DNA of 64,000 nucleotides from Psychrobacter fulvigenes (GTDB taxonomy: Bacteria > Pseudomonadota > Gammaproteobacteria > Pseudomonadales > Moraxellaceae), in the NCBI RefSeq assembly GCF_904846155.1, contig NZ_CAJGZP010000001.1, positions 2,046,001-2,110,000 of the forward strand, written 5' to 3'. Position 1 is the stretch's first letter. Every line of letters starts with the position of its first letter. The position numbers were made by a program, and so were the translations under genes. Below, in pieces: positions 1 through 64,000 of this stretch. The notes beneath the pieces are model-generated. The model was not told the origin of the DNA. It saw nothing but the letters and a program-made list of their open reading frames with translations, and ran no database searches.

Positions 1-3000
1 CCACTAAGCTGGAGGCTATGTCCTGATTGGTCTTATTACGCCAAGCAGATCGAAGCTTGGCTTCACTATATCCAGCATTACCCAGCATGATTTTGACCTC
101 TGTCAGATCTTGACGCGTTAAATTCCTAGGGTTAGTCGCTATAACGGTCAATGCTACTGAGTCGTTTAGATTGTTATTAATGAATTTATCAAAGCTTTCT
201 AGGTAGTCTCCTGGACGCTCATGCTCACCATAGCCTTGCGTTCTCTCTAATAGCTCATCTTCACCCTCATATATCACTGGCATACGCTCTGAGCCCGCTA
301 AATATTTCACTTCTGTTAGCTGACTTATCAAGTTGCTGTGTTTGGTTAAGAATGCTTTGGCGTTTTCCACACCCCCTTCATGTAGCGATTGATGCAGCTT
401 TTCAGGTGCCACGCCCCATATATCTTGCAGCTCCTCTAACTTGGCTTTTAAATCTGGATTGTGCTCAGATTTTTTATCAGCGCGACGCATCACTCGCATA
501 ATCTTTTGTGACAACTCATCTAACACCTCTTGCTGGTGCTGATCGATCTGCTCCTTGGATATAACAAACCCATCATGATTAGAGTCATCATTGATCTCTA
601 ACTCATCCTGCGATTGTGCATCTGTGTGCTGATTGTCCAATTGATAGTTTGAGACCTTTTCAGCTACCTCTGGTAACGCCGTACTTGGTTCATTACTAAC
701 TAACTCATCAATGAGTTGATCAATAGTGATATTTGGCTTTTTCACCAGTGGCTTCATGGTATTTACTTCTTGGAGTGAAGCAAACAAATCGACTGGATCA
801 TAGACTTTAAACACCGTTTTACCAATGTCATCACAGCGCCGGGTTGCACGCCCAATCATCTGCTCAAACAAAATGCGCGACTTCACGCGGCGTAAAAACA
901 CCAAGTGACAAATCTTTGGCACATCAATGCCCGTTGTTAATAAGTCTACGGTAATGGCAATAGTCGGGAGTTTCTCATTTTTATAACGGCGAATTAACTG
1001 CCCCACTTTATCACTGGCACCGGTTATCTTTTTCACAGAATCGACATTGTAGTCATCACCATACAAATCAGAGAACACTTCGTCGAGTAAGTTCTTGACC
1101 ATATCTGCATGCAGGTCAGTGGCACAGAATATTAAGGCTTTTTCTTCACCATTAGGATCGAGCTCTTGGGCTAATTGCTCACAGATAACGCGGTTAAACC
1201 CTTCTGTAATCACAGTACGGTTGAAGTTTGCCACCTCAAAATTGAGTTCGTCTTCAAGTTCAGCAGTATCTACCATACCAGTCAAAGCATCAATACGCGC
1301 AACTTCAGCACCTTTTTCTAAATGAATGCCATTTTTGGTTAATAGGGTTTCATAGCGAATAGGTGGCTCATAATCGATCAACCAATCTGCAGCGACAGCT
1401 TCACGATAGGAATAGGTATATACAGGCTTGCCAAATATCTCACTGGTATGCTTGGCTGGTGTTGCGGTTAGGCCTATTTTTACCGCATCAAAATAGTCTA
1501 AGGCACGGCGATAAGTGGACAAATACTGGGTATTATCTCGTACAGCAAGCTCTCCCTCACTCATTTCTTGATCTAGGGTATAACCCCTATGCGCTTCATC
1601 GACAATGATACAATCATACTGATCTACCGTTGGTGGCACCTCACTGTCGAATATTCGCCTGACCATAGCCTGCACTGTTGCTACTTGTACTCGGGTTTCA
1701 GCTTCTACCGCCATGTCTCCTAGCTCAGTGATGTTATATATCTTTGATAGGGTTTGATTTTGCTCAAGCGTCATTTCTTGCATACTGTCAAATGCCTGCT
1801 CTCCAAGCGCTGTTCTATCTACTAAGAACAAAATACGCTTAAAGCGTTCAGCTTTTAAAAAGCGATAAATAAGCCCAATGATGGTTCTAGTCTTACCCGT
1901 ACCCGTTGCCATAGCAAGCAGACACTTATTACTGCCCGCTTCTAAATTTGCCTCAACCGCTTTGATGGCATTGACTTGATAGTCTCTTAAGCCTAGATAG
2001 CCAAATGGTTCAGCATCAAGCTTTTCTTCTGCTAAGTGCACATCTCTTTTTAATAGGTCTAGTAAGCCTTCAGGGCTGTAGAAGTTTTCTAAGGCTCTTG
2101 ACGGGTTGCTCGACTTTCTAACATCTCTAAACCATATTCCTGAAAACTCTTTTAATTGTTTGATATAGGGACGTCCGTTACAAGACAGCACGAATGGAAT
2201 ATCAAAATCGACATTATGATGCCAATTAAATCCTGAACCTATCAGTTCCCAAGCAGGTTTCATGGTGTCAGTAAACTCAATACCCTGAGCATAACGCTCT
2301 GCTTGTTGCAGCTTACTTGCAACATTGGCATTTTGACGCTTAGCTTCGATGGCAGCCACTGGAGTCAGCCCGATAAACAGTATGTAATCAGCCTTACCGT
2401 TTTTCATTCTCCACTCAGCGATGGCTTTATTTTTGCCTACTTCTGGCAACTCCCCTTTTGCTTGCGTCATCAGCTCACTATCAACCAACCACCCAGCTTT
2501 ACGCAGCTGCTCATCGATTAAAATTCGTGCATCGCTCTCATCAGGAATAAAGTCTGCTAACTTCACTCTGGTTGGTAGCTTATTACCTTGCTCTATAGAT
2601 CTTTGTAGTTCTTCTTGTAAAGTTTGAACCTCCTTTTCAAACCTCAACTCTAATATCAATAGCTCTTCTTCTTGCTGCTTATATTGCTCAGCTAACTGAT
2701 TTCTTTCTTCTTCCATCATTTCAGCTAACTGCAGATACTCTTCTTTTTCTTTATCAATTAAGGCGGCTTCTTGTTCTCGCAGCTGTATTTGCGTCTCAAT
2801 ATCATTGGATTCATTGGCGGCATTTTTAAGCTGAGCAGAAAGCTGACCTATCTTTTGATGTAACTCTATTAACTGTTCACTGGGGTCAGGAATATTTATA
2901 AAAGGCTTGGGTTTAAAGTTTTTTGCATGGTTTCCATAGTTTTGGTGATACCAGACACACAAAGATCTAGCAATTTTTAAGGCCTCAGACGCTTCGTGGT

Positions 3001-3316
3001 GACTGGTTTTAAATTCGTGAATAGCCTCGTTACCATCTTTACGAAGCTTATGAAATATGTTTTTTATATTGTAATCAAGGTGAAGCTCTCGAGAAAGCTT
3101 ACCAATCAGTTGAGACTGAGTAGTTTCCTTATCGAAATAAATATTATTTCTATTGGCTGTATCTTTAGCTAGCGCCTCACCAAGCTGCCTCATCTTTACC
3201 AAAGTAGTATTTGGATCGCTTCTAAATACGCGCTCAGCGTTACGAGCCAACTCTAAAAAAATTGGATCATATTCTTCCATAAAATAAAAATTTGAAGGGT
3301 TTTTATTATTAATCAT
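1..3316 (-). CDS. hsdR: Type I restriction enzyme R subunit (HsdR), C-terminus beyond window
   Basis: Translating the minus strand from ATG 3316 gives about 1,105 uninterrupted codons that run off the left edge. The order is typical of EcoKI/EcoEI-type HsdR: an N-terminal SNF..LA..AERVF segment, a long Glu/Gln-rich coiled coil (about residues 175-225), a PD-(D/E)xK nuclease with D near 308 and EAKR near 323, then SF2 translocase motifs: GTGKT (about 470), DEAH (about 571), GLTATP (about 615) and QMIGRATRR (about 820). It is the ATP-driven DNA translocase and nuclease of a type I restriction-modification complex that cuts DNA not methylated by its HsdM/HsdS partners. No hsdM or hsdS lies upstream, so they would have to lie left of position 1. 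Family length is about 1,000-1,150 residues, so only a short tail is missing. A later ATG at 3281 is less likely, as it would drop the conserved N-terminal motif. Confidence 0.95.
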   Translation of the reverse strand, partial: MINNKNPSNFYFMEEYDPIFLELARNAERVFRSDPNTTLVKMRQLGEALAKDTANRNNIYFDKETTQSQLIGKLSRELHLDYNIKNIFHKLRKDGNEAIHEFKTSHHEASEALKIARSLCVWYHQNYGNHAKNFKPKPFINIPDPSEQLIELHQKIGQLSAQLKNAANESNDIETQIQLREQEAALIDKEKEEYLQLAEMMEEERNQLAEQYKQQEEELLILELRFEKEVQTLQEELQRSIEQGNKLPTRVKLADFIPDESDARILIDEQLRKAGWLVDSELMTQAKGELPEVGKNKAIAEWRMKNGKADYILFIGLTPVAAIEAKRQNANVASKLQQAERYAQGIEFTDTMKPAWELIGSGFNWHHNVDFDIPFVLSCNGRPYIKQLKEFSGIWFRDVRKSSNPSRALENFYSPEGLLDLLKRDVHLAEEKLDAEPFGYLGLRDYQVNAIKAVEANLEAGSNKCLLAMATGTGKTRTIIGLIYRFLKAERFKRILFLVDRTALGEQAFDSMQEMTLEQNQTLSKIYNITELGDMAVEAETRVQVATVQAMVRRIFDSEVPPTVDQYDCIIVDEAHRGYTLDQEMSEGELAVRDNTQYLSTYRRALDYFDAVKIGLTATPAKHTSEIFGKPVYTYSYREAVAADWLIDYEPPIRYETLLTKNGIHLEKGAEVARIDALTGMVDTAELEDELNFEVANFNRTVITEGFNRVICEQLAQELDPNGEEKALIFCATDLHADMVKNLLDEVFSDLYGDDYNVDSVKKITGASDKVGQLIRRYKNEKLPTIAITVDLLTTGIDVPKICHLVFLRRVKSRILFEQMIGRATRRCDDIGKTVFKVYDPVDLFASLQEVNTMKPLVKKPNITIDQLIDELVSNEPSTALPEVAEKVSNYQLDNQHTDAQSQDELEINDDSNHDGFVISKEQIDQHQQEVLDELSQKIMRVMRRADKKSEHNPDLKAKLEELQDIWGVAPEKLHQSLHEGGVENAKAFLTKHSNLISQLTEVKYLAGSERMPVIYEGEDELLERTQGYGEHERPGDYLESFDKFINNNLNDSVALTVIATNPRNLTRQDLTEVKIMLGNAGYSEAKLRSAWRNKTNQDIASSLV

Positions 3317-3556
3317 CACCTAGCCTATTATATTTTTTATATTGAGGTAGTCTGTCTACGATAATCTTACTACGGCCTCAAACTCGTTTAGCATACTCAG
3401 TTATAGCTTACACTGAGTTCCCCTGTATCGATCTTATTATAAATGAACAATATATTTTAGCGTTGATATTAAACCTGAATCTCAACTCAGTCAAAGTTTA
3501 TACTCAAAATAAATTTAATACTCAAAAAACTCTGTTTACTATATGGTTTTTCTTAA

Positions 3557-3990
3557 TTCCTGCATCTACAAGCTTATTTAATTGAACACTACCTCTCTTT
3601 TTATAATGTAGATAAAGCAACCAAGTTTAATAATGGCCTAGACAAACTGTTTGTAATGTATGCTGTTGAATAGTGGAGAAGAGAATATGCTAGTAACTGG
3701 GGCTAGGCAGATTTACTGAACTCTATCAAAATTAGACATGGTGATATCAGTAATCAAGATTTAATGAGTATTACTAAAAGTGGCAGTACCAAATAGGATC
3801 GAGAGATTAGTCTTACAGCTTTAAATCATAGAAGCGCTATGGGCTTGTTTTTACGTGAAGGTGGCTTGCCGACTAATTACTTTAATACTTCTGGAGGGTA
3901 GCTAGACTTACTCTATGGGGCTATGGAAGAAAAAGCCGAAAATAGTAATGCTCTTTTAATTCTTGACACAAAATCATTGAGCCTCCTGTT
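3557..3990 (+). pseudogene. Decayed reading frame with four in-frame TAG codons
   Basis: One reading frame (codons starting at 3557 plus multiples of three) reads as plausible protein for about 140 codons, interrupted only by TAG at 3671, 3704, 3794 and 3899. Between the stops it reads for example KFNNGLDKLFVMYAVE, then WRREYASNWG, then DREISLTALNHRSAMGLFLR. Each TAG is one transition away from CAG (Gln) or TGG (Trp), and the flanking residues would suit Gln. No start codon or ribosome binding site is convincing and the 3' end blurs into an IS5 remnant. I do not recognise the family. It lies beside hsdR and other gene debris, so a dead accessory gene is the simplest reading. Confidence 0.5.
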
Positions 3991-4034
3991 TGTACTCATT
4001 AGATGTGGTAATCCTCCCAAAAACAATATAATTA

Positions 4035-4142
4035 GTAGAAAATCCTTTTGCAAAGTTAAAAAACTACAATGCTGTTGCAACTAGATTTGATAAACTCAAG
4101 CAAAGTTATAAAAATATGGTGGCTTTAGTTTGCGCTACTTTT
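4035..4142 (+). mobile_element. IS5-family transposase C-terminal remnant
   Basis: The frame starting at 4035 reads VENPFAKLKNYNAVATRFDK, then LKQSYKNMVALVCA, which matches the conserved C-terminal block of IS5-type DDE transposases (ENxFAxLKxYRAIATRYDKLKxxYxxMVALxCA; the leading Glu is the last catalytic residue). Nothing of the rest of the element is recognisable upstream, and downstream the frame passes straight into a methyltransferase fragment, so only this scar is left. Confidence 0.7.
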
Positions 4143-4478
4143 CAAGACATTGTCCAAAAAGACTGGCAACGTCAATTTACCGCTATTTGGGCATGCGCTT
4201 CATTACTCCATGTGCCTTTTACAAAGCTTCCTGAATTAATAGATGGATTACTACACATGCTTACAGACGATGGTGTGTTTTACGCATCGTTTAAATACGG
4301 TAATAGTGAGCGCGTGAAAGATGGTCGCTTTTTTTGCGATATGAATGAAGAGCGTTGGGAAGCTCTAAAACAAAAAATTACTGCTGAATTCAAAGATAAA
4401 ACTTGGCTCACCACTGACCAAAGAGCAGATAGAAATGAAGAGTGGTATAATATTATCATTAAAAATAAAGGGCTTTAG
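4116..4478 (+). pseudogene. 3' fragment of a SAM-dependent methyltransferase gene fused to the IS5 scar
   Basis: The open frame of 120 codons is a chimera. Its first nine residues (MVALVCATF) belong to the IS5 transposase remnant. From about residue 10 it reads as the C-terminal half of a class I SAM-dependent methyltransferase: WACASLLHVP (motif around the post-II strand), GLLHMLTDDGVFYASFKYG and ERVKDGRFFCDMNEERW. The N-terminal SAM-binding glycine motif is absent, so the product could not bind the cofactor. The ATG at 4116 lies inside the IS5 scar and is probably not a true start. An IS-associated deletion that removed the 5' half is the likely history. Confidence 0.75.
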
Positions 4479-4586
4479 GAGGCAGATAATCAGTAAGCAA
4501 TAGAATAACAGCTTATCATTATCTCTAAAGCACCCTGTATAAAAACAAACACACCCAAATATACATTAACAATTAGGAAAAACCTT

Positions 4587-4904
4587 ATGGCAAAATTAGA
4601 ATCAAACATCGAATTAGAAGCCGCAGCATTTCGTCGCTTATTAGCTCACTTAGACGAGCGTAAAGATGCACAAAACATTGACATGATGAACCTTGCCGGC
4701 TTTTGTCGTAACTGTTTATCCAAATGGTATAAAGCGGCTGGTGAAGAACGTGGTATTGACATTGATTATGAAGATGCGCGTGAGCTCGTTTATGGCATGC
4801 CCTACTCTGAGTGGAAAGAGAAGTATCAACAAAAAGCCACACCAGAGCAATTAGCGCGCTTTAATGAGATTGAAGCTGCCAAGAACAAGAGTGATAAAGA
4901 GTAA
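4587..4904 (+). CDS. DUF1244 family protein
   Basis: This is a complete small protein of 105 residues with the family hallmark NLAGFCRNCLSKWY at about residues 35-48, preceded by FRRLLAHLDER and followed by YGMPYSEWK. DUF1244 proteins are small, widespread in Proteobacteria and of unknown function; the paired Cys (FCRNC) suggests metal binding or redox chemistry, which is inference. An A/G-rich ribosome binding site (AGGAAAAACC) lies just before the ATG. The last 64 bases of the gene and the following 92 bases are repeated almost intact downstream of the next gene (5847-6001). Confidence 0.85.
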   Translation: MAKLESNIELEAAAFRRLLAHLDERKDAQNIDMMNLAGFCRNCLSKWYKAAGEERGIDIDYEDARELVYGMPYSEWKEKYQQKATPEQLARFNEIEAAKNKSDKE

Positions 4905-4996
4905 CAGTAGTTTGCCCGCACTCCATGAGCTATGCTTAGAGCAAACAATAAAAGGCATTACTAAAAGACTGAGATAGAAAGTAAACATTGCCGCTA
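4841..4996 (+). repeat. Direct repeat copy 1 (3' end of DUF1244 gene plus downstream)
   Basis: This 156-bp segment begins in the DUF1244 coding sequence and ends 92 bp after its stop. It recurs in the same orientation at 5847-6001 with roughly 90 percent identity by eye. The two copies flank the peroxiredoxin gene. Confidence 0.9.
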
Positions 4997-5205
4997 AATA
5001 TTATCTCGTCAAGATGAATGCTATCTATACAAAAGCCTTTACTAATAGTAGCTATTTGCCTGTAAGATCTAAAAAAAGTCATATATTTTGATAGCTTATA
5101 TAGTGAATATCAGCTTAAAGGTTTGCTTATGAACTACTATAACTATTATCATATAAATGCTGGATTTTGAAAACAAAAAGACAATAACCTAAATCGGAGT
5201 AAATA

Positions 5206-5733
5206 ATGATTACCCATGTACCTGATGTAACTTTTAAAACTCGTGTTCGTGATGAATCTATCGGAGGAGACAACCCATTCACATGGTATAACCTAACCAC
5301 GGATGAGTTATTCGCCAATAAAAAAGTGGTCGTGTTCTCACTACCAGGTGCCTTTACGCCAACTTGTTCGACCAGCCATCTACCTCGCTACGAAGAGCTT
5401 TACGATGAGTTTAAGGCGTTAGGCGTAGATGAAATAGTTTGCGTTTCTGTCAATGATGCGTTCGTCATGTACCAATGGGGCCTAAAGCAAAACCGTGAAA
5501 ATGTTTTTTTGCTTCCTGATGGCAATGGTGAGTTCACCCGTAAAATGGGTATGCTTGTTGATAAGAGTAATCTTGGCTTTGGTATGCGCTCATGGCGTTA
5601 TTCGATGTATGTCGACAATAAAGCCATCAAAAAAGTGTTTAAGGAACCTGATTTTGGCGACAACTGCCCAATAGACCCCTTTGAAGTATCAGATGCAGAC
5701 ACCATGTTAGAGTATTTGAAAAGTAATGCTTAA
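5206..5733 (+). CDS. Peroxiredoxin, Prx5 type
   Basis: A 175-residue thiol peroxidase of the Prx5 subfamily, which reduces hydrogen peroxide and alkyl hydroperoxides with glutathione or glutaredoxin/thioredoxin as electron donor. The peroxidatic Cys54 sits in PGAFTPTCS, the diagnostic motif, and the conserved catalytic Arg is in [10 protein letters not shown] (about residues 126-135). Length is normal for a stand-alone domain; there is no fused glutaredoxin. It is cytosolic, with no signal peptide. The ribosome binding site CGGAG precedes ATG 5206. It appears monocistronic: a rho-independent terminator follows at 5810-5846, and direct repeats at 4841-4996 and 5847-6001 enclose it, so recombination could delete the gene as a unit. 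Confidence 0.92.
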
Positions 5734-5809
5734 CCACATTGACGCTTGACTGTTGTTATCAAGTGTTATCAGGCGTCGATAGATGCTCTAATACTATCGA
5801 ACTGCCAAG

Positions 5810-5846
5810 CTGCATAGTCCTTAGATATAAGGGCTACGCAGTTTTT
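5810..5846 (+). terminator. Rho-independent terminator after the peroxiredoxin gene
   Basis: The 14-nt arms 5810-5823 and 5828-5841 pair with one wobble and one mismatch, and five T residues follow. Repeat copy 2 begins immediately after the T tract. Confidence 0.75.
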
Positions 5847-6001
5847 ACCAGAACAATTAGCGCGCTTTAACGAGCTTGAAGCTGCCAAAAACAAGAGTGA
5901 TCAAGAGTCACAGTAGTTGCCCGCACTCCCTGATCTATACTTAGAGCAAACCATAAAAGGCACTACTAAAAGAGTGAGATAGAAAGTAAACATTGCCGCT
6001 A
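5847..6001 (+). repeat. Direct repeat copy 2
   Basis: Second copy of the 155-bp segment of 4841-4996. It carries the 3' end of the DUF1244 reading frame without its 5' part, so it is a dead gene fragment. The rest of the 5734-6127 gap holds the peroxiredoxin terminator and no supported gene. Confidence 0.9.
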
Positions 6002-6554
6002 GGATAGCCCTAAAGCTTTACTTATACCATTTCTAAAAATCAGAGTAACGCGGAAAACTTATGCAAGTACTACTCCCAGTAGGCTTAGCAAGTTTGACAA
6101 CGTTAATCGCACTTTTTGGGTTTGGTATTAATACTCAGGATCAAAGCGCTTACTACTAAAGGGTTGTGCATCAATAAATAAGGGCTTACCATGAATCATC
6201 TCTTCAATGAGCCGTCCTGTTACAGGTCCGAGTGTCAGACCTTGATGAGCATGACCAAAAGCAAACCATAAGTTATCGTGTTGTGATGCAGGACCAATAA
6301 CGGGCTTCATATCAGGCATACAAGGTCTGGTACCACACCATGCTTCAGACTCTACAGCCGTTTCAAGCGGTATAACTTTTTTTGCATAAGTGAGTACTGT
6401 TTTTATCTGCTCGAAGTTTTTTGGCGCATCCAGTGTTGCCATTTCTGCCCCAGTAGTAACTCTGATACCCTGCTCCATAGTACCCATCACAAAGCCTTTC
6501 TCTACATCAAACAAGCTATGAGAAAATGAGTTTTTCTCCGTTATTTCAAAATGT

Positions 6555-7617
6555 GGTGTAATGGACAAAATTCATGCTAAAAAGTAGAAGGTAGTCGCTA
6601 ATGGACATAATTCATGCTATTTGCGTGACTTTGAGAGTAAAAAGTCTTTAATAAACCGTAACTTACGGTGCTCATTTAAGCCATGATGACTGTGTAATTG
6701 CCGCTTGAGCTCACTAAATAAACCTTCAAGCGTATTGGTTGTATTTGGTATATCTAAGTGCTCATATTCTTGATAAGTAAACAACCAATCACTGTTGGTT
6801 CGCAGGCTACGATAAGCACTTCTAAGACGCTTATGCGTGTACCAAGTTCTACCCGTATCCTCATTGGTACTACGTTCACTGAGATAGGCTTCGTAAGTCA
6901 GGTACCAGTGATCTAAGCACTTTATGAACGCGGCTTTATCAAGCTGTGTTAGGGTCAAAGTAAGCTGCCTAAGCTCAATGCTAGCGATATTCTTAGGGCG
7001 ACGAGTCAGGTAGCGAGTCACTATTTGTATCTGATGAAACTGGCACATCTGACAAGGAGTACTGGTAAATAGCGTTCTAAGTCCTCGTCTACCATCACAG
7101 GTGATGCTTTGTATATCAATGCCTAGCACCTTTAAGTAATCAACCCCTTGCTTATAGGCACTGTTGGTTTCATGACTGACTATAGCGTAATGGTGAACCA
7201 TTCTAGTGGCGTTGTCCATAAATACCATGAGACCAAACCCACGGCCAAAATAGGTCGTGTCCATGATGATATTAGCACGCTTAGGTCGTTTGATTTGGTA
7301 CTCAATACTCACTTTGTCTAAGCGTCTTTTGAATGGTTTTAAGACTACAGTGGTACTTGTCAGCCAGTTGTTTATACGTCTGTTTCCCTTGCGTATATTC
7401 AGTCCAAAGCATTTGGTTATTGAGCCTTGTGCCCCCTAAAAACCGCCGTTTGCAAGATAGGCATTGGTACTGTTGTTTGACTAGTTTGCGTCATTCTTTT
7501 TAGTGTGTTTATTACTACAAAAAGGGCAGTTTTTTGATTCATAGCGTTGATTCCTTGCAAATATAGACAGTATATAGCGTTAGACCCTACACCAGCATGA
7601 ATTTTGTCCATTACACC
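6555..7617 (-). mobile_element. IS256-superfamily insertion sequence, IS1249 type, 1,063 bp
   Basis: Perfect 24-bp terminal inverted repeats lie at 6555-6578 and 7594-7617 (outer end GGTGTAATGGACAAAA). They are flanked by an exact 8-bp target duplication, CAAAATGT, at 6547-6554 and 7618-7625. An additional internal copy of the left-end motif (TAATGGACATAATTCATGCT) lies at 6599-6618. The 8-bp duplication and the transposase fit the IS256/IS1249 group. Confidence 0.93.
6617..7542 (-). pseudogene. IS1249-type transposase with frame disruptions
   Basis: From ATG 7542 (RBS AAGGA) the protein must be read in several frames: a zinc ribbon NCPFCSNKHTKKND, then QQYQCLSCKRRF and a helix-turn-helix-like KQTYKQLADKYHCSLKTIQK, then the catalytic part from about 7312 with MDTTYFGRG (first Asp), CDGRRGLRTLF (second Asp), CQFHQIQIVTRYLTRRP, RTWYTHKRLRSAYRSL and TTNTLEGLFSELKRQL (Glu). 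These are the IS1249 signature blocks. The frame changes fall at short A runs near 7530, 7485 and 7325. Either the copy is dead or these are assembly indels, since the terminal repeats and target duplication are pristine. Confidence 0.8.
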
Positions 7618-8552
7618 CAAAATGTTGATGATAGCCACGCATAGGAAACAAAGGAATATTGTAGCCCAGCGGCTTGATTAAATCAGCTGACCATGGGCCT
7701 GCCGCAACAACGACATCCTGACATGAGTAACTTTGATCCTCGGTCACAACTTGCCAACCACTCTCTGTCTGTATTATGTCTTTTACGCTTGACTGCTTTA
7801 TATCTCCCGCCATTTCTTCAAAGCTTTTTACATATGCTTTTACAAGCCCACCAGGATCTTTCACTTGCCAAGAATTTTTCCAGTGGATGCCGCCGATATA
7901 GTCGGTAAAGTTTACATTTGGCTCTAATTCTTTTAAATCTGCTAGCGATAGCACCTGATACTCTACTCCTTGATCGGCCGCTTTTGGTGCTTTATTAATG
8001 GCTTTTTCAAAACTACTGGATTTACGATGAAGCTCAATCCAGCCTACTTTACTGACCAGCTCATTAGCGCCTGAGGCTCTAATCATAGAATCATGCTCAT
8101 TTGTGCAGTGCTCAATAAGAGTAGCCCACTCTTTATCGATTGCTTCGACCTTTTTTATACTAGAATTCGCCCAGTACTGCAATAAAGGACGCTGAAGACC
8201 ATATATAGCCGACCAACGATAGCGAATATCCGTACTTTTATTCGGTAATACTCTGAATATCTCTTTAAAACTTCTAGGAAAAGGTTTGGTATTTACCGCT
8301 TCTCTAGTAATGATACCTGCATTACCATATGAAGTTTCTTCTCCGGGTGGTTTTTTATCTAACAGAAGAACTTGAGAGTTATTCTGTTGTAGGTGCCAGG
8401 CTATAGAGGTGCCCACTATGCCTGCACCGATAACAATCACATCATAGCGCATACTCATACTCTCAGATAACAAGCTGGTTTTATTAATCTAACTTCACCA
8501 CTTTAAAAAGGTCTGTCTTAAGATCAATCAACTGATTATGAGTGAATCCTTA

Positions 8553-9578
8553 TCACTCAACAAACCGACCCAAACCTTCTTTCTGCGCTGTTTGAGCGAC
8601 CTTTAAGGCGACTGCTGCATCAAAGCTTGCTGCTCCAACTGACTTAAACAACGTAATGCCCTTATCTTGACTTAAATCGATACTAATCTTCTTATTCACC
8701 AAATCATTCAACGTACCCGTTAGCTGATCCCATGTCCAAGTACTGTTAATATCATCATGAGCTTGTATCAAGTCCCCCGCCTCGTGTAAGCCACCTTCAG
8801 CATCATCGATAATGACAGAGGTGCTGGCCTCTATAACAGAGTTGCTAACTTCCTTCATGGTGGGTTGATAAGCGCCAACCGCATTAATGTGAGCATCTGG
8901 CTTTATTTGCGCGGCTTCGAACAATCCTTTGGTTGCTCTTGTAGCAAGATTAATAATATCTGCGTCTTTGATAGCACGCTCGATATTTTCATAGACCTCA
9001 AAGTCAACTTGCCACTGTGGGTATTCTTGTTTAAATTTCTCCTGAAACTCATGTGCCGTCTCAGTGGTTCTATTCCAAAGGTTAACCTGTTTGATATTTG
9101 GACGTACAGTGAGTATGGCATTGAGCTGCTCATACGCCATCCCTCCTGTTCCTATTACAGCCACTGCACTACTGGCTGGGTTCGCTAGATACTTAGTAGC
9201 TATCCCAGATAGTGCTGCTGTTCGTACTTGGGTGATATATACCCCATCCAAAAATGCGAGCATCTCTCCTGTCTTATTATCTGATACAGTGATTGTTGCC
9301 ATGGTTGTTGGCTTATTGCGCTTGGGATTGTCTGGACAGATAGTAACCAGCTTCACAACTGCATACTCGTTATCACCGTCGAACACTACTGAAGGCATTG
9401 ATAAATGCGAGCCTGATGTATTCTTATTACTGTCTTCAAAAGTAGGAATAACTAGGCGCTCAGGTGTCTTAATCCATGTTGGATGCTCGCCTTGAGTTTT
9501 GAGTAAATCTTCAATAGCACTGATTGCCATTGGCATCGTAAGCTGTTTTTTTACGGTATTAATATCTAAAATCTGCAT
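8553..9578 (-). CDS. Ornithine cyclodeaminase/mu-crystallin family protein, probable ketimine reductase
   Basis: A 341-residue protein with the family fold: an N-terminal substrate domain with the Lys-containing AVVKLVTICPDNP (about 73-85) and a Rossmann domain with AVIGTGGMAYEQLNAI (about 138-153), followed by VNLWNRT and INAVGAYQPTMKE. Family members are either ornithine cyclodeaminases or NAD(P)H-dependent reductases of cyclic ketimines such as delta1-piperideine-2-carboxylate and delta1-pyrroline-2-carboxylate. Next to pipecolate and aminoadipate enzymes, reduction of delta1-piperideine-2-carboxylate to L-pipecolate is the best guess, filling the role that DpkA plays in Pseudomonas putida. 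It follows an intergenic gap of 141 bp and precedes the broken DadA-like gene by 100 bp, same strand. Substrate is inferred, family is certain. Confidence 0.8.
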   Translation of the reverse strand: MQILDINTVKKQLTMPMAISAIEDLLKTQGEHPTWIKTPERLVIPTFEDSNKNTSGSHLSMPSVVFDGDNEYAVVKLVTICPDNPKRNKPTTMATITVSDNKTGEMLAFLDGVYITQVRTAALSGIATKYLANPASSAVAVIGTGGMAYEQLNAILTVRPNIKQVNLWNRTTETAHEFQEKFKQEYPQWQVDFEVYENIERAIKDADIINLATRATKGLFEAAQIKPDAHINAVGAYQPTMKEVSNSVIEASTSVIIDDAEGGLHEAGDLIQAHDDINSTWTWDQLTGTLNDLVNKKISIDLSQDKGITLFKSVGAASFDAAVALKVAQTAQKEGLGRFVE

Positions 9579-9719
9579 AATTACCCCTAAAGTTGCCTGT
9601 CATTTTATTATTACGGTGCGATAAAGCTAAAGCATAAAGATCTAACCATCAATCAACCAAAGGTGAGTACAAGACGGCATAACCCTTAAAAATTAAGCAT
9701 ATTGAATACATAATCCTTT

Positions 9720-11150
9720 TTATTGAATATCAAAAATCTTGCCACGATTCATAATATTGTTCGGATCAAACACCTGCTTAATTTGCTTAAGATACTCAAT
9801 CTCAGTCTCACTGCGGCTATAATTGAGATAGGGCTTTTTAGTCATACCCACACCATGCTCAGCAGAGACTGAGCCGCCATACTTTTGCACCGTCTCAAAC
9901 ACCTGTTTATTCACTACCTGACAAGCGGCAAAAAAGTCATCCTTGCTTAAAGTTTCAGGCTTAAGTATGTTTAGATGCAAGTTACCATCACCGATATGAC
10001 CGAACCAGCACACTTCAAAGTCAGGATAGTTGCTACTGACAATGTGGTCAATCTCTTCGATAAAGTCAGGTACATGGCTTATCAGTACTGATACATCGTT
10101 TTTATACGGGGTAAAGACTGAGATGGTCTCAGAGATATATTCTCGTAGCTTCCACAGCTCTTCTGCTTGCGTCAGACTCTGACTCATCACCCCATCGACC
10201 ACCCAGCCTTGCTCCATACAATGCTCAAAGATGGCCATGGCTTTATCCATGATGGGCTCATACGGCGCTTCAAACTCTAGTAAGGTATAAAACTTGGTGC
10301 GTGATTCAAACGGCTCTTGAACTTGACCATGCGCCATCAGCTTATCAACTGCCACATCATCAAAGAATTCAAAAGCGGTCAGGTCAATCTTCGCTTGAAA
10401 GGCAGACAGCACATTCATGACATCACTAAAGTTATCCATACCGAGGACCATGACGTTTAAGTCTTGGGGCTGACGCTCAAGCTTGATCTGAGCATGAGTA
10501 ACAAATCCAAGCGTGCCCTCAGAACCAATGAATAGCTGACGTAAGTCGTAGCCAGTGGCGTTTTTGATCATACCGCGATTCAGATGCAGAATATCACCTT
10601 TACCAGTGACCACTGTCAGCCCCATGATCCATTGACGGGTCATGCCATAGCGTATGACTTTGATGCCGCCGGCATTGGTACCGATATTGCCGCCCATTTG
10701 ACTAGAGCCAGCAGAAGCAAAGTCGACAGGATAGTAGAGGTCTTTTGACTCAGCGAACTCTTGCAGCTGCTGAGTGATGACGCCGGCTTCAATCTCAACC
10801 ATGCGGTCAGCAGGATAAAACTGCCCGATATGATTCATTTTATCCATACTGACGACAATCTCACCGTTAGACGCGACTGCGCCTGCAGACAGACCGGTAC
10901 GACCGCCACTTGGGGTTAAAACCACGTTGTGCTCATTGGCAAGGAGGACAATCGCTTGCACTTGCTCGGTGGTCTTTGGAAAGATAATGGCAGACGCAGC
11001 AGGAGCGAAGTGCTTGGTCCAGTCTTTGCCCCAGTGCTCTAGGCTCTCAGCATCAGTTTTGATTTGGCTGGGGTCAAGTTGATGATCCTGTTGCAGCGTA
11101 TGCAAAACTGTATCGATAGATATCTGTAAGGGTTTGATAAGATCATTCAC
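9720..11150 (-). CDS. FAD-linked oxidase, probable D-2-hydroxyglutarate dehydrogenase
   Basis: A 476-residue VAO-type flavoprotein. The FAD-binding domain has TPSGGRTGLSAGAV (about 78-91), GGNIGTNAGGIKVIRYG and ATGYDLRQLFIGSEGTLG; the C-terminal cap has CWFGHIGDGNLHLNI (metal/substrate histidines) and VSAEHGVGMTKKPYL. This pattern is shared by GlcD, D-lactate and D-2-hydroxyglutarate dehydrogenases. Because the cluster also encodes an HglS-type enzyme that makes D-2-hydroxyglutarate from 2-oxoadipate, oxidation of D-2-hydroxyglutarate to 2-oxoglutarate is the most economical role; in P. putida an unrelated-length YdiJ enzyme does this. D-lactate cannot be excluded from sequence alone. The gene has its own 181-bp upstream gap containing a 9-bp tandem repeat. 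Confidence 0.8.
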   Translation of the reverse strand: MNDLIKPLQISIDTVLHTLQQDHQLDPSQIKTDAESLEHWGKDWTKHFAPAASAIIFPKTTEQVQAIVLLANEHNVVLTPSGGRTGLSAGAVASNGEIVVSMDKMNHIGQFYPADRMVEIEAGVITQQLQEFAESKDLYYPVDFASAGSSQMGGNIGTNAGGIKVIRYGMTRQWIMGLTVVTGKGDILHLNRGMIKNATGYDLRQLFIGSEGTLGFVTHAQIKLERQPQDLNVMVLGMDNFSDVMNVLSAFQAKIDLTAFEFFDDVAVDKLMAHGQVQEPFESRTKFYTLLEFEAPYEPIMDKAMAIFEHCMEQGWVVDGVMSQSLTQAEELWKLREYISETISVFTPYKNDVSVLISHVPDFIEEIDHIVSSNYPDFEVCWFGHIGDGNLHLNILKPETLSKDDFFAACQVVNKQVFETVQKYGGSVSAEHGVGMTKKPYLNYSRSETEIEYLKQIKQVFDPNNIMNRGKIFDIQ

Positions 11151-11281
11151 TGAATATATCCCTTAGCATAATGAATAAAGAAAAAAAACAAGCCTAACTA
11201 TTGCCTAATATGACCATATTGGTTTTTATATCAGTAATAATATATGCGGCTTGTCATCAAATGGAAGGTTAAATTATCTGA

Positions 11282-11335
11282 TTACACTATTTACACTATT
11301 TACACTATTTACACTATTTACACTATCTACACTAT
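11282..11335. repeat. 9-bp tandem repeat, six units
   Basis: Five exact units of TTACACTAT followed by one CTACACTAT, head to tail, in the gap between the two flavoprotein genes. The last unit overlaps the stop codon of the upstream minus-strand gene (11332-11334). There is no spacer, so it is not a CRISPR array; copy-number slippage is likely. Confidence 0.95.
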
Positions 11336-12618
11336 CTGATAATCTTAAGACATTGACCAGCATGGTATAAGGTCAGACCAAGCTCAGTAAATCCAGATTT
11401 TATCCCTCCAAAAGAGACTTTCGCCTCCTCTAAAGTCTTAAAGGGTAAGGGAATACTGTCTCTATTACCCGTCATTATATACTCTGCAAAGCACTTACCC
11501 ATTAGCGTGCCTGTGGTAATACCGCGTCCGTTATAAGCCGTTGCTGTCAGCAAACCCTCATCAGGCTCCATCACTCGAAAGATATGGTCTTGCGTAAAAC
11601 CAAAGCTACCACACCACTCATATTGCCAATTAAATGCTGGCAAATCTGGATAATAGCTTTTTTGTACAGCATTGGCCCACGACTGATAAAAGGATTTTGG
11701 TTTAAGCTGCGTACCACCAACCGTTCCCAATAATAAGCGATCATCGTCATCGCGGCGAAAGCTAGATAAGGCCAAGCGCGTGTCCCATGCACCTGTTCTA
11801 TACGGCAAAATACGATCTGCCGCCTCTCCACTGAGCGGCTCAGACGCAATCTGATAGTAATAGACCAGATAAAACGTCTTGGCAATTTCTGTCCATTCGC
11901 CTTCGGTATAAGCGTTGGTAGCAATAATGACGCGCTCAGACTTTACGCGGGCTTTAGCAGTCCTTGTGTACCAATGGCCATCTACTTTCTCTAATGCTTC
12001 AACAGCTGAATGCTCGTAGATAGTGACTCCAAGATCTGTCGCTACTTTGGCAAGTCCTCTGACATAAGCCAATGGATTGATGGTGCCAGCACGGTGATCT
12101 AGCAGTGCCTTATTGATGCTTGTGGTACCACAATACTCATGGCATTTGCTTCCAGTTAATACCTCAACATTTGCACCGCGACGGCTAAGCTGCTCGTATC
12201 TGATATCGACATCGACTTCGCCTTTGGCATTATGTGCCATATGGATATTGCCAGCACGCGTCGCTTGCGCATCAATGTTGTAGCGTTCAATCAAATCAAA
12301 TACTAGGCTTGGTGCTTGTCCAAGCGCTTCAGTCAGACGCTCACCTGCTGCCTCGCCTAGAGCAATATTCAAATCATCAGGGCGCGCCCATGTTCCTGCA
12401 TTGACTAGCCCGACGCTTTTACCTGAACCGCCACTACCAATCGTTTGGCTCTCTAATACGATAACTTGGACGCCTTTTTCGGCCAGATGAATCGCAGCCG
12501 ACAACCCTGTATAACCTCCACCTATGATGCAGATAGTCGCTTCAGTATCACTACTCATCTGGCTGTAAGTATCAATAAGGGGCGCAGTCATATTCCATAA
12601 ACACTGCTCTTGCAACAT
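11332..12618 (-). CDS. amaA: FAD-dependent amino acid oxidase, probable L-pipecolate oxidase (AmaA)
   Basis: A 428-residue DAO-fold flavoprotein. The N-terminus MLQEQCLWNMTAP followed by the FAD motif ICIIGGGYTGLSAAIHLAEKG resembles the AmaA/PuuB group rather than DadA. Further marks are GSGGSGKSVGLVNAGTW, RVIIATNAYTEG and a C-terminal TATAYNGRGITTGTLMGK. AmaA oxidises L-pipecolate to delta1-piperideine-6-carboxylate, which opens to 2-aminoadipate semialdehyde; the ALDH7 gene three positions upstream would take that product. The start ATG 12618 lies 15 bp downstream of the transporter stop, so it is translated from the same transcript. gamma-Glutamylputrescine oxidase or sarcosine-type activity is the alternative; no putrescine genes are nearby. 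Confidence 0.72.
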   Translation of the reverse strand: MLQEQCLWNMTAPLIDTYSQMSSDTEATICIIGGGYTGLSAAIHLAEKGVQVIVLESQTIGSGGSGKSVGLVNAGTWARPDDLNIALGEAAGERLTEALGQAPSLVFDLIERYNIDAQATRAGNIHMAHNAKGEVDVDIRYEQLSRRGANVEVLTGSKCHEYCGTTSINKALLDHRAGTINPLAYVRGLAKVATDLGVTIYEHSAVEALEKVDGHWYTRTAKARVKSERVIIATNAYTEGEWTEIAKTFYLVYYYQIASEPLSGEAADRILPYRTGAWDTRLALSSFRRDDDDRLLLGTVGGTQLKPKSFYQSWANAVQKSYYPDLPAFNWQYEWCGSFGFTQDHIFRVMEPDEGLLTATAYNGRGITTGTLMGKCFAEYIMTGNRDSIPLPFKTLEEAKVSFGGIKSGFTELGLTLYHAGQCLKIIR

Positions 12619-12633
12619 CTCATACTCCCTTTA

Positions 12634-14090
12634 TCACACTTCACTGATTGAAGAAGTCGTATCGAGCTTTTCTACAGATGGCTCTTCACGTGGTATAAAT
12701 TTATCAAGGAACGCCCATAGCAACCCAAATAGAGGCGACAACCAACAGGCAAAAGCAAAGGGTGCATAAGTCAGCGTTGCTATACCCAATGTGGCGGCGA
12801 CAAAGCTACCACCCATATTCCATGGGATAAGCGGTGATAACAACGTACCAGCATCTTCGATCGAGCGAGTCAACGTCGTGCGCTTATAGCCCATTTCTTT
12901 ATATTTATCTTGTAATAAACGACCTGGTAGAACACAAGTGGTATAAACGTCACCGATGAGTGTACCAACACTCAGGACACTGCCGTATGTCGTAAAAATC
13001 AACCCTAAGCGTGATCTCACAAAGCGATTAATCTTGGCCATGATGGCTTTGAGGGTACCGTAATGCTCAAGTGCACCGATAAATCCCAAGGCGAAGATGG
13101 TCAAGCTAATGACCCATGTCATTGACATCACACCGCCTTTTGACAGTAATTGATCAACAACCTCAAAACCCGTCTCACTGACAAAACCATTTTGTAAAAC
13201 ATTGAAAACATCACTAACACCAACACCCTGCAAAAAGACTGCAATCACAGAGCCTACAAAAACGCCACTTAATACCGTCGGTATCGCTGGCATTTTCATA
13301 ACCGCTGCTGCTACAACGACAACAGCAGGTAGTAAGGTAATAATACTCAGGTTGTAGTTAGCAGCTAAACTGTCTTGTAGCGCTTGGATAGAAGACAAAT
13401 CAATACTATCATCGCCATAGCCCATACCAATCCAAGCATAGATAGCTAAGGCTGTAATCATCGCTGGGACAGTCGTCGGCAACATGCCCTTGATATGATC
13501 CCAAAGCTCAACACCCGCAGCCGCAGGAGTCAGGTTAGTGGTGTCTGATAATGGTGACATTTTGTCTCCAAAAAAAGCACCTGAGACAATAGCGCCACCA
13601 GTAAAATGCGCCGGGATACCAAGCCCCATTCCAATACCCATCATTGCCAACCCTACGGTACCGACCGTACCCCACGAGGTACCAGTGGCGACAGAAATGA
13701 TGGCACATATTGCACAAACAGAGACTAAGAAAGTGGAAGGAGAAAATATACTAAAACCATAATATAGGATGGTCGGGACTGACCCTGCGATAATCCACGC
13801 ACCAATGAGCATACCCACACCCATCAGAATAATCATCGCTGGTAAACCAATTTTGATTACCTTTAAAAACGCTCCTCCATACCTTGCCAGCCACGGCCAC
13901 GCATCTTCATAAATAAGCCAGTGATCAAGATGCCACAAGCTAATGGGATGTGAGGGGTAAAGTCTTTAAATACGAAGAACTGCACCATGAGAATCATGGC
14001 AGTCAATACTAGAGGGGCAATATCAAGTAAGAAGCTAGAAGATGGACCATAGCCATCATTAGCAGGGTCGTGCGGTTTATCATCAATCAT
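12634..14090 (-). pseudogene. NhaC-family Na+/H+ antiporter-like transporter with a single frameshift
   Basis: Two overlapping frames make one NhaC-type carrier of about 485 residues. The N-terminal frame from ATG 14090 (RBS AAGGAAGG) ends with GRGWQGMEERF at about 13863. The C-terminal frame enters with GAFLKVIKIGLPAMIILMGV and continues through the family block GAFFGDKMSPLSDTTNL to 12634. Restoring one G in the GGAGGAGCG stretch near 13875 yields GMEEAFLKV and rejoins them. More than ten hydrophobic segments are visible. It lies between the ALDH7 and pipecolate-oxidase genes, so it may carry a substrate of the pathway; an intact relative (56648-58054) lies in the tyrosine cluster. Frameshift could be real or a sequencing error. 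Confidence 0.85.
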
Positions 14091-14281
14091 GATAGTTCTA
14101 CCTTCCTTAGTAGTAATCAATAGTCATCGCAACCTAATCCGTAGTTGCTTATTACTTGTAAAAATTAAAGCAATTTTTGCGGCTGCTAAGCATATTCCAC
14201 CTATACTTGGCAGCCTACAATTCATTCAAGCCATTCAAATAAATCAATATTTAAGAAAACAAAGAGACATATTGCCTTGTA

Positions 14282-15772
14282 CTAACCGAAACTAATACCT
14301 TGCGCCAGTGGTAGCTCTTTTGAGTAGTTGATGGTATTGGTTTGACGGCGCATATAGACTTTCCAAGCATCCGATCCTGACTCACGACCACCGCCTGTTT
14401 CTTTTTCACCCCCAAACGCACCACCAATCTCAGCGCCACTGGTGCCAATATTGACGTTAGCTATCCCGCAATCACTACCGCGATCGCTTAGGAAGGTTTC
14501 AGCCTCACGCAGATCATTAGTAAATACACATGATGATAAGCCTTGTGGTACATCATTTTGCATCTCAATTGCTTCATCGAACTCTTTGTAAGTCATGACA
14601 TATAGGATAGGCGCAAAGGTCTCACTTCTGGCAACGTCATTTTGCTCATCAAACTCGACAATGGCAGGCGTCACATAATAGGCATTTGGATACTTATCTT
14701 CGAGTACACGCTCGCCGCCTGTGACTGTACCGCCTGCTTCTCTCGCCTTTTTCAAGGTTTCTTGCATATTATTGAAGCTGTCTTCATCGATAAGCGGACC
14801 TACCAGATTGCCCTCTAGTGGATGGCCAATGCTGACGGTCTCATAAGCGGATTTGATGCGTGGCAAGATATCTTCTTTGATAGACTCATGCACGAATAGA
14901 CGGCGTAATGTGGTGCAACGCTGACCTGCGGTACCGACTGCTGAGAACAAAATTCCACGTAACGCAAGATCCAGATCAGCACTTGGCGCCAAGATCATGG
15001 CATTATTACCACCAAGCTCAAGCAAGCTCTTACCAAAACGATTCGCCACTTTTGGTCCTACTTCTCTACCCATACGGGTACTGCCCGTCGCACTAACTAA
15101 GGCAACATCTTTATTTTCAACCAAGGCGTTACCGACATCTGTCTTACCCAGTAGTACTTGAGATAGATGCTCTGGCGCATCACCAAACTTAGCTAAGGCT
15201 TTTTCAAACATTGCTTGACACGCCAAAGCAACCAAAGGGGCTTTTTCTGAGGGTTTCCAAACGACAGGGTTACCACAGACGATAGCAAGCGCTGTGTTCC
15301 ATGACCATACAGCGACTGGGAAGTTAAAGGCGGAGATCACCCCAATCACACCAAGCGGATGCCATGTCTCACGCATGTGGTGACCTGGGCGTTCTGATGC
15401 GATCGTTAGACCATATAGCTGGCGTGAAACGCCGACAGCGAAGTCGCAGATGTCAATCATTTCTTGTACTTCACCTAGGCCTTCCTCTTTAATCTTGCCA
15501 GCCTCAAATGACACTAGCATGCCTAAGTCTTCTTTATGCTCACGCAGCACTTCACCGAGCAAGCGAATTAGCTCACCACGTCTTGGAGCAGGAACGATAC
15601 GCCACTCTTTGAATGCTTTTTTGGCATTGGCAATCTTAGTATCGACATCATCAACACTGTCCAAGGTAATCTTGCCAATAACAGAGCCATCAATAGGGCT
15701 GTTCACTTCAAAGTCGCCATTTTGGTATTGTTCTTCTTTGACACCCATAGCGGACATATACTGCTTAATCAT
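14282..15772 (-). CDS. amaB: Aldehyde dehydrogenase, ALDH7 type (2-aminoadipate semialdehyde dehydrogenase)
   Basis: About 496 residues, cytosolic, NAD(P)-dependent. The catalytic Glu lies in LLELGGNNAMIL (about 265) and the nucleophile Cys in GTAGQRCTTLRRL (about 300); the TTLRR continuation and AFNFPVAVWSWN distinguish the ALDH7/antiquitin group from betaine or succinate semialdehyde dehydrogenases. The C-terminus contains GAFGGEKETGGGRESGSDAW, also ALDH7-like. It oxidises 2-aminoadipate 6-semialdehyde, in equilibrium with delta1-piperideine-6-carboxylate, to 2-aminoadipate. ATG 15772 with upstream AGGGATTGATT is preferred to the TTG at 15778. It sits between the transporter and hglS. Confidence 0.88.
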   Translation of the reverse strand: MIKQYMSAMGVKEEQYQNGDFEVNSPIDGSVIGKITLDSVDDVDTKIANAKKAFKEWRIVPAPRRGELIRLLGEVLREHKEDLGMLVSFEAGKIKEEGLGEVQEMIDICDFAVGVSRQLYGLTIASERPGHHMRETWHPLGVIGVISAFNFPVAVWSWNTALAIVCGNPVVWKPSEKAPLVALACQAMFEKALAKFGDAPEHLSQVLLGKTDVGNALVENKDVALVSATGSTRMGREVGPKVANRFGKSLLELGGNNAMILAPSADLDLALRGILFSAVGTAGQRCTTLRRLFVHESIKEDILPRIKSAYETVSIGHPLEGNLVGPLIDEDSFNNMQETLKKAREAGGTVTGGERVLEDKYPNAYYVTPAIVEFDEQNDVARSETFAPILYVMTYKEFDEAIEMQNDVPQGLSSCVFTNDLREAETFLSDRGSDCGIANVNIGTSGAEIGGAFGGEKETGGGRESGSDAWKVYMRRQTNTINYSKELPLAQGISFG

Positions 15773-15864
15773 AATCAATCCCTTTATGTTGGTTAATACT
15801 TCCTTGAAAGACTTATTAACTTACCTTGCAACAAGCTAAGTTGCAAAATAATTAATTTCTTACT

Positions 15865-15885
15865 GTCATTCCTTTTTGGAATGAC
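15865..15885. other. Short perfect hairpin upstream of the ALDH7 gene
   Basis: GTCATTCC and GGAATGAC (8-bp arms, 5-nt T loop) lie in the gap between hglS and the ALDH7 gene. It lacks a T tail, so it may be an mRNA processing or attenuation structure. A related CATTCCTTTTT stretch occurs at 18808-18819. Confidence 0.5.
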
Positions 15886-15931
15886 GCGCAAATAATTCGC
15901 TTATCAATATGCATTTTTAGGCACTGCTACT

Positions 15932-17380
15932 CTAAGCATGGTTATTTAATCTCATCAGACACGCTTTAAGACTCTGCGCTTGTATTGTTTGATATAGCTC
16001 AAGCTCGTCGTGAACACGTGCACCCAATGCGCTCTCAAACTCCTGTTGGTTTGAGTTGCCCTCATAACTGCTTTGCTTGGTGTCATGCAGATTGGACTGA
16101 AAAATTCCTGCGGCACTCACTGGCAAAAAGTCCTCGTAAACAATAGGCTCAACCCTGATAACACCTTGCTCAATCAAATCAGCCATGGCTTGCTTTGATA
16201 TAAAGCTATTCGAGCTACTTGATTCTGAAGCGTTTACGCCTAGCTCAGAATCAGCACTGCTCATATCTGCGCTACTATCACTGGTTTGATAGTAAAAATA
16301 AGCCAACCCTTCATCATGTAGCGTTTGATAGTCATCGGGGAACGCTTCAAATGCACTCTCTAAAATTTGATAATACTTTGCAGCATTGTCTGCATTCGGA
16401 GTCACGCCCAACTGATTGCGAGCTTGACTAAGCAATTTGTCATACAACTCTCTACCTTTGGGGGTTAAAGCCACCCCGCGCTGCTCAATCTCACCAAACC
16501 GTGCAGTATGATGACCCGTTTCATAGCCACCTTCTGAGTTTTTAAAACTAACCGCCTCTTCTAATGCTTTAAAGCTCGTTTGTCGTAATAAAATCGGACA
16601 CTCTCGTCTGGGAGGCCCTTCTATGATCGCTTTTGGCGGAATACCTTTTGCCTGCATACCTGCCTGTACCGCATCTATATCCAAGGTTCTAGGGGTCAAG
16701 TGATTGATATGAGGCCCTTTAAAACCAACGACGTCAGCGATTAGTCCATGCTGCGATAATAGTCGTTGATATAGCGCTTTTGAGACTGGAGTCTTATCAT
16801 GCCAGCGAAAGGTTTCTAGCGCTTCTTTGACGAACTGCCTTGCATCATCAGCCGTTAGACCCCCCTGCTCCTCAAAGCGTTCAATCAGGCTGACCACATT
16901 ACCAGTAAAGATATTGCGATTATTCAGAGCTGCTATCGCTTCTTGCTTTAGCGCTTCATCACCAATCAAATCTAAACGCAAGAGAGAGGTAAACACGCGA
17001 AATGGGCTGTTATTTAATGATTGGCTATCAATCGCTCTAAAAGCAGTAGAGTGCACAGGCACAGCGGCTGGTGCCAAATCATAATAGCCAACAGGATGCA
17101 TGCCCATCACAGCAAAAAGCCTACGCATCATACTAAGCTCAGCAGCTGTCCCCAACCTAATTGCACCATGGCGCTCCATATTGAGTCTATCAATCTCTCC
17201 GGTGTGCTCAAGTTGCTGTCTAATCTCAGGCTGCTTGTTTAACACCTCTGTATTTACTTCAGTCACTAATTCAATGAGGTCACCATATAGCGGTACTTCT
17301 TTTTGGTACATCTCTGACATTGCAATAGAGAAATCATGGCGAATATCATCGCTATTTATAAATGTATTTTTCACAGGCAT
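15932..17380 (-). CDS. hglS: 2-oxoadipate dioxygenase/decarboxylase (HglS, DUF1338)
   Basis: A 482-residue protein of the DUF1338 family, shown in Pseudomonas putida to convert 2-oxoadipate to D-2-hydroxyglutarate with O2 and loss of CO2 using non-haem iron. Conserved elements are MERHGAIRLGT (His71 and Arg75, matching the iron-binding His and substrate Arg), GFKGPHINHLTPRTLDID (His224/His227) and RFGEIEQRGVAL (Glu297 or 299). An uncommon Ser/Asp-rich insertion (about residues 372-395) precedes the C-terminal SKQAMADLIEQG and lengthens it slightly. RBS AAGGA precedes ATG 17380. Its neighbours supply the substrate (aminotransferase) and may consume the product (FAD-linked oxidase). Confidence 0.9.
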   Translation of the reverse strand: MPVKNTFINSDDIRHDFSIAMSEMYQKEVPLYGDLIELVTEVNTEVLNKQPEIRQQLEHTGEIDRLNMERHGAIRLGTAAELSMMRRLFAVMGMHPVGYYDLAPAAVPVHSTAFRAIDSQSLNNSPFRVFTSLLRLDLIGDEALKQEAIAALNNRNIFTGNVVSLIERFEEQGGLTADDARQFVKEALETFRWHDKTPVSKALYQRLLSQHGLIADVVGFKGPHINHLTPRTLDIDAVQAGMQAKGIPPKAIIEGPPRRECPILLRQTSFKALEEAVSFKNSEGGYETGHHTARFGEIEQRGVALTPKGRELYDKLLSQARNQLGVTPNADNAAKYYQILESAFEAFPDDYQTLHDEGLAYFYYQTSDSSADMSSADSELGVNASESSSSNSFISKQAMADLIEQGVIRVEPIVYEDFLPVSAAGIFQSNLHDTKQSSYEGNSNQQEFESALGARVHDELELYQTIQAQSLKACLMRLNNHA

Positions 17381-17453
17381 TTATCCTTTTTAATTAATAT
17401 TTTTTAGGTAAGTAAGGTTGGGGAAGTAATCATAGTAATATCGCAAGTCATAG

Positions 17454-18731
17454 CTATGACTGTGGCGCTTCATTAGGGATAGCAGCGAGCACTTCTTTTA
17501 AAATATCGAGTCCAGCTGTTAGCGTCTCAGGCTCAATCGTCAGCGGTGGTAATAGGCGAATAATATGTCGATGCTTACCACTTGGCATGAGTAGCAATCC
17601 CCGCTCTCGTGCTTGCTTTAACACATAAGACATGATGCTTGGGTGCGTGCCATAAGCAGGATGACGCAGCTCGATACCGCGCATAGCACCTACTCCTGTG
17701 AGTCCATGCAGCCATGGAGAGACTCCTTGCTGCTGCCAATCACTCACTGTATCTTCGATGGTCTTTGCATAATGCTTGGCAGACTGCCACACCTCATCTT
17801 CTTGCATGATATCTATAGTGGCGTTCGCTGCGGCACACGCCACTGGATTACCTGAATAAGTACCGCCCAAACTCCCTTTTGGCAGACCGTTCATAACACT
17901 AGCCTTGCCTATTACCGCACCCAATGGCAGGCCTCCTGCGATGCTTTTACCCAGCAATATCATGTCAGGCTCAATCCCTAAATGCGTAAAGGCAAAAGGT
18001 GTACCCGTACGACCGTATCCTGATTGAATCTCATCCATAATGAGCAAAATGCCATGCTCATCACAAAAGGCGCGCAGATATTGGGCAAACGTCGCTGACA
18101 TTAACTGAAAGCCACCCTCTCCTTGTACTGGCTCCATGATAATGGCACCGATGTTATCGACATCCGTCTCCACAGCAAATAGACGCTCTAAAGCGTCGAT
18201 AGCCTGCTGATCACTAATATCACTGTCGGGACTGGGGAAAGGAATATGGTAAACGCCGCCCGCTAAAGGCCCTAGCCCTCGTTTATAAGGAGCGACCTTA
18301 CCATTTAGATTAACCGCTGCAAGCGTACGCCCATGAAAGCCACCATCAAAAGCGATGACACCAGTACGACCTGTCTTCATGCGAGCGATTTTTATGGCGT
18401 TTTCGGTGGCTTCTGCACCGCAGTTGGTCAGCATGCCTGCAAGCTCACCTTGGATAGGAATGAGCTCGCACAATCTTGGCATGAAGGTTTGGTACGGCAT
18501 ATGAGCAGCCGCGTTGTAAGCATAATGAATAAGCAACTGTGCTTGAGTGATGATCGCGCTGACGATGCGCGGATGACAATGACCAAAGTTCAGCACACCA
18601 ATACCACCGACGAAATCAACGTAGCAGCGGTCTTTATCATCCCAAACTTTTGCATTGACACCTTTCGTTAAAGTCACTGGATGCACCATCGTAAAAGCAT
18701 CGGTGACATTGTATAGCTGATCCATGAGCAT
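17454..18731 (-). CDS. Class III aminotransferase, probable 2-aminoadipate transaminase
   Basis: A 425-residue PLP enzyme of fold type I, class III. Visible are NCGAEATENAIKIAR (phosphate-binding region, about 105-119), FDGGFHGRTLA, IMEPVQGEGGF, MDEIQSGYGRTG (PLP Asp, about 240) and LLGKSIAGGLPLGA (Schiff-base Lys, about 270). It resembles GabT-type 4-aminobutyrate/5-aminovalerate transaminases, a family that also includes the P. putida enzyme that transaminates 2-aminoadipate to 2-oxoadipate. Being directly upstream of hglS (73 bp) supports the 2-aminoadipate role; the family call is firm, the substrate is inferred. RBS GGAAGA precedes ATG 18731. Confidence 0.82.
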   Translation of the reverse strand: MLMDQLYNVTDAFTMVHPVTLTKGVNAKVWDDKDRCYVDFVGGIGVLNFGHCHPRIVSAIITQAQLLIHYAYNAAAHMPYQTFMPRLCELIPIQGELAGMLTNCGAEATENAIKIARMKTGRTGVIAFDGGFHGRTLAAVNLNGKVAPYKRGLGPLAGGVYHIPFPSPDSDISDQQAIDALERLFAVETDVDNIGAIIMEPVQGEGGFQLMSATFAQYLRAFCDEHGILLIMDEIQSGYGRTGTPFAFTHLGIEPDMILLGKSIAGGLPLGAVIGKASVMNGLPKGSLGGTYSGNPVACAAANATIDIMQEDEVWQSAKHYAKTIEDTVSDWQQQGVSPWLHGLTGVGAMRGIELRHPAYGTHPSIMSYVLKQARERGLLLMPSGKHRHIIRLLPPLTIEPETLTAGLDILKEVLAAIPNEAPQS

Positions 18732-18826
18732 TTCTCATCTTCCTTGAGTTAGACCTTCATTTCAGCAAAACCCCGTGTTATCAGCAAACGAATAATAGTT
18801 GTGACGCCATTCCTTTTTGTCATTGC

Positions 18827-18850
18827 AAAAAAAACCAGCATATAGCTGGC
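18827..18850 (-). terminator. Rho-independent terminator downstream of the LysR gene
   Basis: On the minus strand CCAGC-tatat-GCTGG is followed by eight T residues. It separates the LysR gene from the catabolic genes, which therefore need their own promoter in 18732-18826. Confidence 0.85.
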
Positions 18851-18934
18851 TCGTTTGTGTCTCTATTAGCAGGGCTTTCTACGCTTATCGCTAGTCAAAA
18901 GGTGAAAGTAGGTTTTATGGTTGAAAATATAAAA

Positions 18935-19864
18935 TCATAGAACGTGTTCATTTGATTCTTCTAGATAATTCGAGACCCATTCCAAAATAACCTTGACCTT
19001 ATGTGAGCTACCCATAGATAAAGGGTAAGACATGTAATAAGAACCCCTGCCTTTGGCAGCATAGCTCCATGCTGTCACCAGTGCGCCCGACTGCAACTCT
19101 GGCGCAACTAAACGTAGTGGCACTAATGCGATACCATATCCCTGTAAAGCAGCAGAAATAGTAGTATGAAAAGTATCAAAGCGTGGGCCCACAAAGGTTG
19201 CATCCATACTGATGTCTTGCTGCCTAAAATACTCATACCAAGCACTTGGCCGCGAGCTAAGTTGTAATAGCGTGCAGTTATCTATGTTGTTTGTGCATGG
19301 TGCTTTGTCTGTTAAATATTCAGGATGACAGACAGCCACACTATACTCATCAAACAACTTAATCGCCTCCATGCCAGCCCATATTCCATCACCATATAAA
19401 AAGGCGACATCGACATTTTGATCCTCAGAAAAAAATGGCCCAGCCAACTCTTTGATATTTAAATTAATCAACGGATGTGCTTGGCTAAACCCACTTAATG
19501 CAGGTATCAACCAACGAGAGCAAAAAGTTGGGTGCGAGACGACCTTAAGCACCTCTGAGTTGTCACTATTTGACATCAAGCTGGTAGTCGCTGCTTCTAT
19601 ATGTTTAAGAATGTCTAATACTTCAAGATAATAAGTCTTACCAGCTGGCGTTAAGGATATTCGATGCGGTGTACGATAAAATAGTGAGAGATTTAACATC
19701 TCCTCGAGCTGAGCGACTTGTTTACTAACAGCACTTTGAGTCATATGCATCTCTTGAGCTGCATTGGTAAAACTTAAGTGCCTAGCAGCCGTCTCAAAAC
19801 ACTGCAAAGCAGTTGTCGAAGGATATCTTCTAAAAGCAAGGGAGGTTTTTATTTTATTGTTCAT
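18935..19864 (-). CDS. LysR-family transcriptional regulator (GcvA-like)
   Basis: A 309-residue regulator. The winged helix-turn-helix (about residues 14-75) reads LQCFETAARHLSFTNAAQEM, then HMTQSAVSKQVAQLEEMLN, LFYRTPHRISLTPAG. The effector domain follows with FGPRFDTFHTT-like and GYGIALVPLRL blocks. It lies upstream of and on the same strand as the lysine/pipecolate catabolic genes, with a terminator between, so it is the likely activator of that cluster; its inducer is not deducible. The 323-bp gap upstream (19865-20187) holds a bidirectional terminator and no gene. Confidence 0.88.
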   Translation of the reverse strand: MNNKIKTSLAFRRYPSTTALQCFETAARHLSFTNAAQEMHMTQSAVSKQVAQLEEMLNLSLFYRTPHRISLTPAGKTYYLEVLDILKHIEAATTSLMSNSDNSEVLKVVSHPTFCSRWLIPALSGFSQAHPLINLNIKELAGPFFSEDQNVDVAFLYGDGIWAGMEAIKLFDEYSVAVCHPEYLTDKAPCTNNIDNCTLLQLSSRPSAWYEYFRQQDISMDATFVGPRFDTFHTTISAALQGYGIALVPLRLVAPELQSGALVTAWSYAAKGRGSYYMSYPLSMGSSHKVKVILEWVSNYLEESNEHVL

Positions 19865-20104
19865 AATTTATTCATTCTTTTATACTGTTTAAATAAAAGT
19901 AAGTAATATTTGCCAATCTCAATAGCAGGTCTATCTGGAATAATGTTGCACGGCTCTTTTCATTATTAAATTCTTTGACAATTAACAATAGTCTAATTTG
20001 AAATCCTTCATTGTTTCTATCTGCTTTATTTTATCCATTGTTTTCTGATACTTTTAGCCCTCTATTTTAGTTTTTGTTTAAAGAAAACAGGCAATAAGTA
20101 TTAA

Positions 20105-20139
20105 AAATCCAGACAGCTTAAGTTGTCTGGATTTTTGTA
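20105..20139. terminator. Bidirectional terminator after rluF
   Basis: AAAAATCCAGACA and its exact complement TGTCTGGATTTTT form a 13-bp stem with a 6-8 nt loop; the ends supply T tracts on both strands. Confidence 0.85.
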
Positions 20140-20187
20140 CAGCATCTTTAATCAAGTGTCCTAATTAATTGAGCGCTACAAAGCAAT

Positions 20188-21186
20188 TTATGGTTTTGAA
20201 GAGCGCTTAGACCCTCGGCCTTTTGCAGGGCGCCTGCCATTTGCTGCAGGTTTGCCACTCCCTCCAGACTTCTTGCCATGATCATAAGGACGCCCATCCT
20301 TACCTCTAGAACCCTTTGGTTTTCTAGCACCATCTTTGGGATGTTTAGTATTTTCCTTTGCTGCGCCTCTTGGTTTTGGAGCCGTCTTTGACTTTGACGA
20401 GGTATCAGTACGAGGTTTTTTTCGGGGTGAATTACGAGATTTCTTGGCCGGAGCGCTGTCATTGGCAGAAGAATCTTCTATAGATTTAAGTAATACAGAC
20501 AACTCTTTTGGGGTTAAATCTCGCCGATCTCCAACTGGCAGACCCTTAAGGTTCACATTCATAATTCGCGTACGCTCAAGCCTCACCACTTCATAGCCAA
20601 AATACTCACACATGCGACGAATTTGACGGTTTAGTCCCTGTACTAGTGTGATGTTAAATACGTTAGTCGTCACCTTAGTAACGGGGCATTTTTTTGTCAT
20701 TGTCCCCAAAATAGGCACACCACCGGCTAAACCTTCAATAAAACTATCCGTTATCGGCTTATTCACCGTCACCAAATACTCTTTTTCGTGATTATTACCT
20801 GCACGTAATACCTTGTTGACCAAATCGCCATTGTTGGTCAAAAAGATTAAACCTTGGGAGTCTTTATCCAAACGACCAATCGGAAAAATACGTAGACTAT
20901 GTCTAACAAAATCAACAATATTGTTTTTCTCTGAGCTTTCCGTAGTGCTCACAATGCCCACGGGCTTATTCAATACAATAAAAACAAAATCATCGGTCTC
21001 TCGTGGCTCAATGAGCTGTCCGTTAACTTTTACCGTATCTCCAGCAACCACTTGCTGACCTACTTGAGCACGCTTGCCATTGATGAACACATTGCCTTGT
21101 TCAATAAATCGGTCAGCATCTCTTCGAGAGCAAATACCGCTTTCGCTGATGTATTTATTTAAACGAGTCGAAGAAGTGTTAAACAT
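20188..21186 (-). CDS. rluF: 23S rRNA pseudouridine synthase RluF with a long basic tail
   Basis: A 332-residue RsuA-family pseudouridine synthase. The S4 RNA-binding domain (about 8-65) contains [20 protein letters not shown]; the catalytic domain has [20 protein letters not shown], whose Asp is the nucleophile, and [18 protein letters not shown]. These match RluF, which modifies U2604 of 23S rRNA. Residues after about 240 form a low-complexity Lys/Arg/Pro/Gly/Ser tail, disordered and strongly basic, probably extra RNA-binding surface; such tails vary between relatives. RluF of E. coli is about 290 residues, with a shorter tail. Confidence 0.9.
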
Positions 21187-21467
21187 AAAGTGCCATTTTC
21201 ACCTAATAAAAAGCCTTTTTTACTGAGAAAAAGACTAAATTGAATGGATAATTAACAACGAGATGGCTCACATTATATAGCAAACTCAGTGCCCTTTTCA
21301 GGAGAGATGGGAAAACTTCCTTCTCATTCTTTAGAGCTACAAACAACCTATTTTGGTTGCAAGTTAAGAGCCATCACTTGTAATAGTAGTTATCTATATT
21401 ATACTATTTCCCAAAAGTATCACTTCTCGTTTAGAAGATCCGCTACACCAACGTAAGGCTAATCATA

Positions 21468-22463
21468 ATGACCCCAGTAATTAGAGTCGCCATCGCCGGT
21501 TACGGCAACCTCGGCCGCGGTGCCCAAGCCGCCATCAAACACTGCCCAGATATGCAGTTAGTCGGAGTTTTCAGTCGCCGAGACCCCGCCTCAGTCACCT
21601 TAATTGACCCTAGCGTGCCCGTGTACGCCATGGACGATATTGCACAGTATAAAGACGACATAGATGTGCTGATATTATGTGGCGGCTCCAAATCTGATTT
21701 GCCCGAGCAAGGCCCTGCACTCGCCAGTTTATTTAATATCGTCGACAGCTTCGATACTCACGCCAAAATTCCTGAGTACTTTGCCGCGCTTGATGCGCCT
21801 GCCAAGAATGCTAACAAAGTCGCCATGTTATCCGTCGGTTGGGATCCAGGTCTGTTCTCTATCAACCGCTTATACGGTGAAGCCATTTTACCAGTCGGCG
21901 AAACCTATTCCTTTTGGGGCAAGGGCTTAAGCCAAGGGCACTCAGATGCCGTACGCCGCGTGGATGGCGTCAAGTCAGGCGTGCAATACACCCTTCCCTC
22001 AGAATCTGCTATAGCACGGGTACGCAGCGGCGAGCAGCCCACACTCAGCACCCGCGAAAAACACACCCGCGAATGCTATGTAGTGCTAGCAGATGACGCC
22101 GATGCCGATACTGTGCGCAACGCCATTGTGACCATGCCAGACTACTTTGCTGACTACGACACCAAAGTGCACTTTATCGATCAACAAACTTTTGAGCGCG
22201 ATCATCAAAAGATGCCCCACGGCGGTTTCGTCATTCGCAGTGGCGTGACTGGCATCGACAATGAGAAAAATGATCAAGCAATGGAGTTTTCCCTAAAGCT
22301 AGGCAGCAACCCTGAATTTACTGCCAGCGTACTCGTAGCCTACGCCCGCGCCACTTATAAAATGAACTTGGCAGGGGAAACTGGTGCGAAAACCGTGTTC
22401 GACGTCGCCCCTGGCTTATTATCGCCGAAGTCTCCCGCGCAGCTGCGTAAAGAACTGCTGTAA
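21468..22463 (+). CDS. ddh: meso-Diaminopimelate dehydrogenase
   Basis: A 331-residue NADP-dependent oxidoreductase. The dinucleotide motif IAGYGNLGRGAQ is at the N-terminus (about 8-19), followed by VGVFSRRDP, DVLILCGGSKSDLPEQGP, VDSFDTH, SVGWDPGLFSINR and WGKGLSQGHSDAVRRVDGV, all diagnostic of Ddh. The enzyme reversibly interconverts meso-2,6-diaminopimelate and L-2-amino-6-oxopimelate, giving a one-step bypass of the succinylase route to lysine and cell-wall DAP. It is patchily distributed in bacteria. The gene is visibly richer in G+C than its neighbours and is a lone plus-strand unit with its own terminator, which suggests acquisition by transfer. Standing beside a lysine-degrading cluster is noteworthy but may be coincidence. 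Confidence 0.93.
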   Translation: MTPVIRVAIAGYGNLGRGAQAAIKHCPDMQLVGVFSRRDPASVTLIDPSVPVYAMDDIAQYKDDIDVLILCGGSKSDLPEQGPALASLFNIVDSFDTHAKIPEYFAALDAPAKNANKVAMLSVGWDPGLFSINRLYGEAILPVGETYSFWGKGLSQGHSDAVRRVDGVKSGVQYTLPSESAIARVRSGEQPTLSTREKHTRECYVVLADDADADTVRNAIVTMPDYFADYDTKVHFIDQQTFERDHQKMPHGGFVIRSGVTGIDNEKNDQAMEFSLKLGSNPEFTASVLVAYARATYKMNLAGETGAKTVFDVAPGLLSPKSPAQLRKELL

Positions 22464-22511
22464 ATACTGGCTTTCAACTAGAAACGATAAACCTCTCAGC
22501 TAAAAAGAAGA

Positions 22512-22544
22512 AGCACCGAGCCTGTATGGCTTGGTGCTTTTTTT
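22512..22544 (+). terminator. Rho-independent terminator of ddh
   Basis: AGCACCGAGCC and GGCTTGGTGCT (11-bp stem with one wobble, 5-nt loop) are followed by seven T residues, about 50 bp after the ddh stop. Confidence 0.9.
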
Positions 22545-22637
22545 GTGGTCTAATCTTTAACATCACTACTGCAGCTTATGCTATTTATCTAAATTATCAG
22601 CCAAGATACTCTATAGTATCAGAAGCCGTATTAATGA

Positions 22638-22680
22638 GAAAAAAATTACCCTCACCAGCTGTATGCAACTGACGAGGGTA
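22638..22680 (-). terminator. Rho-independent terminator of betT
   Basis: On the minus strand TACCCTC and GAGGGTA enclose a second nested stem (CAGTTG/CAGCTG), followed by a run of T residues, 64 bp after the betT stop. Confidence 0.8.
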
Positions 22681-22743
22681 TCTCTTACGAGTTTTTATTC
22701 AAAACTTAGTACGTCATATTACAGTAGCGAATTGATGAATCAA

Positions 22744-24789
22744 TTAACGCTCTAAATGTAGATACTGCAGATGGCACTCGTACTGATGTAGAATATCGAC
22801 CAGCACTTGCTCCTTTGTGTAGCCAACCAAGTCATACTCTTGCGAACCATCACTTAAGAACACTTCAGCACGATAGTAAAATTCTGCATGCTTGGTCGAG
22901 GTATTCAGCGTAAAGTTAGGGCGCTCAGCTTTGATGAGATTAACTTCATACACAAAGTCATCTTCATCGCCATGACCGACACGCAGTTTTACGCCATCTA
23001 TCTGACCCTCATCTTGACCCTTACCAGCATCTATACTTTCACTGATATTATCAAGATTGCGGATATCTAGAGAAGTGTTAAGACCGCCCGCTTTCAGCTC
23101 TTTTTCAACCTCGGTCATCGCTGGCATGACAGTGTTTTGCAAGAACCTTTCCACTTGTGCGTGCCCAGGGAAGCTGACAATACGTTGCAGACGCGCTTTC
23201 CAGCTTTTACCGCTATCGAGCACGTTTGCAGTACCAAGGGTGCTGGCTTTGCGTTTATTACCCTCTTCTTTTAGCGACTTCCACATCGACATCATGTAAA
23301 GAACTAAAATAAGCGAGAACGGCAAACCGGCAATCACAGAAACTGACTGTAATGATGCAAAGCCACCTGCGAACAGCAAGCCTAGGGTAATCAAACCCGT
23401 TGCCGCCGCCCAAAACAAACGCAGCCATACAGGCGCGTCAGTATCATTGGTCATGCCTCTTGAGCTTAGATTCGCGAGTACTAAAGCGCCTGAGTCAGCT
23501 GAGGTCACAAAGAATATAAGACCAATGACCACGCCTGCGAATGACAAAATATCACTGTAAGGAAAGTACTCAAACAAGGCAAACATGCCCATCGCTGCAT
23601 CATTAACAGCGATTTCGCCAAGCTCAGTTGCCCCATTGGCGACTAGGTCTATGGCTGAATTACCAAAGATAGAGAACCAGGCAAAGATGAAACCAAGTGG
23701 GATAAACATCACACCAAACACAAACTCACGCAAGGTACGGCCACGGCTGATACGCGCAATAAACAAACCGACAAATGGTGCCCAAGCAACCCACCATGCC
23801 CAGAAAAATATCGTCCAGCCTGATTTCCAATCGGCACCAGCAGTACCGTCATAGGCATAAACATCGAATGTTTTGAACACGATAGTTTGGAAGTATTGAC
23901 CGATACTTTGGGTAAAGGTATTGAGCAAGTACACGGTATTACCCATGACCAAAATCGCGATCAACAGCAATATCGATGACAGCATATTAAATTCAGATAG
24001 ACGGCGCACCCCTCGCTCTACGCCTGTCATCGCAGAGATAGCCGCAGCAGTAACTACGCCCAAGATAATAAGGCTCTGCACCATTTTGCTAGACTCGATA
24101 CCGAAAACATGCGTTAAGCCCGCATTGGCCTGCAATACCCCAATCCCTAGGCTAGTCGCAATACCCATCAGCGTACAGACGACACCAAAGGTATCGATAC
24201 CATCACCAAGCCAGCCCTTGATTAAACGCTCGCCAAAGATAGGGGTTAGCGGTGAACGTAGTGCCAACGGCATGTTTTTACGATAAGCAAAGTACGCCAA
24301 TGCCATACCGATTAAGGCATAAATACCCCAACCATGTAGACCCCAATGTAAAAAGGTCTGCGACAGTGCTTCACGCATGGCCGCCTCACTGCCAGGCTCA
24401 AGCCCTGTATGCGGCGTCAAATAATGCATCAACGGCTCAGACGCACCAAAAAACAATAAATCAATGCCGATACCAGCAGAGAACAGCATTGCCGCCCATG
24501 CTAAAAAGGGAAACTGGGCTTTTTCGTGGTCTTGCCCAAGCTTGATATCGCCATATTTAGAGAAGCCAACAAACAAAGCAAAAATACTATAAGCGGCTAC
24601 CACCAGCATGTAGTACCAGCCAAAACTCTCTGATACCCATGCCATGCCAGCGCTTAGTAATGTCTCGCTATAATCTGGAAACATGATCGTCCAGATTATC
24701 AATAAAATAGAAATAATAGCTGAGCCTAAAAAAACCGTCTTATTTAGAGTCAGGGATTTCGTCGCATCTTCTGATGGCGAGCTGTACAT
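22744..24789 (-). CDS. betT: BCCT-family choline/betaine transporter BetT
   Basis: A 681-residue inner-membrane transporter with about 12 hydrophobic segments. The BCCT signature reads FFWAWWVAWAPFVGLFIARI (about residues 330-349) followed by SRGRTLREFV; the Na+/substrate region GWGIYALIGMALAYFAYRK is also visible. A long cytosolic C-terminal extension (after about 510) is typical of BetT, where it senses osmotic stress. It takes up choline for conversion to glycine betaine by BetA and BetB, encoded directly upstream. ATG 24789 with GAGG 6 nt upstream is preferred to a TTG at 24801. A terminator separates it from betA, so it probably also has its own promoter in the 276-bp gap. Confidence 0.93.
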   Translation of the reverse strand: MYSSPSEDATKSLTLNKTVFLGSAIISILLIIWTIMFPDYSETLLSAGMAWVSESFGWYYMLVVAAYSIFALFVGFSKYGDIKLGQDHEKAQFPFLAWAAMLFSAGIGIDLLFFGASEPLMHYLTPHTGLEPGSEAAMREALSQTFLHWGLHGWGIYALIGMALAYFAYRKNMPLALRSPLTPIFGERLIKGWLGDGIDTFGVVCTLMGIATSLGIGVLQANAGLTHVFGIESSKMVQSLIILGVVTAAAISAMTGVERGVRRLSEFNMLSSILLLIAILVMGNTVYLLNTFTQSIGQYFQTIVFKTFDVYAYDGTAGADWKSGWTIFFWAWWVAWAPFVGLFIARISRGRTLREFVFGVMFIPLGFIFAWFSIFGNSAIDLVANGATELGEIAVNDAAMGMFALFEYFPYSDILSFAGVVIGLIFFVTSADSGALVLANLSSRGMTNDTDAPVWLRLFWAAATGLITLGLLFAGGFASLQSVSVIAGLPFSLILVLYMMSMWKSLKEEGNKRKASTLGTANVLDSGKSWKARLQRIVSFPGHAQVERFLQNTVMPAMTEVEKELKAGGLNTSLDIRNLDNISESIDAGKGQDEGQIDGVKLRVGHGDEDDFVYEVNLIKAERPNFTLNTSTKHAEFYYRAEVFLSDGSQEYDLVGYTKEQVLVDILHQYECHLQYLHLER

Positions 24790-24987
24790 AAAAGACCTCA
24801 ATAGGTAAATGGAACAGGTCTGATATTGCTTTGTCCGTCATAACTTTATGACTGATAACCACATAAGATATGTATAACCACATGACGCACAAAGCAGTAC
24901 CAATAAATAAAAACTGCTGGGTAGCTAGCAAAATATAAGCGGATTTAACCGTAATGGTATTCGCCTTCTTAAATTTTGGCGCTGATG

Positions 24988-25016
24988 AAAAAGGCCTTTA
25001 CTTAGAAAGGCCTTTA
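24988..25016 (-). terminator. Terminator after betA
   Basis: On the minus strand AAAGGCCTTT is repeated on either side of a 6-nt spacer and followed by T residues; the two palindromes can pair as one 9-10 bp stem. Confidence 0.75.
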
Positions 25017-25065
25017 TTATGAAATTATCTTATATAACTATTTATTTAGTATACCTTCTAGTCGT

Positions 25066-26766
25066 TTAAACAACATAGCTATAATCACGCATCGGCTCGG
25101 CTCTGAGCGGCGCACCATTGGCGACATAATAGTCTGCCGTTGAGCGTGGCAGCTGCACGCCACGCATCTTATCAACGATTTTTTCTGCAAGCATAATGGT
25201 GGTCGCGTTAAGATTACCACTAATTATATTTGGCATGATAGACGCATCGACCACGCGTAGGCCATCGATACCATGTACCAGCCCTTCACCATTAACCACT
25301 GAATCATTGTCTTCGCCCATCGGACAAGTACAAGATGGGTGATAAGCCGTCTCACTGTGGTTACGAACGTACTCATCCAACTGCGCATCGGTCACCAAAT
25401 CATCGGTCGGCGCAATAGCACGACCGCGATAAGGGTCAAGCGCTGGCTGATGCATAATCTCACGCGTGATACGCATCGCCGCGCGGAACTCTTGCCAATC
25501 TTGCTCATGCGACATATAGTTAAATAAGATACTTGGATGCGCGCTTGGGTCTTTTGAGGTCAGCTTAACGCGACCACGACTTGGCGAGCGCAATGAACCT
25601 ACGTGTGCTTGGAAGCTATGGGAGTTCACCGCACTGCGACCATCGTAACGCACCGCTAATGGTAGGAAATGATACTGAATATTAGGATGGGTAAACTTCT
25701 CATCGGTACGGATAAAGCCGCCGCCTTCGAATTGATTAGACGCGCCAAGACCGGTACCCATAAACAACCATTCAGCACCAATTGCTGGCTTATTCCACCA
25801 TTTATTGGCAGGCGCAATTGAGACCGGTAGCTTACATTCGTACTGCATATACAGCTCTAGATGGTCTTGTAAATTATTACCGACACCCGGCAACTCTAAA
25901 ACCTCGTTGATACCCAAATCTTTAAGCCATTGACCAGGACCAATACCTGAACGCTGTAATAACTGAGGTGACGCAATCGCGCCCGATGAAACAATCACTT
26001 CACGAGACGCGTAGAATTTTTTGGTTTGACCTTGGTGTTCTACTTTGACACCGACAGCGCGCTTACCATCAAATAAAATCACATCAGTCAATGCACCCGT
26101 TAAAATGGTGATATTACTGCGCGGTTTGGCACGGTCAAGATAACCACGAGCCGTTGATGCGCGGCGACCATTGGGTGTCACAAAGCGATCCATTGGCCCA
26201 AAGCCTTCTTGCTGATAGCCATTTAGGTCATCTGTGCTTGGATAGCCAGCTTGTACGCCCGCTTCAATCATCGCTTCAAACAGCGGATTGACTCCTGGCT
26301 TTGAAGTGGTCATCTCAACCGGACCACCGACGCCATGATAATCGTTTTCGCCAGCGTCGCAGTTTTCTAGCTTTTTAAAATACGGCAGGCAATCTGAATA
26401 AGTCCAATCTTCCAAGCCTTTGATTTTCGCCCAATCGTCAAAATCGAGCGCATTGCCACGGATATAGCACATACCGTTAATCAACGATGAGCCACCAAGC
26501 CCTTTACCGCGACCGCAGTCCATCACGCGATTATTCATATTCGGCTCGGGATCGGTTTTATAGCCCCAGTTATAAGTGGTGCCTTGCAACGGCATCGCGA
26601 GCGCCGCTGGCATTTGGGTGCGAAAGTCTAAGCGATGGTCTGGACGACCCGCCTCTAACAGCAACACCTTAATGTTGGCATCTTCGGTCAAGCGCGTGGC
26701 CAGCACGTTTCCTGCTGAGCCTGCACCAACAATGATGTAGTCATACTCAGGTGTGGTTGTTGTCAT
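25066..26766 (-). CDS. betA: Choline dehydrogenase
   Basis: A 566-residue GMC oxidoreductase. FAD-binding [20 protein letters not shown] is at the N-terminus, GMC signature 1 reads [20 protein letters not shown] (about 85-104) and signature 2 [16 protein letters not shown] (about 250-265). The C-terminal catalytic pair lies in [14 protein letters not shown] and [12 protein letters not shown]. It oxidises choline to betaine aldehyde and can take the aldehyde further to glycine betaine at the membrane. ATG 26766 has GGAG 6 nt upstream and is preferred to ATG 26778, which has no ribosome binding site. The order betI-betB-betA-betT on one strand is standard for choline-derived osmoprotection. Confidence 0.95.
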
Positions 26767-26802
26767 AAAATGCTCCATAATATTGAAAATAAATCATTTA
26801 AT

Positions 26803-26858
26803 ATCAGTAAGATTGAATCAAAAGGAAAAATTAGCCCAAATGAATCAATCTTACTGAT
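26803..26858. other. Large intercistronic inverted repeat between betB and betA
   Basis: The 14-nt arms 26803-26816 (ATCAGTAAGATTGA) and 26845-26858 are exact complements separated by 28 nt. No T tract follows, so it is more likely an mRNA stability or processing element than a terminator. Confidence 0.75.
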
Positions 26859-26882
26859 TAAGAATCTTCTCAATACAAATTA

Positions 26883-28421
26883 TTAAAATACAGACTCAAA
26901 CGCGCCCAACTCTACTTGAATAGATTTGGTCTGAGTATAATGCTCAAGGGCTTCAATGCCATTCTCACGGCCAATACCCGAATGCTTATAACCACCAACT
27001 GGCATTTGCGCAGGTGATTCACCCCACGTATTTAACCAGCAAATACCGGCTTCAATCTGACCGATCACTCGATGTGCGCGAGTCAAATCAGCGGTCACCA
27101 CCCCTGCTGCCAAGCCATACTCGGTATCATTGGCACGGCGAATGACTTCTTCTTCGGTCTCATAAGTCAATATCGACATCACTGGGCCAAAGATTTCCTC
27201 ACGTACGATAGTCATATCATCGCTGCAATCGGTGAACACAGTCGGTGCGACAAACGCGCCATTGGCAAGCTCGCCTAACGTGATACGTTCGCCGCCAGTC
27301 AATAGACGCGCGCCGCCCTCTTTACCTTGCTCGATATAGCCAAGCACTCTTTCCATATGCGTAAAGCTGACCATTGGACCCATATTGATGTTCTCATCCA
27401 TTGGATCGCCCAATTTGATACGCTCCACACGCTTCAAGATAGCCTCTTCAAACTTGGCTTGTAGCGCTTTAGGAATAAACACGCGCGTGCCATTGGTACA
27501 GACCTGACCACTGCTATAGAAGTTCGCCATCATCGCAATGTCAGCAGCGGTATCGATATCGGCATCTTCAAATATGATTAATGGCGACTTACCACCAAGC
27601 TCTAAGGTCACATCTTTAAGAGACGATGATGCTGCGCTCGACATGACTTTTTTACCAGTCGGCACACCGCCAGTAAACGATACTTTGGCAATATCAGGAT
27701 GCTGCGTTAATGCTTCGCCAACTTCGTAGTTACCCTGCACGACGTTAAAGACGCCATCTGGTAAGCCCGCTTCGGTAAATATTTCTGCAAGTTTTAGGGC
27801 GGTTAATGGTGTAACTTCTGATGGTTTAAAAATCATCGCATTACCTGCGGCCAACGCTGGGCCTGCTTTCCACATAGCGATTTGGATAGGATAGTTCCAT
27901 GCACCAATTCCAGCGACCACGCCAAGTGGCTCCTGACGGGTATAGACAAAGCTGGTATCACGCAGCGGAATCTGACGACCTTCAATCATCGGTGCAAGAC
28001 CTGCATAATACTCAATGACATCGGCACCAGTGACGATATCGACATATTTGGTCTCAGAGTAAGCTTTACCTGTGTCTTTGGTCTCAAGTAACGCCAGCAC
28101 ATCATTGCGTTCGCGCAGGATGGCTACTGCGTTTAATAGAATACGACTACGTTCAACTGGCGTCATCGCTGCCCAAACTTTTTGACCTTTTTGCGCCGCA
28201 ATAACGGCTTCATTAATCTGCTCATCGGTCGTTTGCTGAATGGTAGCTAGCACTTCACCCGTCGCTGGATTAATATCTTCAAAGATAGCTAATGAATCAT
28301 CAACAGCCAGATAACGCCCGTTAATATAAGCGGTTTGTACTTGTTCTAAATCGATAATGTCTGTTAAGTTACTTAGATTTGGGTTCGGATTTAGGTTTGG
28401 GTTTGTCTTTGAATCTGTCAT
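26883..28421 (-). CDS. betB: Betaine aldehyde dehydrogenase
   Basis: A 512-residue NAD(P)-dependent aldehyde dehydrogenase converting betaine aldehyde to glycine betaine. The catalytic Glu is in [17 protein letters not shown] (about 275) and the nucleophile Cys in [13 protein letters not shown] (about 308); [15 protein letters not shown] and the C-terminal [12 protein letters not shown] are typical of BetB. The first 20 residues are an Asn/Pro-rich extension ([12 protein letters not shown]) not found in most homologues, encoded by short repeats. RBS AGGAG precedes ATG 28421. It lies 140 bp downstream of betI. Confidence 0.95.
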
Positions 28422-28561
28422 GAGTTCTCCTGTCGACGACTGGCAACAGCTTTATACAAAAGCTAATACCGAATAATTTCGTCATGGTTTAAGTTTTAAA
28501 AAATAAAATTTACGTGGTTCTTTCTTAAGGTTTCTTTAATGAGTTATTTGAGAGCGGCGTT

Positions 28562-29152
28562 TTAATCATCCTCAGGTTGCGTCATCTTTATCAAACGCGC
28601 ACGTAATGATTTTTTGTCTGATATATTAATTCCTGAAAAATCAGAGAGCCAAATCCCATCAGCGACCAAACGTACCATACACAAGGTTTCAGTATTATCG
28701 GTTGCTTTATGCTTTTCCAATTGTTCATTCGACCACTCAGCCCATAGCTCACGCAGTTTTCTATCACCTAGCATCAATACGTATAAAGTGGCTTGACTAT
28801 TAAACTCTTTTTGCCCTTTTTCACCGAGACTGATAGTGGCATCTATATAAGCGCGGGTAAAAGAGCCATAACGCACAGGGTCTTTCGCCATAGCTTGATT
28901 CACTTCTGCCTCAAACTTGGCCATCGCATCATGAAACACTTCAAGAATGAGCGCGTTCTTAGTGGTAAAGTGATGCATTACGCCACCTTTGGTCACCCCG
29001 ACCGCATCAGCAACGGCTTGGAAGGTCACTTTAGACAGCCCCTGCTCCAACGTGATTCTTGCCGCCTGATCTAGTAGTGCACGCCGGACCACTTCTGGCT
29101 GTTTTTTACGTTTATAAGCATTTTCTGTTTCCATTTTTATTTCCATGTTCAT
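28562..29152 (-). CDS. betI: TetR-family repressor BetI
   Basis: A 196-residue TetR regulator. The helix-turn-helix (about 25-60) reads ITLEQGLSKVTFQAVADAVG, then VTKGGVMHHFTTKNALILEV, the usual BetI form. BetI represses the bet genes and is relieved by choline. It is the first gene of betI-betB-betA. A palindrome about 120 bp upstream (29270-29286) is a good operator candidate. RBS AGGTAGG precedes ATG 29152. Confidence 0.9.
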   Translation of the reverse strand: MNMEIKMETENAYKRKKQPEVVRRALLDQAARITLEQGLSKVTFQAVADAVGVTKGGVMHHFTTKNALILEVFHDAMAKFEAEVNQAMAKDPVRYGSFTRAYIDATISLGEKGQKEFNSQATLYVLMLGDRKLRELWAEWSNEQLEKHKATDNTETLCMVRLVADGIWLSDFSGINISDKKSLRARLIKMTQPEDD

Positions 29153-29269
29153 TTTTACCTACCTGTCAGTGCACCACAGAATTAGACAGTAAGTTCATGA
29201 CCACGACACCGCCAACAATCGTAGCGCTCATATTTAGAATACCTGTCTCAAATCAAGTACATCGTCTTG

Positions 29270-29286
29270 ATTGACAATCAGTCAAT
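29270..29286. promoter_or_regulatory. Candidate BetI operator
   Basis: ATTGAC-aatca-GTCAAT, a perfect 6-bp dyad with 5-nt spacer, overlaps the promoter region upstream of betI. BetI sites in other bacteria are dyads of similar ATTGA-type half sites. The rest of the gap 29153-29650 shows only a terminator. Confidence 0.6.
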
Positions 29287-29563
29287 AATGTATATTAAAG
29301 AAACCATATGGTCGGTATTTTATAGAAGTAATCTAACAATGTACAGGTGAAAGACGATGACGCCTGCTTGGCTAATATAAAAGTAAGTTAGGTATGTCCG
29401 CCACAGCCAGATCTTTTTTGGATGATGTGTTTGTACTAGAAAACCTTTTTTTCATCTCATTTTGATATTATTAATGCTTTCAATAAGTTACGCAGGCCTG
29501 AATACTAAGTAGCAGCTTATGTTCATCTCATAGGAAACAGCAAAAATACCGGCACAGATGAAC

Positions 29564-29600
29564 GAAAAAAGCTACGATACAAACCTTCTGCATCGTAGCT
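29564..29600 (-). terminator. Terminator after the NADAR-like gene
   Basis: On the minus strand AGCTACGAT and ATCGTAGCT (9-bp stem, 13-nt loop) are followed by six T residues, 51 bp after the stop of the gene at 29651. Confidence 0.85.
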
Positions 29601-29650
29601 TCTAGAAAACTAACTAATCTCTTGTTACAAATTTAGAGCTGGTTGAGCTA

Positions 29651-30364
29651 TCAAAACCAACCTTCTTCTAACAGATGCTCTGTATTACTCAGTTTAAACT
29701 CAGTATGCAGATCATAAAACGTTCCTGGGTCTTCAACATTACCCAGTAACTCTCGTTTATTGAGCGCCACAAACATCGCCAGCGAATAAGCCGCACAATG
29801 AATAGACTTTTTTGGATTAAACGTAATATCAGTAAAGGCTTGATATTGCATGACTTCCTCGGCTAGCTGAGAGTTTTGCTTTAGCGCATTGATATACAGC
29901 CAATCGTAAAACGCAGTTAGCGGCTCAACACCCCACTCCACACCAAAATCATTGTAACCAACAAGCTGACCTGAGTCTTGTAAGCGCTCGTCTTTTTTGG
30001 CATGTCTTGGCGCGGCTGTCAGCAAGTCAGTATAGGGACCACCCTGCTCAAAAACCTTACTGGCCTGAAAGATGTTTTCGACACTATACTGCCCGCCGCT
30101 ATGCTCATCAGTGAGCTTTAAGCTGAGTGGACTCAGTAAAAAACTTAACTTATTACCTGACTTACTAGAGAGCTCTAAGACGTTATTAAAGCCATATTTC
30201 TTGCGAATGACTTGATGCAGGTCATTGATGGATTTTTTCTTTTGGCGACTGGCAAACCCCACATGGCGCTCAAACCTAACCATGTCCGTTTTTACCAGAT
30301 TGTCACTGTTGACTCTAGGCATAAATACGGGTTTTTGCTCTACAGCGTTTTTACTTTGTTCCAT
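29651..30364 (-). CDS. Conserved accessory protein, NADAR-like (function unassigned)
   Basis: A 237-residue cytosolic protein. The central block YSVENIFQASKVFEQGGPY (about 93-111) followed by DLLTAAPRHAKKDERLQ resembles the NADAR (YbiA) layout in which a Glu-x2/3-Gln-x2-Lys element is followed by P..AK...R. The C-terminal block FYDWLYINAL and FTDITFNPKKSIHCAAYSLA (about 152-205) is not in YbiA and defines a distinct family. NADAR proteins act on ADP-ribose adducts, sometimes as antitoxins to DarT-type ADP-ribosyltransferases. No toxin gene is next to it: betI is upstream of the terminator and an IS3 remnant lies on the other side. The family link is an inference from motif spacing. Confidence 0.45.
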   Translation of the reverse strand: MEQSKNAVEQKPVFMPRVNSDNLVKTDMVRFERHVGFASRQKKKSINDLHQVIRKKYGFNNVLELSSKSGNKLSFLLSPLSLKLTDEHSGGQYSVENIFQASKVFEQGGPYTDLLTAAPRHAKKDERLQDSGQLVGYNDFGVEWGVEPLTAFYDWLYINALKQNSQLAEEVMQYQAFTDITFNPKKSIHCAAYSLAMFVALNKRELLGNVEDPGTFYDLHTEFKLSNTEHLLEEGWF

Positions 30365-30558
30365 AATTTATAGTCTTTATTTCATAACGATGGGCATTAT
30401 ATCAATAGTTTTGTATAAATGCTCTTTGATAGCAGCTCTTGCATAAATAGCGTTTAAATAAACAGCCTTCTAAACACATTTCTATCTTATAATTAATGAT
30501 TAATCACAGTGAACTGCCTCGACGATATCTTAGACTGCTTCATTAGAGTCATGGCTTT

Positions 30559-30660
30559 TTATGTTTGAATCCAATTCACATAATATATAGATTTAAACTC
30601 AAAGGGTGATATATAACCAATCGTAAGATGCAGACGCTTCTCATTAAACCCACCTACCCA
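30559..30660 (-). mobile_element. IS3-family transposase (orfB) C-terminal remnant
   Basis: The minus strand reads YWVGGFNEKRLHLTIGYISP then FEFKSIYYVNWIQT and a stop at 30559, the conserved tail of IS3-type OrfB (FNxKRxHxxLGYxTPxEF). The upstream part of orfB is missing. The rest of the 612-bp gap 30365-30976 holds no gene I can support, only a terminator at its right end. Confidence 0.8.
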
Positions 30661-30901
30661 ATATTTAGTTGTAAACTCAGTACCTTTTAAATTCTACCAC
30701 CTGTTCAGCTAGTCTGGATAAAATATAGAAACAAACTTGGCAAACTAAGGATATTAACAGGAGCCTATCATGGCTAAGAAAATGAGAGCTATCGTAACAT
30801 AGCAAAACTGAACAACTTGACTAGGCGCCTTCATATGAAAAGGTCTTGCCGATAATTACACTGGCTTCAAACTTATTATTAATGCTTAAAAAAAGCAAAA
30901 T

Positions 30902-30936
30902 AAAAAAAGGCTCATAATTGTTTATGAGCCTTTTTA
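30902..30936 (-). terminator. Bidirectional terminator after the YeeE/YedE gene
   Basis: AAAAAGGCTCATAA and TTATGAGCCTTTTT form a near-perfect stem with a 3-nt loop, with T tracts on both strands, 41 bp after the minus-strand stop. Confidence 0.85.
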
Positions 30937-30976
30937 GACAGGAAATCTTTATCCCGATAATGACTGATGACTTATA

Positions 30977-32236
30977 TCAACAAACAGAATCATTGGATTT
31001 TGGCACTGATAGCCCAAAGAGTGGACGCAAGTACAATGCTAAGAAAGTTCCTACCATTGCGAGTATGCCCCATATATAACCGTGCAAGCTGAAGGAAGCA
31101 ATACCACCAAAGTAAGCGCCGATATTACAGCCAAATGCAAGACGTGCACCATACCCCATCATCAATCCACCAATCACAGAAGCAGCAAAATTGCCTGCCG
31201 TAATCTGCGTAAATTTGAATAAACCACCTGCGGCCGAAGCGATAAACGCACCAATGATAATGCCGATGTTCAGTACAGTCGTTGAATCTGTAAAAATAGA
31301 AGCATTAAGCGCGGCGGCGTTGGCCCCCTGCCAATAGCCCCAACTGGCTACATCAACACCCAAGCCGCTAGCAATTTTAGAACCCCATAGAGTAAAAGCT
31401 GAAGTAATACCCCAAGGCTGGCCACGCGTTAGTAGAGTCAGCGCATTCAGTAGTGCCAAAATAATCGCTGCTGCAAACAGTGGCCAAGAACCGCGGAAAA
31501 TACGTTTCCATCCAGCTTCAGAAGGTACGGGTGCCATTTTAGGTGCATTTCTTTTTTTCTCAATAATCAACGTCACCCACGCGATTAAACCGAACAACGC
31601 AAGCGATACTAACCAAGCGCCTGTATAACCAAGACCTGTAGAGGTCGCCAGTGAATAAGGTGCATAAGCTGGCATCTCTTCTGTCCAAAATGGCAGATGA
31701 CAAGCGCCAATTGTGGCTCCAATTATAAAGAAAATGAAAGTTATGAACATAACAGAACGCCCGCCTCCTACAGCGTAAAGCGTACCAGAAGCACAACCGC
31801 CACCCAGTTGCATACCAATACCGAAAACAAAAGCCCCGACCACTAAGCTAACGCCTAATGGTGATACATAGCCTGCAACCGGCCCACCAAAAATCGTGGT
31901 GCCATAGGCAAGGATGGGCGCGAATAGCGTTACAGCGACTGCTAACATTAACATATGTGAGCGCATAGCCTGGCCATTGCCTACCGACATCATACGTCTA
32001 AAGGCCGAGGTAAAACCAAAACGCGCATGAAAAAGGGTATAGCCTAACAAAAAGCCTATGCCGAGAAGCAGCGATTGTGATATATGCTGAGTATTAAGTA
32101 AATACATCAACAGCAGCACTCCTGCAATTGCGCCTCCTACTATTAATATTTTCTGCGGTGCATTTAAAGTAAGACTCTCTCTAACGATAGGATCTTTTGT
32201 ATCGTTCACGGGTTGAACTCTAGCAATAGTATTCAA
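30977..32236 (-). CDS. YeeE/YedE family sulfur-compound transporter
   Basis: A 419-residue integral membrane protein with two homologous halves and about ten membrane segments. The family Cys motifs are GMQLGGGCASGTLYAVGGG (about 142-160) and ARLAFGCNIGAYFGGIAS (about 363-380). YeeE/TsuA proteins move thiosulfate or related sulfur species inward by relay between conserved cysteines; the substrate here is not shown. It stands alone, with its terminator downstream and no TusA-like partner next to it. A gap of 279 bp upstream (32237-32515) has no other gene. Confidence 0.85.
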   Translation of the reverse strand: MNTIARVQPVNDTKDPIVRESLTLNAPQKILIVGGAIAGVLLLMYLLNTQHISQSLLLGIGFLLGYTLFHARFGFTSAFRRMMSVGNGQAMRSHMLMLAVAVTLFAPILAYGTTIFGGPVAGYVSPLGVSLVVGAFVFGIGMQLGGGCASGTLYAVGGGRSVMFITFIFFIIGATIGACHLPFWTEEMPAYAPYSLATSTGLGYTGAWLVSLALFGLIAWVTLIIEKKRNAPKMAPVPSEAGWKRIFRGSWPLFAAAIILALLNALTLLTRGQPWGITSAFTLWGSKIASGLGVDVASWGYWQGANAAALNASIFTDSTTVLNIGIIIGAFIASAAGGLFKFTQITAGNFAASVIGGLMMGYGARLAFGCNIGAYFGGIASFSLHGYIWGILAMVGTFLALYLRPLFGLSVPKSNDSVC

Positions 32237-32515
32237 GGAAATAACATCCTTCTCCGATTCATTTGATCAGATATGACTTTTATAAGATTTTATAGGGGAA
32301 TATTAAATGTGGATTTTTGGAGCTTGGCAGGGTTCTACAATGAGTAACCATCAACGCTACATATTAATCTTAATACCGTCAAAGTAAACATGAGAACACT
32401 AGAAAAATAAGAATTAGCATATGACAATATGGAATAAAAGAAGATTAGCTAATATGAGGCAGTGAGGTGAATATTTCGCAATTTCAACTATGCCTTCAAA
32501 CCTTTACATTTAACA

Positions 32516-33163
32516 CTAAGAAGGAAATATCACCACCTCATCGTCTTCCTGCCAAGGCTGATACTTCGTCATTACTTGCAAAAATATCGGATACTCCAGC
32601 CAGTGTTGTAGCCAACGCTGCAAGTTTGGATACGGCAAGTCGTAAAACACTTCGCGATCCACATGGGCGAATTGACGCACAAAAGGCATGATACCTATAT
32701 CCGCAATGGTCACTTTGTTCCCAAGTAAGTAGGAGTTTTTAGTTAGCAGCTCCTCTAAAGTCTGTAAAAACACTTCGCCGCGTTGTCGATACTCGGTTTG
32801 GGTCATTTCAGGATGACGATCAGCATACTTGTATCGATCCAGCCAATGTTTAAATTCATTATCGTTTTTATCGATCAGCGCATTGGCCTCATGCAAAACT
32901 TCAGCCGCAAGCAAGCCTTGCGGATCATTCTGCGCAAGCGCCCATGTCATTATTTCTCTACTCTCTTCAATCACTTTACCATCAGTAAGCTTTAGAACAG
33001 GCACAGTGCCTTTGGGGCTAATCGCTAACATCTGTGATGGCTTGTTCTTTAGTACTATTTCCCGCAGCTCTACTTGCTGCTCAGCAAACAAAATACCAAG
33101 CCTAGCACGCATGGCATAAGGACAGCGACGAAAAGAATACAAGAGAGGCAAGGAGGCAGTCAT
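32516..33163 (-). CDS. Glutathione S-transferase family protein
   Basis: A 215-residue soluble protein with a thioredoxin-like N-terminal domain, LYSFRRCPYAMRARL containing a CPYA active-site Cys, then SPKGTVPVLKL (cis-Pro) and IEESREIMTW (glutathione-binding Glu-Ser). The helical C-terminal domain has the N-capping box LLGNKVTIADIGIMPFVRQF. The Cys active site suggests a thiol transferase or dehalogenase-type GST rather than a classical conjugating enzyme. ATG 33163 is preferred over GTG 33175. It is monocistronic. Confidence 0.88.
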   Translation of the reverse strand: MTASLPLLYSFRRCPYAMRARLGILFAEQQVELREIVLKNKPSQMLAISPKGTVPVLKLTDGKVIEESREIMTWALAQNDPQGLLAAEVLHEANALIDKNDNEFKHWLDRYKYADRHPEMTQTEYRQRGEVFLQTLEELLTKNSYLLGNKVTIADIGIMPFVRQFAHVDREVFYDLPYPNLQRWLQHWLEYPIFLQVMTKYQPWQEDDEVVIFPS

Positions 33164-33198
33164 AATTTTTCTCACGATAAAATCAATAGGCTAACATA

Positions 33199-33240
33199 AA
33201 AAAAGACCTTACCTCTAAAACAGGTAAGGTCTTAGTTTTA
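33199..33240. terminator. Terminator after the atoE-like gene
   Basis: AAGACCTTACCT and AGGTAAGGTCTT form a perfect 12-bp stem with a 7-nt loop; A and T tracts flank it, so it may act on both strands between the atoE-like gene and the GST gene. Confidence 0.88.
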
Positions 33241-33261
33241 AGACTTACTGATAAAACTCAC

Positions 33262-34581
33262 TTATAGAAACAACAATCCCAGAGCAATCACTACGCCGCT
33301 GACAAGCAGTACGATGACACAAAATCCCATGATGTCTTTGGCTTTGAGTCCTGCAATTGCTAGCGCCGGCAATGCCCAGAACGGCTGAATCATGTTTGTC
33401 CAAGCATCGCCCCATGCCACCGCCATGGCCACTCGTGAAGGGTCACTACCCAGCATTTCCGCCGCTTCTAACATGATTGGCGCTTGCACTGCCCATTGCC
33501 CGCCCCCTGATGGGACAAAGAAGTTGACCAGTCCTGCACTCAAAAAGGCAAAAAGTGGCAACGTTTGCGCTGTCGAAACACTGACAAAGGCTTCTGACAT
33601 CACCCCAGCCAAACCAGACGCGGTCATCATACCCATAATGCCTGCATAAAACGGGAATTGGACGATAATACCGCCCGCGCCTTTGACGGCTTCTTGAATA
33701 GAAATTAGATAGTTGCGGGGCGTTCCATGAAATATGATGCCAAGGAATAAAAACATAAAGTTAACTAAATTTAGCGTTAAAGCAAAACCATTTTGTACAA
33801 AGTAATAAATAATAAAAGCAATGCCCAGTAGGCCTATAATCATTGACAAAATCCAGCTGTTTTCCAAACGCTCTGCTGGTGTCATATCTGATTTTGCTGG
33901 CAGCGCTTCGGCGGCAGGTTCTACTAGCAGCTTCGGATCTACCGTCACCGTATCTTCTTTTTTTGGCATCATCAGACGGTTTAATAACGGTACCACAATC
34001 ACCAATGCCGCAATGATGATTAAGTTATAGCCAGCAAAGATGGTGGCACTCGTTGGGATAACACCAATGGTATCAACGAACGGATGACCTTCTGTTGCAA
34101 TAGACAAAGGAATCGATCCAGAGAAGCCTGCATGCCAAATGATAAAACCAGAATAGGCACTGGCAATGAGCAAACGGTAATCGACGTTTTGTACCCGCTT
34201 TGCCAACTCTTTTGCAAATAACGCCCCGATAACCAGTCCAAAACCCCAGTTGATCCAGCTTGCTGCTAGAGACACTAGGGTTACCAATATAATCGCGCTA
34301 CCGGGCGAAGTTGCGAAACTGGCAAGCTTGCCAAGCCCCTTTTTAAATATCGGACTACTTGCTAGCACAAAGCCAGTGACCAACACCAATACCATTTGCA
34401 TCGAAAATGCCAGTAATGCCCAAAATCCATCACCCCAATACGCCACCATCTCTACAGGAGACGAGTCGGTTAACCCCAAACCCATTACAAAAATGACTAA
34501 AGTTAAAATAATGACAAATAAAAACGGATCTGGTAAATACTTTTCCATCAAACTATTCGAGAAGCGGGTAATTGCTTTCAT
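33262..34581 (-). CDS. atoE: Short-chain fatty acid transporter (AtoE family)
   Basis: A 439-residue membrane protein with about 12 hydrophobic segments. It starts with FSNSLMEKYLPDPFLFVIIL and contains SWINWGFGLVIGALFAKELA and FVPSGGGQWAVQAPIMLEA, the typical AtoE blocks (TIGR00366 group). The family imports short-chain fatty acids such as butyrate or acetoacetate. It is last in a beta-oxidation cluster on the same strand, 144 bp after the CoA-transferase gene, so uptake, activation and oxidation of short acids are encoded together. Confidence 0.9.
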   Translation of the reverse strand: MKAITRFSNSLMEKYLPDPFLFVIILTLVIFVMGLGLTDSSPVEMVAYWGDGFWALLAFSMQMVLVLVTGFVLASSPIFKKGLGKLASFATSPGSAIILVTLVSLAASWINWGFGLVIGALFAKELAKRVQNVDYRLLIASAYSGFIIWHAGFSGSIPLSIATEGHPFVDTIGVIPTSATIFAGYNLIIIAALVIVVPLLNRLMMPKKEDTVTVDPKLLVEPAAEALPAKSDMTPAERLENSWILSMIIGLLGIAFIIYYFVQNGFALTLNLVNFMFLFLGIIFHGTPRNYLISIQEAVKGAGGIIVQFPFYAGIMGMMTASGLAGVMSEAFVSVSTAQTLPLFAFLSAGLVNFFVPSGGGQWAVQAPIMLEAAEMLGSDPSRVAMAVAWGDAWTNMIQPFWALPALAIAGLKAKDIMGFCVIVLLVSGVVIALGLLFL

Positions 34582-34725
34582 TTTTAACTCCCTTTTTATT
34601 TAGATATTCCCTTAAATCCCAATGCTACCTCATTATGGCTTTTTATTGTTAATTATTCGGCAATAATACATCTGTCCGATGCTGTGCAGACTGTATTGTT
34701 CATAATAAGCATACTGAGCATGGAC

Positions 34726-35832
34726 TTACTCCACCAACTGCCACCCAGGCGTTGAGTAGTATTGGTCTTGATGAGCAAATAAAGGATGCGCTTTTGCTTC
34801 TTGTAGGCTAAGCACAGGGGTGACGCAAACATCAATGGATGCAAAGTGCTGCTGCCAATGGGCGAGTGGTTTACTGGAAAAGGTATCACTCACTGCCTTT
34901 GCTGCTGCTAGGCTCTCAGGGGAGTTGGGCATGACGCCAAGTTGCCAATGGCTCTCTTTTAACTCTGGCAGCTCCAACGCCTCGCACAGTCCTTGCCAAA
35001 ACTTTAGCTCCAATGATCCAACTGCCATATAGCGATTATCAAGGGTTCTGTACAAACGATAGCAAGGCAATAGCCCGCCCAAAAAATCAAGATGCGGTGG
35101 CGGTGTCTGTCCTGAAAAACTTTTGACCAGTGCGCCCGTTTCCTTTGGCATGACCAGATGCTGATATAAGCTATGGGTCATACTGACCGCAATATGTCGA
35201 CCCTTGCCTGTACGCTGAGCGGCAAACACTGCAGCGAGCAAGGCAATGACGGCAGTATCACTACCACCCGCTAAGTCTGCAAACTGCACATTGAGCATGG
35301 CCTGCTCACCGTTTGCTGTTTTTAGTTGATCAAGGACACCACTCATCGCCATAAAGTTAATATCATGGCCAGCTTTATGCGCCCAATCATGACTGGCTCG
35401 TGGGTGATTGATCGTACTTTCATCTATAGCACTCCCTTCTATTGCAGCGCTCTCATTGGCATCTTTAGCCGTCACGCCGTAGCCTGTAATCGACACCATC
35501 ACTAGCTTTGGATTAAGCGCATGCAGCGTCTTAGCACCTAGTCCCATACCTGCTAAAACACCAGGGCGAAAGCTATCGAGCATAACATCGGCATCTTTGA
35601 TATGCGCCTTAATAGCCGCAATGCCTTTGGGGTCGCGAAAGTCATGTTTTTCGGTAGCCTTGCCATGATTTAATGCGGCAAACAGCTCCCCAAAGGCTCG
35701 GGCAGGGTCGCCATTTTTCGGCTCAATCTTGATGATATCAGCGCCCAAATCAGCAAGCAGACGCGTGGCAAAAGGCCCTGGTAAGTTACGCGTCAAATCG
35801 ACCACTCGTAGTCCTTGTAAGCAGTCAGCCAT
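34726..35832 (-). CDS. CoA-transferase family III (CaiB/BaiF) protein
   Basis: About 368 residues. The N-terminal block LQGLRVVDLTRNLPGPFATR and LLADLGADIIKIEPKNGDPAR, then DSFRPGVLAGMGLGAKTLHA and VMVSITGYG, define the family, which comprises formyl-CoA-type transferases and alpha-methylacyl-CoA racemases. Within a beta-oxidation cluster a racemase of branched acyl-CoA or an acyl-CoA transferase is plausible; sequence alone does not decide. ATG 35832 gives the usual N-terminus; upstream in-frame ATGs (to 35895) would add a repetitive MTDLMTGLMTD stretch encoded by a 12-bp repeat that overlaps the end of the preceding gene. Confidence 0.85.
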   Translation of the reverse strand: MADCLQGLRVVDLTRNLPGPFATRLLADLGADIIKIEPKNGDPARAFGELFAALNHGKATEKHDFRDPKGIAAIKAHIKDADVMLDSFRPGVLAGMGLGAKTLHALNPKLVMVSITGYGVTAKDANESAAIEGSAIDESTINHPRASHDWAHKAGHDINFMAMSGVLDQLKTANGEQAMLNVQFADLAGGSDTAVIALLAAVFAAQRTGKGRHIAVSMTHSLYQHLVMPKETGALVKSFSGQTPPPHLDFLGGLLPCYRLYRTLDNRYMAVGSLELKFWQGLCEALELPELKESHWQLGVMPNSPESLAAAKAVSDTFSSKPLAHWQQHFASIDVCVTPVLSLQEAKAHPLFAHQDQYYSTPGWQLVE

Positions 35833-35872
35833 TGAGTTTATGATTGAATCAGTCATCAAGCCAGTCATTAAA

Positions 35873-38044
35873 TCAGTCATCAGAGAACACCTCACCTTTA
35901 GCCGCCATATCGAGCACTATTTGCGCTGGCTGAAAACGCTCGCCGTATTGCTCAGCAAGCTCACGACTACGGGCGATAAACGCCTCTAGCCCCATGGCAT
36001 TGATAAACTGGAGGGTACCGCCATGGTGCGGTGCAAAGCCCCAACCAAAGATGGCGCCAATATTGGCATCAGCGACAGAGCGCACAACATTTTCTTGATA
36101 GCATTTAGCCGACTCATTAGCTTGAATAAACATCAAGCGATCGATTAACTCTTGCTGTGATGGTTGCTGTGCGCTTGGTGGGTATAAATTCAGCAGCTCA
36201 GGCCACAAGTATTTATCACCCTCATCAGGATACTCATAAAAGCCTTTGCCGTTCTTTTTACCTTCGCGATTATGCGCTTTGACCAGTGTTTTGAGTATCT
36301 CGTATGAAGGACGCACAGATACGGGCTTACCTTCGGCTGCCATATCCAACTGCTGCTGTTCGCTCACGTGCAGCGCCAGACTGAGTGACACCTCGTCTTG
36401 TAATGCCAGTGGCGGCATCGGCATACCTGCCTTTAGACCAGCGACCTCGATACTGCGTGGATGCACACCCTCACCTAACATTGCCACGCCTTCAGACACA
36501 TAAGTACTAAAGACTCGTGAGGTATAAAAACCGCGACTGTCATTGACGACGATCGGTGTTTTGCCAATTTGCAGCACATAATCAAAGGCTTTTGCCAAGG
36601 TGGCATCATCGGTTTGCTCACCCATGATAATCTCAACCAGTGGCATCTTGTCGACTGGCGAAAAGAAATGCAGCCCGATAAATTGCTTTGGGCGCGTACT
36701 GGCTTGAGCCAATCCAGTGATAGGTAATGTCGAGGTATTAGACGCATAGACAGCCGACTCAGCAATTACCGCTTCACTTTGCTGGATACACTTGGCTTTG
36801 ATTTCGCGGTTTTCAAACACCGCTTCAATAACAAGGTCACAGTCTGCTAAGTCATCATAAGAGACGGTCGGCGTGATGCGATTTAGCAATGCCTGCTTTT
36901 TCTCTGCTGTCGCGCGCTGACGGCTAATGGCTTTATCCAAAATGGTGGCAGAATAATCTTTACCTTTTTCAGCACCTGCCAAATCGGTATCGAGCAGTAC
37001 CACCTCTATGCCCGCTTTGGCAGTGACATAGGCGATGCCCGCGCCCATCATGCCCGCCCCCAAGATGCCAACTTTTTTGGTTTTATAGCGCTCAAAGCCA
37101 TCAGGACGTGACTGACCTTTTTTGATACTGTTAAGCTGCGTCCAAAGGGTATTGATCATATTTTTAGATTCAGCAGACAACACACAAGCGGCAAAATAAC
37201 GAGACTCGAGCTCAAGGCCAGTATCGATATCTACAAGTCCGCCTTCAAACACAGAAGATAAGATATGAGTAATCGCTGGATAATTGCCGTGGGATTTTTG
37301 ATTGGCCATGGCGGGTGCCACAGAAAAAACTTGTACGTTTTTGGGATGGTTGCTATCGCCACCTGGAATTTTAAAGCCTTTTTTATCCCACGGCTGCTGC
37401 GCCTCAGGATTGGCTTTTATCCAGTCTTTGGCCTGCTGTAGCATATCTGCTTGATCAGTGGCAATGGCATCAATCAGACCGATGTCTTTAGCAGCATCTG
37501 GACGTAGCTCTTTACCTTGCGTCATGAGCTCAAGCGCCGCTTGAATACCAACCAAGCGCGGTAGGCGCTGAGTACCACCGCCACCTGGGAGCAAGCCTAA
37601 TTTGACTTCAGGCAGTCCCAATTTGGTTTTAGGAGCGTCAATAGCGATGCGATAATGACAGGCTAAGGCCAACTCCAAACCTCCACCCAGCGCTGTGCCA
37701 GTCATGGCTGCGACGACTGGCTTACCTGATGTTTCAAGTTTGCGTAAACTACCTTTGAGATCTTCGACCAACTCAAAGGCTTGCTCAGCGGTATCAATAT
37801 TAGCCAATTGGTCGATATCAGCGCCAACGACAAAGGTTTCTTTTGCTGACGTCAGGATCAAACCTTTGGCAGCCTCGTCATTGATAAAGCTATCGGTCAT
37901 CATAGCAAAGGCATCTGTAAAGCCATCACCGATGACGTTCATTTTGCGGTCGCTTTGGTCAATCGTGACAGTAATAATTCCATTATCAGATTCGGCAGAA
38001 AAGTGATTCAGTGCATTGATGGCATCTATGCTATTTGTGCTCAT
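35873..38044 (-). CDS. Bifunctional enoyl-CoA hydratase/3-hydroxyacyl-CoA dehydrogenase (FadB/FadJ type)
   Basis: A 723-residue fusion. The N-terminal hydratase/isomerase domain has VGADIDQLANI and TGTALGGGLELALACHYRIA (about 105-124), LPEVKLGLLPGGGGTQRLPR. The dehydrogenase domain starts near 335 with VGILGAGMMGAGIAYVTAKA (NAD binding), followed by SNTSTLPITGLA and GLHFFSPVDKMPLVEIIMG (catalytic His). The C-terminal helical domain ends with GWGFAPHHGGTLQFINAMG. It performs two consecutive steps of fatty acid beta-oxidation. It lies between the thiolase and the CoA-transferase gene; together they look like one operon. Confidence 0.93.
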   Translation of the reverse strand: MSTNSIDAINALNHFSAESDNGIITVTIDQSDRKMNVIGDGFTDAFAMMTDSFINDEAAKGLILTSAKETFVVGADIDQLANIDTAEQAFELVEDLKGSLRKLETSGKPVVAAMTGTALGGGLELALACHYRIAIDAPKTKLGLPEVKLGLLPGGGGTQRLPRLVGIQAALELMTQGKELRPDAAKDIGLIDAIATDQADMLQQAKDWIKANPEAQQPWDKKGFKIPGGDSNHPKNVQVFSVAPAMANQKSHGNYPAITHILSSVFEGGLVDIDTGLELESRYFAACVLSAESKNMINTLWTQLNSIKKGQSRPDGFERYKTKKVGILGAGMMGAGIAYVTAKAGIEVVLLDTDLAGAEKGKDYSATILDKAISRQRATAEKKQALLNRITPTVSYDDLADCDLVIEAVFENREIKAKCIQQSEAVIAESAVYASNTSTLPITGLAQASTRPKQFIGLHFFSPVDKMPLVEIIMGEQTDDATLAKAFDYVLQIGKTPIVVNDSRGFYTSRVFSTYVSEGVAMLGEGVHPRSIEVAGLKAGMPMPPLALQDEVSLSLALHVSEQQQLDMAAEGKPVSVRPSYEILKTLVKAHNREGKKNGKGFYEYPDEGDKYLWPELLNLYPPSAQQPSQQELIDRLMFIQANESAKCYQENVVRSVADANIGAIFGWGFAPHHGGTLQFINAMGLEAFIARSRELAEQYGERFQPAQIVLDMAAKGEVFSDD

Positions 38045-38101
38045 GTTAAGTCCTTTTAATATTATTCTACTTCGATATATTTCAATAAAAACTTATTAGC
38101 G

Positions 38102-39310
38102 CTACACGCGCTCAATGATGGTGGCAATCCCCATACCACCGCCGACGCATAAGGTTATCATCGCGGTTTTGAGATTGCGGCGTTCTAACTCATCAAGGAC
38201 GGTGGTCATCAGCATCGCGCCCGTGGCTCCAAGCGGATGACCCATCGCGATAGCGCCGCCGTTGACATTGACAATATCCAGCGAGATACCCAAGTCATCG
38301 GCAGTATTGAGTGGTATGGCAGCGAAAGCTTCATTAATCTCCCACAAATCGATATCGGAGGCTTGCATGCCCGCTTTTTTGAGGGCTTTTTGGCAGGCAG
38401 GCGTCGGCCCTGTCAGCATAATGGCTGGCTCTGAGCCAATGACGGCAGCCATGGTGATTTTGGCGCGGGGTTTTAGACCTGCTTTTTTACCAGCGGCAGC
38501 GCTACCAACCAAGCAAATCGCCGCACCATCGACAATGCCCGATGAGTTACCCGCATGATGCACATGATTGACGGCTTCGATGATGGTATATCTGTCTAAA
38601 ATCACACTATCGAAACCCATCTTGCCAAATTTAGCAAAAGAAGGGTTGAGAGCCGCTAACGCCTCGGTACTGGTATTCGGACGGATGGTTTCGTCTTTAT
38701 CCAATAACAACATGCCATTGATGTCAGCAACAGGGACAACGGACTTATCATAATAGCCCTGCTTCCAAGCGTGCGCGGCCCTTTGATGCGATTCAGTAGC
38801 AAACTCATCCACATCCCTGCGACTAAGGCCTTTTAATGTCGCTATAGTATCTGCACCAACCCCTTGCGGCACATAATGCGTCGCCTCATTGACCCGTGGA
38901 TCCATATACCAAGCACCGCCATCAGAGCCCATTGGCACGCGGCTCATAGATTCTACGCCGCCTGCGACTACCATATCCTCCATACCAGACATGACTTTGG
39001 CGGCAGCCAGATTGATAGATTCAAGGCCTGATGCGCAAAATCGAGATAAGGTAACGCCCGCCACACTTTGCGCCCAGCCCGCATCTATCACCGCGATACG
39101 CGCAATATCAGAACCTTGCTCACCGACGGGTGTTACGCAGCCAAGTACCACATCGTCAACTAGGCTAGTGTCTAAGTTATGGCGCTGCTGCATCTCCTTT
39201 AATAACGTACGTGTTAGCCAAATCGGTGATGCTTGATGCAAGGAGCCGTCCTTTTTGCCTCTACCACGCGGCGTGCGGATAGCATCATAAATATAAGCAG
39301 TCTCAGTCAT
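38102..39310 (-). CDS. Acetyl-CoA acetyltransferase (thiolase)
   Basis: About 402 residues. Thiolase landmarks are the nucleophile Cys in [17 protein letters not shown] (about 90), EINEAFAA (about 345), [15 protein letters not shown] (catalytic His) and [15 protein letters not shown] at the C-terminus. It cleaves 3-ketoacyl-CoA with CoA, completing beta-oxidation, and can also act as acetoacetyl-CoA thiolase. ATG 39310 ([21 protein letters not shown] start) is chosen; the longer frame to 39409 would add a non-homologous leader. Gap to the next gene is 57 bp. Confidence 0.92.
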
Positions 39311-39412
39311 AAAAATTCCTTTTTTTATTTTTAAATCATTAATAAGTCTACATCTTTCTTTATTTGAAATATGCTTAGCCATAAACCCAGATAAAAAATA
39401 AGTGACCACCGT

Positions 39413-40563
39413 TTACATAAAACGTGACGCCAGCTCTTTCATGATCTCATTGGTGCCACCGTAGATCTTTTGGACTCGAGCATCGGCATACAAGCGGGCG
39501 ATTGGGTATTCGGTCATATAGCCATAGCCACCAAATAGCTGCACGCATTCATCAATCACCTCACACTGCTTTTGGGTGACCCAATACTTAATCAGTGACG
39601 CATGTGGGACGGTTAACTTGCCTTCTAACATGGCATCGACAGCGGCATCGCACATACTACTGGCAGCGAGATAATCCGCGTAGCACTCTGCCATCTTAAA
39701 GCGGGTGTTTTGAAAGCTCCAAACCGGCTTACCGAAGGCTTCGCGCTCTTTGACATAATCTAACGTCAAATTAATCGCCAACTTCATCGCACCCACACCT
39801 GATAGAGCAATGATAAGGCGCTCACGTGGTAACTCTTCCATCATCTGAATAAAACCTTTGCCCTCAACAGCACCTAACAAATTTTTTGTGGTACACGGAC
39901 ATTACTAAAAAACAGCTCTGAGGTATCCTGTGCGCTCATGCCGACTTTGTCGAGATTGCGACCACGCTCAAACCCGTCTACTTTGTCAGTTTCTACCACG
40001 ATAAGCGAGACGCCTTGCGCGCCTTTTTCACGATCAGTCTTACACGCCAGCAAGATTAGATTGGCATGCTGACCATTGGTAATAAAGGTCTTGGAGCCGT
40101 TGATGATATAGTCATCGCCGTCTTTGACCGCGTAGGTTTTGATGTTTTGTAGATCAGAGCCAGTGCCAGGTTCGGTCATGGCAATGGCAGCGACATACTC
40201 GCCCGTTGCCATCTTAGGCAGCCACTCTTTCTTTTGCTCGTCAGTGCCATGCGTCAAAATATAAGGTGCGACAATCCCCGAATGCACCATACCGCCAAAG
40301 CCTGGTTGATTGGCCTGTGCTTGCGCATAAAGCAGCGCTGCCTCATGACCAAAATCACCGCCACCACCGCCATACGCCTCGGGTATGGATGCGCATAAGA
40401 ATCCCATCGCACCCGCCTCTTCCCACGCTGCGCGGTCTATCATGCCGTTTTTGCGCCATTCTTCGTCCTTTGACTCCCAACTTTTAAACATTTTAAACGC
40501 GCTGTCATAGACCATCTGGTGCTCTTCGGTCATCCAGTTTGGGGTGAATTTTTCGATACTCAT
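39413..40563 (-). pseudogene. Acyl-CoA dehydrogenase, single-base frameshift
   Basis: Two frames together encode one acyl-CoA dehydrogenase of about 383 residues. The first (40563-39874) has MTEPGTGSDLQNIKTYA and FITNGQHANLILLACKTD, ending at FFSNVRVPQKIC. The second continues with LLGAVEGKGFIQMMEELPRE and ends with the active-site block YGGTNEIMKELASRFM. Adding one A to the A6 run near 39887 gives VRVPQKNLLGAVEG, the normal family sequence. It catalyses the first, FAD-dependent step of beta-oxidation. It is the first gene of the cluster, so loss would matter; because the lesion is in a homopolymer, a sequencing error is quite possible. Confidence 0.88.
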
Positions 40564-40635
40564 GGTGTCTTCCTTGACGATTTTGGATGGTTGATGTTGA
40601 ATAAATAAAAGTTAAACTCGCACTTTTTGGGTTTG

Positions 40636-40650
40636 GTATGAGACTCATAC
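40636..40650. promoter_or_regulatory. Palindromic operator in front of the beta-oxidation cluster
   Basis: GTATGAG-A-CTCATAC is a perfect 7-bp dyad 73 bp upstream of the acyl-CoA dehydrogenase start. On the minus strand it lies just after a TTGACT that could serve as a -35 box, so a repressor bound there would block transcription. TetR- or GntR-type fatty acid regulators use dyads of this kind; no regulator gene is adjacent. Confidence 0.6.
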
Positions 40651-40697
40651 TAGGACAGTCAACTCACTTGCGCAAGACGCTATTGAAAAGCAGTGGT

Positions 40698-40729
40698 ACA
40701 AAAAAAAGCCTCACTATAATAGTGAGGCT
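40698..40729 (-). terminator. Terminator after the small protein gene at 40793
   Basis: On the minus strand AGCCTCACTA-tta-TAGTGAGGCT is followed by eight or more T residues, 64 bp after the stop codon. Confidence 0.9.
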
Positions 40730-40792
40730 GTGCTATGTTGTTATGTTTGAAAGTTCGCTGTTTACGACTAAAAAACCTTTAAGTAATTCTTC

Positions 40793-41296
40793 TTAAGCGT
40801 TGCTGGCTTTTGGTCGTTCATACGCTACTCTATCGAAATCGAACGCTTCATGCTTTTGTTCGACAATCAATTGATGGCTTTCATCGGCATCACCAGATAT
40901 CCAGTTTGCACTATCAAACTCAAAGTCCACTTCTGCTCGTAAGCGATATTTGGGGGAAAAGTCTGGATAATGCGCCAACTGATATTTAATCTGGGCGATA
41001 TCTTCTACGAATGGCTCATAAGGCAGCTCAAGTACCGCAAATAACTTGGCCAAAAACGCATCGGGGGTAAAATATTTATCCATATAACTACCATCAAGCC
41101 CAAGGTAACGATTGCACAATACATGACGTAAGCGCTCACAAGCAGGGATAGTATGCCCTAACGGATAGCCCATCGCTTTGATAACATCTTGTGCACGCAG
41201 CTGCTGCGTGTCGATTTGAGTAATAATATACTGAGCAAGAGAATGCTGCGGATGATAACGGCGAGTGTATTTGGATTGACTGCTTGAGTGGCTCAT
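40793..41296 (-). CDS. Unrecognised small protein, family with 43967-44332 (paralogue A)
   Basis: About 167 residues, soluble, function unknown. Residues 20-100 align by eye with the product of the gene at 43967: LRAQDVIKAMGYPLGH against LSHAQIIQSMGYQTHI, then RLRHVLCNRYLGLDGSYMDK against RLEHVLSSPELGLTKTSYDF, then F..(A/T)LF.VL.(L/I)......Y/F. A C-terminal AEVDFEFDSANWIS is matched by YADVTFSDNF. The helix-rich middle with an MGY turn could be a DNA-binding fold, but that is a guess. ATG 41296 with AAGGTG upstream is preferred to GTG 41308. Its leader contains an inverted repeat and shares a conserved element with paralogue B (see findings). Confidence 0.75.
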   Translation of the reverse strand: MSHSSSQSKYTRRYHPQHSLAQYIITQIDTQQLRAQDVIKAMGYPLGHTIPACERLRHVLCNRYLGLDGSYMDKYFTPDAFLAKLFAVLELPYEPFVEDIAQIKYQLAHYPDFSPKYRLRAEVDFEFDSANWISGDADESHQLIVEQKHEAFDFDRVAYERPKASNA

Positions 41297-41322
41297 AGTA
41301 TTGAACACCTTAGATTCCTAGC

Positions 41323-41369
41323 ACTCCGACAAAAAATATAAAATCAGGCACAAATGAGGATGTCGGAGT
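41323..41369. other. Inverted repeat in the leader of paralogue A
   Basis: ACTCCGACA (41323-41331) and TGTCGGAGT (41361-41369) are exact 9-bp complements 29 nt apart, just upstream of the coding start, able to form a hairpin in the 5' leader. Confidence 0.7.
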
Positions 41370-41377
41370 ACAGGCTC

Positions 41378-41496
41378 ATGCGCTTTACCAGAATTTTTTT
41401 ATATCGTGCTGGAAGTTGCAAGGTTTGTGCGCCATCATTCAATTGAGATCATAATCGTCAATAGTGATTAGCAACATAAAACTGTTAAACCCACGA
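41378..41496 (-). promoter_or_regulatory. Conserved upstream element, copy A
   Basis: Two blocks, 41378-41419 (TGCGCTTTACCAG, T-run, ATCGTGCTGGAAGTTGC) and 41483-41496 (GTTAAACCCACGAT), recur in the same order upstream of paralogue B. Here about 63 bp separate them, there they adjoin. The position suggests promoter/operator or a structured leader. Confidence 0.6.
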
Positions 41497-41613
41497 TAAC
41501 TTGTCCAACGATGATAGCACATCAGGTGACAAAAAATAAATACTGATATGTGTGACTGTTTGTGAATAATTATTTTAACGTCAAACATTTGCTATTTAGA
41601 TGAAGTACATCCC

Positions 41614-42198
41614 TTAATGTTCACCATGATATGTCGCCTCGTCCATCCAAACGATAGGGTCTTCACACAGATGGACCAGGTGATACCAGATATCACTACT
41701 GCGGGCGATACGGTGATGACCGCCTGCAAAATAATCGACTTCCCAGCTATCAGGCAGATTGACTAAGGTTCGTCTAGCAACCGCCACCTCCAAGCTTTCA
41801 TCGTCGACTTCCACCATGACTCGCATCATCTCAGTGTTCGATGTGGGGAACGACAGCTTCATATCTGCCACTGCCGGAATACGGTCGGCTAAGACCTCAC
41901 TAGGATAGATACAGGGCGCAATCAATAACGCCCGTAAGTTATATTTATGGGCGAAATGATTGGCAAACCAGCCACCAAGCGAATGCCCTGCCAGCACCAC
42001 TCGAGGATACTGTGCCATTTTCTCAAGGATTAGGTCGTCGTAAATCTCAAATATTTCTGCAAAATTGTCTCGGTAATTGACCGTTTGGCAATATTTAGGC
42101 TCACGCGTGATACAGGTATATTTACTGGTCTCATTGCTTGAGTCTAGACCATGAAAAAACAATAAAAACGTGTCATTATTTTCGATAGGAAACATCAT
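41614..42198 (-). CDS. YcfP/UPF0227-like alpha/beta-hydrolase
   Basis: A 194-residue small esterase-fold protein. LLFFHGLDSSNETSK is the oxyanion region and VVLAGHSLGGWFANHFA (about 86-102) is the nucleophile elbow with its Ser; an acidic residue in MVEVDDESLEVA and a His in FAGGHHRIAR (about 160-169) can complete the triad. This is the compact YqiA/YcfP type of esterase, substrate unknown. RBS AAAGGAG lies before ATG 42198. It stands between unknown genes, followed by a structured gap. Confidence 0.75.
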   Translation of the reverse strand: MMFPIENNDTFLLFFHGLDSSNETSKYTCITREPKYCQTVNYRDNFAEIFEIYDDLILEKMAQYPRVVLAGHSLGGWFANHFAHKYNLRALLIAPCIYPSEVLADRIPAVADMKLSFPTSNTEMMRVMVEVDDESLEVAVARRTLVNLPDSWEVDYFAGGHHRIARSSDIWYHLVHLCEDPIVWMDEATYHGEH

Positions 42199-42255
42199 AA
42201 CCTTCTCCTTTTTTCATTATTATTTAGATTTATTTTTATTAAACTGGCTTATAAG

Positions 42256-43170
42256 TTAAACCGCTTTTTGGCTAGCAATCTGCGCTTGATATAAACCCAA
42301 AATCTCCTCACAAGCCTGCATTGAGATATTTTTTGCAAAGCCTTTGTTAAACCAAAAATCATAAACGGTTTGGACAATATCTTTCACTGCTTGCGCATCC
42401 TTTGGCTTCTGCTCTTTTAATTTACGCGCAATGTCTTGTGCCTGTATATCCGACTCGCTATAGGGCGCGCTCCAGCCCACGCAATATCGATAGAGCACAT
42501 CATTAATAGCCAATACGTATATGGCATTTGACACACCAAATGAGCCAATAAGCCGCTCAAACAGCGCACAGCGCTCTTCATAAATACTGACCTCTATTGG
42601 CATATCGGCTCGCTCAAACAGACAATCAGCACTGACCATGTGCGAGGGCTTACTAAAATCCTCCCACAGTAGTGGATAAGACCCACCAATACCGCCCTTT
42701 TCCACCACGTTAAAGCGCCAAATGGCGTAATGCGTCTCCGCCCCCTTAAAGGGCAAATGTATCAGCCACTGCATCAGCGCATCACTGTCATAAATGATAT
42801 GACTGCTACCAATACGCACCCCTTGCTTGGGTAATACATCGGTGTATAAACGGTCCATGTCATTACTATAAAGCTTTACTTTATTTAAATTCTCTTCACT
42901 GACATCGCCTAATTTAGCCCTTGCCTCTATTATATTTCGATAGGGTTCAAATGGCGCTACAAAGCTTAGCGTCTCATCGGTATTGTTCACAAAGTAAATA
43001 TCATCTTCATAATCGTCCACAGAAACGCTCTTAAGATAAAATAATGGCATGTTTCGTACTCGTCCCTGCTCATCACTTGCCAATGCCGTTAAACCAGACA
43101 GCTTTGCGCCATCTGCCCACTGCACATTGTCTAACCGCTTTTGCTCAAATTCATACGTTAACTTTGTCAT
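42256..43170 (-). CDS. Hypothetical protein, 304 residues
   Basis: I do not recognise the family. The protein is soluble, mildly acidic and Trp/Tyr-rich, with blocks such as YEFEQKRLDNVQWADGAKL near the N-terminus, VRIGSSHIIYDSDALMQWLI in the middle and YDFWFNKGFAKNISM near the C-terminus; no catalytic motif, signal peptide or membrane segment is obvious. ATG 43170 has AAGGAT 6 nt upstream. It may form a transcription unit with the downstream hydrolase gene (57-bp gap). Confidence 0.7.
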   Translation of the reverse strand: MTKLTYEFEQKRLDNVQWADGAKLSGLTALASDEQGRVRNMPLFYLKSVSVDDYEDDIYFVNNTDETLSFVAPFEPYRNIIEARAKLGDVSEENLNKVKLYSNDMDRLYTDVLPKQGVRIGSSHIIYDSDALMQWLIHLPFKGAETHYAIWRFNVVEKGGIGGSYPLLWEDFSKPSHMVSADCLFERADMPIEVSIYEERCALFERLIGSFGVSNAIYVLAINDVLYRYCVGWSAPYSESDIQAQDIARKLKEQKPKDAQAVKDIVQTVYDFWFNKGFAKNISMQACEEILGLYQAQIASQKAV

Positions 43171-43729
43171 AGTCATATCCTTATTATTTTGATTTTGGTT
43201 TGTTTGTCACTTTTTTTTGGTTGCTCTTTGCTTGATGCTGATCTTGAGCAAGCCAAGTCTGTTCGCCATTTTATTAAATGACGTTATTATCTATAAGTTA
43301 GTATTTATAAAGAGAAGTAGATTAATCGATTTGGCAAGGCAGCAGTTTTATGGTGAACTGGCTTTTAGGCGCTGCTTTTTATTGTCGCATCATCAACATT
43401 TTTGCAAGACTAACGAGCGTTTTTGTGTTCAATCTTTATGCTTATTAACAACTATGGTTTTTGGGTTTGTGCAGGCGAAGGTGTTTAGGATTAAAGAAAA
43501 ACAATATTATTAAAAACAACTCAGTTAAGAAGTGAGGCGTTGCGCCCCGAGGGTTAACTGTTTGCCCAGTCATTTTTGCCTGACTCAATAACTATAGTAT
43601 AAAATTTGATAAAAATAAAGCGCTTTGATATTACCTGCGACAGCTGGTGTCGCCTAGCTTCTTTTAGTAGGTCTGTATCATTCACCGAGCATGTACTTAT
43701 CAGATATGTAAAAAATGTATTAAAGGCAA
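43171..43729. other. Gene-free gap
   Basis: About 560 AT-rich bases without a supportable gene. One clear hairpin, GCGACA-gctgg-TGTCGC at 43637-43653, has a near-copy at 45915-45929. A 98-codon plus-strand frame (43217-43513) has no coding character. Confidence 0.5.
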
Positions 43730-43957
43730 CTAAGCAAAATCAGCGGGGATATAAAGGTATTCTTTTTGACCATCATCATTTTCAGACGACACTCGATAGC
43801 CATTGATAACCCCATCAAAAGGGATATTTCCTGTCATAGCCGTGTAATGCGTTCGAACCACTTCATCAATCACTTGTCGCTGTTGGCATCTATCAAATAA
43901 GCGCACCTCATCATCCAACCGTACTGTTCTAAACTTAGAAACAGCCATCATGCTCAT
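43730..43957 (-). CDS. Hypothetical protein, 75 residues
   Basis: Small unrecognised protein beginning just 9 bp after the stop of the paralogue B gene, so the two are probably translated from one mRNA. It contains FRTVRLDDEVRLFDRC and ends GQKEYLYIPADFA. No equivalent second gene follows paralogue A. Coding status rests on tight coupling and a sensible residue mix. Confidence 0.55.
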   Translation of the reverse strand: MSMMAVSKFRTVRLDDEVRLFDRCQQRQVIDEVVRTHYTAMTGNIPFDGVINGYRVSSENDDGQKEYLYIPADFA

Positions 43958-43966
43958 AAATGAGGG

Positions 43967-44332
43967 TTAGAAGTTATCGCTAAAAGTAACATCTGCATAA
44001 ACGATGGGCATGGTGGCATTGAGTACCTTATGCGCGTACTGCTCCAACTGCTGTAAAAGTGGCAAATATTGATCTTTCTCAATATCTAACACTCTACACA
44101 GAGCATGAGCGAACTCAGCGGATGAGTACTTAAAATCATAACTGGTTTTGGTCAGCCCTAATTCTGGCGACGACAAGACATGCTCTAAACGCTTTAAGGC
44201 TCTAGTTTGGGTTTTAATGTGAGTCTGATAGCCCATAGACTGGATTATTTGGGCATGTGATAGGTTTTTTTGGTCAACCCGCTGTAGGATTAAAGCCTGC
44301 AATGTGCTTGCATATTGACTAGAATGGGGCAT
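43967..44332 (-). CDS. Unrecognised small protein, paralogue B of 40793-41296
   Basis: A 121-residue soluble protein related along most of its length to the gene at 40793 (shared pattern I..(S/A)MGY....R(L/A)..(V)L....LGL.....Y). It is shorter at the C-terminus, ending shortly after YADVTFSDNF, where paralogue A continues about 35 residues. It is followed by a coupled 75-residue gene. Its leader carries two nested inverted repeats and then the conserved element shared with paralogue A; an IS256-type element has inserted immediately upstream of that element. Confidence 0.72.
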   Translation of the reverse strand: MPHSSQYASTLQALILQRVDQKNLSHAQIIQSMGYQTHIKTQTRALKRLEHVLSSPELGLTKTSYDFKYSSAEFAHALCRVLDIEKDQYLPLLQQLEQYAHKVLNATMPIVYADVTFSDNF

Positions 44333-44346
44333 GGGATGTGTCCTTA

Positions 44347-44414
44347 TACTCTGGCGAATGTAACTGTACTTATAAAGGTAAAAGCACAGTTACTTTGCTG
44401 AAAGATGCAGAGTA
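44347..44414. other. Nested inverted repeats in the leader of paralogue B
   Basis: TACTCTG (44347-44353) pairs with CAGAGTA (44408-44414), and inside them GTAACTGT (44360-44367) pairs exactly with ACAGTTAC (44386-44393). Together they can form a long bent stem in the 5' leader. Confidence 0.75.
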
Positions 44415-44423
44415 ATAAGGGGT

Positions 44424-44482
44424 TGTGCGTTTTACCAGTGGTTGTTTTTCATCGTGCTGGAAGTAGCGTTAAACCCACGATG
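44424..44482 (-). promoter_or_regulatory. Conserved upstream element, copy B
   Basis: Compact copy of the element seen at 41378-41496: TGTGCGTTTTACCAG, T-run, CATCGTGCTGGAAGTAGC directly followed by GTTAAACCCACGATG. CATCGTG and CACGATG form a 7-bp dyad 19 nt apart. Confidence 0.6.
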
Positions 44483-44555
44483 TGCTTACATAGTAGCAAG
44501 GGAGTTTCCCAAACTCTGTGTAACTGCTTATAATCCATTAACAGGAGAATAAGCA

Positions 44556-45837
44556 ATGACTAACCAATCTGATATCAAGAAACTGGCCGAGCAAATGGCT
44601 GGTAGCATGAACAGCTTTGATGACATCAAAGACTTTCAAAAGCAGCTCATGCAATCTTTTATCGACACTGCCTTAGAAGCTGAGATGGAAGACCATCTTG
44701 GATACCCCAAGCATGAAGAAGCAGACAAGCCTAATAAGCGCAACGGTCATACTAAAAAGACCGTCCGTAGCGACACAGGCGACCTTGAGATCTCCACTCC
44801 AAGAGACCGCGGTGGCAGCTTTGAACCTACACTAGTGCGCAAGCATCAAACCCGTATTAGTGGCCTTGATGATAAAATCATATTTCACTACAGGCATAGC
44901 CTTCCGTCTTGCGCTTCGGGCAAGTGTCTCCCAGACACTTGCTGATCCTCGCTCATACGCCAAAGGTCAAACCACCACCGAGATTGTAGAGAGCATTAAA
45001 GAGCTCTACGATGTCGATATCTCAAGCTCTCTTGTCTCAAGAGTCACTGACAATATTATTGACGATATCACCGCTTGGCAGCACCGGCCATTGAGCAGTG
45101 TTTATCCTATCGTCTACTTAGACTGCATCGTCGTCAAAGTACGTCAAGATAAGCAGATTATCAACAAGGCAATCTATCTGGCGCTAGGCGTGGGACTTGA
45201 TGGTAGAAAAGAGCTGCTTGGCATGTGGCTATCAGAGAATGAAGGCGCTAAGTTCTGGCTTGGCGTTCTCACTGAACTACAAAACCGCGGGGTACAAGAT
45301 ATCCTAATCGCTTGTGTCGACGGTCTAAAGGGCTTTCCTGATGCCATCAATACGGTTTACCCCAACGCTCAGGTTCAGCTGTGTATCGTGCACATGGTAC
45401 GCTATTCAATGAAGTTTGTACCTTGGACAGATAAGAAGGCAATAGCGACTGATTTAAAGGCCATCTACGGCGCTGATACGCTTGAGATAGCAGAGGCCAA
45501 TCTTGAACACTTTGATGAGGTGTGGGGCGATAAGTATCCGCATGTCATCAAGTCTTGGCGTAATAACTGGGAGGGCTTAACGGTGTTCTTTGGCTACCCT
45601 AAAGACATTAGAAAAGTCATATATACCACCAATGCTATTGAGTCGCTAAACAGCGTGATTCGTACGGCGGTGAATAAGCGTAAGGTATTTCCCTCTGATC
45701 AGGCAGCGTTTAAAGTGGTATATCTAGCAACACAGCAGGCATCCAAGAAGTGGTCGATGCCGATTCGTAACTGGACGTCTGCTCTTAATCGCTTTATGAT
45801 TATGTTTGATGATCGTATAAGCAGGCATTTAATCTAA
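44556..45837 (+). pseudogene. IS256-family transposase disrupted by a small insert
   Basis: The N-terminal frame (from 44556) reads LAEQMAGSMNSFDDIKDFQK and GYPKHEEADKPNKRNGHTKK to RISGLDDKII. The frame then passes into about 70 foreign bases and the transposase resumes in the next frame as YAKGQTTTEIVESIKELYDV, with the DDE residues in VYLDCIVVKVRQD, LIACVDGLKGFPDAI, CIVHMVRYS and TTNAIESLNSVIRTAV (Glu). All IS256 landmarks are present, so the gene was complete before the insert. The product is now truncated and the element is presumably inactive. Confidence 0.9.
44883..44958. repeat. About 70-bp hairpin-rich insert inside the transposase gene
   Basis: Foreign DNA between the two transposase frames. 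It contains GCAAGTGTCT-ccc-AGACACTTGC, a perfect 10-bp stem, and just before it CTTGC-gcttcgg-GCAAG. Exact borders are uncertain: TCATA occurs at 44878 and 44953, TAC at 44889 and 44956. It resembles a REP- or MITE-like unit. Confidence 0.7.
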
Positions 45838-46028
45838 AGGGCAGTTACACAGAATTCGGGATGGGCTCAGTAGTAAGGGTGATACTGTCTGTCTAGATAG
45901 GTGTTAATGCAATACGACAGCTAATGTCGCTTATAAAAGAGTATCATCAGTCATATTAATGATGCCTCTCGTCAAGACATAAGGGTGTCCTAATAGCAAT
46001 AATGAGCACCCTACAACTAAGCTCCAGT

Positions 46029-46736
46029 CTATTCAGCATCATCTATTAGGGTATTCAGCGTGTCTGCCATGTCATCATCAATCAGATTGTCTTCAATATA
46101 ATTGACCAATTGATGTATGGTGTTCAGATCCATCTCTCTGATACCTAAGCTAATCAGCTCTTCGTTGATAGACGCTAAGCTTGCTATATTGTCAGAATCG
46201 TCTTCAAAATCGCCTAATACAGGCTCTTCGAACCCAACATTTGCTAGCCAGTATATTTTTTCTAGCACGGTGTTTCTTTCGGTCAAGGTAGAATAACCGT
46301 CGCCTTGGATAAATAAATTAAAGTGATAAGGTATCTCTATATCATTGATAAAAAACGTGCGCATACAGTCTATCGTATAGGCTTGGTTGTCTAGGCTTTC
46401 ATCACCTTCTTCGTCTCCGTCTACTTCAATCTGCTCTGTGACTAAGCTTCCTACTATCTGATAACCGCCTGCTTTTACTTTGTGATTATAGATGATAGTA
46501 GCGTCAGCTATGGCATCAAAAATGACCGCACTGATGTCTAACGTGTTGTTATCGATATCATAAAATCTTTTCAGCGCGGGTAAAAACTCAGTTAGCTGGT
46601 CTTCAGGCACTTGCGTGAGAAACTGCTGCTCATATATCTTTATCATGTCTTCAGGAGCATAGGTATTTACGTTGTCTGTCTCGTTTCTGCCGGTAGGTTG
46701 TAGCGGCAAAAAATTATAAGGATTATCTTTGGTCAT
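46029..46736 (-). CDS. Hypothetical acidic protein, 235 residues
   Basis: Unrecognised, soluble, strongly acidic (runs such as EVDGDEEGDESLDNQ and FEDDSDN) and ending VNYIEDNLIDDDMADTLNTL. It has no metal, nucleotide or catalytic motif I can identify, no signal peptide and no membrane segment. Acidic, helix-rich immunity or DNA-mimic proteins look like this, but nothing nearby supports a specific role. It stands alone right of the IS256 element; the upstream 455-bp gap (46737-47191) shows no further gene. Confidence 0.65.
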   Translation of the reverse strand: MTKDNPYNFLPLQPTGRNETDNVNTYAPEDMIKIYEQQFLTQVPEDQLTEFLPALKRFYDIDNNTLDISAVIFDAIADATIIYNHKVKAGGYQIVGSLVTEQIEVDGDEEGDESLDNQAYTIDCMRTFFINDIEIPYHFNLFIQGDGYSTLTERNTVLEKIYWLANVGFEEPVLGDFEDDSDNIASLASINEELISLGIREMDLNTIHQLVNYIEDNLIDDDMADTLNTLIDDAE

Positions 46737-47191
46737 ACAGGACTGCCTTGTTATATAAGTTTGCGATATTGGATGTCTGTGGCTATAATTTTCGGCTCAT
46801 ATTGGCTATTATAGTGTCGCAGAATCCATAACGCCTATTATCCCTTATTCGATGGCTTTTAGATATACAGTCTGTTTGAGCAAAATCCATATTATTGACA
46901 GCTATACAAAAAGCTTTAGTTCGAAACAAGCGATAGCGCTTGGCAAAAGTTATAACTTATCTCAATTTATAACTTTAAAAATGCCTAATTAACAATCCTT
47001 AGCAAAAAAGCCCTTTCACTAATGCCTTTGACTTGGTATCTTGCCTCGCCACTCTTATATCGCCAAAGGTGTGTACCACACAGCATTTTTACTCCGCTAT
47101 TGGCTAATCTTCTTATTGTATTAGGGCTTGTACTCATTTTTATTATTTGTCGAGCGAAGACACGCCCTAGCATTTTCTCGTATTGGATCTT

Positions 47192-48391
47192 ATGAAACAC
47201 AATCTTGAGGCGAGCTCAGATGCTCGTCGGACTCAGTATTTTCAAGTATTCTTGATGGGCGTCAGCGCATTTATTATGAATACCACAGAATTTGTTCCCG
47301 TCGCCTTATTAAGCGACATTGCCCAAGACTTTTCTATTACCACAGCAGAGACGGGCTGGATGCTGACGCTGTATGCGTGGATTGTCGCTGCCATGTCATT
47401 ACCGCTGATGCTACTGACCAGTCGATTTGAGCGTAAAAGCTTACTCTTAGGCTTGTTTGCGGTATTTATTGCCAGTCATGTGTTGTCCGTGTTTGCATGG
47501 AGCTTTGATGTACTGCTCATTAGCCGCGTAGGTATTGCACTATCGCATGCGATATTTTGGTCCATTACAGCCGCGATCGCCATACGCGTGGCACCTGAAG
47601 GCAAGAAGGCATTAGCACTTAGCGTACTTGCGACGGGTACCTCATTAGCGATGGTGCTAGGTGTGCCTTTAGGGCGCTTGGTCGGTCAATGGTTTGGTTG
47701 GCGCGCGACGTTTGGCGGTATTGGCGGTATTGCCTTTATCGTATTTGTGCTGCAAATGAGACTGTTGCCAACATTGCCGAGCATGTTTGAAGGCTCTTTT
47801 AGAAAAATTCCAGAACTGCTGAAAAACCCATTATTGGTCTGCTTGTATTTGCTCATCCTACTGGTCTTTACAGCGCACTATACCGCTTATTCTTATATCG
47901 AGCCTTTCATGCGTCAGGTCGGCTCAGTCAGCGAAAACTCGGCTACTTTTGTCCTGCTGCTGTTCGGTGTCGCAGGGATTGCAGGCAGTGTGATATTCAG
48001 TCGCTGGGGTGATAGGTTCAATACCAGATTGATGCTGATATCTACTGTTCTGATGCTCCTCTCTATGCTCGTGCTGTTGTATGCCGTGACCTCTATATGG
48101 GCGCTTAGTCTAATTGCCTTACTATGGGGTGCTGCGCTTATGCTGCTTATTATCTCCATGCAAGCTAAAGTCATTATGGTCGATGTCAATGCACAAGACA
48201 TGCTGATGTCGATGTTTTCAGGCATTATCAATTTGGGAATTGGTACGGGTGCGCTATTCGGCGGTTATGCGGTGACGCATCTCTCGATATCAAGCGTGGG
48301 CTATGTCGGGGCAGCTATCGCTAGTGCGGCGCTGCTACTGATGCTATTTATGATAAAGCGCTTTCCTGAGTTAAGTAAAAGACTCGGCTAG
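47192..48391 (+). CDS. sotB: MFS exporter, SotB/DHA1-like
   Basis: About 399 residues with 12 predicted membrane segments. The start of the carrier reads FLMGVSAFIMNTTEFVPVAL then LLSDIAQDFSITTAETGWML, typical of the SotB/YdeA sugar efflux subgroup (NTTEF, TAETGWM). The MFS motif A equivalent LTSRFERKSLLLG follows TM2, and LGVPLGRLVGQWFGWRATF marks TM5-TM6. These proteins export sugars such as arabinose or small drugs by proton antiport. ATG 47192 is chosen; TTG 47183 is an alternative and neither has a strong ribosome binding site. A terminator follows. Confidence 0.85.
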   Translation: MKHNLEASSDARRTQYFQVFLMGVSAFIMNTTEFVPVALLSDIAQDFSITTAETGWMLTLYAWIVAAMSLPLMLLTSRFERKSLLLGLFAVFIASHVLSVFAWSFDVLLISRVGIALSHAIFWSITAAIAIRVAPEGKKALALSVLATGTSLAMVLGVPLGRLVGQWFGWRATFGGIGGIAFIVFVLQMRLLPTLPSMFEGSFRKIPELLKNPLLVCLYLLILLVFTAHYTAYSYIEPFMRQVGSVSENSATFVLLLFGVAGIAGSVIFSRWGDRFNTRLMLISTVLMLLSMLVLLYAVTSIWALSLIALLWGAALMLLIISMQAKVIMVDVNAQDMLMSMFSGIINLGIGTGALFGGYAVTHLSISSVGYVGAAIASAALLLMLFMIKRFPELSKRLG

Positions 48392-48437
48392 CTTAAAAGC
48401 CAAAGTTGTAGCTAAAGTCAAATAGCAGCAATCAACA

Positions 48438-48470
48438 TGTCAGCCACTTTAATGGGCTGGCATTTTTTTT
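48438..48470 (+). terminator. Rho-independent terminator of the SotB-like gene
   Basis: TGTCAGCC and GGCTGGCA pair (one wobble) with a 9-nt loop and eight T residues. The rest of the gap 48392-48760 holds only the operator at 48517. Confidence 0.85.
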
Positions 48471-48516
48471 GGTGTTGCTTGTAAAAATCATTTCAACAAT
48501 CTAGTCAAATACTAAT

Positions 48517-48530
48517 TGAACGAACGTTCA
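48517..48530. promoter_or_regulatory. TetR-type operator, site 1
   Basis: TGAACG-aa-CGTTCA, a 6-bp dyad with 2-nt spacer, about 230 bp upstream of the decayed MFS gene. The same half-sites occur at 49608, 49630 and, in a variant form, 63357. Confidence 0.65.
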
Positions 48531-48760
48531 GGTGAAGCTATACTCGTTTGAAATAGGCATGATTATTCATAGGGTATAGATACAATCAATTGCCATATCG
48601 GAAGAAACAGGTATCACAGCCTAGTTGACACAAATAGCTAAGCAAGGAGCGAAAGCTATATGAATAAGATTCAAAACAGGGAAGTATTTTTCTTCGATCT
48701 AAATAAAATTATGACGAGCATTACGAACTTTCGAATTCTTCAACTTATCGGAGATTCGTG

Positions 48761-49574
48761 ATGCATGATGAAATCATTCGACAAGAAGACCAAGATAGCA
48801 CTCCTCCTATCAGACTAGGCGGTTTAAATTATGCTTGGATTGTAGCCGCTACAGGCTCTATAGCAATGTTCTGTGGACTTGGCTTAGGACGATTTGCATT
48901 TGGTATGTTGCTACCATCAATGTCTTCTTCTTTGGGATTAAATTATACTCAAAGCGGAATATTGGGCTTCACTAACCTGATAGGATATCTGGTTGCCGTT
49001 CTTTTAAGCCCGCTCATTATACCTCGATTTGGTACTCGAATCACTGGTACTGCCAGCCTTCTCTTAATCGCCGTCTCTATGCTCGGTATGGCTTTTACCA
49101 CAAGCTTTCCCCTACTCTGCGCACTTTACGTATTGACTGGCATCGGTAGCGGTGGCGTGGTCTTACCGATGATGAGCGTGATGTCACATTGGTTCTTCCC
49201 TTCACATCGTGGGCTCGCCTTAGGACTCGTCATGGCAGGCCCTGGATTTGGCATTATTCTATCGGGCTTCGTCGTACCAAAACTCTTACCTACCTCTGGT
49301 CTACTGTCTTGGCAAATGGGTTGGCTTAGTGGTTTGGAGCGTGCCTGTCATTATGGCGGCCTGTGCTGGCGATTATTTTGGAGCTGCAGCGGCGGCAAGT
49401 GCGCTGGCGGCGCTGACTTTTGCCTTTTCGGGTGGACAGGCTCTTGGGCCAGTGGCAGCAGGTTATCTCGCAGAAATCACGGGAGACTTTAGCATCAGTT
49501 ATATGGTGTCTGGCATCGCAGCTTTTATCGCGATTGGACTTGCTTTGTTGTTACGTCCGCAAAAATCTGTTTAG
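48761..49574 (+). pseudogene. MFS transporter (YbfB/YjiJ-like) with internal deletion
   Basis: The first frame (from ATG 48761, RBS GGAG) encodes the N-terminal six-helix half: GLNYAWIVAATGSIAMFCGL, LGRFAFGMLLPSMSS and HWFFPSHRGLALGLVMAGPG. Near 49330 it runs out of frame, and the alternative frame supplies only the last helices (WSVPVIMAACAGDYFGAAAA, LTFAFSGGQALGPVAAGYLA) to 49574. About 130 central residues are missing compared with the roughly 400-residue family, so a deletion of about 400 bp plus a frame change destroyed it. It is not explained by a single-base sequencing error. A TetR-type operator upstream suggests it once belonged to the regulon of the nearby TetR gene. Confidence 0.85.
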
Positions 49575-49607
49575 TAAGAGGCCTTTTTATAGTTAACTCC
49601 AATTAAA

Positions 49608-49643
49608 TGAACGATTGCTCAAAACAACTTGAACGGTCGTTCA
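49608..49643. promoter_or_regulatory. Two TetR-type operators upstream of the GST gene
   Basis: TGAACGATTGCTCA (49608-49621) and TGAACGGTCGTTCA (49630-49643) lie 22 bp apart centre to centre, about two helix turns, 64-99 bp before the GST start. Two sites in phase suggest cooperative binding over the promoter. Confidence 0.7.
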
Positions 49644-49706
49644 TTTTTCTTTATAGTGGTTGTAAGACTAACACCTAAACCTTTCGAGCCGTCTAAGGAT
49701 ACCAAC

Positions 49707-50390
49707 ATGCTTAAGTTTTATTTTCACCAAACACCTAACCCTATGAAAGTGGCTCTTTATCTGATGGAGACAGGTTTAGCGTACGAATTAATGCCAATAG
49801 ATACCATGAAAGGTGAACAACATACGCCTGAGTACCGCGCGATTAATCCGAATGGTAAAACCCCAGCTATCGAAGATGATGGCAACCGTGTCTTTGATTC
49901 GACGGCTATTTTGATGTACTTAGCTGAAAAAACAGGCCTGCTGGCAGGAAAGCCAGAGGACCGAGGTGAAATGCTCTCATGGCTAATGTTTGTCGCGACT
50001 GGATTGGGCCCATTTTCTGGTCAATCTGTGCATTTTAGACATAAAGCACCCGAAAAAATACCTTATGCGATCAATCGCTATCTTCGTGAGGCTGAGCGTC
50101 ATTACGAGGTGCTAGATAAGCATATGGAAGACCGTGAATATGTAGTTGGTAACGACTACTCTATTGCTGATATCTCCGCTTGGGGCTGGGTCGATAAAGC
50201 AACGTTTGTATTAGGCGAAGAAGGATTAAACAATTACCCTAACCTCAAACGTTGGTTTGCTAGTATAAACGCTCGTCCTGCGGTAGATAAAGCGCGCAAT
50301 ATTGCTAAAGACTTTCAGTTCAAATCTGACTTTGATGACGCAGCTGCACGTGCCCTCTATCCACAAAACTTTGCGAAAAACGCTGAATAG
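49707..50390 (+). CDS. Glutathione S-transferase (YfcG/YghU relative)
   Basis: A 227-residue cytosolic GST. N-terminal thioredoxin-like domain: FYFHQTPNPMKVALYLMETG, NPNGKTPAIEDDG (cis-Pro) and VFDSTAILMYLAEKTG (Glu/Asp-Ser glutathione contacts). C-terminal domain: YVVGNDYSIADISAWGWVDK. It lacks an active-site Tyr or Cys at the usual spot; TPNP.. matches the Nu-type disulfide reductases such as YfcG. ATG 49707 with AAGGA upstream is chosen over a longer frame to 49629 that would overlap the operators. It is 26 bp from the next GST gene, so the two are cotranscribed. Confidence 0.9.
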   Translation: MLKFYFHQTPNPMKVALYLMETGLAYELMPIDTMKGEQHTPEYRAINPNGKTPAIEDDGNRVFDSTAILMYLAEKTGLLAGKPEDRGEMLSWLMFVATGLGPFSGQSVHFRHKAPEKIPYAINRYLREAERHYEVLDKHMEDREYVVGNDYSIADISAWGWVDKATFVLGEEGLNNYPNLKRWFASINARPAVDKARNIAKDFQFKSDFDDAAARALYPQNFAKNAE

Positions 50391-50416
50391 CCACAGACAT
50401 AAGAATAGGAATAATA

Positions 50417-51274
50417 ATGGAAAACCAATATATACCCCCAAAAATCTGGACGCATGACGCAGAGAGTGGCGGTAAGTGGGCCAGTGTGAATCGTCCCGTT
50501 TCAGGTGCTACCCATGAGAAAGAATTACCAGTGGGCAAACATGCTTTGCAACTGTACTCAATGGGCACGCCTAACGGTCAAAAAGTCACTATCATGCTAG
50601 AAGAGTTATTAGCATTAGGCAAAGACGCAGAATATGACGCCCATATGATTAATATAGGCGAAGGCGATCAGTTTTCATCAGGCTTTGTAGATATCAATCC
50701 TAACTCTAAAATCCCAGCTTTCGTTGATTACTCTGGCACTGAGCCTGAAGCGGTATTTGAATCTGCTTCTATTTTAGTTTATCTTGCTGAAAAGTTTGGG
50801 GTCTTGTTACCTGAAAAAGGCAGCAAACGTACCCAGGTCTTTAACTGGTTATTTTGGTTACATGGTTCTGCGCCCTACTTAGGGGGCGGTTTCGGGCATT
50901 TTTACGCTTATGTACCCGAAAAGTTTGAATATGCCATCAATCGCTTTACAATGGAAACCAAGCGCCAGTTAGACGTGCTCGATAAGCAATTGGCAAAAAA
51001 TGAATTTATTGCTGGTGATGAGTACAGTATTGCTGATATTGCCACTTGGCCTTGGTATGGCAACTTGGTGTTGGGTAATCAGTATGAGGCAAAGGACTTT
51101 TTGCAAGTCGATGATTACACCCATGTCCAGCGCTGGGCAAAAGCCATCTTAGCGCGACCAGCCGTACAGCGTGGCCGCATCGTTAACCGTACTCACGGTG
51201 AACAATGGGAACAACTGGAAAATCGCCATAGTGCGACAGATATCGATAAAGTGTTGGCGTTAAAACCAGAATAA
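50417..51274 (+). CDS. yghU: Glutathione-dependent disulfide-bond oxidoreductase (YghU-like GST)
   Basis: A 285-residue Nu-class GST. The extended N-terminus YIPPKIWTHDAESGGKWASV is typical of YghU. The thioredoxin fold has LYSMGTPNGQKVTIMLEELL (Thr-Pro-Asn at the active site), NPNSKIPAFVDY and VFESASILVYLAEKFG; the C-terminal domain has FIAGDEYSIADIATWPWYG. Such enzymes reduce small disulfides with two bound glutathiones. It probably forms an operon with the preceding GST gene and is followed by a TetR gene, giving a thiol-stress cassette. Confidence 0.92.
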   Translation: MENQYIPPKIWTHDAESGGKWASVNRPVSGATHEKELPVGKHALQLYSMGTPNGQKVTIMLEELLALGKDAEYDAHMINIGEGDQFSSGFVDINPNSKIPAFVDYSGTEPEAVFESASILVYLAEKFGVLLPEKGSKRTQVFNWLFWLHGSAPYLGGGFGHFYAYVPEKFEYAINRFTMETKRQLDVLDKQLAKNEFIAGDEYSIADIATWPWYGNLVLGNQYEAKDFLQVDDYTHVQRWAKAILARPAVQRGRIVNRTHGEQWEQLENRHSATDIDKVLALKPE

Positions 51275-51334
51275 TCAGTTATTAACAATGGCATATTCTG
51301 ACTAAAAGATGAATTTGACCACACATCGTAAATA

Positions 51335-51387
51335 AAAACCAAGTGACAGGTTATCAATTCCAAATGATAATAGTGTGACTTGGTTTT
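51335..51387. other. Two-tier hairpin between yghU and the TetR gene
   Basis: AAAACCAAGT (51335-51344) pairs with ACTTGGTTTT (51378-51387), and within the loop TTATCA (51351-51356) pairs with TGATAA (51365-51370). The T-rich exit could terminate the GST transcript or attenuate read-through to the regulator. Confidence 0.6.
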
Positions 51388-51456
51388 CCAAATTTTATGA
51401 CACAGTTTTAATAAAACAATAGTTTTGATAAGACAATAGCTTTCAAGGTGAAAATT

Positions 51457-52041
51457 ATGAGTGCACAAGCGAAGTTTAATCGTGATGATGTCATCGAAAA
51501 AGCCAAAAATCTCTATTGGGAAAAGGGCTATCACGCCACCTCTATGAGAAATCTGCAAGATGTCGTTGATATGCGCCCCGGTAGTATTTATGCCGCTTTT
51601 GGTAATAAAGACAATTTGTTTAAAGAGGCATTAAATCGCTATGCGGAAGAAGGTGCTGCAAATCTTGCCAATAGTATTGCCCAAGAAAAAACAGTAATTT
51701 CTGGCCTAAAACGCTTCATTCGTAGCGTCACTGTTTGTAGCAAAGGCACTGCACCCAGCGGTATGTGCATGGTAGTCAAAACCATTGGTGAGCTCACGCA
51801 AAACGATAGTCCAGATTTGCTTGCTCACGCGACAAGCATTTTAGAACGTGTTGAATCCTCTTTTGTTAAGACCTTTCAGCAAGCCATTAATAATGGTGAA
51901 ATTAGCAGTGATAAAGATCCAGCTGAACTGGCCCGCTACTTTCAAATTCAAGTCATAGGTCTGAGAACTTATGCGCAAGTGAGCAGTGATACGGATGCGG
52001 TAGAAAAGTACATTGATGGTATATTCGAAGGTATTCTTTAA
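51457..52041 (+). CDS. TetR-family transcriptional regulator
   Basis: A 194-residue regulator. N-terminal helix-turn-helix (about 8-52): DDVIEKAKNLYWEKGYHATS, MRNLQDVVDMRPGSIYAAFG, NKDNLFKEALNRY. The C-terminal domain with GTAPSGMCMVVKTIGEL carries a Cys pair around VCSKGTAPSGMC that could sense thiol stress (inference). It follows the two GST genes on the same strand. Dyads TGAACG-N2-CGTTCA upstream of the GST operon, the MFS pseudogene and the gene at 63478 are its best candidate operators. ATG 51457 with AAGGTG upstream is chosen over GTG 51448. Confidence 0.9.
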   Translation: MSAQAKFNRDDVIEKAKNLYWEKGYHATSMRNLQDVVDMRPGSIYAAFGNKDNLFKEALNRYAEEGAANLANSIAQEKTVISGLKRFIRSVTVCSKGTAPSGMCMVVKTIGELTQNDSPDLLAHATSILERVESSFVKTFQQAINNGEISSDKDPAELARYFQIQVIGLRTYAQVSSDTDAVEKYIDGIFEGIL

Positions 52042-52077
52042 GAAGGTATTTTCTAATAAGATATCTACTAATCTTAT

Positions 52078-52854
52078 TTAGCGTTTAGCATTCAAAGTAT
52101 CACTTTCAATCAGCCCATCTACCAGATTGATGGTACGATCACAGGAAGCTGACAATCGTGGATCATGTGTGACCAAAAGCACACCACAGTCGCGCTCACG
52201 ATTGACCTTACGGAACAGCTCAAACACTTCAGCAGCCGTCACTGTATCCAAATTGCCAGTCGGTTCATCCGCTAATAGTAATGCAGGGTCAGTGATAAGC
52301 GCCCGAGCAATGGCCACTCGCTGTTGTTGCCCACCCGAAAGCTCGTTCGGCTTAGTATCAGCAAACTTCTCAAGCCCAACCGCAGCCAGCAAGCCTCGTG
52401 CTTTTTGTATGGCGTATTTATCTGGTCGGCCTCGGGTCAACATCAGTGGCATGAGTACATTGTCTATCGCTGTAAACGCTTGAATCAAATGATGAAACTG
52501 AAACACAAAACCAATGCTATTACCACGTAGCGCGGTACGTCCAACGTCATCCATGTCGCTAGTCGGCTGACCGAGCAGATAGAGCTCACCACTGGTCGGC
52601 TTATCGAGCAGCCCAAGCACGTTTAGCAGAGTACTTTTACCAGAGCCAGAAGGGCCGATCAGTGCCGCAAAGTCACTGTTATCGATGCGTAAGTCGATGC
52701 CATGTAACACCTCTATCTCATTAGGTTGGCCGATGTTATAAGATTTACGCAACGCCTCTAAACGCAGGACTTCATGAGTGTCGTTAGCCTTATTATCGGG
52801 CATAAAGTTATCAGGCATAGAAGTAGGCTCATTTTTGGACTCATTATTAGACAT
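52078..52854 (-). CDS. ABC transporter ATP-binding protein (LolD/MacB type)
   Basis: A 258-residue ATPase. Walker A GPSGSGKSTLLNVLG (about 67-81), Q-loop IGFVFQFHHLIQAF, signature LSGGQQQRVAIARAL (about 163-177), Walker B LLLADEPTGNLD and switch His in LLVTHDPRL are all intact. It belongs to the FtsE/LolD/MacB group that powers mechanotransmission permeases. It is last of a three-gene operon, overlapping the permease gene by 8 bp, with an adaptor gene upstream. Such ABC-permease-adaptor sets export peptides, lipids or macrolides; cargo not inferable. Confidence 0.92.
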   Translation of the reverse strand: MSNNESKNEPTSMPDNFMPDNKANDTHEVLRLEALRKSYNIGQPNEIEVLHGIDLRIDNSDFAALIGPSGSGKSTLLNVLGLLDKPTSGELYLLGQPTSDMDDVGRTALRGNSIGFVFQFHHLIQAFTAIDNVLMPLMLTRGRPDKYAIQKARGLLAAVGLEKFADTKPNELSGGQQQRVAIARALITDPALLLADEPTGNLDTVTAAEVFELFRKVNRERDCGVLLVTHDPRLSASCDRTINLVDGLIESDTLNAKR

Positions 52855-54079
52855 AGCGAATGGCCACCACCGGATCTAGTGCTGCTGCCCGCCGTGAAGG
52901 TATAGCAGCCGCTAATACGCCTGTGAGCGTTGCTAACAGCATTGCCAACAACACTAGCTCTATAGACACGGTTATATAAAACAAGCTTGGGCCAAAGGTA
53001 TTAAACCCCCATATCAGTATATAACTGGCAGCACTGCCCAGTACCGATCCAAGCAAGCCAAATACAGCGCCTTGAATTAAGAATATTCGTAAGATTTGCT
53101 GACGGGTTGCGCCAGTGGCACGCAAAATCCCAATCTCTCTAGTGCGCTGTACGACACTAACAGATAGCACACTCGCAATACCAAAGGCGACCGAGATGGC
53201 CACAAAGACAATAATCATATTGGTAGATAAGCTTTGCGCAGAAAGTCCACTCATCAATTGTGCATTGGTCTTAATCCAGCTTTCAGCCTGCAATGAGGTC
53301 AAGCGCCCTACTTGTTCTGCGATATCTTCTGCCGCAAAGATATCTTCAACGGTCAAATCAATGACGGTGACCCCACCCGGCAGACTGAGTAATGACTGGG
53401 CTTGCTTTAGATCCAGATAAACATAACGAGCATCCAACTCGCGCACGCCCAGCTCAAATATACCTGCGACGTTGACCACGGTGTTGTCTTGTTGACCCGT
53501 ATCGAGTCGCAGCTTACTACCCACTTGCACACCGAGATCTTTGGCAAGCTCACTGCCAATCATGACATTGTCAGCGCCAACACGTAACTGACCACTGATT
53601 AGGTAGTCTTCGAGCGGTATGATTTTTTGATAACGTGCAAGCTCGGTTCCGACCAGCACTACCGACTCTAGTGCTTCACCACGCCTGACAAAGGCTGGGC
53701 CTGATACTATTGGTGATACGGCATTCAGTATGGGTAATTGATCCAAGGTTTCGGTTATTTGCTGCCAGTTATTAATTGAGCGTAAGCGCTGCGGCCTTTT
53801 ATCTTCTTGAATCAGCTGCACTGTACCTGTTTCTGATGGGGCTGGTGGCGCTACTTGATTGACTTCATCTGGTGATACCAAGCGAATATGTGACTGACTA
53901 CCAAGGGTGCTGTCTATCAAATTGGCTTGCAACCCTTGGATCAGAGCAGTAATAAATACGATCACCGCCACGCCGATGGCGACCCCTACCGTTATCATGA
54001 GCGACTGTACCCGCCCCTCGCGTAAAAAACTGAGCGCAATGGTTGCGTCAATCCATAGTCGCCCAAAGAGGTTTTTCAC
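52847..54079 (-). CDS. ABC transporter permease (MacB/LolC-FtsX type)
   Basis: A 410-residue membrane protein with the MacB-like plan: one N-terminal membrane segment ([20 protein letters not shown], about 24-43), a large periplasmic domain (about 50-280) and three C-terminal membrane segments beginning at [20 protein letters not shown]. The cytoplasmic coupling region [20 protein letters not shown] and the closing [20 protein letters not shown] are family hallmarks. It overlaps the adaptor gene by 4 bp (ATGA) and the ATPase gene by 8 bp, so translation is coupled. Confidence 0.9.
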
Positions 54080-55398
54080 TGTGAATTCACCGATGCTTCT
54101 TTCTGAGGAGCCTGCTCATCACTAATTAGACCCTCGCTACTGGAATCTATGCTACTTAAAGCGCTACTGTTTGAATCGCTGGTATTTGCATCAATAATAC
54201 TAACCACAAACGGCATGTCTTTTGCTACAACTCGTACTCGCTCACCATTGGCTAAAGAGGAAGTTGCATCGGCCATTACTTGGTCGCCTGCACTCAATCC
54301 TGCGACAATCTCTGACATGGCCAAACCGCGTAAGCCCAAGGTTACCTGCTGACGTTGTACCTTGCCGTCACGCAATAATAGTACGATTGCCTTGTCCGCT
54401 TGGACATTTGCTAAAGCATCATTGGCAATCACTAGCGCCTGCTCGCGGCGGCCTGTTTCGATATTTACTGATACCGTCATGTCCTGACGCAAAAACTCAG
54501 GCACTGGCTCAACGCTTAATCTCACCTCAACCGTGCCACGCTGCGGGTCAATGCTCGGTGCGATGAAGTTAATACGAGCAGGAAAGGGACGCTCTGGATA
54601 AGCATCAGCAATGGCAATAGCATTTTGCTGTAGTGCCAACCGCGATAAGTTGCGCTCATCAAGCGGCACATGGATTTCTGTGCTGCCATCAAGTGCAATG
54701 GTGAATAAGGTACGCCCGGGCTGGACAAAATCGCCAGGCTCTACATCACGGGTCAATACCGTGCCTGATACCTCGCTACGTACTTCAGTTTTGTTGAGCT
54801 GAGCTTGCAGGGCCGCCAAGCGTTCACGAAGTAGCGCTTCTTCCACCCCGCCAGCGGCTAGCGCTTGCGCTCTTAGACGTGCTGCCTCCAGAATAGTGCG
54901 GGCGACGTTTTCAGCCTGTACCGCCTGCTCCATCTCTTCAGCCGATATCGCTGAAATCGCTGCCAACTCGCGCCTGCGGGCGACGTCACGGCTAGCTTGT
55001 GCCAACTGTACTTTCGCTCTGTCTAACTCGACTAGCGCTTGTGGCCGCGTACTACTTGCCAGTGCTTGCAGCTCGGTTTGTGCTTGGCGTACTTGAGCTG
55101 CGATATCATCTGAACTTAGTACCAGCAATAAATCACCTTTGGCAACTCGATCACCCTCCTGTACCAAGCGCTCAAGTACCACGCCAGAGACCTCACTGCC
55201 CACTTGCGTGCGCGACACTGTCACTACTTGACCTGTCGCAACTACTGTCTGTACTAATGGCATAGATACAGCGGTATAGCTTTGCACTAATGGCCCTTGC
55301 CACCAACGAAATACTGCAAAACCCACGGCTAGCATCAGTAGTATGATCACAAGCACAGATTTATAGCCTATAGCGCGCAATAGGTTTCTCCAGTTCAC
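54076..55398 (-). CDS. Periplasmic adaptor (HlyD/MacA family membrane fusion protein)
   Basis: A 440-residue protein with an N-terminal anchor (SVLVIILLMLAVGFAVF, about 15-31). The barrel-sandwich half VVATGQVVTVSRTQVGSEVS and its partner EVSGTVLTRDVEPGDFVQPG enclose a helical hairpin rich in Ala/Gln/Glu (about 105-205). Beta-barrel and membrane-proximal domains follow, then a Ser/Glu-rich tail. It would link the permease to an outer-membrane exit duct (TolC type), which is not encoded here. It is the first gene of the operon. Confidence 0.9.
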   Translation of the reverse strand: MNWRNLLRAIGYKSVLVIILLMLAVGFAVFRWWQGPLVQSYTAVSMPLVQTVVATGQVVTVSRTQVGSEVSGVVLERLVQEGDRVAKGDLLLVLSSDDIAAQVRQAQTELQALASSTRPQALVELDRAKVQLAQASRDVARRRELAAISAISAEEMEQAVQAENVARTILEAARLRAQALAAGGVEEALLRERLAALQAQLNKTEVRSEVSGTVLTRDVEPGDFVQPGRTLFTIALDGSTEIHVPLDERNLSRLALQQNAIAIADAYPERPFPARINFIAPSIDPQRGTVEVRLSVEPVPEFLRQDMTVSVNIETGRREQALVIANDALANVQADKAIVLLLRDGKVQRQQVTLGLRGLAMSEIVAGLSAGDQVMADATSSLANGERVRVVAKDMPFVVSIIDANTSDSNSSALSSIDSSSEGLISDEQAPQKEASVNSQ

Positions 55399-55529
55399 AT
55401 TAACAGCAGGTATATCGCTAAAAACTTTAAAATAAGTACAGTGTTGACTTCACCATGATAGACGTCACTTGCAGTGTTGTAAATCAGGATTTTATATGTC
55501 TAGTCGGATTTGAGCACAGGCTTTCAACG

Positions 55530-56390
55530 TTAATCTTTTTGCTTACCTAACAGCTCCATACAACGCTGAATCACAGGCGCGTCAACCATTTCACCGTCTA
55601 CTTTAAACACTGCTTGCCCACTGCGCTGATACTCCTCTACCACACGCTGAGCAAACTCAATCTCAGCAGCTGTCGGCTTAAGCGCTTGCTGCACTATAGC
55701 CACTTGCTTGGGATGAATACAAAGCATCCCTGACATGCCCATCTGCGACCACAGCTGTACGCGAGCACTCAAGCCGTCGCTATCATTAAAATCAGGATAA
55801 ACAGTGTCAATAGGCGGCGATAGTTGATTGATTTTTGAAGTAAGGATGAGTTGATAGCGAATTTGATTGGCCACGATATCCGCTGCTGACGTCCCTACTT
55901 GCACTCGCAAATCATTGCATAAATCCAAAAAGCCATAACTAAACGCGACCAGCCCTGACGCCTTGGCCATGACATCGACTTGATACAAGCCAATGGCGCT
56001 TTCTATCAACGCAATCACTGGCAAACCTGTACGCTGATAAAACTGTTCAATATCTATAGCTTGCTCGGCTTTAGACAGTATCACGCCTGCCAGATTGGAC
56101 AGCTGCTGACAAAGCTGCACATCTTTGGCAAACTCATCACTCCCTGCTTTATTTATGCGCACCCAAACCGCTTGATAATCGGCACTATCATGATAATTTT
56201 TTAGACCGTCACGGGCTTGGGCTTTGTCTGTTTGCGCAACCGCATCTTCTAAATCAACAATCACAGCATCCGCACCACTGGCAAAGGCTTTGGCGACCAG
56301 CGCCATTCTTGTGGCAGGCACAAACAGCCATGTCTTGTTATGAGCAGTACTGGCTAAATTATTATTGATATTATTAATAGGTGCTTGCAT
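55530..56390 (-). CDS. HpcH/HpaI-fold CoA ester lyase (CitE-like)
   Basis: A 286-residue TIM-barrel protein. LFVPATRMALVAKAFASGAD at the N-terminus, VIVDLEDAVAQTDKAQAR (Mg2+-binding Asp/Glu), IALIESAIGLYQVDVMAKA, FSYGFLDLCNDLR and GMSGMLCIHPKQVAIVQQAL are the CitE/malyl-CoA lyase blocks. Stand-alone homologues act as citramalyl-CoA, malyl-CoA or 3-hydroxy-3-methylglutaryl-CoA-type lyases or thioesterases. No citrate lyase subunits are adjacent, so citrate fermentation is unlikely. It follows NhaC by about 260 bp with a terminator between. Confidence 0.85.
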   Translation of the reverse strand: MQAPINNINNNLASTAHNKTWLFVPATRMALVAKAFASGADAVIVDLEDAVAQTDKAQARDGLKNYHDSADYQAVWVRINKAGSDEFAKDVQLCQQLSNLAGVILSKAEQAIDIEQFYQRTGLPVIALIESAIGLYQVDVMAKASGLVAFSYGFLDLCNDLRVQVGTSAADIVANQIRYQLILTSKINQLSPPIDTVYPDFNDSDGLSARVQLWSQMGMSGMLCIHPKQVAIVQQALKPTAAEIEFAQRVVEEYQRSGQAVFKVDGEMVDAPVIQRCMELLGKQKD

Positions 56391-56525
56391 GCGTACATCC
56401 TTCCTTAGACATAAATTCTACAATATGAGTAAATCAGCTTAGTGTCTTTTGACTCTAACAGACACTGAGCCTGAACAGAACAACCAAACGTTACAACCTT
56501 AAAACAACCTTAAAATAACAGCTAA

Positions 56526-56556
56526 TAAAAAACCAGACAACATGATGCTGCCTGGC
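56526..56556 (-). terminator. Terminator after the NhaC gene
   Basis: On the minus strand CCAGGCA and TGTCTGG pair (one wobble) with a 9-nt loop and are followed by six T residues. Confidence 0.75.
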
Positions 56557-56647
56557 TTCGATGATAACAATATGAATATAGCATAGATTTATTTAGTCAT
56601 TAGCGCAAAACGTGTCTTTAAGATAAGAAACGCTATCTCTTGACTAA

Positions 56648-58054
56648 CTAATTAGCTGCTTTTTTACCCTCATCTGTGCGACTGATCGTCAAACCTGTAA
56701 AACCAAATATCAAGGTCAAAAACAGCGACAGGTAACAAAAGAAGGCATAAGGCAGATAATCGAGCACGGGCACACCCAAAGCCTGACTGATAAACACCCC
56801 GCACACACTCCAAGGTACGAGCGGATTGATGACTGTACCCGCGTCTTCAATGGTACGTGATAGGTTTTTGGGGTGTAAATTCAAGCGCTCAAATATCGGA
56901 CGGAACGCGGTACCTGATAATAACAGACTCAAATACTGCTCGCCGATCAGCACGTTGATACTCAGCGCCGACATGGCAGCGGCAAATATGGCACGTCCTG
57001 AAGTGGTCAGCTTGTCTTTGATGCCTGATAATAAGGCTGGCAAGATTCCTAAGGCCGTCAATAACCCACCAAGGCTGAGCGCCAATATCACAATTGCTTG
57101 GGTAAAGAACATGCTTTGCACACCGCCGCGCGAGAGCATACCGCCCACTTCCCCAAGATCTAATGCTTCAGCGGGCGAATAGCCTGCAAAGAAGTACCCT
57201 CCTAGTTGCCCAAAGCTTGGCGAGCTATGCAAGTAGGTGACAACCAATGCCGCGATGATGGTACAGATAATGGTATAGATGGCATTGACTCGAAATACTG
57301 CCAGTCCTATCAGTACCACAAATGGCAATACGGCATAGCTATGTACCAAGCCACTTTCAATCAGCTGACCTTGCAAGACGGTCACTTGGCTTAGATCGCC
57401 ACTGACAGTCTGTCCAGAGAAGAACCAGAATAACATGACGGTCAGTATCCATGCCGGCACCGTGGTGTACATCATGTTACGAATATGCTCAAACAAATCA
57501 ATACCTACCACCGATGAAGCGATGGTACAGGTATCAGATAATGGGGACATCTTATCACCGAAAAACGCGCCCGACACTATAGCGCCCGCCGCAATAGCGA
57601 CGTTGGCATCAAAGGCATTACTCATCCCAATAAAAGCCACGCCAAGCGTCGCTGCAGTGGTGAGACTACTGCCCAAGGCGATACCAATAATAGAGGTCAA
57701 TATAAAGGCGGAGATATAATAGAATTCTGGCGATATCAACTCAAAACCAAAATACATGAGTGTCGGTATGGCGCCAGACATCATCAAGGCGGCAACCATC
57801 AAACCAATAAAGAAGAATAGATATATCGCACCAATACCGCTCATGACGCCAGATGCCATCTGTTCTTGCATATCATTGAAGCTCAGGCCTTTAAATAGAC
57901 CGATAGCCAGTAACACACAAATAGCGAGTATTAATGATAGATGAGGTAGCCAGCCAAAGCCAATCATGGTGACGCCCATGATAGCGATGACAATGGTAGA
58001 AATCATAAAGGCCAATTTAGGCGATATTTGAGTTAATATTTTTGGCGGCATCAC
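56648..58054 (-). CDS. NhaC-family Na+/H+ antiporter-like transporter
   Basis: A 468-residue carrier with about 12 hydrophobic segments. Conserved NhaC blocks are AGAIVSGAFFGDKMSPLSDT (about 157-176), then CTIASSVVGIDLFEHI, and SRTIEDAGTVINPLVPWSVCG near the C-terminus. It is intact, unlike the related gene at 12634-14090. Some NhaC-like proteins in amino acid gene clusters carry the amino acid rather than Na+/H+; lying next to phhB, phhA and hpd, tyrosine or phenylalanine uptake is a fair inference, as it shares strand and direction with them. Confidence 0.88.
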   Translation of the reverse strand: MMPPKILTQISPKLAFMISTIVIAIMGVTMIGFGWLPHLSLILAICVLLAIGLFKGLSFNDMQEQMASGVMSGIGAIYLFFFIGLMVAALMMSGAIPTLMYFGFELISPEFYYISAFILTSIIGIALGSSLTTAATLGVAFIGMSNAFDANVAIAAGAIVSGAFFGDKMSPLSDTCTIASSVVGIDLFEHIRNMMYTTVPAWILTVMLFWFFSGQTVSGDLSQVTVLQGQLIESGLVHSYAVLPFVVLIGLAVFRVNAIYTIICTIIAALVVTYLHSSPSFGQLGGYFFAGYSPAEALDLGEVGGMLSRGGVQSMFFTQAIVILALSLGGLLTALGILPALLSGIKDKLTTSGRAIFAAAMSALSINVLIGEQYLSLLLSGTAFRPIFERLNLHPKNLSRTIEDAGTVINPLVPWSVCGVFISQALGVPVLDYLPYAFFCYLSLFLTLIFGFTGLTISRTDEGKKAAN

Positions 58055-58143
58055 ACATCCTTAGGTTGCCAGTTACATCTGGCGTTAGGGTTGGCTTTGA
58101 GTGGGGCAAGTTTAATGAGTTGCTATGATTATTGCCACCCTGA

Positions 58144-58485
58144 TTACTTACCTAACAGGCTATCGGTCTTGGCAGCCATGACAAAGTCATTGCGATGCAG
58201 ACCTTTAATACTGTGTGACCACCAAGTGACGGTGGCTTTGCCCCACTCGACCAAGATGCCTGGATGATGCCCTTCGGCTTCAGAGATGTCTGCAAGCTCA
58301 TTGGCAAACGCCATCGCTGTGACGAAGTTTTTGAATTTATATTGGCGCTGCAATTGCTTGATACCATCAACTTCAATCAGCGACCAATCTGGAATTTGCT
58401 TTAACAGCTCGCGTGCCTCAGTATCGTCGACTGTTGGTGCGCCGACACGGCAGGCTTCGCAGCTAGATTGTGATAATGCAGTCAT
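58144..58485 (-). CDS. phhB: Pterin-4a-carbinolamine dehydratase
   Basis: A 113-residue protein. The family active-site block reads [20 protein letters not shown] then [18 protein letters not shown] (about 74-107), with the conserved His-His and later His. It dehydrates 4a-hydroxytetrahydrobiopterin, regenerating the cofactor of phenylalanine hydroxylase, encoded directly upstream. PhhB may also help phhA expression, as described in Pseudomonas aeruginosa. An N-terminal Cys pair (SSCEACRVG) is unremarkable. Confidence 0.94.
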
Positions 58486-58627
58486 AATAAGTTCCTTTTA
58501 TTTTAACTATTAAGTTTTTATAAAATCTACGTCCATGTTAACGCTGTTATCATCAGTGCCTTTGAAACACTAAATATTAAATACTGTTGATTAAGCCATC
58601 TGCTTAGATTGCCTATTGATGAAACCC

Positions 58628-59443
58628 TCAGTTAGTTTCGACTGAATACGTTGGTTCAAAGAGTCCAAGTGACATCGCCTGCTTAACCACTCCCATGATA
58701 TCGCTATCAACGATGTCAAATAGGGTATCCAAATCATCAATCACATAATAAATCGGCTGGATATGGTCAATTCGATAAGGCGTACGTAGCACATCAAGCA
58801 AATCAAATGCTCGGTGTTCAGGTTGGGATTGGCTTTGAGTCTCATCACTGAGCGCATAGAGGGTTTCAGAAGGTGAGCTTAAGATGCCGCCGCCATAGAT
58901 TCTGCGGTCTTTACGGCTATTGCCCACTAAGCCAAACTCAATGGTAAACCAATACAGCCGTGCCAAAAACCATCTTTCTTCTTTTGTTGCACTCAGCCCA
59001 AGCTTGCCGTATGTCTCATTAAAAGCAGCAAACGCAGGATGGGTCAGCAGTGGACAATGTCCGACGATTTCATGAAAGATATCAGGCTCTTCGATGTAGT
59101 CCATATCATCAAAGCGGCGGATAAAAGTCGCTACAGGAAAGCGCTTATCGGCCAGCAGTTTAAAGAACTTTCCAAAACTGATGAGCGCAGGCACGGCAGC
59201 AGTCTGCCAACCTGTGGTGGCTTGCAGTACTTGATCGATATCTTGTAGTTGGGGAATACGTGTGCTGGGTAGATCTAACTTTGTTAAACCCTCTAGATAT
59301 TCTGAGCAGGCACGGTTTGGTATTTGCTTGGCTTGACGCTCAAGCAAGGCCTGCCACATGGCATTTTCATCATCACTATAATGAATATCACCATTGGCAT
59401 CAGGCTGATGCGACACGTAGGGTTGCTTGTTTTGGCGTTCCAT
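58628..59443 (-). CDS. phhA: Phenylalanine 4-monooxygenase
   Basis: About 271 residues, a non-haem iron, pterin-dependent aromatic hydroxylase without the regulatory domain of animal enzymes. The iron ligands lie in EPDIFHEIVGHCPLLTHPAF (His-x4-His) and in YWFTIEFGLVG (Glu). It converts phenylalanine to tyrosine. ATG 59443 with AAGGA upstream is preferred to ATG 59470, which lacks a ribosome binding site. phhB lies 142 bp downstream and hpd 232 bp upstream on the same strand. Confidence 0.95.
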   Translation of the reverse strand: MERQNKQPYVSHQPDANGDIHYSDDENAMWQALLERQAKQIPNRACSEYLEGLTKLDLPSTRIPQLQDIDQVLQATTGWQTAAVPALISFGKFFKLLADKRFPVATFIRRFDDMDYIEEPDIFHEIVGHCPLLTHPAFAAFNETYGKLGLSATKEERWFLARLYWFTIEFGLVGNSRKDRRIYGGGILSSPSETLYALSDETQSQSQPEHRAFDLLDVLRTPYRIDHIQPIYYVIDDLDTLFDIVDSDIMGVVKQAMSLGLFEPTYSVETN

Positions 59444-59674
59444 GCCGATGTTCCTTTTCCATTCGTTCATTCTATTTGAACCATTACTTTAGATTTATTA
59501 CCTGAATGATTACAAGATTGATAGTGACCGTATCAATCATCACTAAATCAATCATTATTCAATAAGCTGCTACTAAATAAACAGCTACTAAAGTTAATGG
59601 TGGCAAGACAAACTCCTTTTGCCCTGCCATGTTTGTTTCATTGACTGACGGACTCGCTATAGCTAGAAATGATA

Positions 59675-60775
59675 CTACTCTGCTTCCGTCTCTGGCTGAC
59701 CGATGGCACCGCGGCGCATTTGGTCACGCTCTATCGATTCAAACAGCGCTTTAAAGTTACCTTCACCAAAGCCTTCTTCGTAATCGCCTTTGCGTTGGAT
59801 AAATTCAAAGAATACTGGGCTACCCAGAATGGTTTCTGAGAATATCTGTAATAGCAGACGCGGTGTGCCGCCTTCAGTGGTGCCATCTAACAAGATACCA
59901 CGAGTTTGCAATTCAGCAACGTTCTCGCCATGGTTTGGTAAACGTTCGCTCAGCATTTCATAGTAAGCAGCAGGTGGCGCTGTCATTAGTGGGATACCAG
60001 CTTCTTTAAGCTTGTCGATGCTGGCGAATAAGTCATCACTGGCTAAAGCAATGTGCTGAATACCTTCACCGTTAAACTGCATCAAATACTCTTCGATTTG
60101 TCCACCACCCTGCTTAGACTCTTCGTTTAACGGAATACGAATTTTGCCGTCAGGTGCGGTCATTGCTTTACTGGTCAGTCCCGTGTATTCGCCTTTAATA
60201 TCAAAATAGCGAATTTCACGGAAGTTAAAAATGCGCTCATAGAAGTTCGCCCAATAAGCCATACGGCCACGGTAGACGTTGTGCGTGAGATGGTCGATGA
60301 CTTTAAAGCCATAGCCAACAGGGCGTCTATCAACCTCTGGGAAAAACTCAAAATCGACGTCGTAGATAGATTCACCATCTTTAAAACGGTCAATCAGATA
60401 AATCAGTGAGCCGCCGATACCTTTAATAGCAGGAAGCCTCAGTTCCATGAATCCTGTCGGTACCTCTACTGGCTGGGCGCCATTTTCAATCGCCAGCTCG
60501 TAAGCTTTTGTAGAGTCTTTAACCCGAAAGCCCATGCTACATGCCCCTGCACCATGCTCTTCCACGAAGTAACTGGCTGGGCTTTTTGGTTCACGGTTGA
60601 TGATCAGGTTGATGTCACCTTGACGGTATAGAGATACGTCTTTGGATCTATGGTTGGCAACATGAGTAAAGCCAAGCTGCTCAAATAGCGCTTCCACCGC
60701 TTCAGGGTTGGGCGAGGCGAATTCAACAAAATCAAACCCTTGTAATCCCATTGGGTTTTCGAATAAATCTGCCAT
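59675..60775 (-). CDS. hpd: 4-Hydroxyphenylpyruvate dioxygenase
   Basis: About 366 residues with two VOC-type halves. The C-terminal half holds the iron site: [20 protein letters not shown] (first His), [12 protein letters not shown] (second His) and [20 protein letters not shown] (Glu). It converts 4-hydroxyphenylpyruvate to homogentisate. ATG 60775 with AAGGATG 8 nt upstream is chosen over an extended frame to 60796. No homogentisate dioxygenase, maleylacetoacetate isomerase or fumarylacetoacetase is in the window, so the lower pathway or pyomelanin formation is decided elsewhere. The divergent LysR gene is its probable regulator. Confidence 0.95.
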
Positions 60776-60833
60776 TGTAATCATCCTTAATTTCAATTAG
60801 TGAGGTAAAAATCAGTGTAAAAAGTTGTATATA

Positions 60834-60850
60834 TCAATAAATGTTATTGA
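60834..60850. promoter_or_regulatory. Palindromic operator between hpd and the divergent LysR gene
   Basis: TCAATAA-atg-TTATTGA, a perfect 7-bp dyad with T-N-A spacing suited to LysR proteins, lies 59 bp from the hpd start and 74 bp from the LysR start. Confidence 0.65.
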
Positions 60851-60923
60851 CGATGTATTTATATTAGATTAGCTTCATTTATAAGGCCAATCGTATTTTA
60901 TGATTTATTTATCAGGTTTTCTT

Positions 60924-61853
60924 ATGAATATCAGCATTCGCCAATTGAACGCCTTTATCAAAGTCGCTGACAGCGGTAGCTTTACCCGTGCCAGTGAGCA
61001 GTTATATTTAACCCAGTCTGCCGTCAGTGGATTGATCAAAGAATTAGAATCAAATCTGGGTATTGTGTTATTCGACCGCACTACCCGCCAGTTATCTTTG
61101 TCGGTAGTAGGACGACATTTATTGCCGCAAGCACGTCGAGTACTGAATGAGATGCAGCTGTTTGAAAATGAAGCGAGCAGCCTGATGAGCTTAGCGCAAG
61201 GTCAAGTGCGACTGGCAGTCTCGCAGTTTGCTGCCTCCTCCATGCCTGCAGTCATCGCTCAATTTGCCAAAGAATATCCTGATATCAGCGTGTCTTTATT
61301 GGATTGCTCTGCAGAAAACGTCCTACAACACATTCAGGATATCGAAGTAGATTTGGGCGTCGGTACCGAGCTTGGTTTTATGGAAAATGAGGATGACATC
61401 AGGGCTGATTTGTTATATGAGCTACCGTTTTGCGTCGTCATGCCTGACAACCATCTGCTAGCGCAAAAAAGCGAGCTCACTTGGCAGGATTTCATAGACA
61501 ACCCTTTGATTACTTTGCAGGGCCCTTTTCTTGAGCAAGTAACCGCTGAGCTTGATGAAACCATTGCAGCACACATCCAGCAAGCGCGCTATAAGGTAAA
61601 CTTTATGTCGACAGCGCTTGAGATGAGCCGCCAAGGTTTTGGTATTACCTTGTGCCTGCCTTATATGCCTGAAGTGATTGATTGGGTAAGTGCCAATGGC
61701 CTACAAATGCGGCCGCTATCTCAGCCTATAAAAACACGGCGGTTTTTTATTTACCAACGCTCCTCTCGAGCGATGTCACCCGCTACTATCGCTTTTAAGC
61801 AGTTTTTGCAAACCTATTTTTCCAATCACTTTAATGACTTACATCAGGTTTAA
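60924..61853 (+). CDS. LysR-family transcriptional regulator
   Basis: A 309-residue regulator. Helix-turn-helix (about 2-62): ISIRQLNAFIKVADSGSFTR, ASEQLYLTQSAVSGLIKELE, LFDRTTRQLSLSVVGRHLL. The effector domain contains QGQVRLAVSQFAASSMPAVI and SRQGFGITLCLPYMPEV. It is transcribed away from hpd and 156 bp upstream of tyrB, so it may control both. ATG 60924 is chosen (AGG upstream, canonical N-terminus); the frame also opens at 60900. Confidence 0.9.
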   Translation: MNISIRQLNAFIKVADSGSFTRASEQLYLTQSAVSGLIKELESNLGIVLFDRTTRQLSLSVVGRHLLPQARRVLNEMQLFENEASSLMSLAQGQVRLAVSQFAASSMPAVIAQFAKEYPDISVSLLDCSAENVLQHIQDIEVDLGVGTELGFMENEDDIRADLLYELPFCVVMPDNHLLAQKSELTWQDFIDNPLITLQGPFLEQVTAELDETIAAHIQQARYKVNFMSTALEMSRQGFGITLCLPYMPEVIDWVSANGLQMRPLSQPIKTRRFFIYQRSSRAMSPATIAFKQFLQTYFSNHFNDLHQV

Positions 61854-62009
61854 CTGGGAGATGTGCGAGAATTAAAAAGATTGAAAGTGACTCATCATAC
61901 TGTTTGGCTAATAAAGAAATTACGTTAGAGATAAATCTAACATTGAGTTAATCGTCAATCTGGTTTATGCTTTTTAACGGCTTTGTCTCTATTCTTGTAA
62001 GGAAAAAAA

Positions 62010-63206
62010 ATGTTTGAACGTATTGACTACTATGCTGGTGATCCAATCTTAGGGCTAATGGGCAAGTTTGCACAAGATAACAATCCAGATAAAGTGAATT
62101 TGGGTGTGGGTGTGTATTATGACGAAGACGGCAAAATGCCAGTGCTTGAGTGTGTAAAAATCGCTGAAAAGCGCATTGCAGACCCAATCTCTCCTCGTCC
62201 CTATTTACCAATGGAAGGCTTGCCTGGACATCGTAAAGGCTGTCAGGATCTTTTGTTCGGTAAAGATGCCCAAGTCTTAAAAGACGGCCTCGTCGCTACC
62301 ATTGCTACTATTGGTGGCTCTGGCGCATTGAAAGTGGGTGCTGATTTTATTCATCAGTGGTTCCCGCAATCCAAATGCTACGTCAGCGACCCTACTTGGG
62401 GCAACCACATTGCCATCTTTGAAGGCAGTGATGTTGAAGTCGGCAAATACCCGTACTACGACCAAGCCACTGGCGGCATCAAATTTGATGAAATGATTGC
62501 GTTTTTTGAAACATTGAACAAAGACGATGTGATTTTATTGCATCCTTGCTGCCACAACCCAACGGGCGTGGACCTGACTCAAGAGCAGTGGGATAAAGCA
62601 CTAGAGGTCATTCAACAGCGCGAACTGATTCCATTTATGGACATCGCTTATCAAGGCTTTGGCGAAGATATGGACAGCGATGCTTATGCCATTCGCAAAG
62701 CTGTGGATATGGGTCTGCCATTATTTGTGAGCAACTCATTCTCCAAAAACCTATCACTATATGGTGAGCGTGTCGGCGGCCTGTCCGTGGTTTGTCCAAC
62801 AGCAGATGAAGCTGAGCGCGTCTTCGGTCAACTGACGTATACAGTACGCCGCATTTACTCAAGCCCGCCGTCACATGGTGGCCGTGTGGTCGATATCGTC
62901 ATGAATGACGAAGCCCTGCATGAGCAATGGGTTGGCGAAGTCTATGCGATGCGTGACCGCATCAAAGCGATGCGCATGAAGCTAAAATCCGTGCTAGAAG
63001 CTAAAGTCCCTGGTCGTAGCTTTGATTACCTCACTGCTCAAAACGGCATGTTTAGCTTTACAGGATTAACGCCTGAGCAAGTCGAACGTATGAAAGATGA
63101 GTTTGGCATCTATATGGTCTCCAACTCACGCATGTGTGTGGCTGGCTTAAATAATGCTAACATTGACTATGTCGCCAATGCGATGGCAGAAGTATTAAAA
63201 GACTGA
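62010..63206 (+). CDS. tyrB: Aromatic amino acid aminotransferase (TyrB/PhhC type)
   Basis: A 398-residue class I aminotransferase, subgroup I-alpha. MFERIDYYAGDPILGLMGKF and VNLGVGVYYDEDGKMPVL open it; LHPCCHNPTGVDLTQEQWD (PLP-contacting Asn), MDIAYQGFG and SNSFSKNLSLYGERVG (Schiff-base Lys, about 248) follow, with SNSRMCVAGLN (substrate Arg) near the C-terminus. It transaminates tyrosine and phenylalanine (and usually aspartate). Tyrosine made by PhhA would become 4-hydroxyphenylpyruvate, the substrate of Hpd. RBS AAGGAAAA precedes ATG 62010; a terminator follows. Confidence 0.93.
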   Translation: MFERIDYYAGDPILGLMGKFAQDNNPDKVNLGVGVYYDEDGKMPVLECVKIAEKRIADPISPRPYLPMEGLPGHRKGCQDLLFGKDAQVLKDGLVATIATIGGSGALKVGADFIHQWFPQSKCYVSDPTWGNHIAIFEGSDVEVGKYPYYDQATGGIKFDEMIAFFETLNKDDVILLHPCCHNPTGVDLTQEQWDKALEVIQQRELIPFMDIAYQGFGEDMDSDAYAIRKAVDMGLPLFVSNSFSKNLSLYGERVGGLSVVCPTADEAERVFGQLTYTVRRIYSSPPSHGGRVVDIVMNDEALHEQWVGEVYAMRDRIKAMRMKLKSVLEAKVPGRSFDYLTAQNGMFSFTGLTPEQVERMKDEFGIYMVSNSRMCVAGLNNANIDYVANAMAEVLKD

Positions 63207-63245
63207 TCCTTTCAACAGTATTTTAGATAGATATTTTAATAAAAA

Positions 63246-63272
63246 GGTTGGGCGTTGGCTCAGCCTTTTTTT
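63246..63272 (+). terminator. Rho-independent terminator of tyrB
   Basis: GGTTGGGC and GCTCAGCC pair with two wobbles, 4-nt loop, followed by seven T residues, 40 bp after the stop. Confidence 0.85.
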
Positions 63273-63356
63273 ATTTGTCTTTTTTATCGACCTCAGGTTT
63301 GTTAAACATTCACATGTCTACTCATAAAGCCATAATATAATACGCTGATAAGAACT

Positions 63357-63370
63357 TGAGCAATCGCTCA
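63357..63370. promoter_or_regulatory. TetR-type operator variant upstream of the last gene
   Basis: TGAGCAATCGCTCA differs at one position from the reverse complement of the site at 49608-49621. It lies 108 bp before the start at 63478. Confidence 0.55.
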
Positions 63371-63477
63371 ATAACACGTACAATACTTTTTAAGAAGCTC
63401 ATCAAGCTACTCCATAAATAAACACTTGGTATCAGTAAACACCTCTTTGCTTGCCCCACTATTTAGCCGGACATTTC

Positions 63478-64000
63478 ATGATCAAAAGAATATTGTTAAT
63501 ACTGTTGATATTGATATTAGCGGCAAGCTTTTTTTATTTTGACCTAAATCAATTATTGACGCTTGACGGCTTAAAAGGGTCGATGGCGCAATTTAACGAC
63601 TATAAAGCGCAATCACCGCTATTGATTATCGGTGGGTTCTTTTTACTTTATGTCGTCGTCACCGCCCTATCCTTACCAGGTGCAGCTATTTTAACCTTAG
63701 CAGCTGGGGCATTATTTGGCTTATGGCAAGGCTTATTGGTCGCCTCATTTGCCTCTAGTATTGGTGCTACCCTCGCCTTTTTAACCTCACGTTATTTATT
63801 GCGTGATACGATTAAACAGCGCTTTCCGGAACGATTAGCAGCCATTGACACTGGGGTTGAAAAAGAAGGCGCTTTTTACTTATTCACCCTGCGCTTAGTA
63901 CCGATATTTCCGTTCTTTTTGATTAATTTACTCATGGGCGTTACCGCGATTAAAGCGTGGACTTACTATTGGGTCAGCCAAGTCGGTATGCTCGCAGGTA
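63478..64000 (+). CDS. DedA/TVP38 (SNARE-associated) family membrane protein, 3' end beyond window
   Basis: The first 174 codons from ATG 63478 are in the window. A short N-terminal membrane segment (MIKRILLILLILILAASFFY) is followed by a loop and then the family core: LSLPGAAILTLAAGALFGLW, then SSIGATLAFLTSRYLLRD, FPERLAAIDTGVEKEGAFYL and LRLVPIFPFFLINLLMGVTA (conserved Arg and Pro). Proteins of this family are polytopic inner-membrane carriers involved in lipid or ion homeostasis. Some relatives are fused to, or followed by, a pyridine nucleotide-disulfide oxidoreductase; that cannot be judged here. Confidence 0.9.
   Translation, partial: MIKRILLILLILILAASFFYFDLNQLLTLDGLKGSMAQFNDYKAQSPLLIIGGFFLLYVVVTALSLPGAAILTLAAGALFGLWQGLLVASFASSIGATLAFLTSRYLLRDTIKQRFPERLAAIDTGVEKEGAFYLFTLRLVPIFPFFLINLLMGVTAIKAWTYYWVSQVGMLAG

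Follow-up and report, generated by a model that had tools for sequence, protein, structure and literature searches.

A probable operon for D-lysine and/or pipecolate degradation in Psychrobacter with a few exchanged enzyme types

The window, a stretch of 64,000 nucleotides from Psychrobacter fulvigenes, contains a run of genes that raises the question whether they jointly encode a route from lysine or pipecolate to 2-oxoglutarate, and which steps are assigned to other enzyme families than in Pseudomonas putida. Judged from sequence, the locus is probably an operon that serves Psychrobacter for growth on D-lysine and/or pipecolate via the aminoadipate route. No description of this operon was found among the matches listed (titles and beginnings of abstracts), and no paper treating Psychrobacter together with pipecolate; both searches covered mostly non-subscription literature.

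Gene content and interruptions of the cluster

The contiguous, single-strand series of lysine/pipecolate gene families described in an earlier note on this DNA was recovered in order. Nine genes run on the same strand from a LysR gene to a split dehydrogenase gene (Table 1), with a spacing of 15–203 bp when the ATG of the N-terminal frame is taken as the start of NhaC. A terminator-like hairpin (18852-18832) lies between the LysR and the transaminase gene; a promoter scan yielded 18 sites versus 31 expected and thus no usable signal.

Curated NCBIfam cut-offs are exceeded by five products (AmaA, piperidine-6-carboxylate dehydrogenase, 2-aminoadipate transaminase, HglS and NhaC), including all four markers of the P. 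putida-type aminoadipate route (AmaA, AmaB, aminoadipate transaminase and HglS). The OCD-family protein, the GlcD-like flavoprotein, LysR and the D-amino-acid dehydrogenase stay under every NCBIfam cut-off and are hence firm at superfamily level only, so that the family assignments, all called firm earlier, are so for five genes but not for these four. In HglS, Arg75 aligns with Arg74 of the P. putida enzyme, the specificity arginine thus being kept, and Val421-Ser422 aligns with Val402-Ser403.

Table 1 Features of the cluster and of the inserted element (window positions)
Feature	Position	Strand	Basis
LysR-family regulator, GcvA-like, first gene	18935..19864	-	below NCBIfam cut-off
2-Aminoadipate transaminase (class III)	17454..18731	-	NCBIfam 727.9 bits, cut-off 650
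HglS, 2-oxoadipate dioxygenase/decarboxylase	15932..17380	-	NCBIfam 722.2, cut-off 550
AmaB-type piperidine-6-carboxylate (2-aminoadipate semialdehyde) dehydrogenase, ALDH7	14282..15778	-	pip_6_carb_DH 825.2, cut-off 730
NhaC/ArcD-type transporter, broken frame	12634..14123	-	NCBIfam NhaC 425.5, cut-off 370
AmaA, L-pipecolate oxidase	11332..12618	-	NCBIfam 694.5, cut-off 600
D-2-Hydroxyglutarate dehydrogenase, very probable (GlcD/D2HGDH type)	9720..11150	-	residues and 96% serA-linked copy
OCD/mu-crystallin-family protein, probable piperideine-2-carboxylate (ketimine) reductase	8553..9578	-	sequence comparison
AmaD-like FAD D-amino-acid dehydrogenase gene, 5' part	7618..8473	-	
AmaD-like FAD D-amino-acid dehydrogenase gene, 3' part	6128..6554	-	
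Insertion sequence, IS256-type Zn-binding-variant transposase (ORF 6617-7312)	6555..7617	-	perfect 24-bp terminal inverted repeats
8-bp target-site duplication, copy 1, CAAAATGT	6547..6554	.	
8-bp target-site duplication, copy 2, CAAAATGT	7618..7625	.	

Full-length frames are present in six genes (transaminase, HglS, ALDH, AmaA, D2HGDH and OCD). A complete insertion sequence divides the dehydrogenase gene, which no longer has an intact frame. DNA identity to the close relative Psychrobacter sp. APC 3426 is 97.3% on each side of the element, which indicates a recent insertion. The NhaC frame is broken near 13863, its N-terminal part lying in 13863-14123 and its C-terminal part in 12634-13965 (stop-to-stop bounds); this break could be a sequencing error. 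Both genes are intact in APC 3426, where NhaC has 487 aa. The cluster thus holds the pathway families, a transporter and a LysR regulator as first described, but that description omitted the split ninth gene and the frame break of the carrier.

Proposed route and lysine entry

In the proposed route, the NhaC-type carrier would take up the substrate, and the AmaD-like FAD dehydrogenase, by homology, may convert D-lysine (or D-pipecolate) to piperideine-2-carboxylate, which the OCD-family protein would turn into L-pipecolate. AmaA and ALDH7, firm at family level, would lead from L-pipecolate to 2-aminoadipate, the transaminase to 2-oxoadipate, HglS to D-2-hydroxyglutarate and D2HGDH, supported by its residues and a serA-linked near-copy, to 2-oxoglutarate. 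As the dehydrogenase is cut and the carrier frame-broken, the steps that start from piperideine-2-carboxylate or L-pipecolate are the most that can be expected to function, unless paralogues substitute; in this damaged state the cluster of the P. fulvigenes strain need not work as drawn.

The assignment of the dehydrogenase to the D-lysine step is an AmaD-like prediction. Six intact operon copies share 41-43% identity with the AmaD-like gene of P. putida versus 21-23% with the DadA of the P. fulvigenes genome; the ABC-carrier genes and the PF02615 gene next to the P. putida gene are the reason for regarding it as AmaD. PP3596 is the enzyme reported for the conversion of D-Lys to P2C (PMC6034422). 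An intact paralogue in the P. fulvigenes genome, 60-62% identical to the operon copies, adjoins genes for a 5-guanidino-2-oxopentanoate decarboxylase (821.9 over 500) and an agmatinase-family protein, neighbours that suggest an action on basic D-amino acids. The absence of a lysine racemase, noted earlier, was upheld for two of the six PF01168 matches of the genome: neither of these scanned proteins appeared to be a lysine (broad-spectrum) racemase. One is Alr (312.2 over 168), with 113 versus the 434 needed in an NCBIfam subfamily that presumably comprises the broad-spectrum racemases; the other had no family match at E 1e-20.

The OCD-family protein fits best as a ketimine reductase, probably acting on piperideine-2-carboxylate, since the cyclodeaminase motif is absent. 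At the position of GGDCPGKTE, whose Asp we take to be the catalytic residue of ornithine cyclodeaminase, it reads GAYQPTMKE, and A236-Y237-Q238 is invariant across 10 aligned orthologues and paralogues; the motif itself is seen in OCD-like proteins from P. putida and one Psychrobacter. Among named solved relatives, a pyrroline-2-carboxylate reductase scores highest (128 bits), followed by mu-crystallins (109-110). A lysine or ornithine cyclodeaminase, which would form L-pipecolate directly from L-lysine, belongs to the same superfamily, and lysine cyclodeaminases score 73.6-73.8 bits; nevertheless, with ornithine cyclodeaminase at only 46 bits and the motif replaced, this activity is highly improbable. 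A structure prediction (mean pLDDT 36.6) was set aside.

The earlier suggestion that this protein replaces DpkA is plausible, as the motif is lacking and the genome contains no match to the DpkA family (PF02615) in a search that was positive in 4 of 14 controls; in P. putida 31303 the family was found (351.6 over 38.8). However, orthologues of 67-71% identity lie outside the cluster in six of the 11 genomes examined of that identity class, in five of these next to a gene for a branched-chain amino-acid carrier, and the OCD gene is thus not dedicated to the lysine/pipecolate route. Hydroxyproline pathways include members of both the OCD and the D-amino-acid oxidase families (PMC4113996). A hydroxyproline route is not preferred here: the ALDH scores 95 bits above the cut-off of the piperidine-6-carboxylate model, and no hydroxyproline epimerase or deaminase is encoded among the nine genes of the cluster.

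Conservation in relatives and alternative readings

All nine genes recur in five other genomes (P. fozii, G083, G019, G026 and APC 3426), in APC 3426 spread over two contigs with only both ends of D2HGDH seen. This recurrence in the genus, the AmaD-like dehydrogenase, and the residues and serA-linked near-copy of D2HGDH strengthen the pathway reading. The arrangement looks as if an aminoadipate module (LysR-transaminase-HglS-D2HGDH) had been joined to a pipecolate module (LysR-ALDH-NhaC-AmaA-OCD[-dehydrogenase]); the two lie apart in one relative (G096). The transaminase does not adjoin HglS in four loci (L016, L017, L018 and L041).

The variation among relatives leaves room for a narrower function, in which the core from LysR to AmaA, with D2HGDH, would serve L-pipecolate and 2-aminoadipate only, while OCD and the dehydrogenase would be a separate inversion pair for D-amino or cyclic imino acids (e.g. 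D-proline or D-arginine) placed downstream by chance. The DauA/DauB dehydrogenase pair inverts D-arginine, and the paralogue of the dehydrogenase lies in an arginine-like locus. Among 27 Psychrobacter loci with HglS beside ALDH, the OCD gene was not seen in 23; three of these end at contig ends (L012, L019 and L033), L012 having OCD on another contig, and the pair is missing from the 20 uncut ones. The OCD orthologues outside the cluster point the same way. Yet the pair follows AmaA-D2HGDH in conserved order in the five other genomes and lies directly after AmaA in P. faecalis, and the L-pipecolate expected from it is used as substrate by AmaA of the same operon, which makes a chance association unlikely. 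Still less probable is that the locus is in decay and has lost its function in the P. fulvigenes strain. Besides the two interruptions, an IS3-type element that splits the D2HGDH of a second HglS locus and a stop codon within the genome's second OCD gene speak for decay; the six full-length frames, the recent date of the insertion, the intact paralogues of dehydrogenase and D2HGDH and the possible sequencing error in NhaC speak against it. The reading as an operon for D-lysine and/or pipecolate remains the most probable.

From piperideine-2-carboxylate on, its chemistry would be that of the P. putida route (AmaD, DpkA, AmaA, AmaB, transaminase, HglS and D-2-hydroxyglutarate dehydrogenase). Identities to five Pseudomonas loci (L045, L051, L058, L067 and L084) are 50-51% for AmaA, 72-73% for AmaB, 56-58% for HglS and 44-47% for the neighbouring LysR. 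Both systems have an AmaD-like dehydrogenase, whereas Psychrobacter differs in its OCD-family instead of DpkA-family reductase, its NhaC-type instead of ABC carrier, its serA-type D2HGDH inside the operon and the union of nearly the whole route in one operon. The P. putida genes, earlier called scattered, do occupy several separate sites (L045, L195 and L127 in strain 31303), but are grouped within two of them: AmaA, ALDH, LysR and HglS in L045, and the AmaD-like gene, ABC-carrier genes, the PF02615 (DpkA-like) gene and a class I/II aminotransferase gene in L195. With the OCD-superfamily ketimine reductases (mu-crystallin, LhpI and pyrroline-2-carboxylate reductases) the predicted reductase shares the superfamily, the best named solved matches and the lack of the cyclodeaminase motif; it differs in remaining under the NCBIfam cut-offs of both LhpI (150.4, cut-off 400) and PRK06141 (224.6, cut-off 322).

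The terminal dehydrogenase and its serA-linked copy

The flavoprotein (476 aa) is very probably a D-2-hydroxyglutarate dehydrogenase, because the residues for this substrate are kept and a copy adjoining serA in the same genome is 96% identical. Seven of nine active-site residues of human D2HGDH are identical (R, K, H, H, N, E, H), the other two being conservatively changed (T390S and Y432F, human numbering). Lys401 and Asn443 of the Zn/substrate set are retained; they are replaced in GlcD and D-lactate enzymes, except yeast DLD2 and DLD3 (PMC7801405). Given these residues and the serA link, a D-lactate or glycolate oxidase is not preferred. The enzyme thus resembles the bacterial SerA-coupled D-2-hydroxyglutarate dehydrogenase, but is encoded in a catabolic operon and has its own N-terminus and a GTG start.

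P. putida is said to use YdiJ for the oxidation of D-2-hydroxyglutarate. No PF02913 frame of the size of this fused protein (~1,000 aa) occurs in the P. fulvigenes genome, its five matches having 401-585 aa, in line with the proposed substitution. The substitute is not exotic, however: P. putida also carries a D2HGDH of this type (68%) adjoining serA (L127 in strain 31303), and at rhizobial HglS loci a flavoprotein of 472-500 aa adjoins HglS in 20 and a YdiJ-sized protein in six. Copies linked to serA were found in 12 of 13 genomes, including P. putida and APC 3426, with none seen in Oligella; beside HglS, the serA type occurs in some Psychrobacter and in Oligella.

That the entire D2HGDH gene of the full-size operons (P. 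fulvigenes, P. piscatorii and P. fozii) goes back to one origin was rejected (AU test, p 2.9e-6; p 4.8e-66 with two Psychrobacter mini-cluster copies added) on a tree of 18 rows that omitted the 3' piece of the second P. fulvigenes locus, the APC 3426 fragments and copies of <=38% identity. Operon and mini-cluster copies have a GTG start after a similar upstream stretch in 6 of 6 checked. The N-terminal residues discriminate less well. Of the first 25 residues in P. fulvigenes, 23 match APC 3426 and 7-9 the other operon or mini-cluster copies, versus 5-6 in five serA copies; the corresponding matches are 6-8 versus 2-3 in P. fozii and, with no difference, 6-10 versus 7-8 in P. piscatorii. Because of the shared start and upstream stretch, and of APC 3426, we read the rejection as gene conversion: the operon copies look overwritten by the serA-linked gene. 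Repeated recruitment of D2HGDH into the operons instead has still to be reckoned with. The full reading, a two-module, single-operon route from D-lysine to 2-oxoglutarate whose terminal D2HGDH is repeatedly converted from the housekeeping copy beside serA and is not free to diverge, is tentative and falls somewhat short of even chances.

The operon is conserved, and the few enzyme types exchanged in it are all of known kinds. Terminal oxidation and ketimine reduction would then be interchangeable slots in the aminoadipate route, which helps the annotation of lysine catabolism beyond Pseudomonas. If the conversion reading is true, a single co-evolving enzyme would handle the by-product common to serine synthesis and lysine breakdown; gene conversion between a biosynthetic and a catabolic enzyme can be tested on this case.

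Gene families and probable substitute enzymes

The cluster comprises nine minus-strand genes of the window (C1:2046001-2110000 of the 3.47-Mb genome), in the order LysR, class-III transaminase, HglS (2-oxoadipate dioxygenase/decarboxylase), ALDH7, NhaC-type carrier, pipecolate oxidase (AmaA), GlcD/D2HGDH-type flavoprotein, OCD-family protein and FAD D-amino-acid dehydrogenase. HglS marks the host as a Psychrobacter, sharing 96% protein identity with its counterpart in Psychrobacter sp. APC 3426. The gene families named in an earlier note were borne out: five of the nine exceed a curated NCBIfam cut-off, and the LysR, flavoprotein, OCD protein and dehydrogenase, which exceed none, are firm at superfamily level with putative functions. 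The same note was right in predicting a route from lysine/pipecolate to 2-oxoglutarate whose reductase and last oxidase are of other types than those named for P. putida.

A profile search for DpkA-family (PF02615) genes found none in the strain's genome; it gave matches in 4 of 14 control genomes and also detected the gene of P. putida 31303. Against solved structures, the OCD protein scored best with an uncharacterised protein (139 bits), pyrroline-2-carboxylate reductase (128) and two mu-crystallins (110 and 109), and reached 46 bits with ornithine cyclodeaminase. In an alignment that includes OCD-like proteins from P. putida and from a single Psychrobacter, it carries GAYQPTMKE in place of GGDCPGKTE, the motif with the catalytic Asp; AYQ is invariant across 10 OCD orthologues and paralogues. 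Another OCD-family gene of this genome, 60% identical, contains an in-frame TAG; inner stops are absent from the other 59-63% matches among the matches listed.

For the last step, the flavoprotein keeps seven human D2HGDH residues referred to in PMC7801405 (R386, K401, H434, H441, N443, E475 and H476) and shows two conservative changes, T390S and Y432F. Profile search yielded five PF02913 genes in the strain's genome, none YdiJ-sized: the operon copy, a copy beside serA (protein 96% identical to the operon copy), one at the second HglS locus, a GlcD-like gene differing at the Lys401 and Asn443 positions, and a 585-aa frame. In P. putida 31303, a serA-linked D2HGDH (68%) occurs alongside a 1010-aa YdiJ-sized match. 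SerA is among the commonest d2hgdh neighbours, according to PMC8651671.

The swapped-in enzyme types have precedents. The best 80 of 300 HglS relatives comprised 29 Psychrobacter, one Oligella and 50 other loci. Among these 50, a flavoprotein of 472-500 aa adjoins HglS in 20 and a YdiJ-sized one (1008-1099 aa) follows ALDH in six; one further long flavoprotein, a 935-aa frame, lies on the opposite strand in locus L078. In the alignment the short flavoproteins keep Asn443 and not Lys401, and those of the rhizobial loci L048-L090 are of the FAD type, 26-30% identical to the window's D2HGDH.

Broken genes and the D-amino-acid dehydrogenase

Two cluster genes are broken in this strain, neither break having been mentioned in the earlier note. 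Both are intact in APC 3426, where NhaC has 487 residues and the dehydrogenase, of 424 aa, matches the two pieces in the window at 97.6-99.3% identity. Since the DNA flanking the insertion site at either end is 97.3% identical to APC 3426, the insertion into the dehydrogenase gene is a recent event. The transposase frame is IS256-type, Zn-variant (288.3 bits over a cut-off of 150). It lacks the first 81 positions of its model, with open stretches in other frames upstream, so this copy of the element may itself be inactive.

Features and their coordinates (plain numbers, window; L, local coordinates of extracted loci)
Feature	Position	Strand	Remarks
D-amino-acid dehydrogenase gene, two pieces	8473-7618 + 6554-6128	minus	interrupted by insertion sequence
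Insertion sequence	6555-7617		perfect 24-bp inverted repeats; 8-bp direct repeat flanking each side
Solitary third copy of terminal repeat	6598-6618		inside the element; 2 mismatches
NhaC disruption	near 13863		reading frame disrupted
Second LysR-transaminase-HglS-D2HGDH locus	L011:6058-13249 = G000:C1:1952057-1959248		D2HGDH (PF02913) interrupted by IS3-type element
Probable D-arginine locus	L114:2599-8336		AmaD-like dehydrogenase, PF01042 (RidA-family) gene, LysR, agmatinase-family gene, 5-guanidino-2-oxopentanoate decarboxylase
Second OCD-family gene	L113:7646-8674		

Six intact operon dehydrogenases (415-426 aa) share 74-90% identity with one another, 60-66% with a second Psychrobacter type, 41-43% with the P. 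putida gene and 21-23% with the strain's own DadA. ABC-carrier genes lie on both sides of the P. putida relative, and close to it are one PF02615 gene and one gene for a class I/II aminotransferase; these neighbours fit AmaD (PP3596), which converts D-Lys to piperideine-2-carboxylate according to PMC6034422. In the strain's genome the second type accompanies 5-guanidino-2-oxopentanoate decarboxylase and an agmatinase-family gene, which suggests D-arginine as its substrate. With an AmaD-like relative in P. putida and the second type in an arginine-like locus, the subfamily probably acts on basic D-amino acids.

History of the D2HGDH gene

A phylogeny built from 18 coding sequences groups the operon copies of the window and of P. 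piscatorii each with their own serA copy (99/100 and 97/100), while that of P. fozii, not paired with its serA copy, joins two copies from LysR-transaminase-HglS-D2HGDH mini-clusters (92/98, branch not starred). A single clade of the three operon copies is rejected (AU test, p 2.9e-6). Yet all six operon or mini-cluster copies checked have a GTG start preceded by similar DNA, the resemblance being weakest in P. piscatorii, and this arrangement is absent from serA copies. For both APC 3426 copies, the contigs stop at codon 67 and resume at codon 434, as expected if the assembler had collapsed an identical middle. We read this combination as gene conversion, in which the serA copy would have overwritten the operon copy; the alternative is repeated recruitment of D2HGDH. 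At DNA level, the 3' piece of the second-locus D2HGDH shares 95% identity with the P. faecalis copy linked to serA and 85% with the strain's own serA copy.

Distribution and modules in Psychrobacter

The cluster is an operon that recurs within the genus. HglS is present in 51 of 105 Psychrobacter genomes. Among the best 80 of 300 HglS relatives, HglS adjoins ALDH in 27 of the 29 Psychrobacter loci; the other two, and the Oligella locus, are mini-clusters. An OCD gene is visible in four of these 27 (L013, L015, L016 and L024) and not in 23, three of which end early (L012, L019 and L033); L012 carries on in another contig, with OCD and dehydrogenase. The nine-gene set is complete in P. fozii, the genomes G083, G019 and G026, and APC 3426, where it spans two contigs with D2HGDH visible at its ends only. 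The operon lacks D2HGDH in P. faecalis, D2HGDH and the dehydrogenase in P. celer, and the dehydrogenase in P. piscatorii, G056, G089 and G114.

The OCD gene is not exclusive to this cluster. Across the 105 genomes it occurs at at least 79% identity in eight, all inspected, where it follows AmaA or D2HGDH, and at 67-72% in 14. Eleven of the latter were inspected: it lies within the operon in five (G056, G019, G089, G114 and G026) and apart from every other cluster gene in six. Upstream of it, five of these six, but not the sixth, have a relative of PF05525 (branched-chain amino-acid carrier).

In genome G096, one contig carries LysR-ALDH-NhaC-AmaA-OCD, ending at OCD, and another LysR-transaminase-HglS-D2HGDH, divergent from a carrier gene. 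The strain's second HglS locus follows the latter plan, its carrier matching DctA/GltP models with scores below their cut-offs. The separate halves in G096 and the same plan at this second locus suggest two modules, one for 2-aminoadipate and the other for pipecolate, fused in most of the Psychrobacter loci seen.
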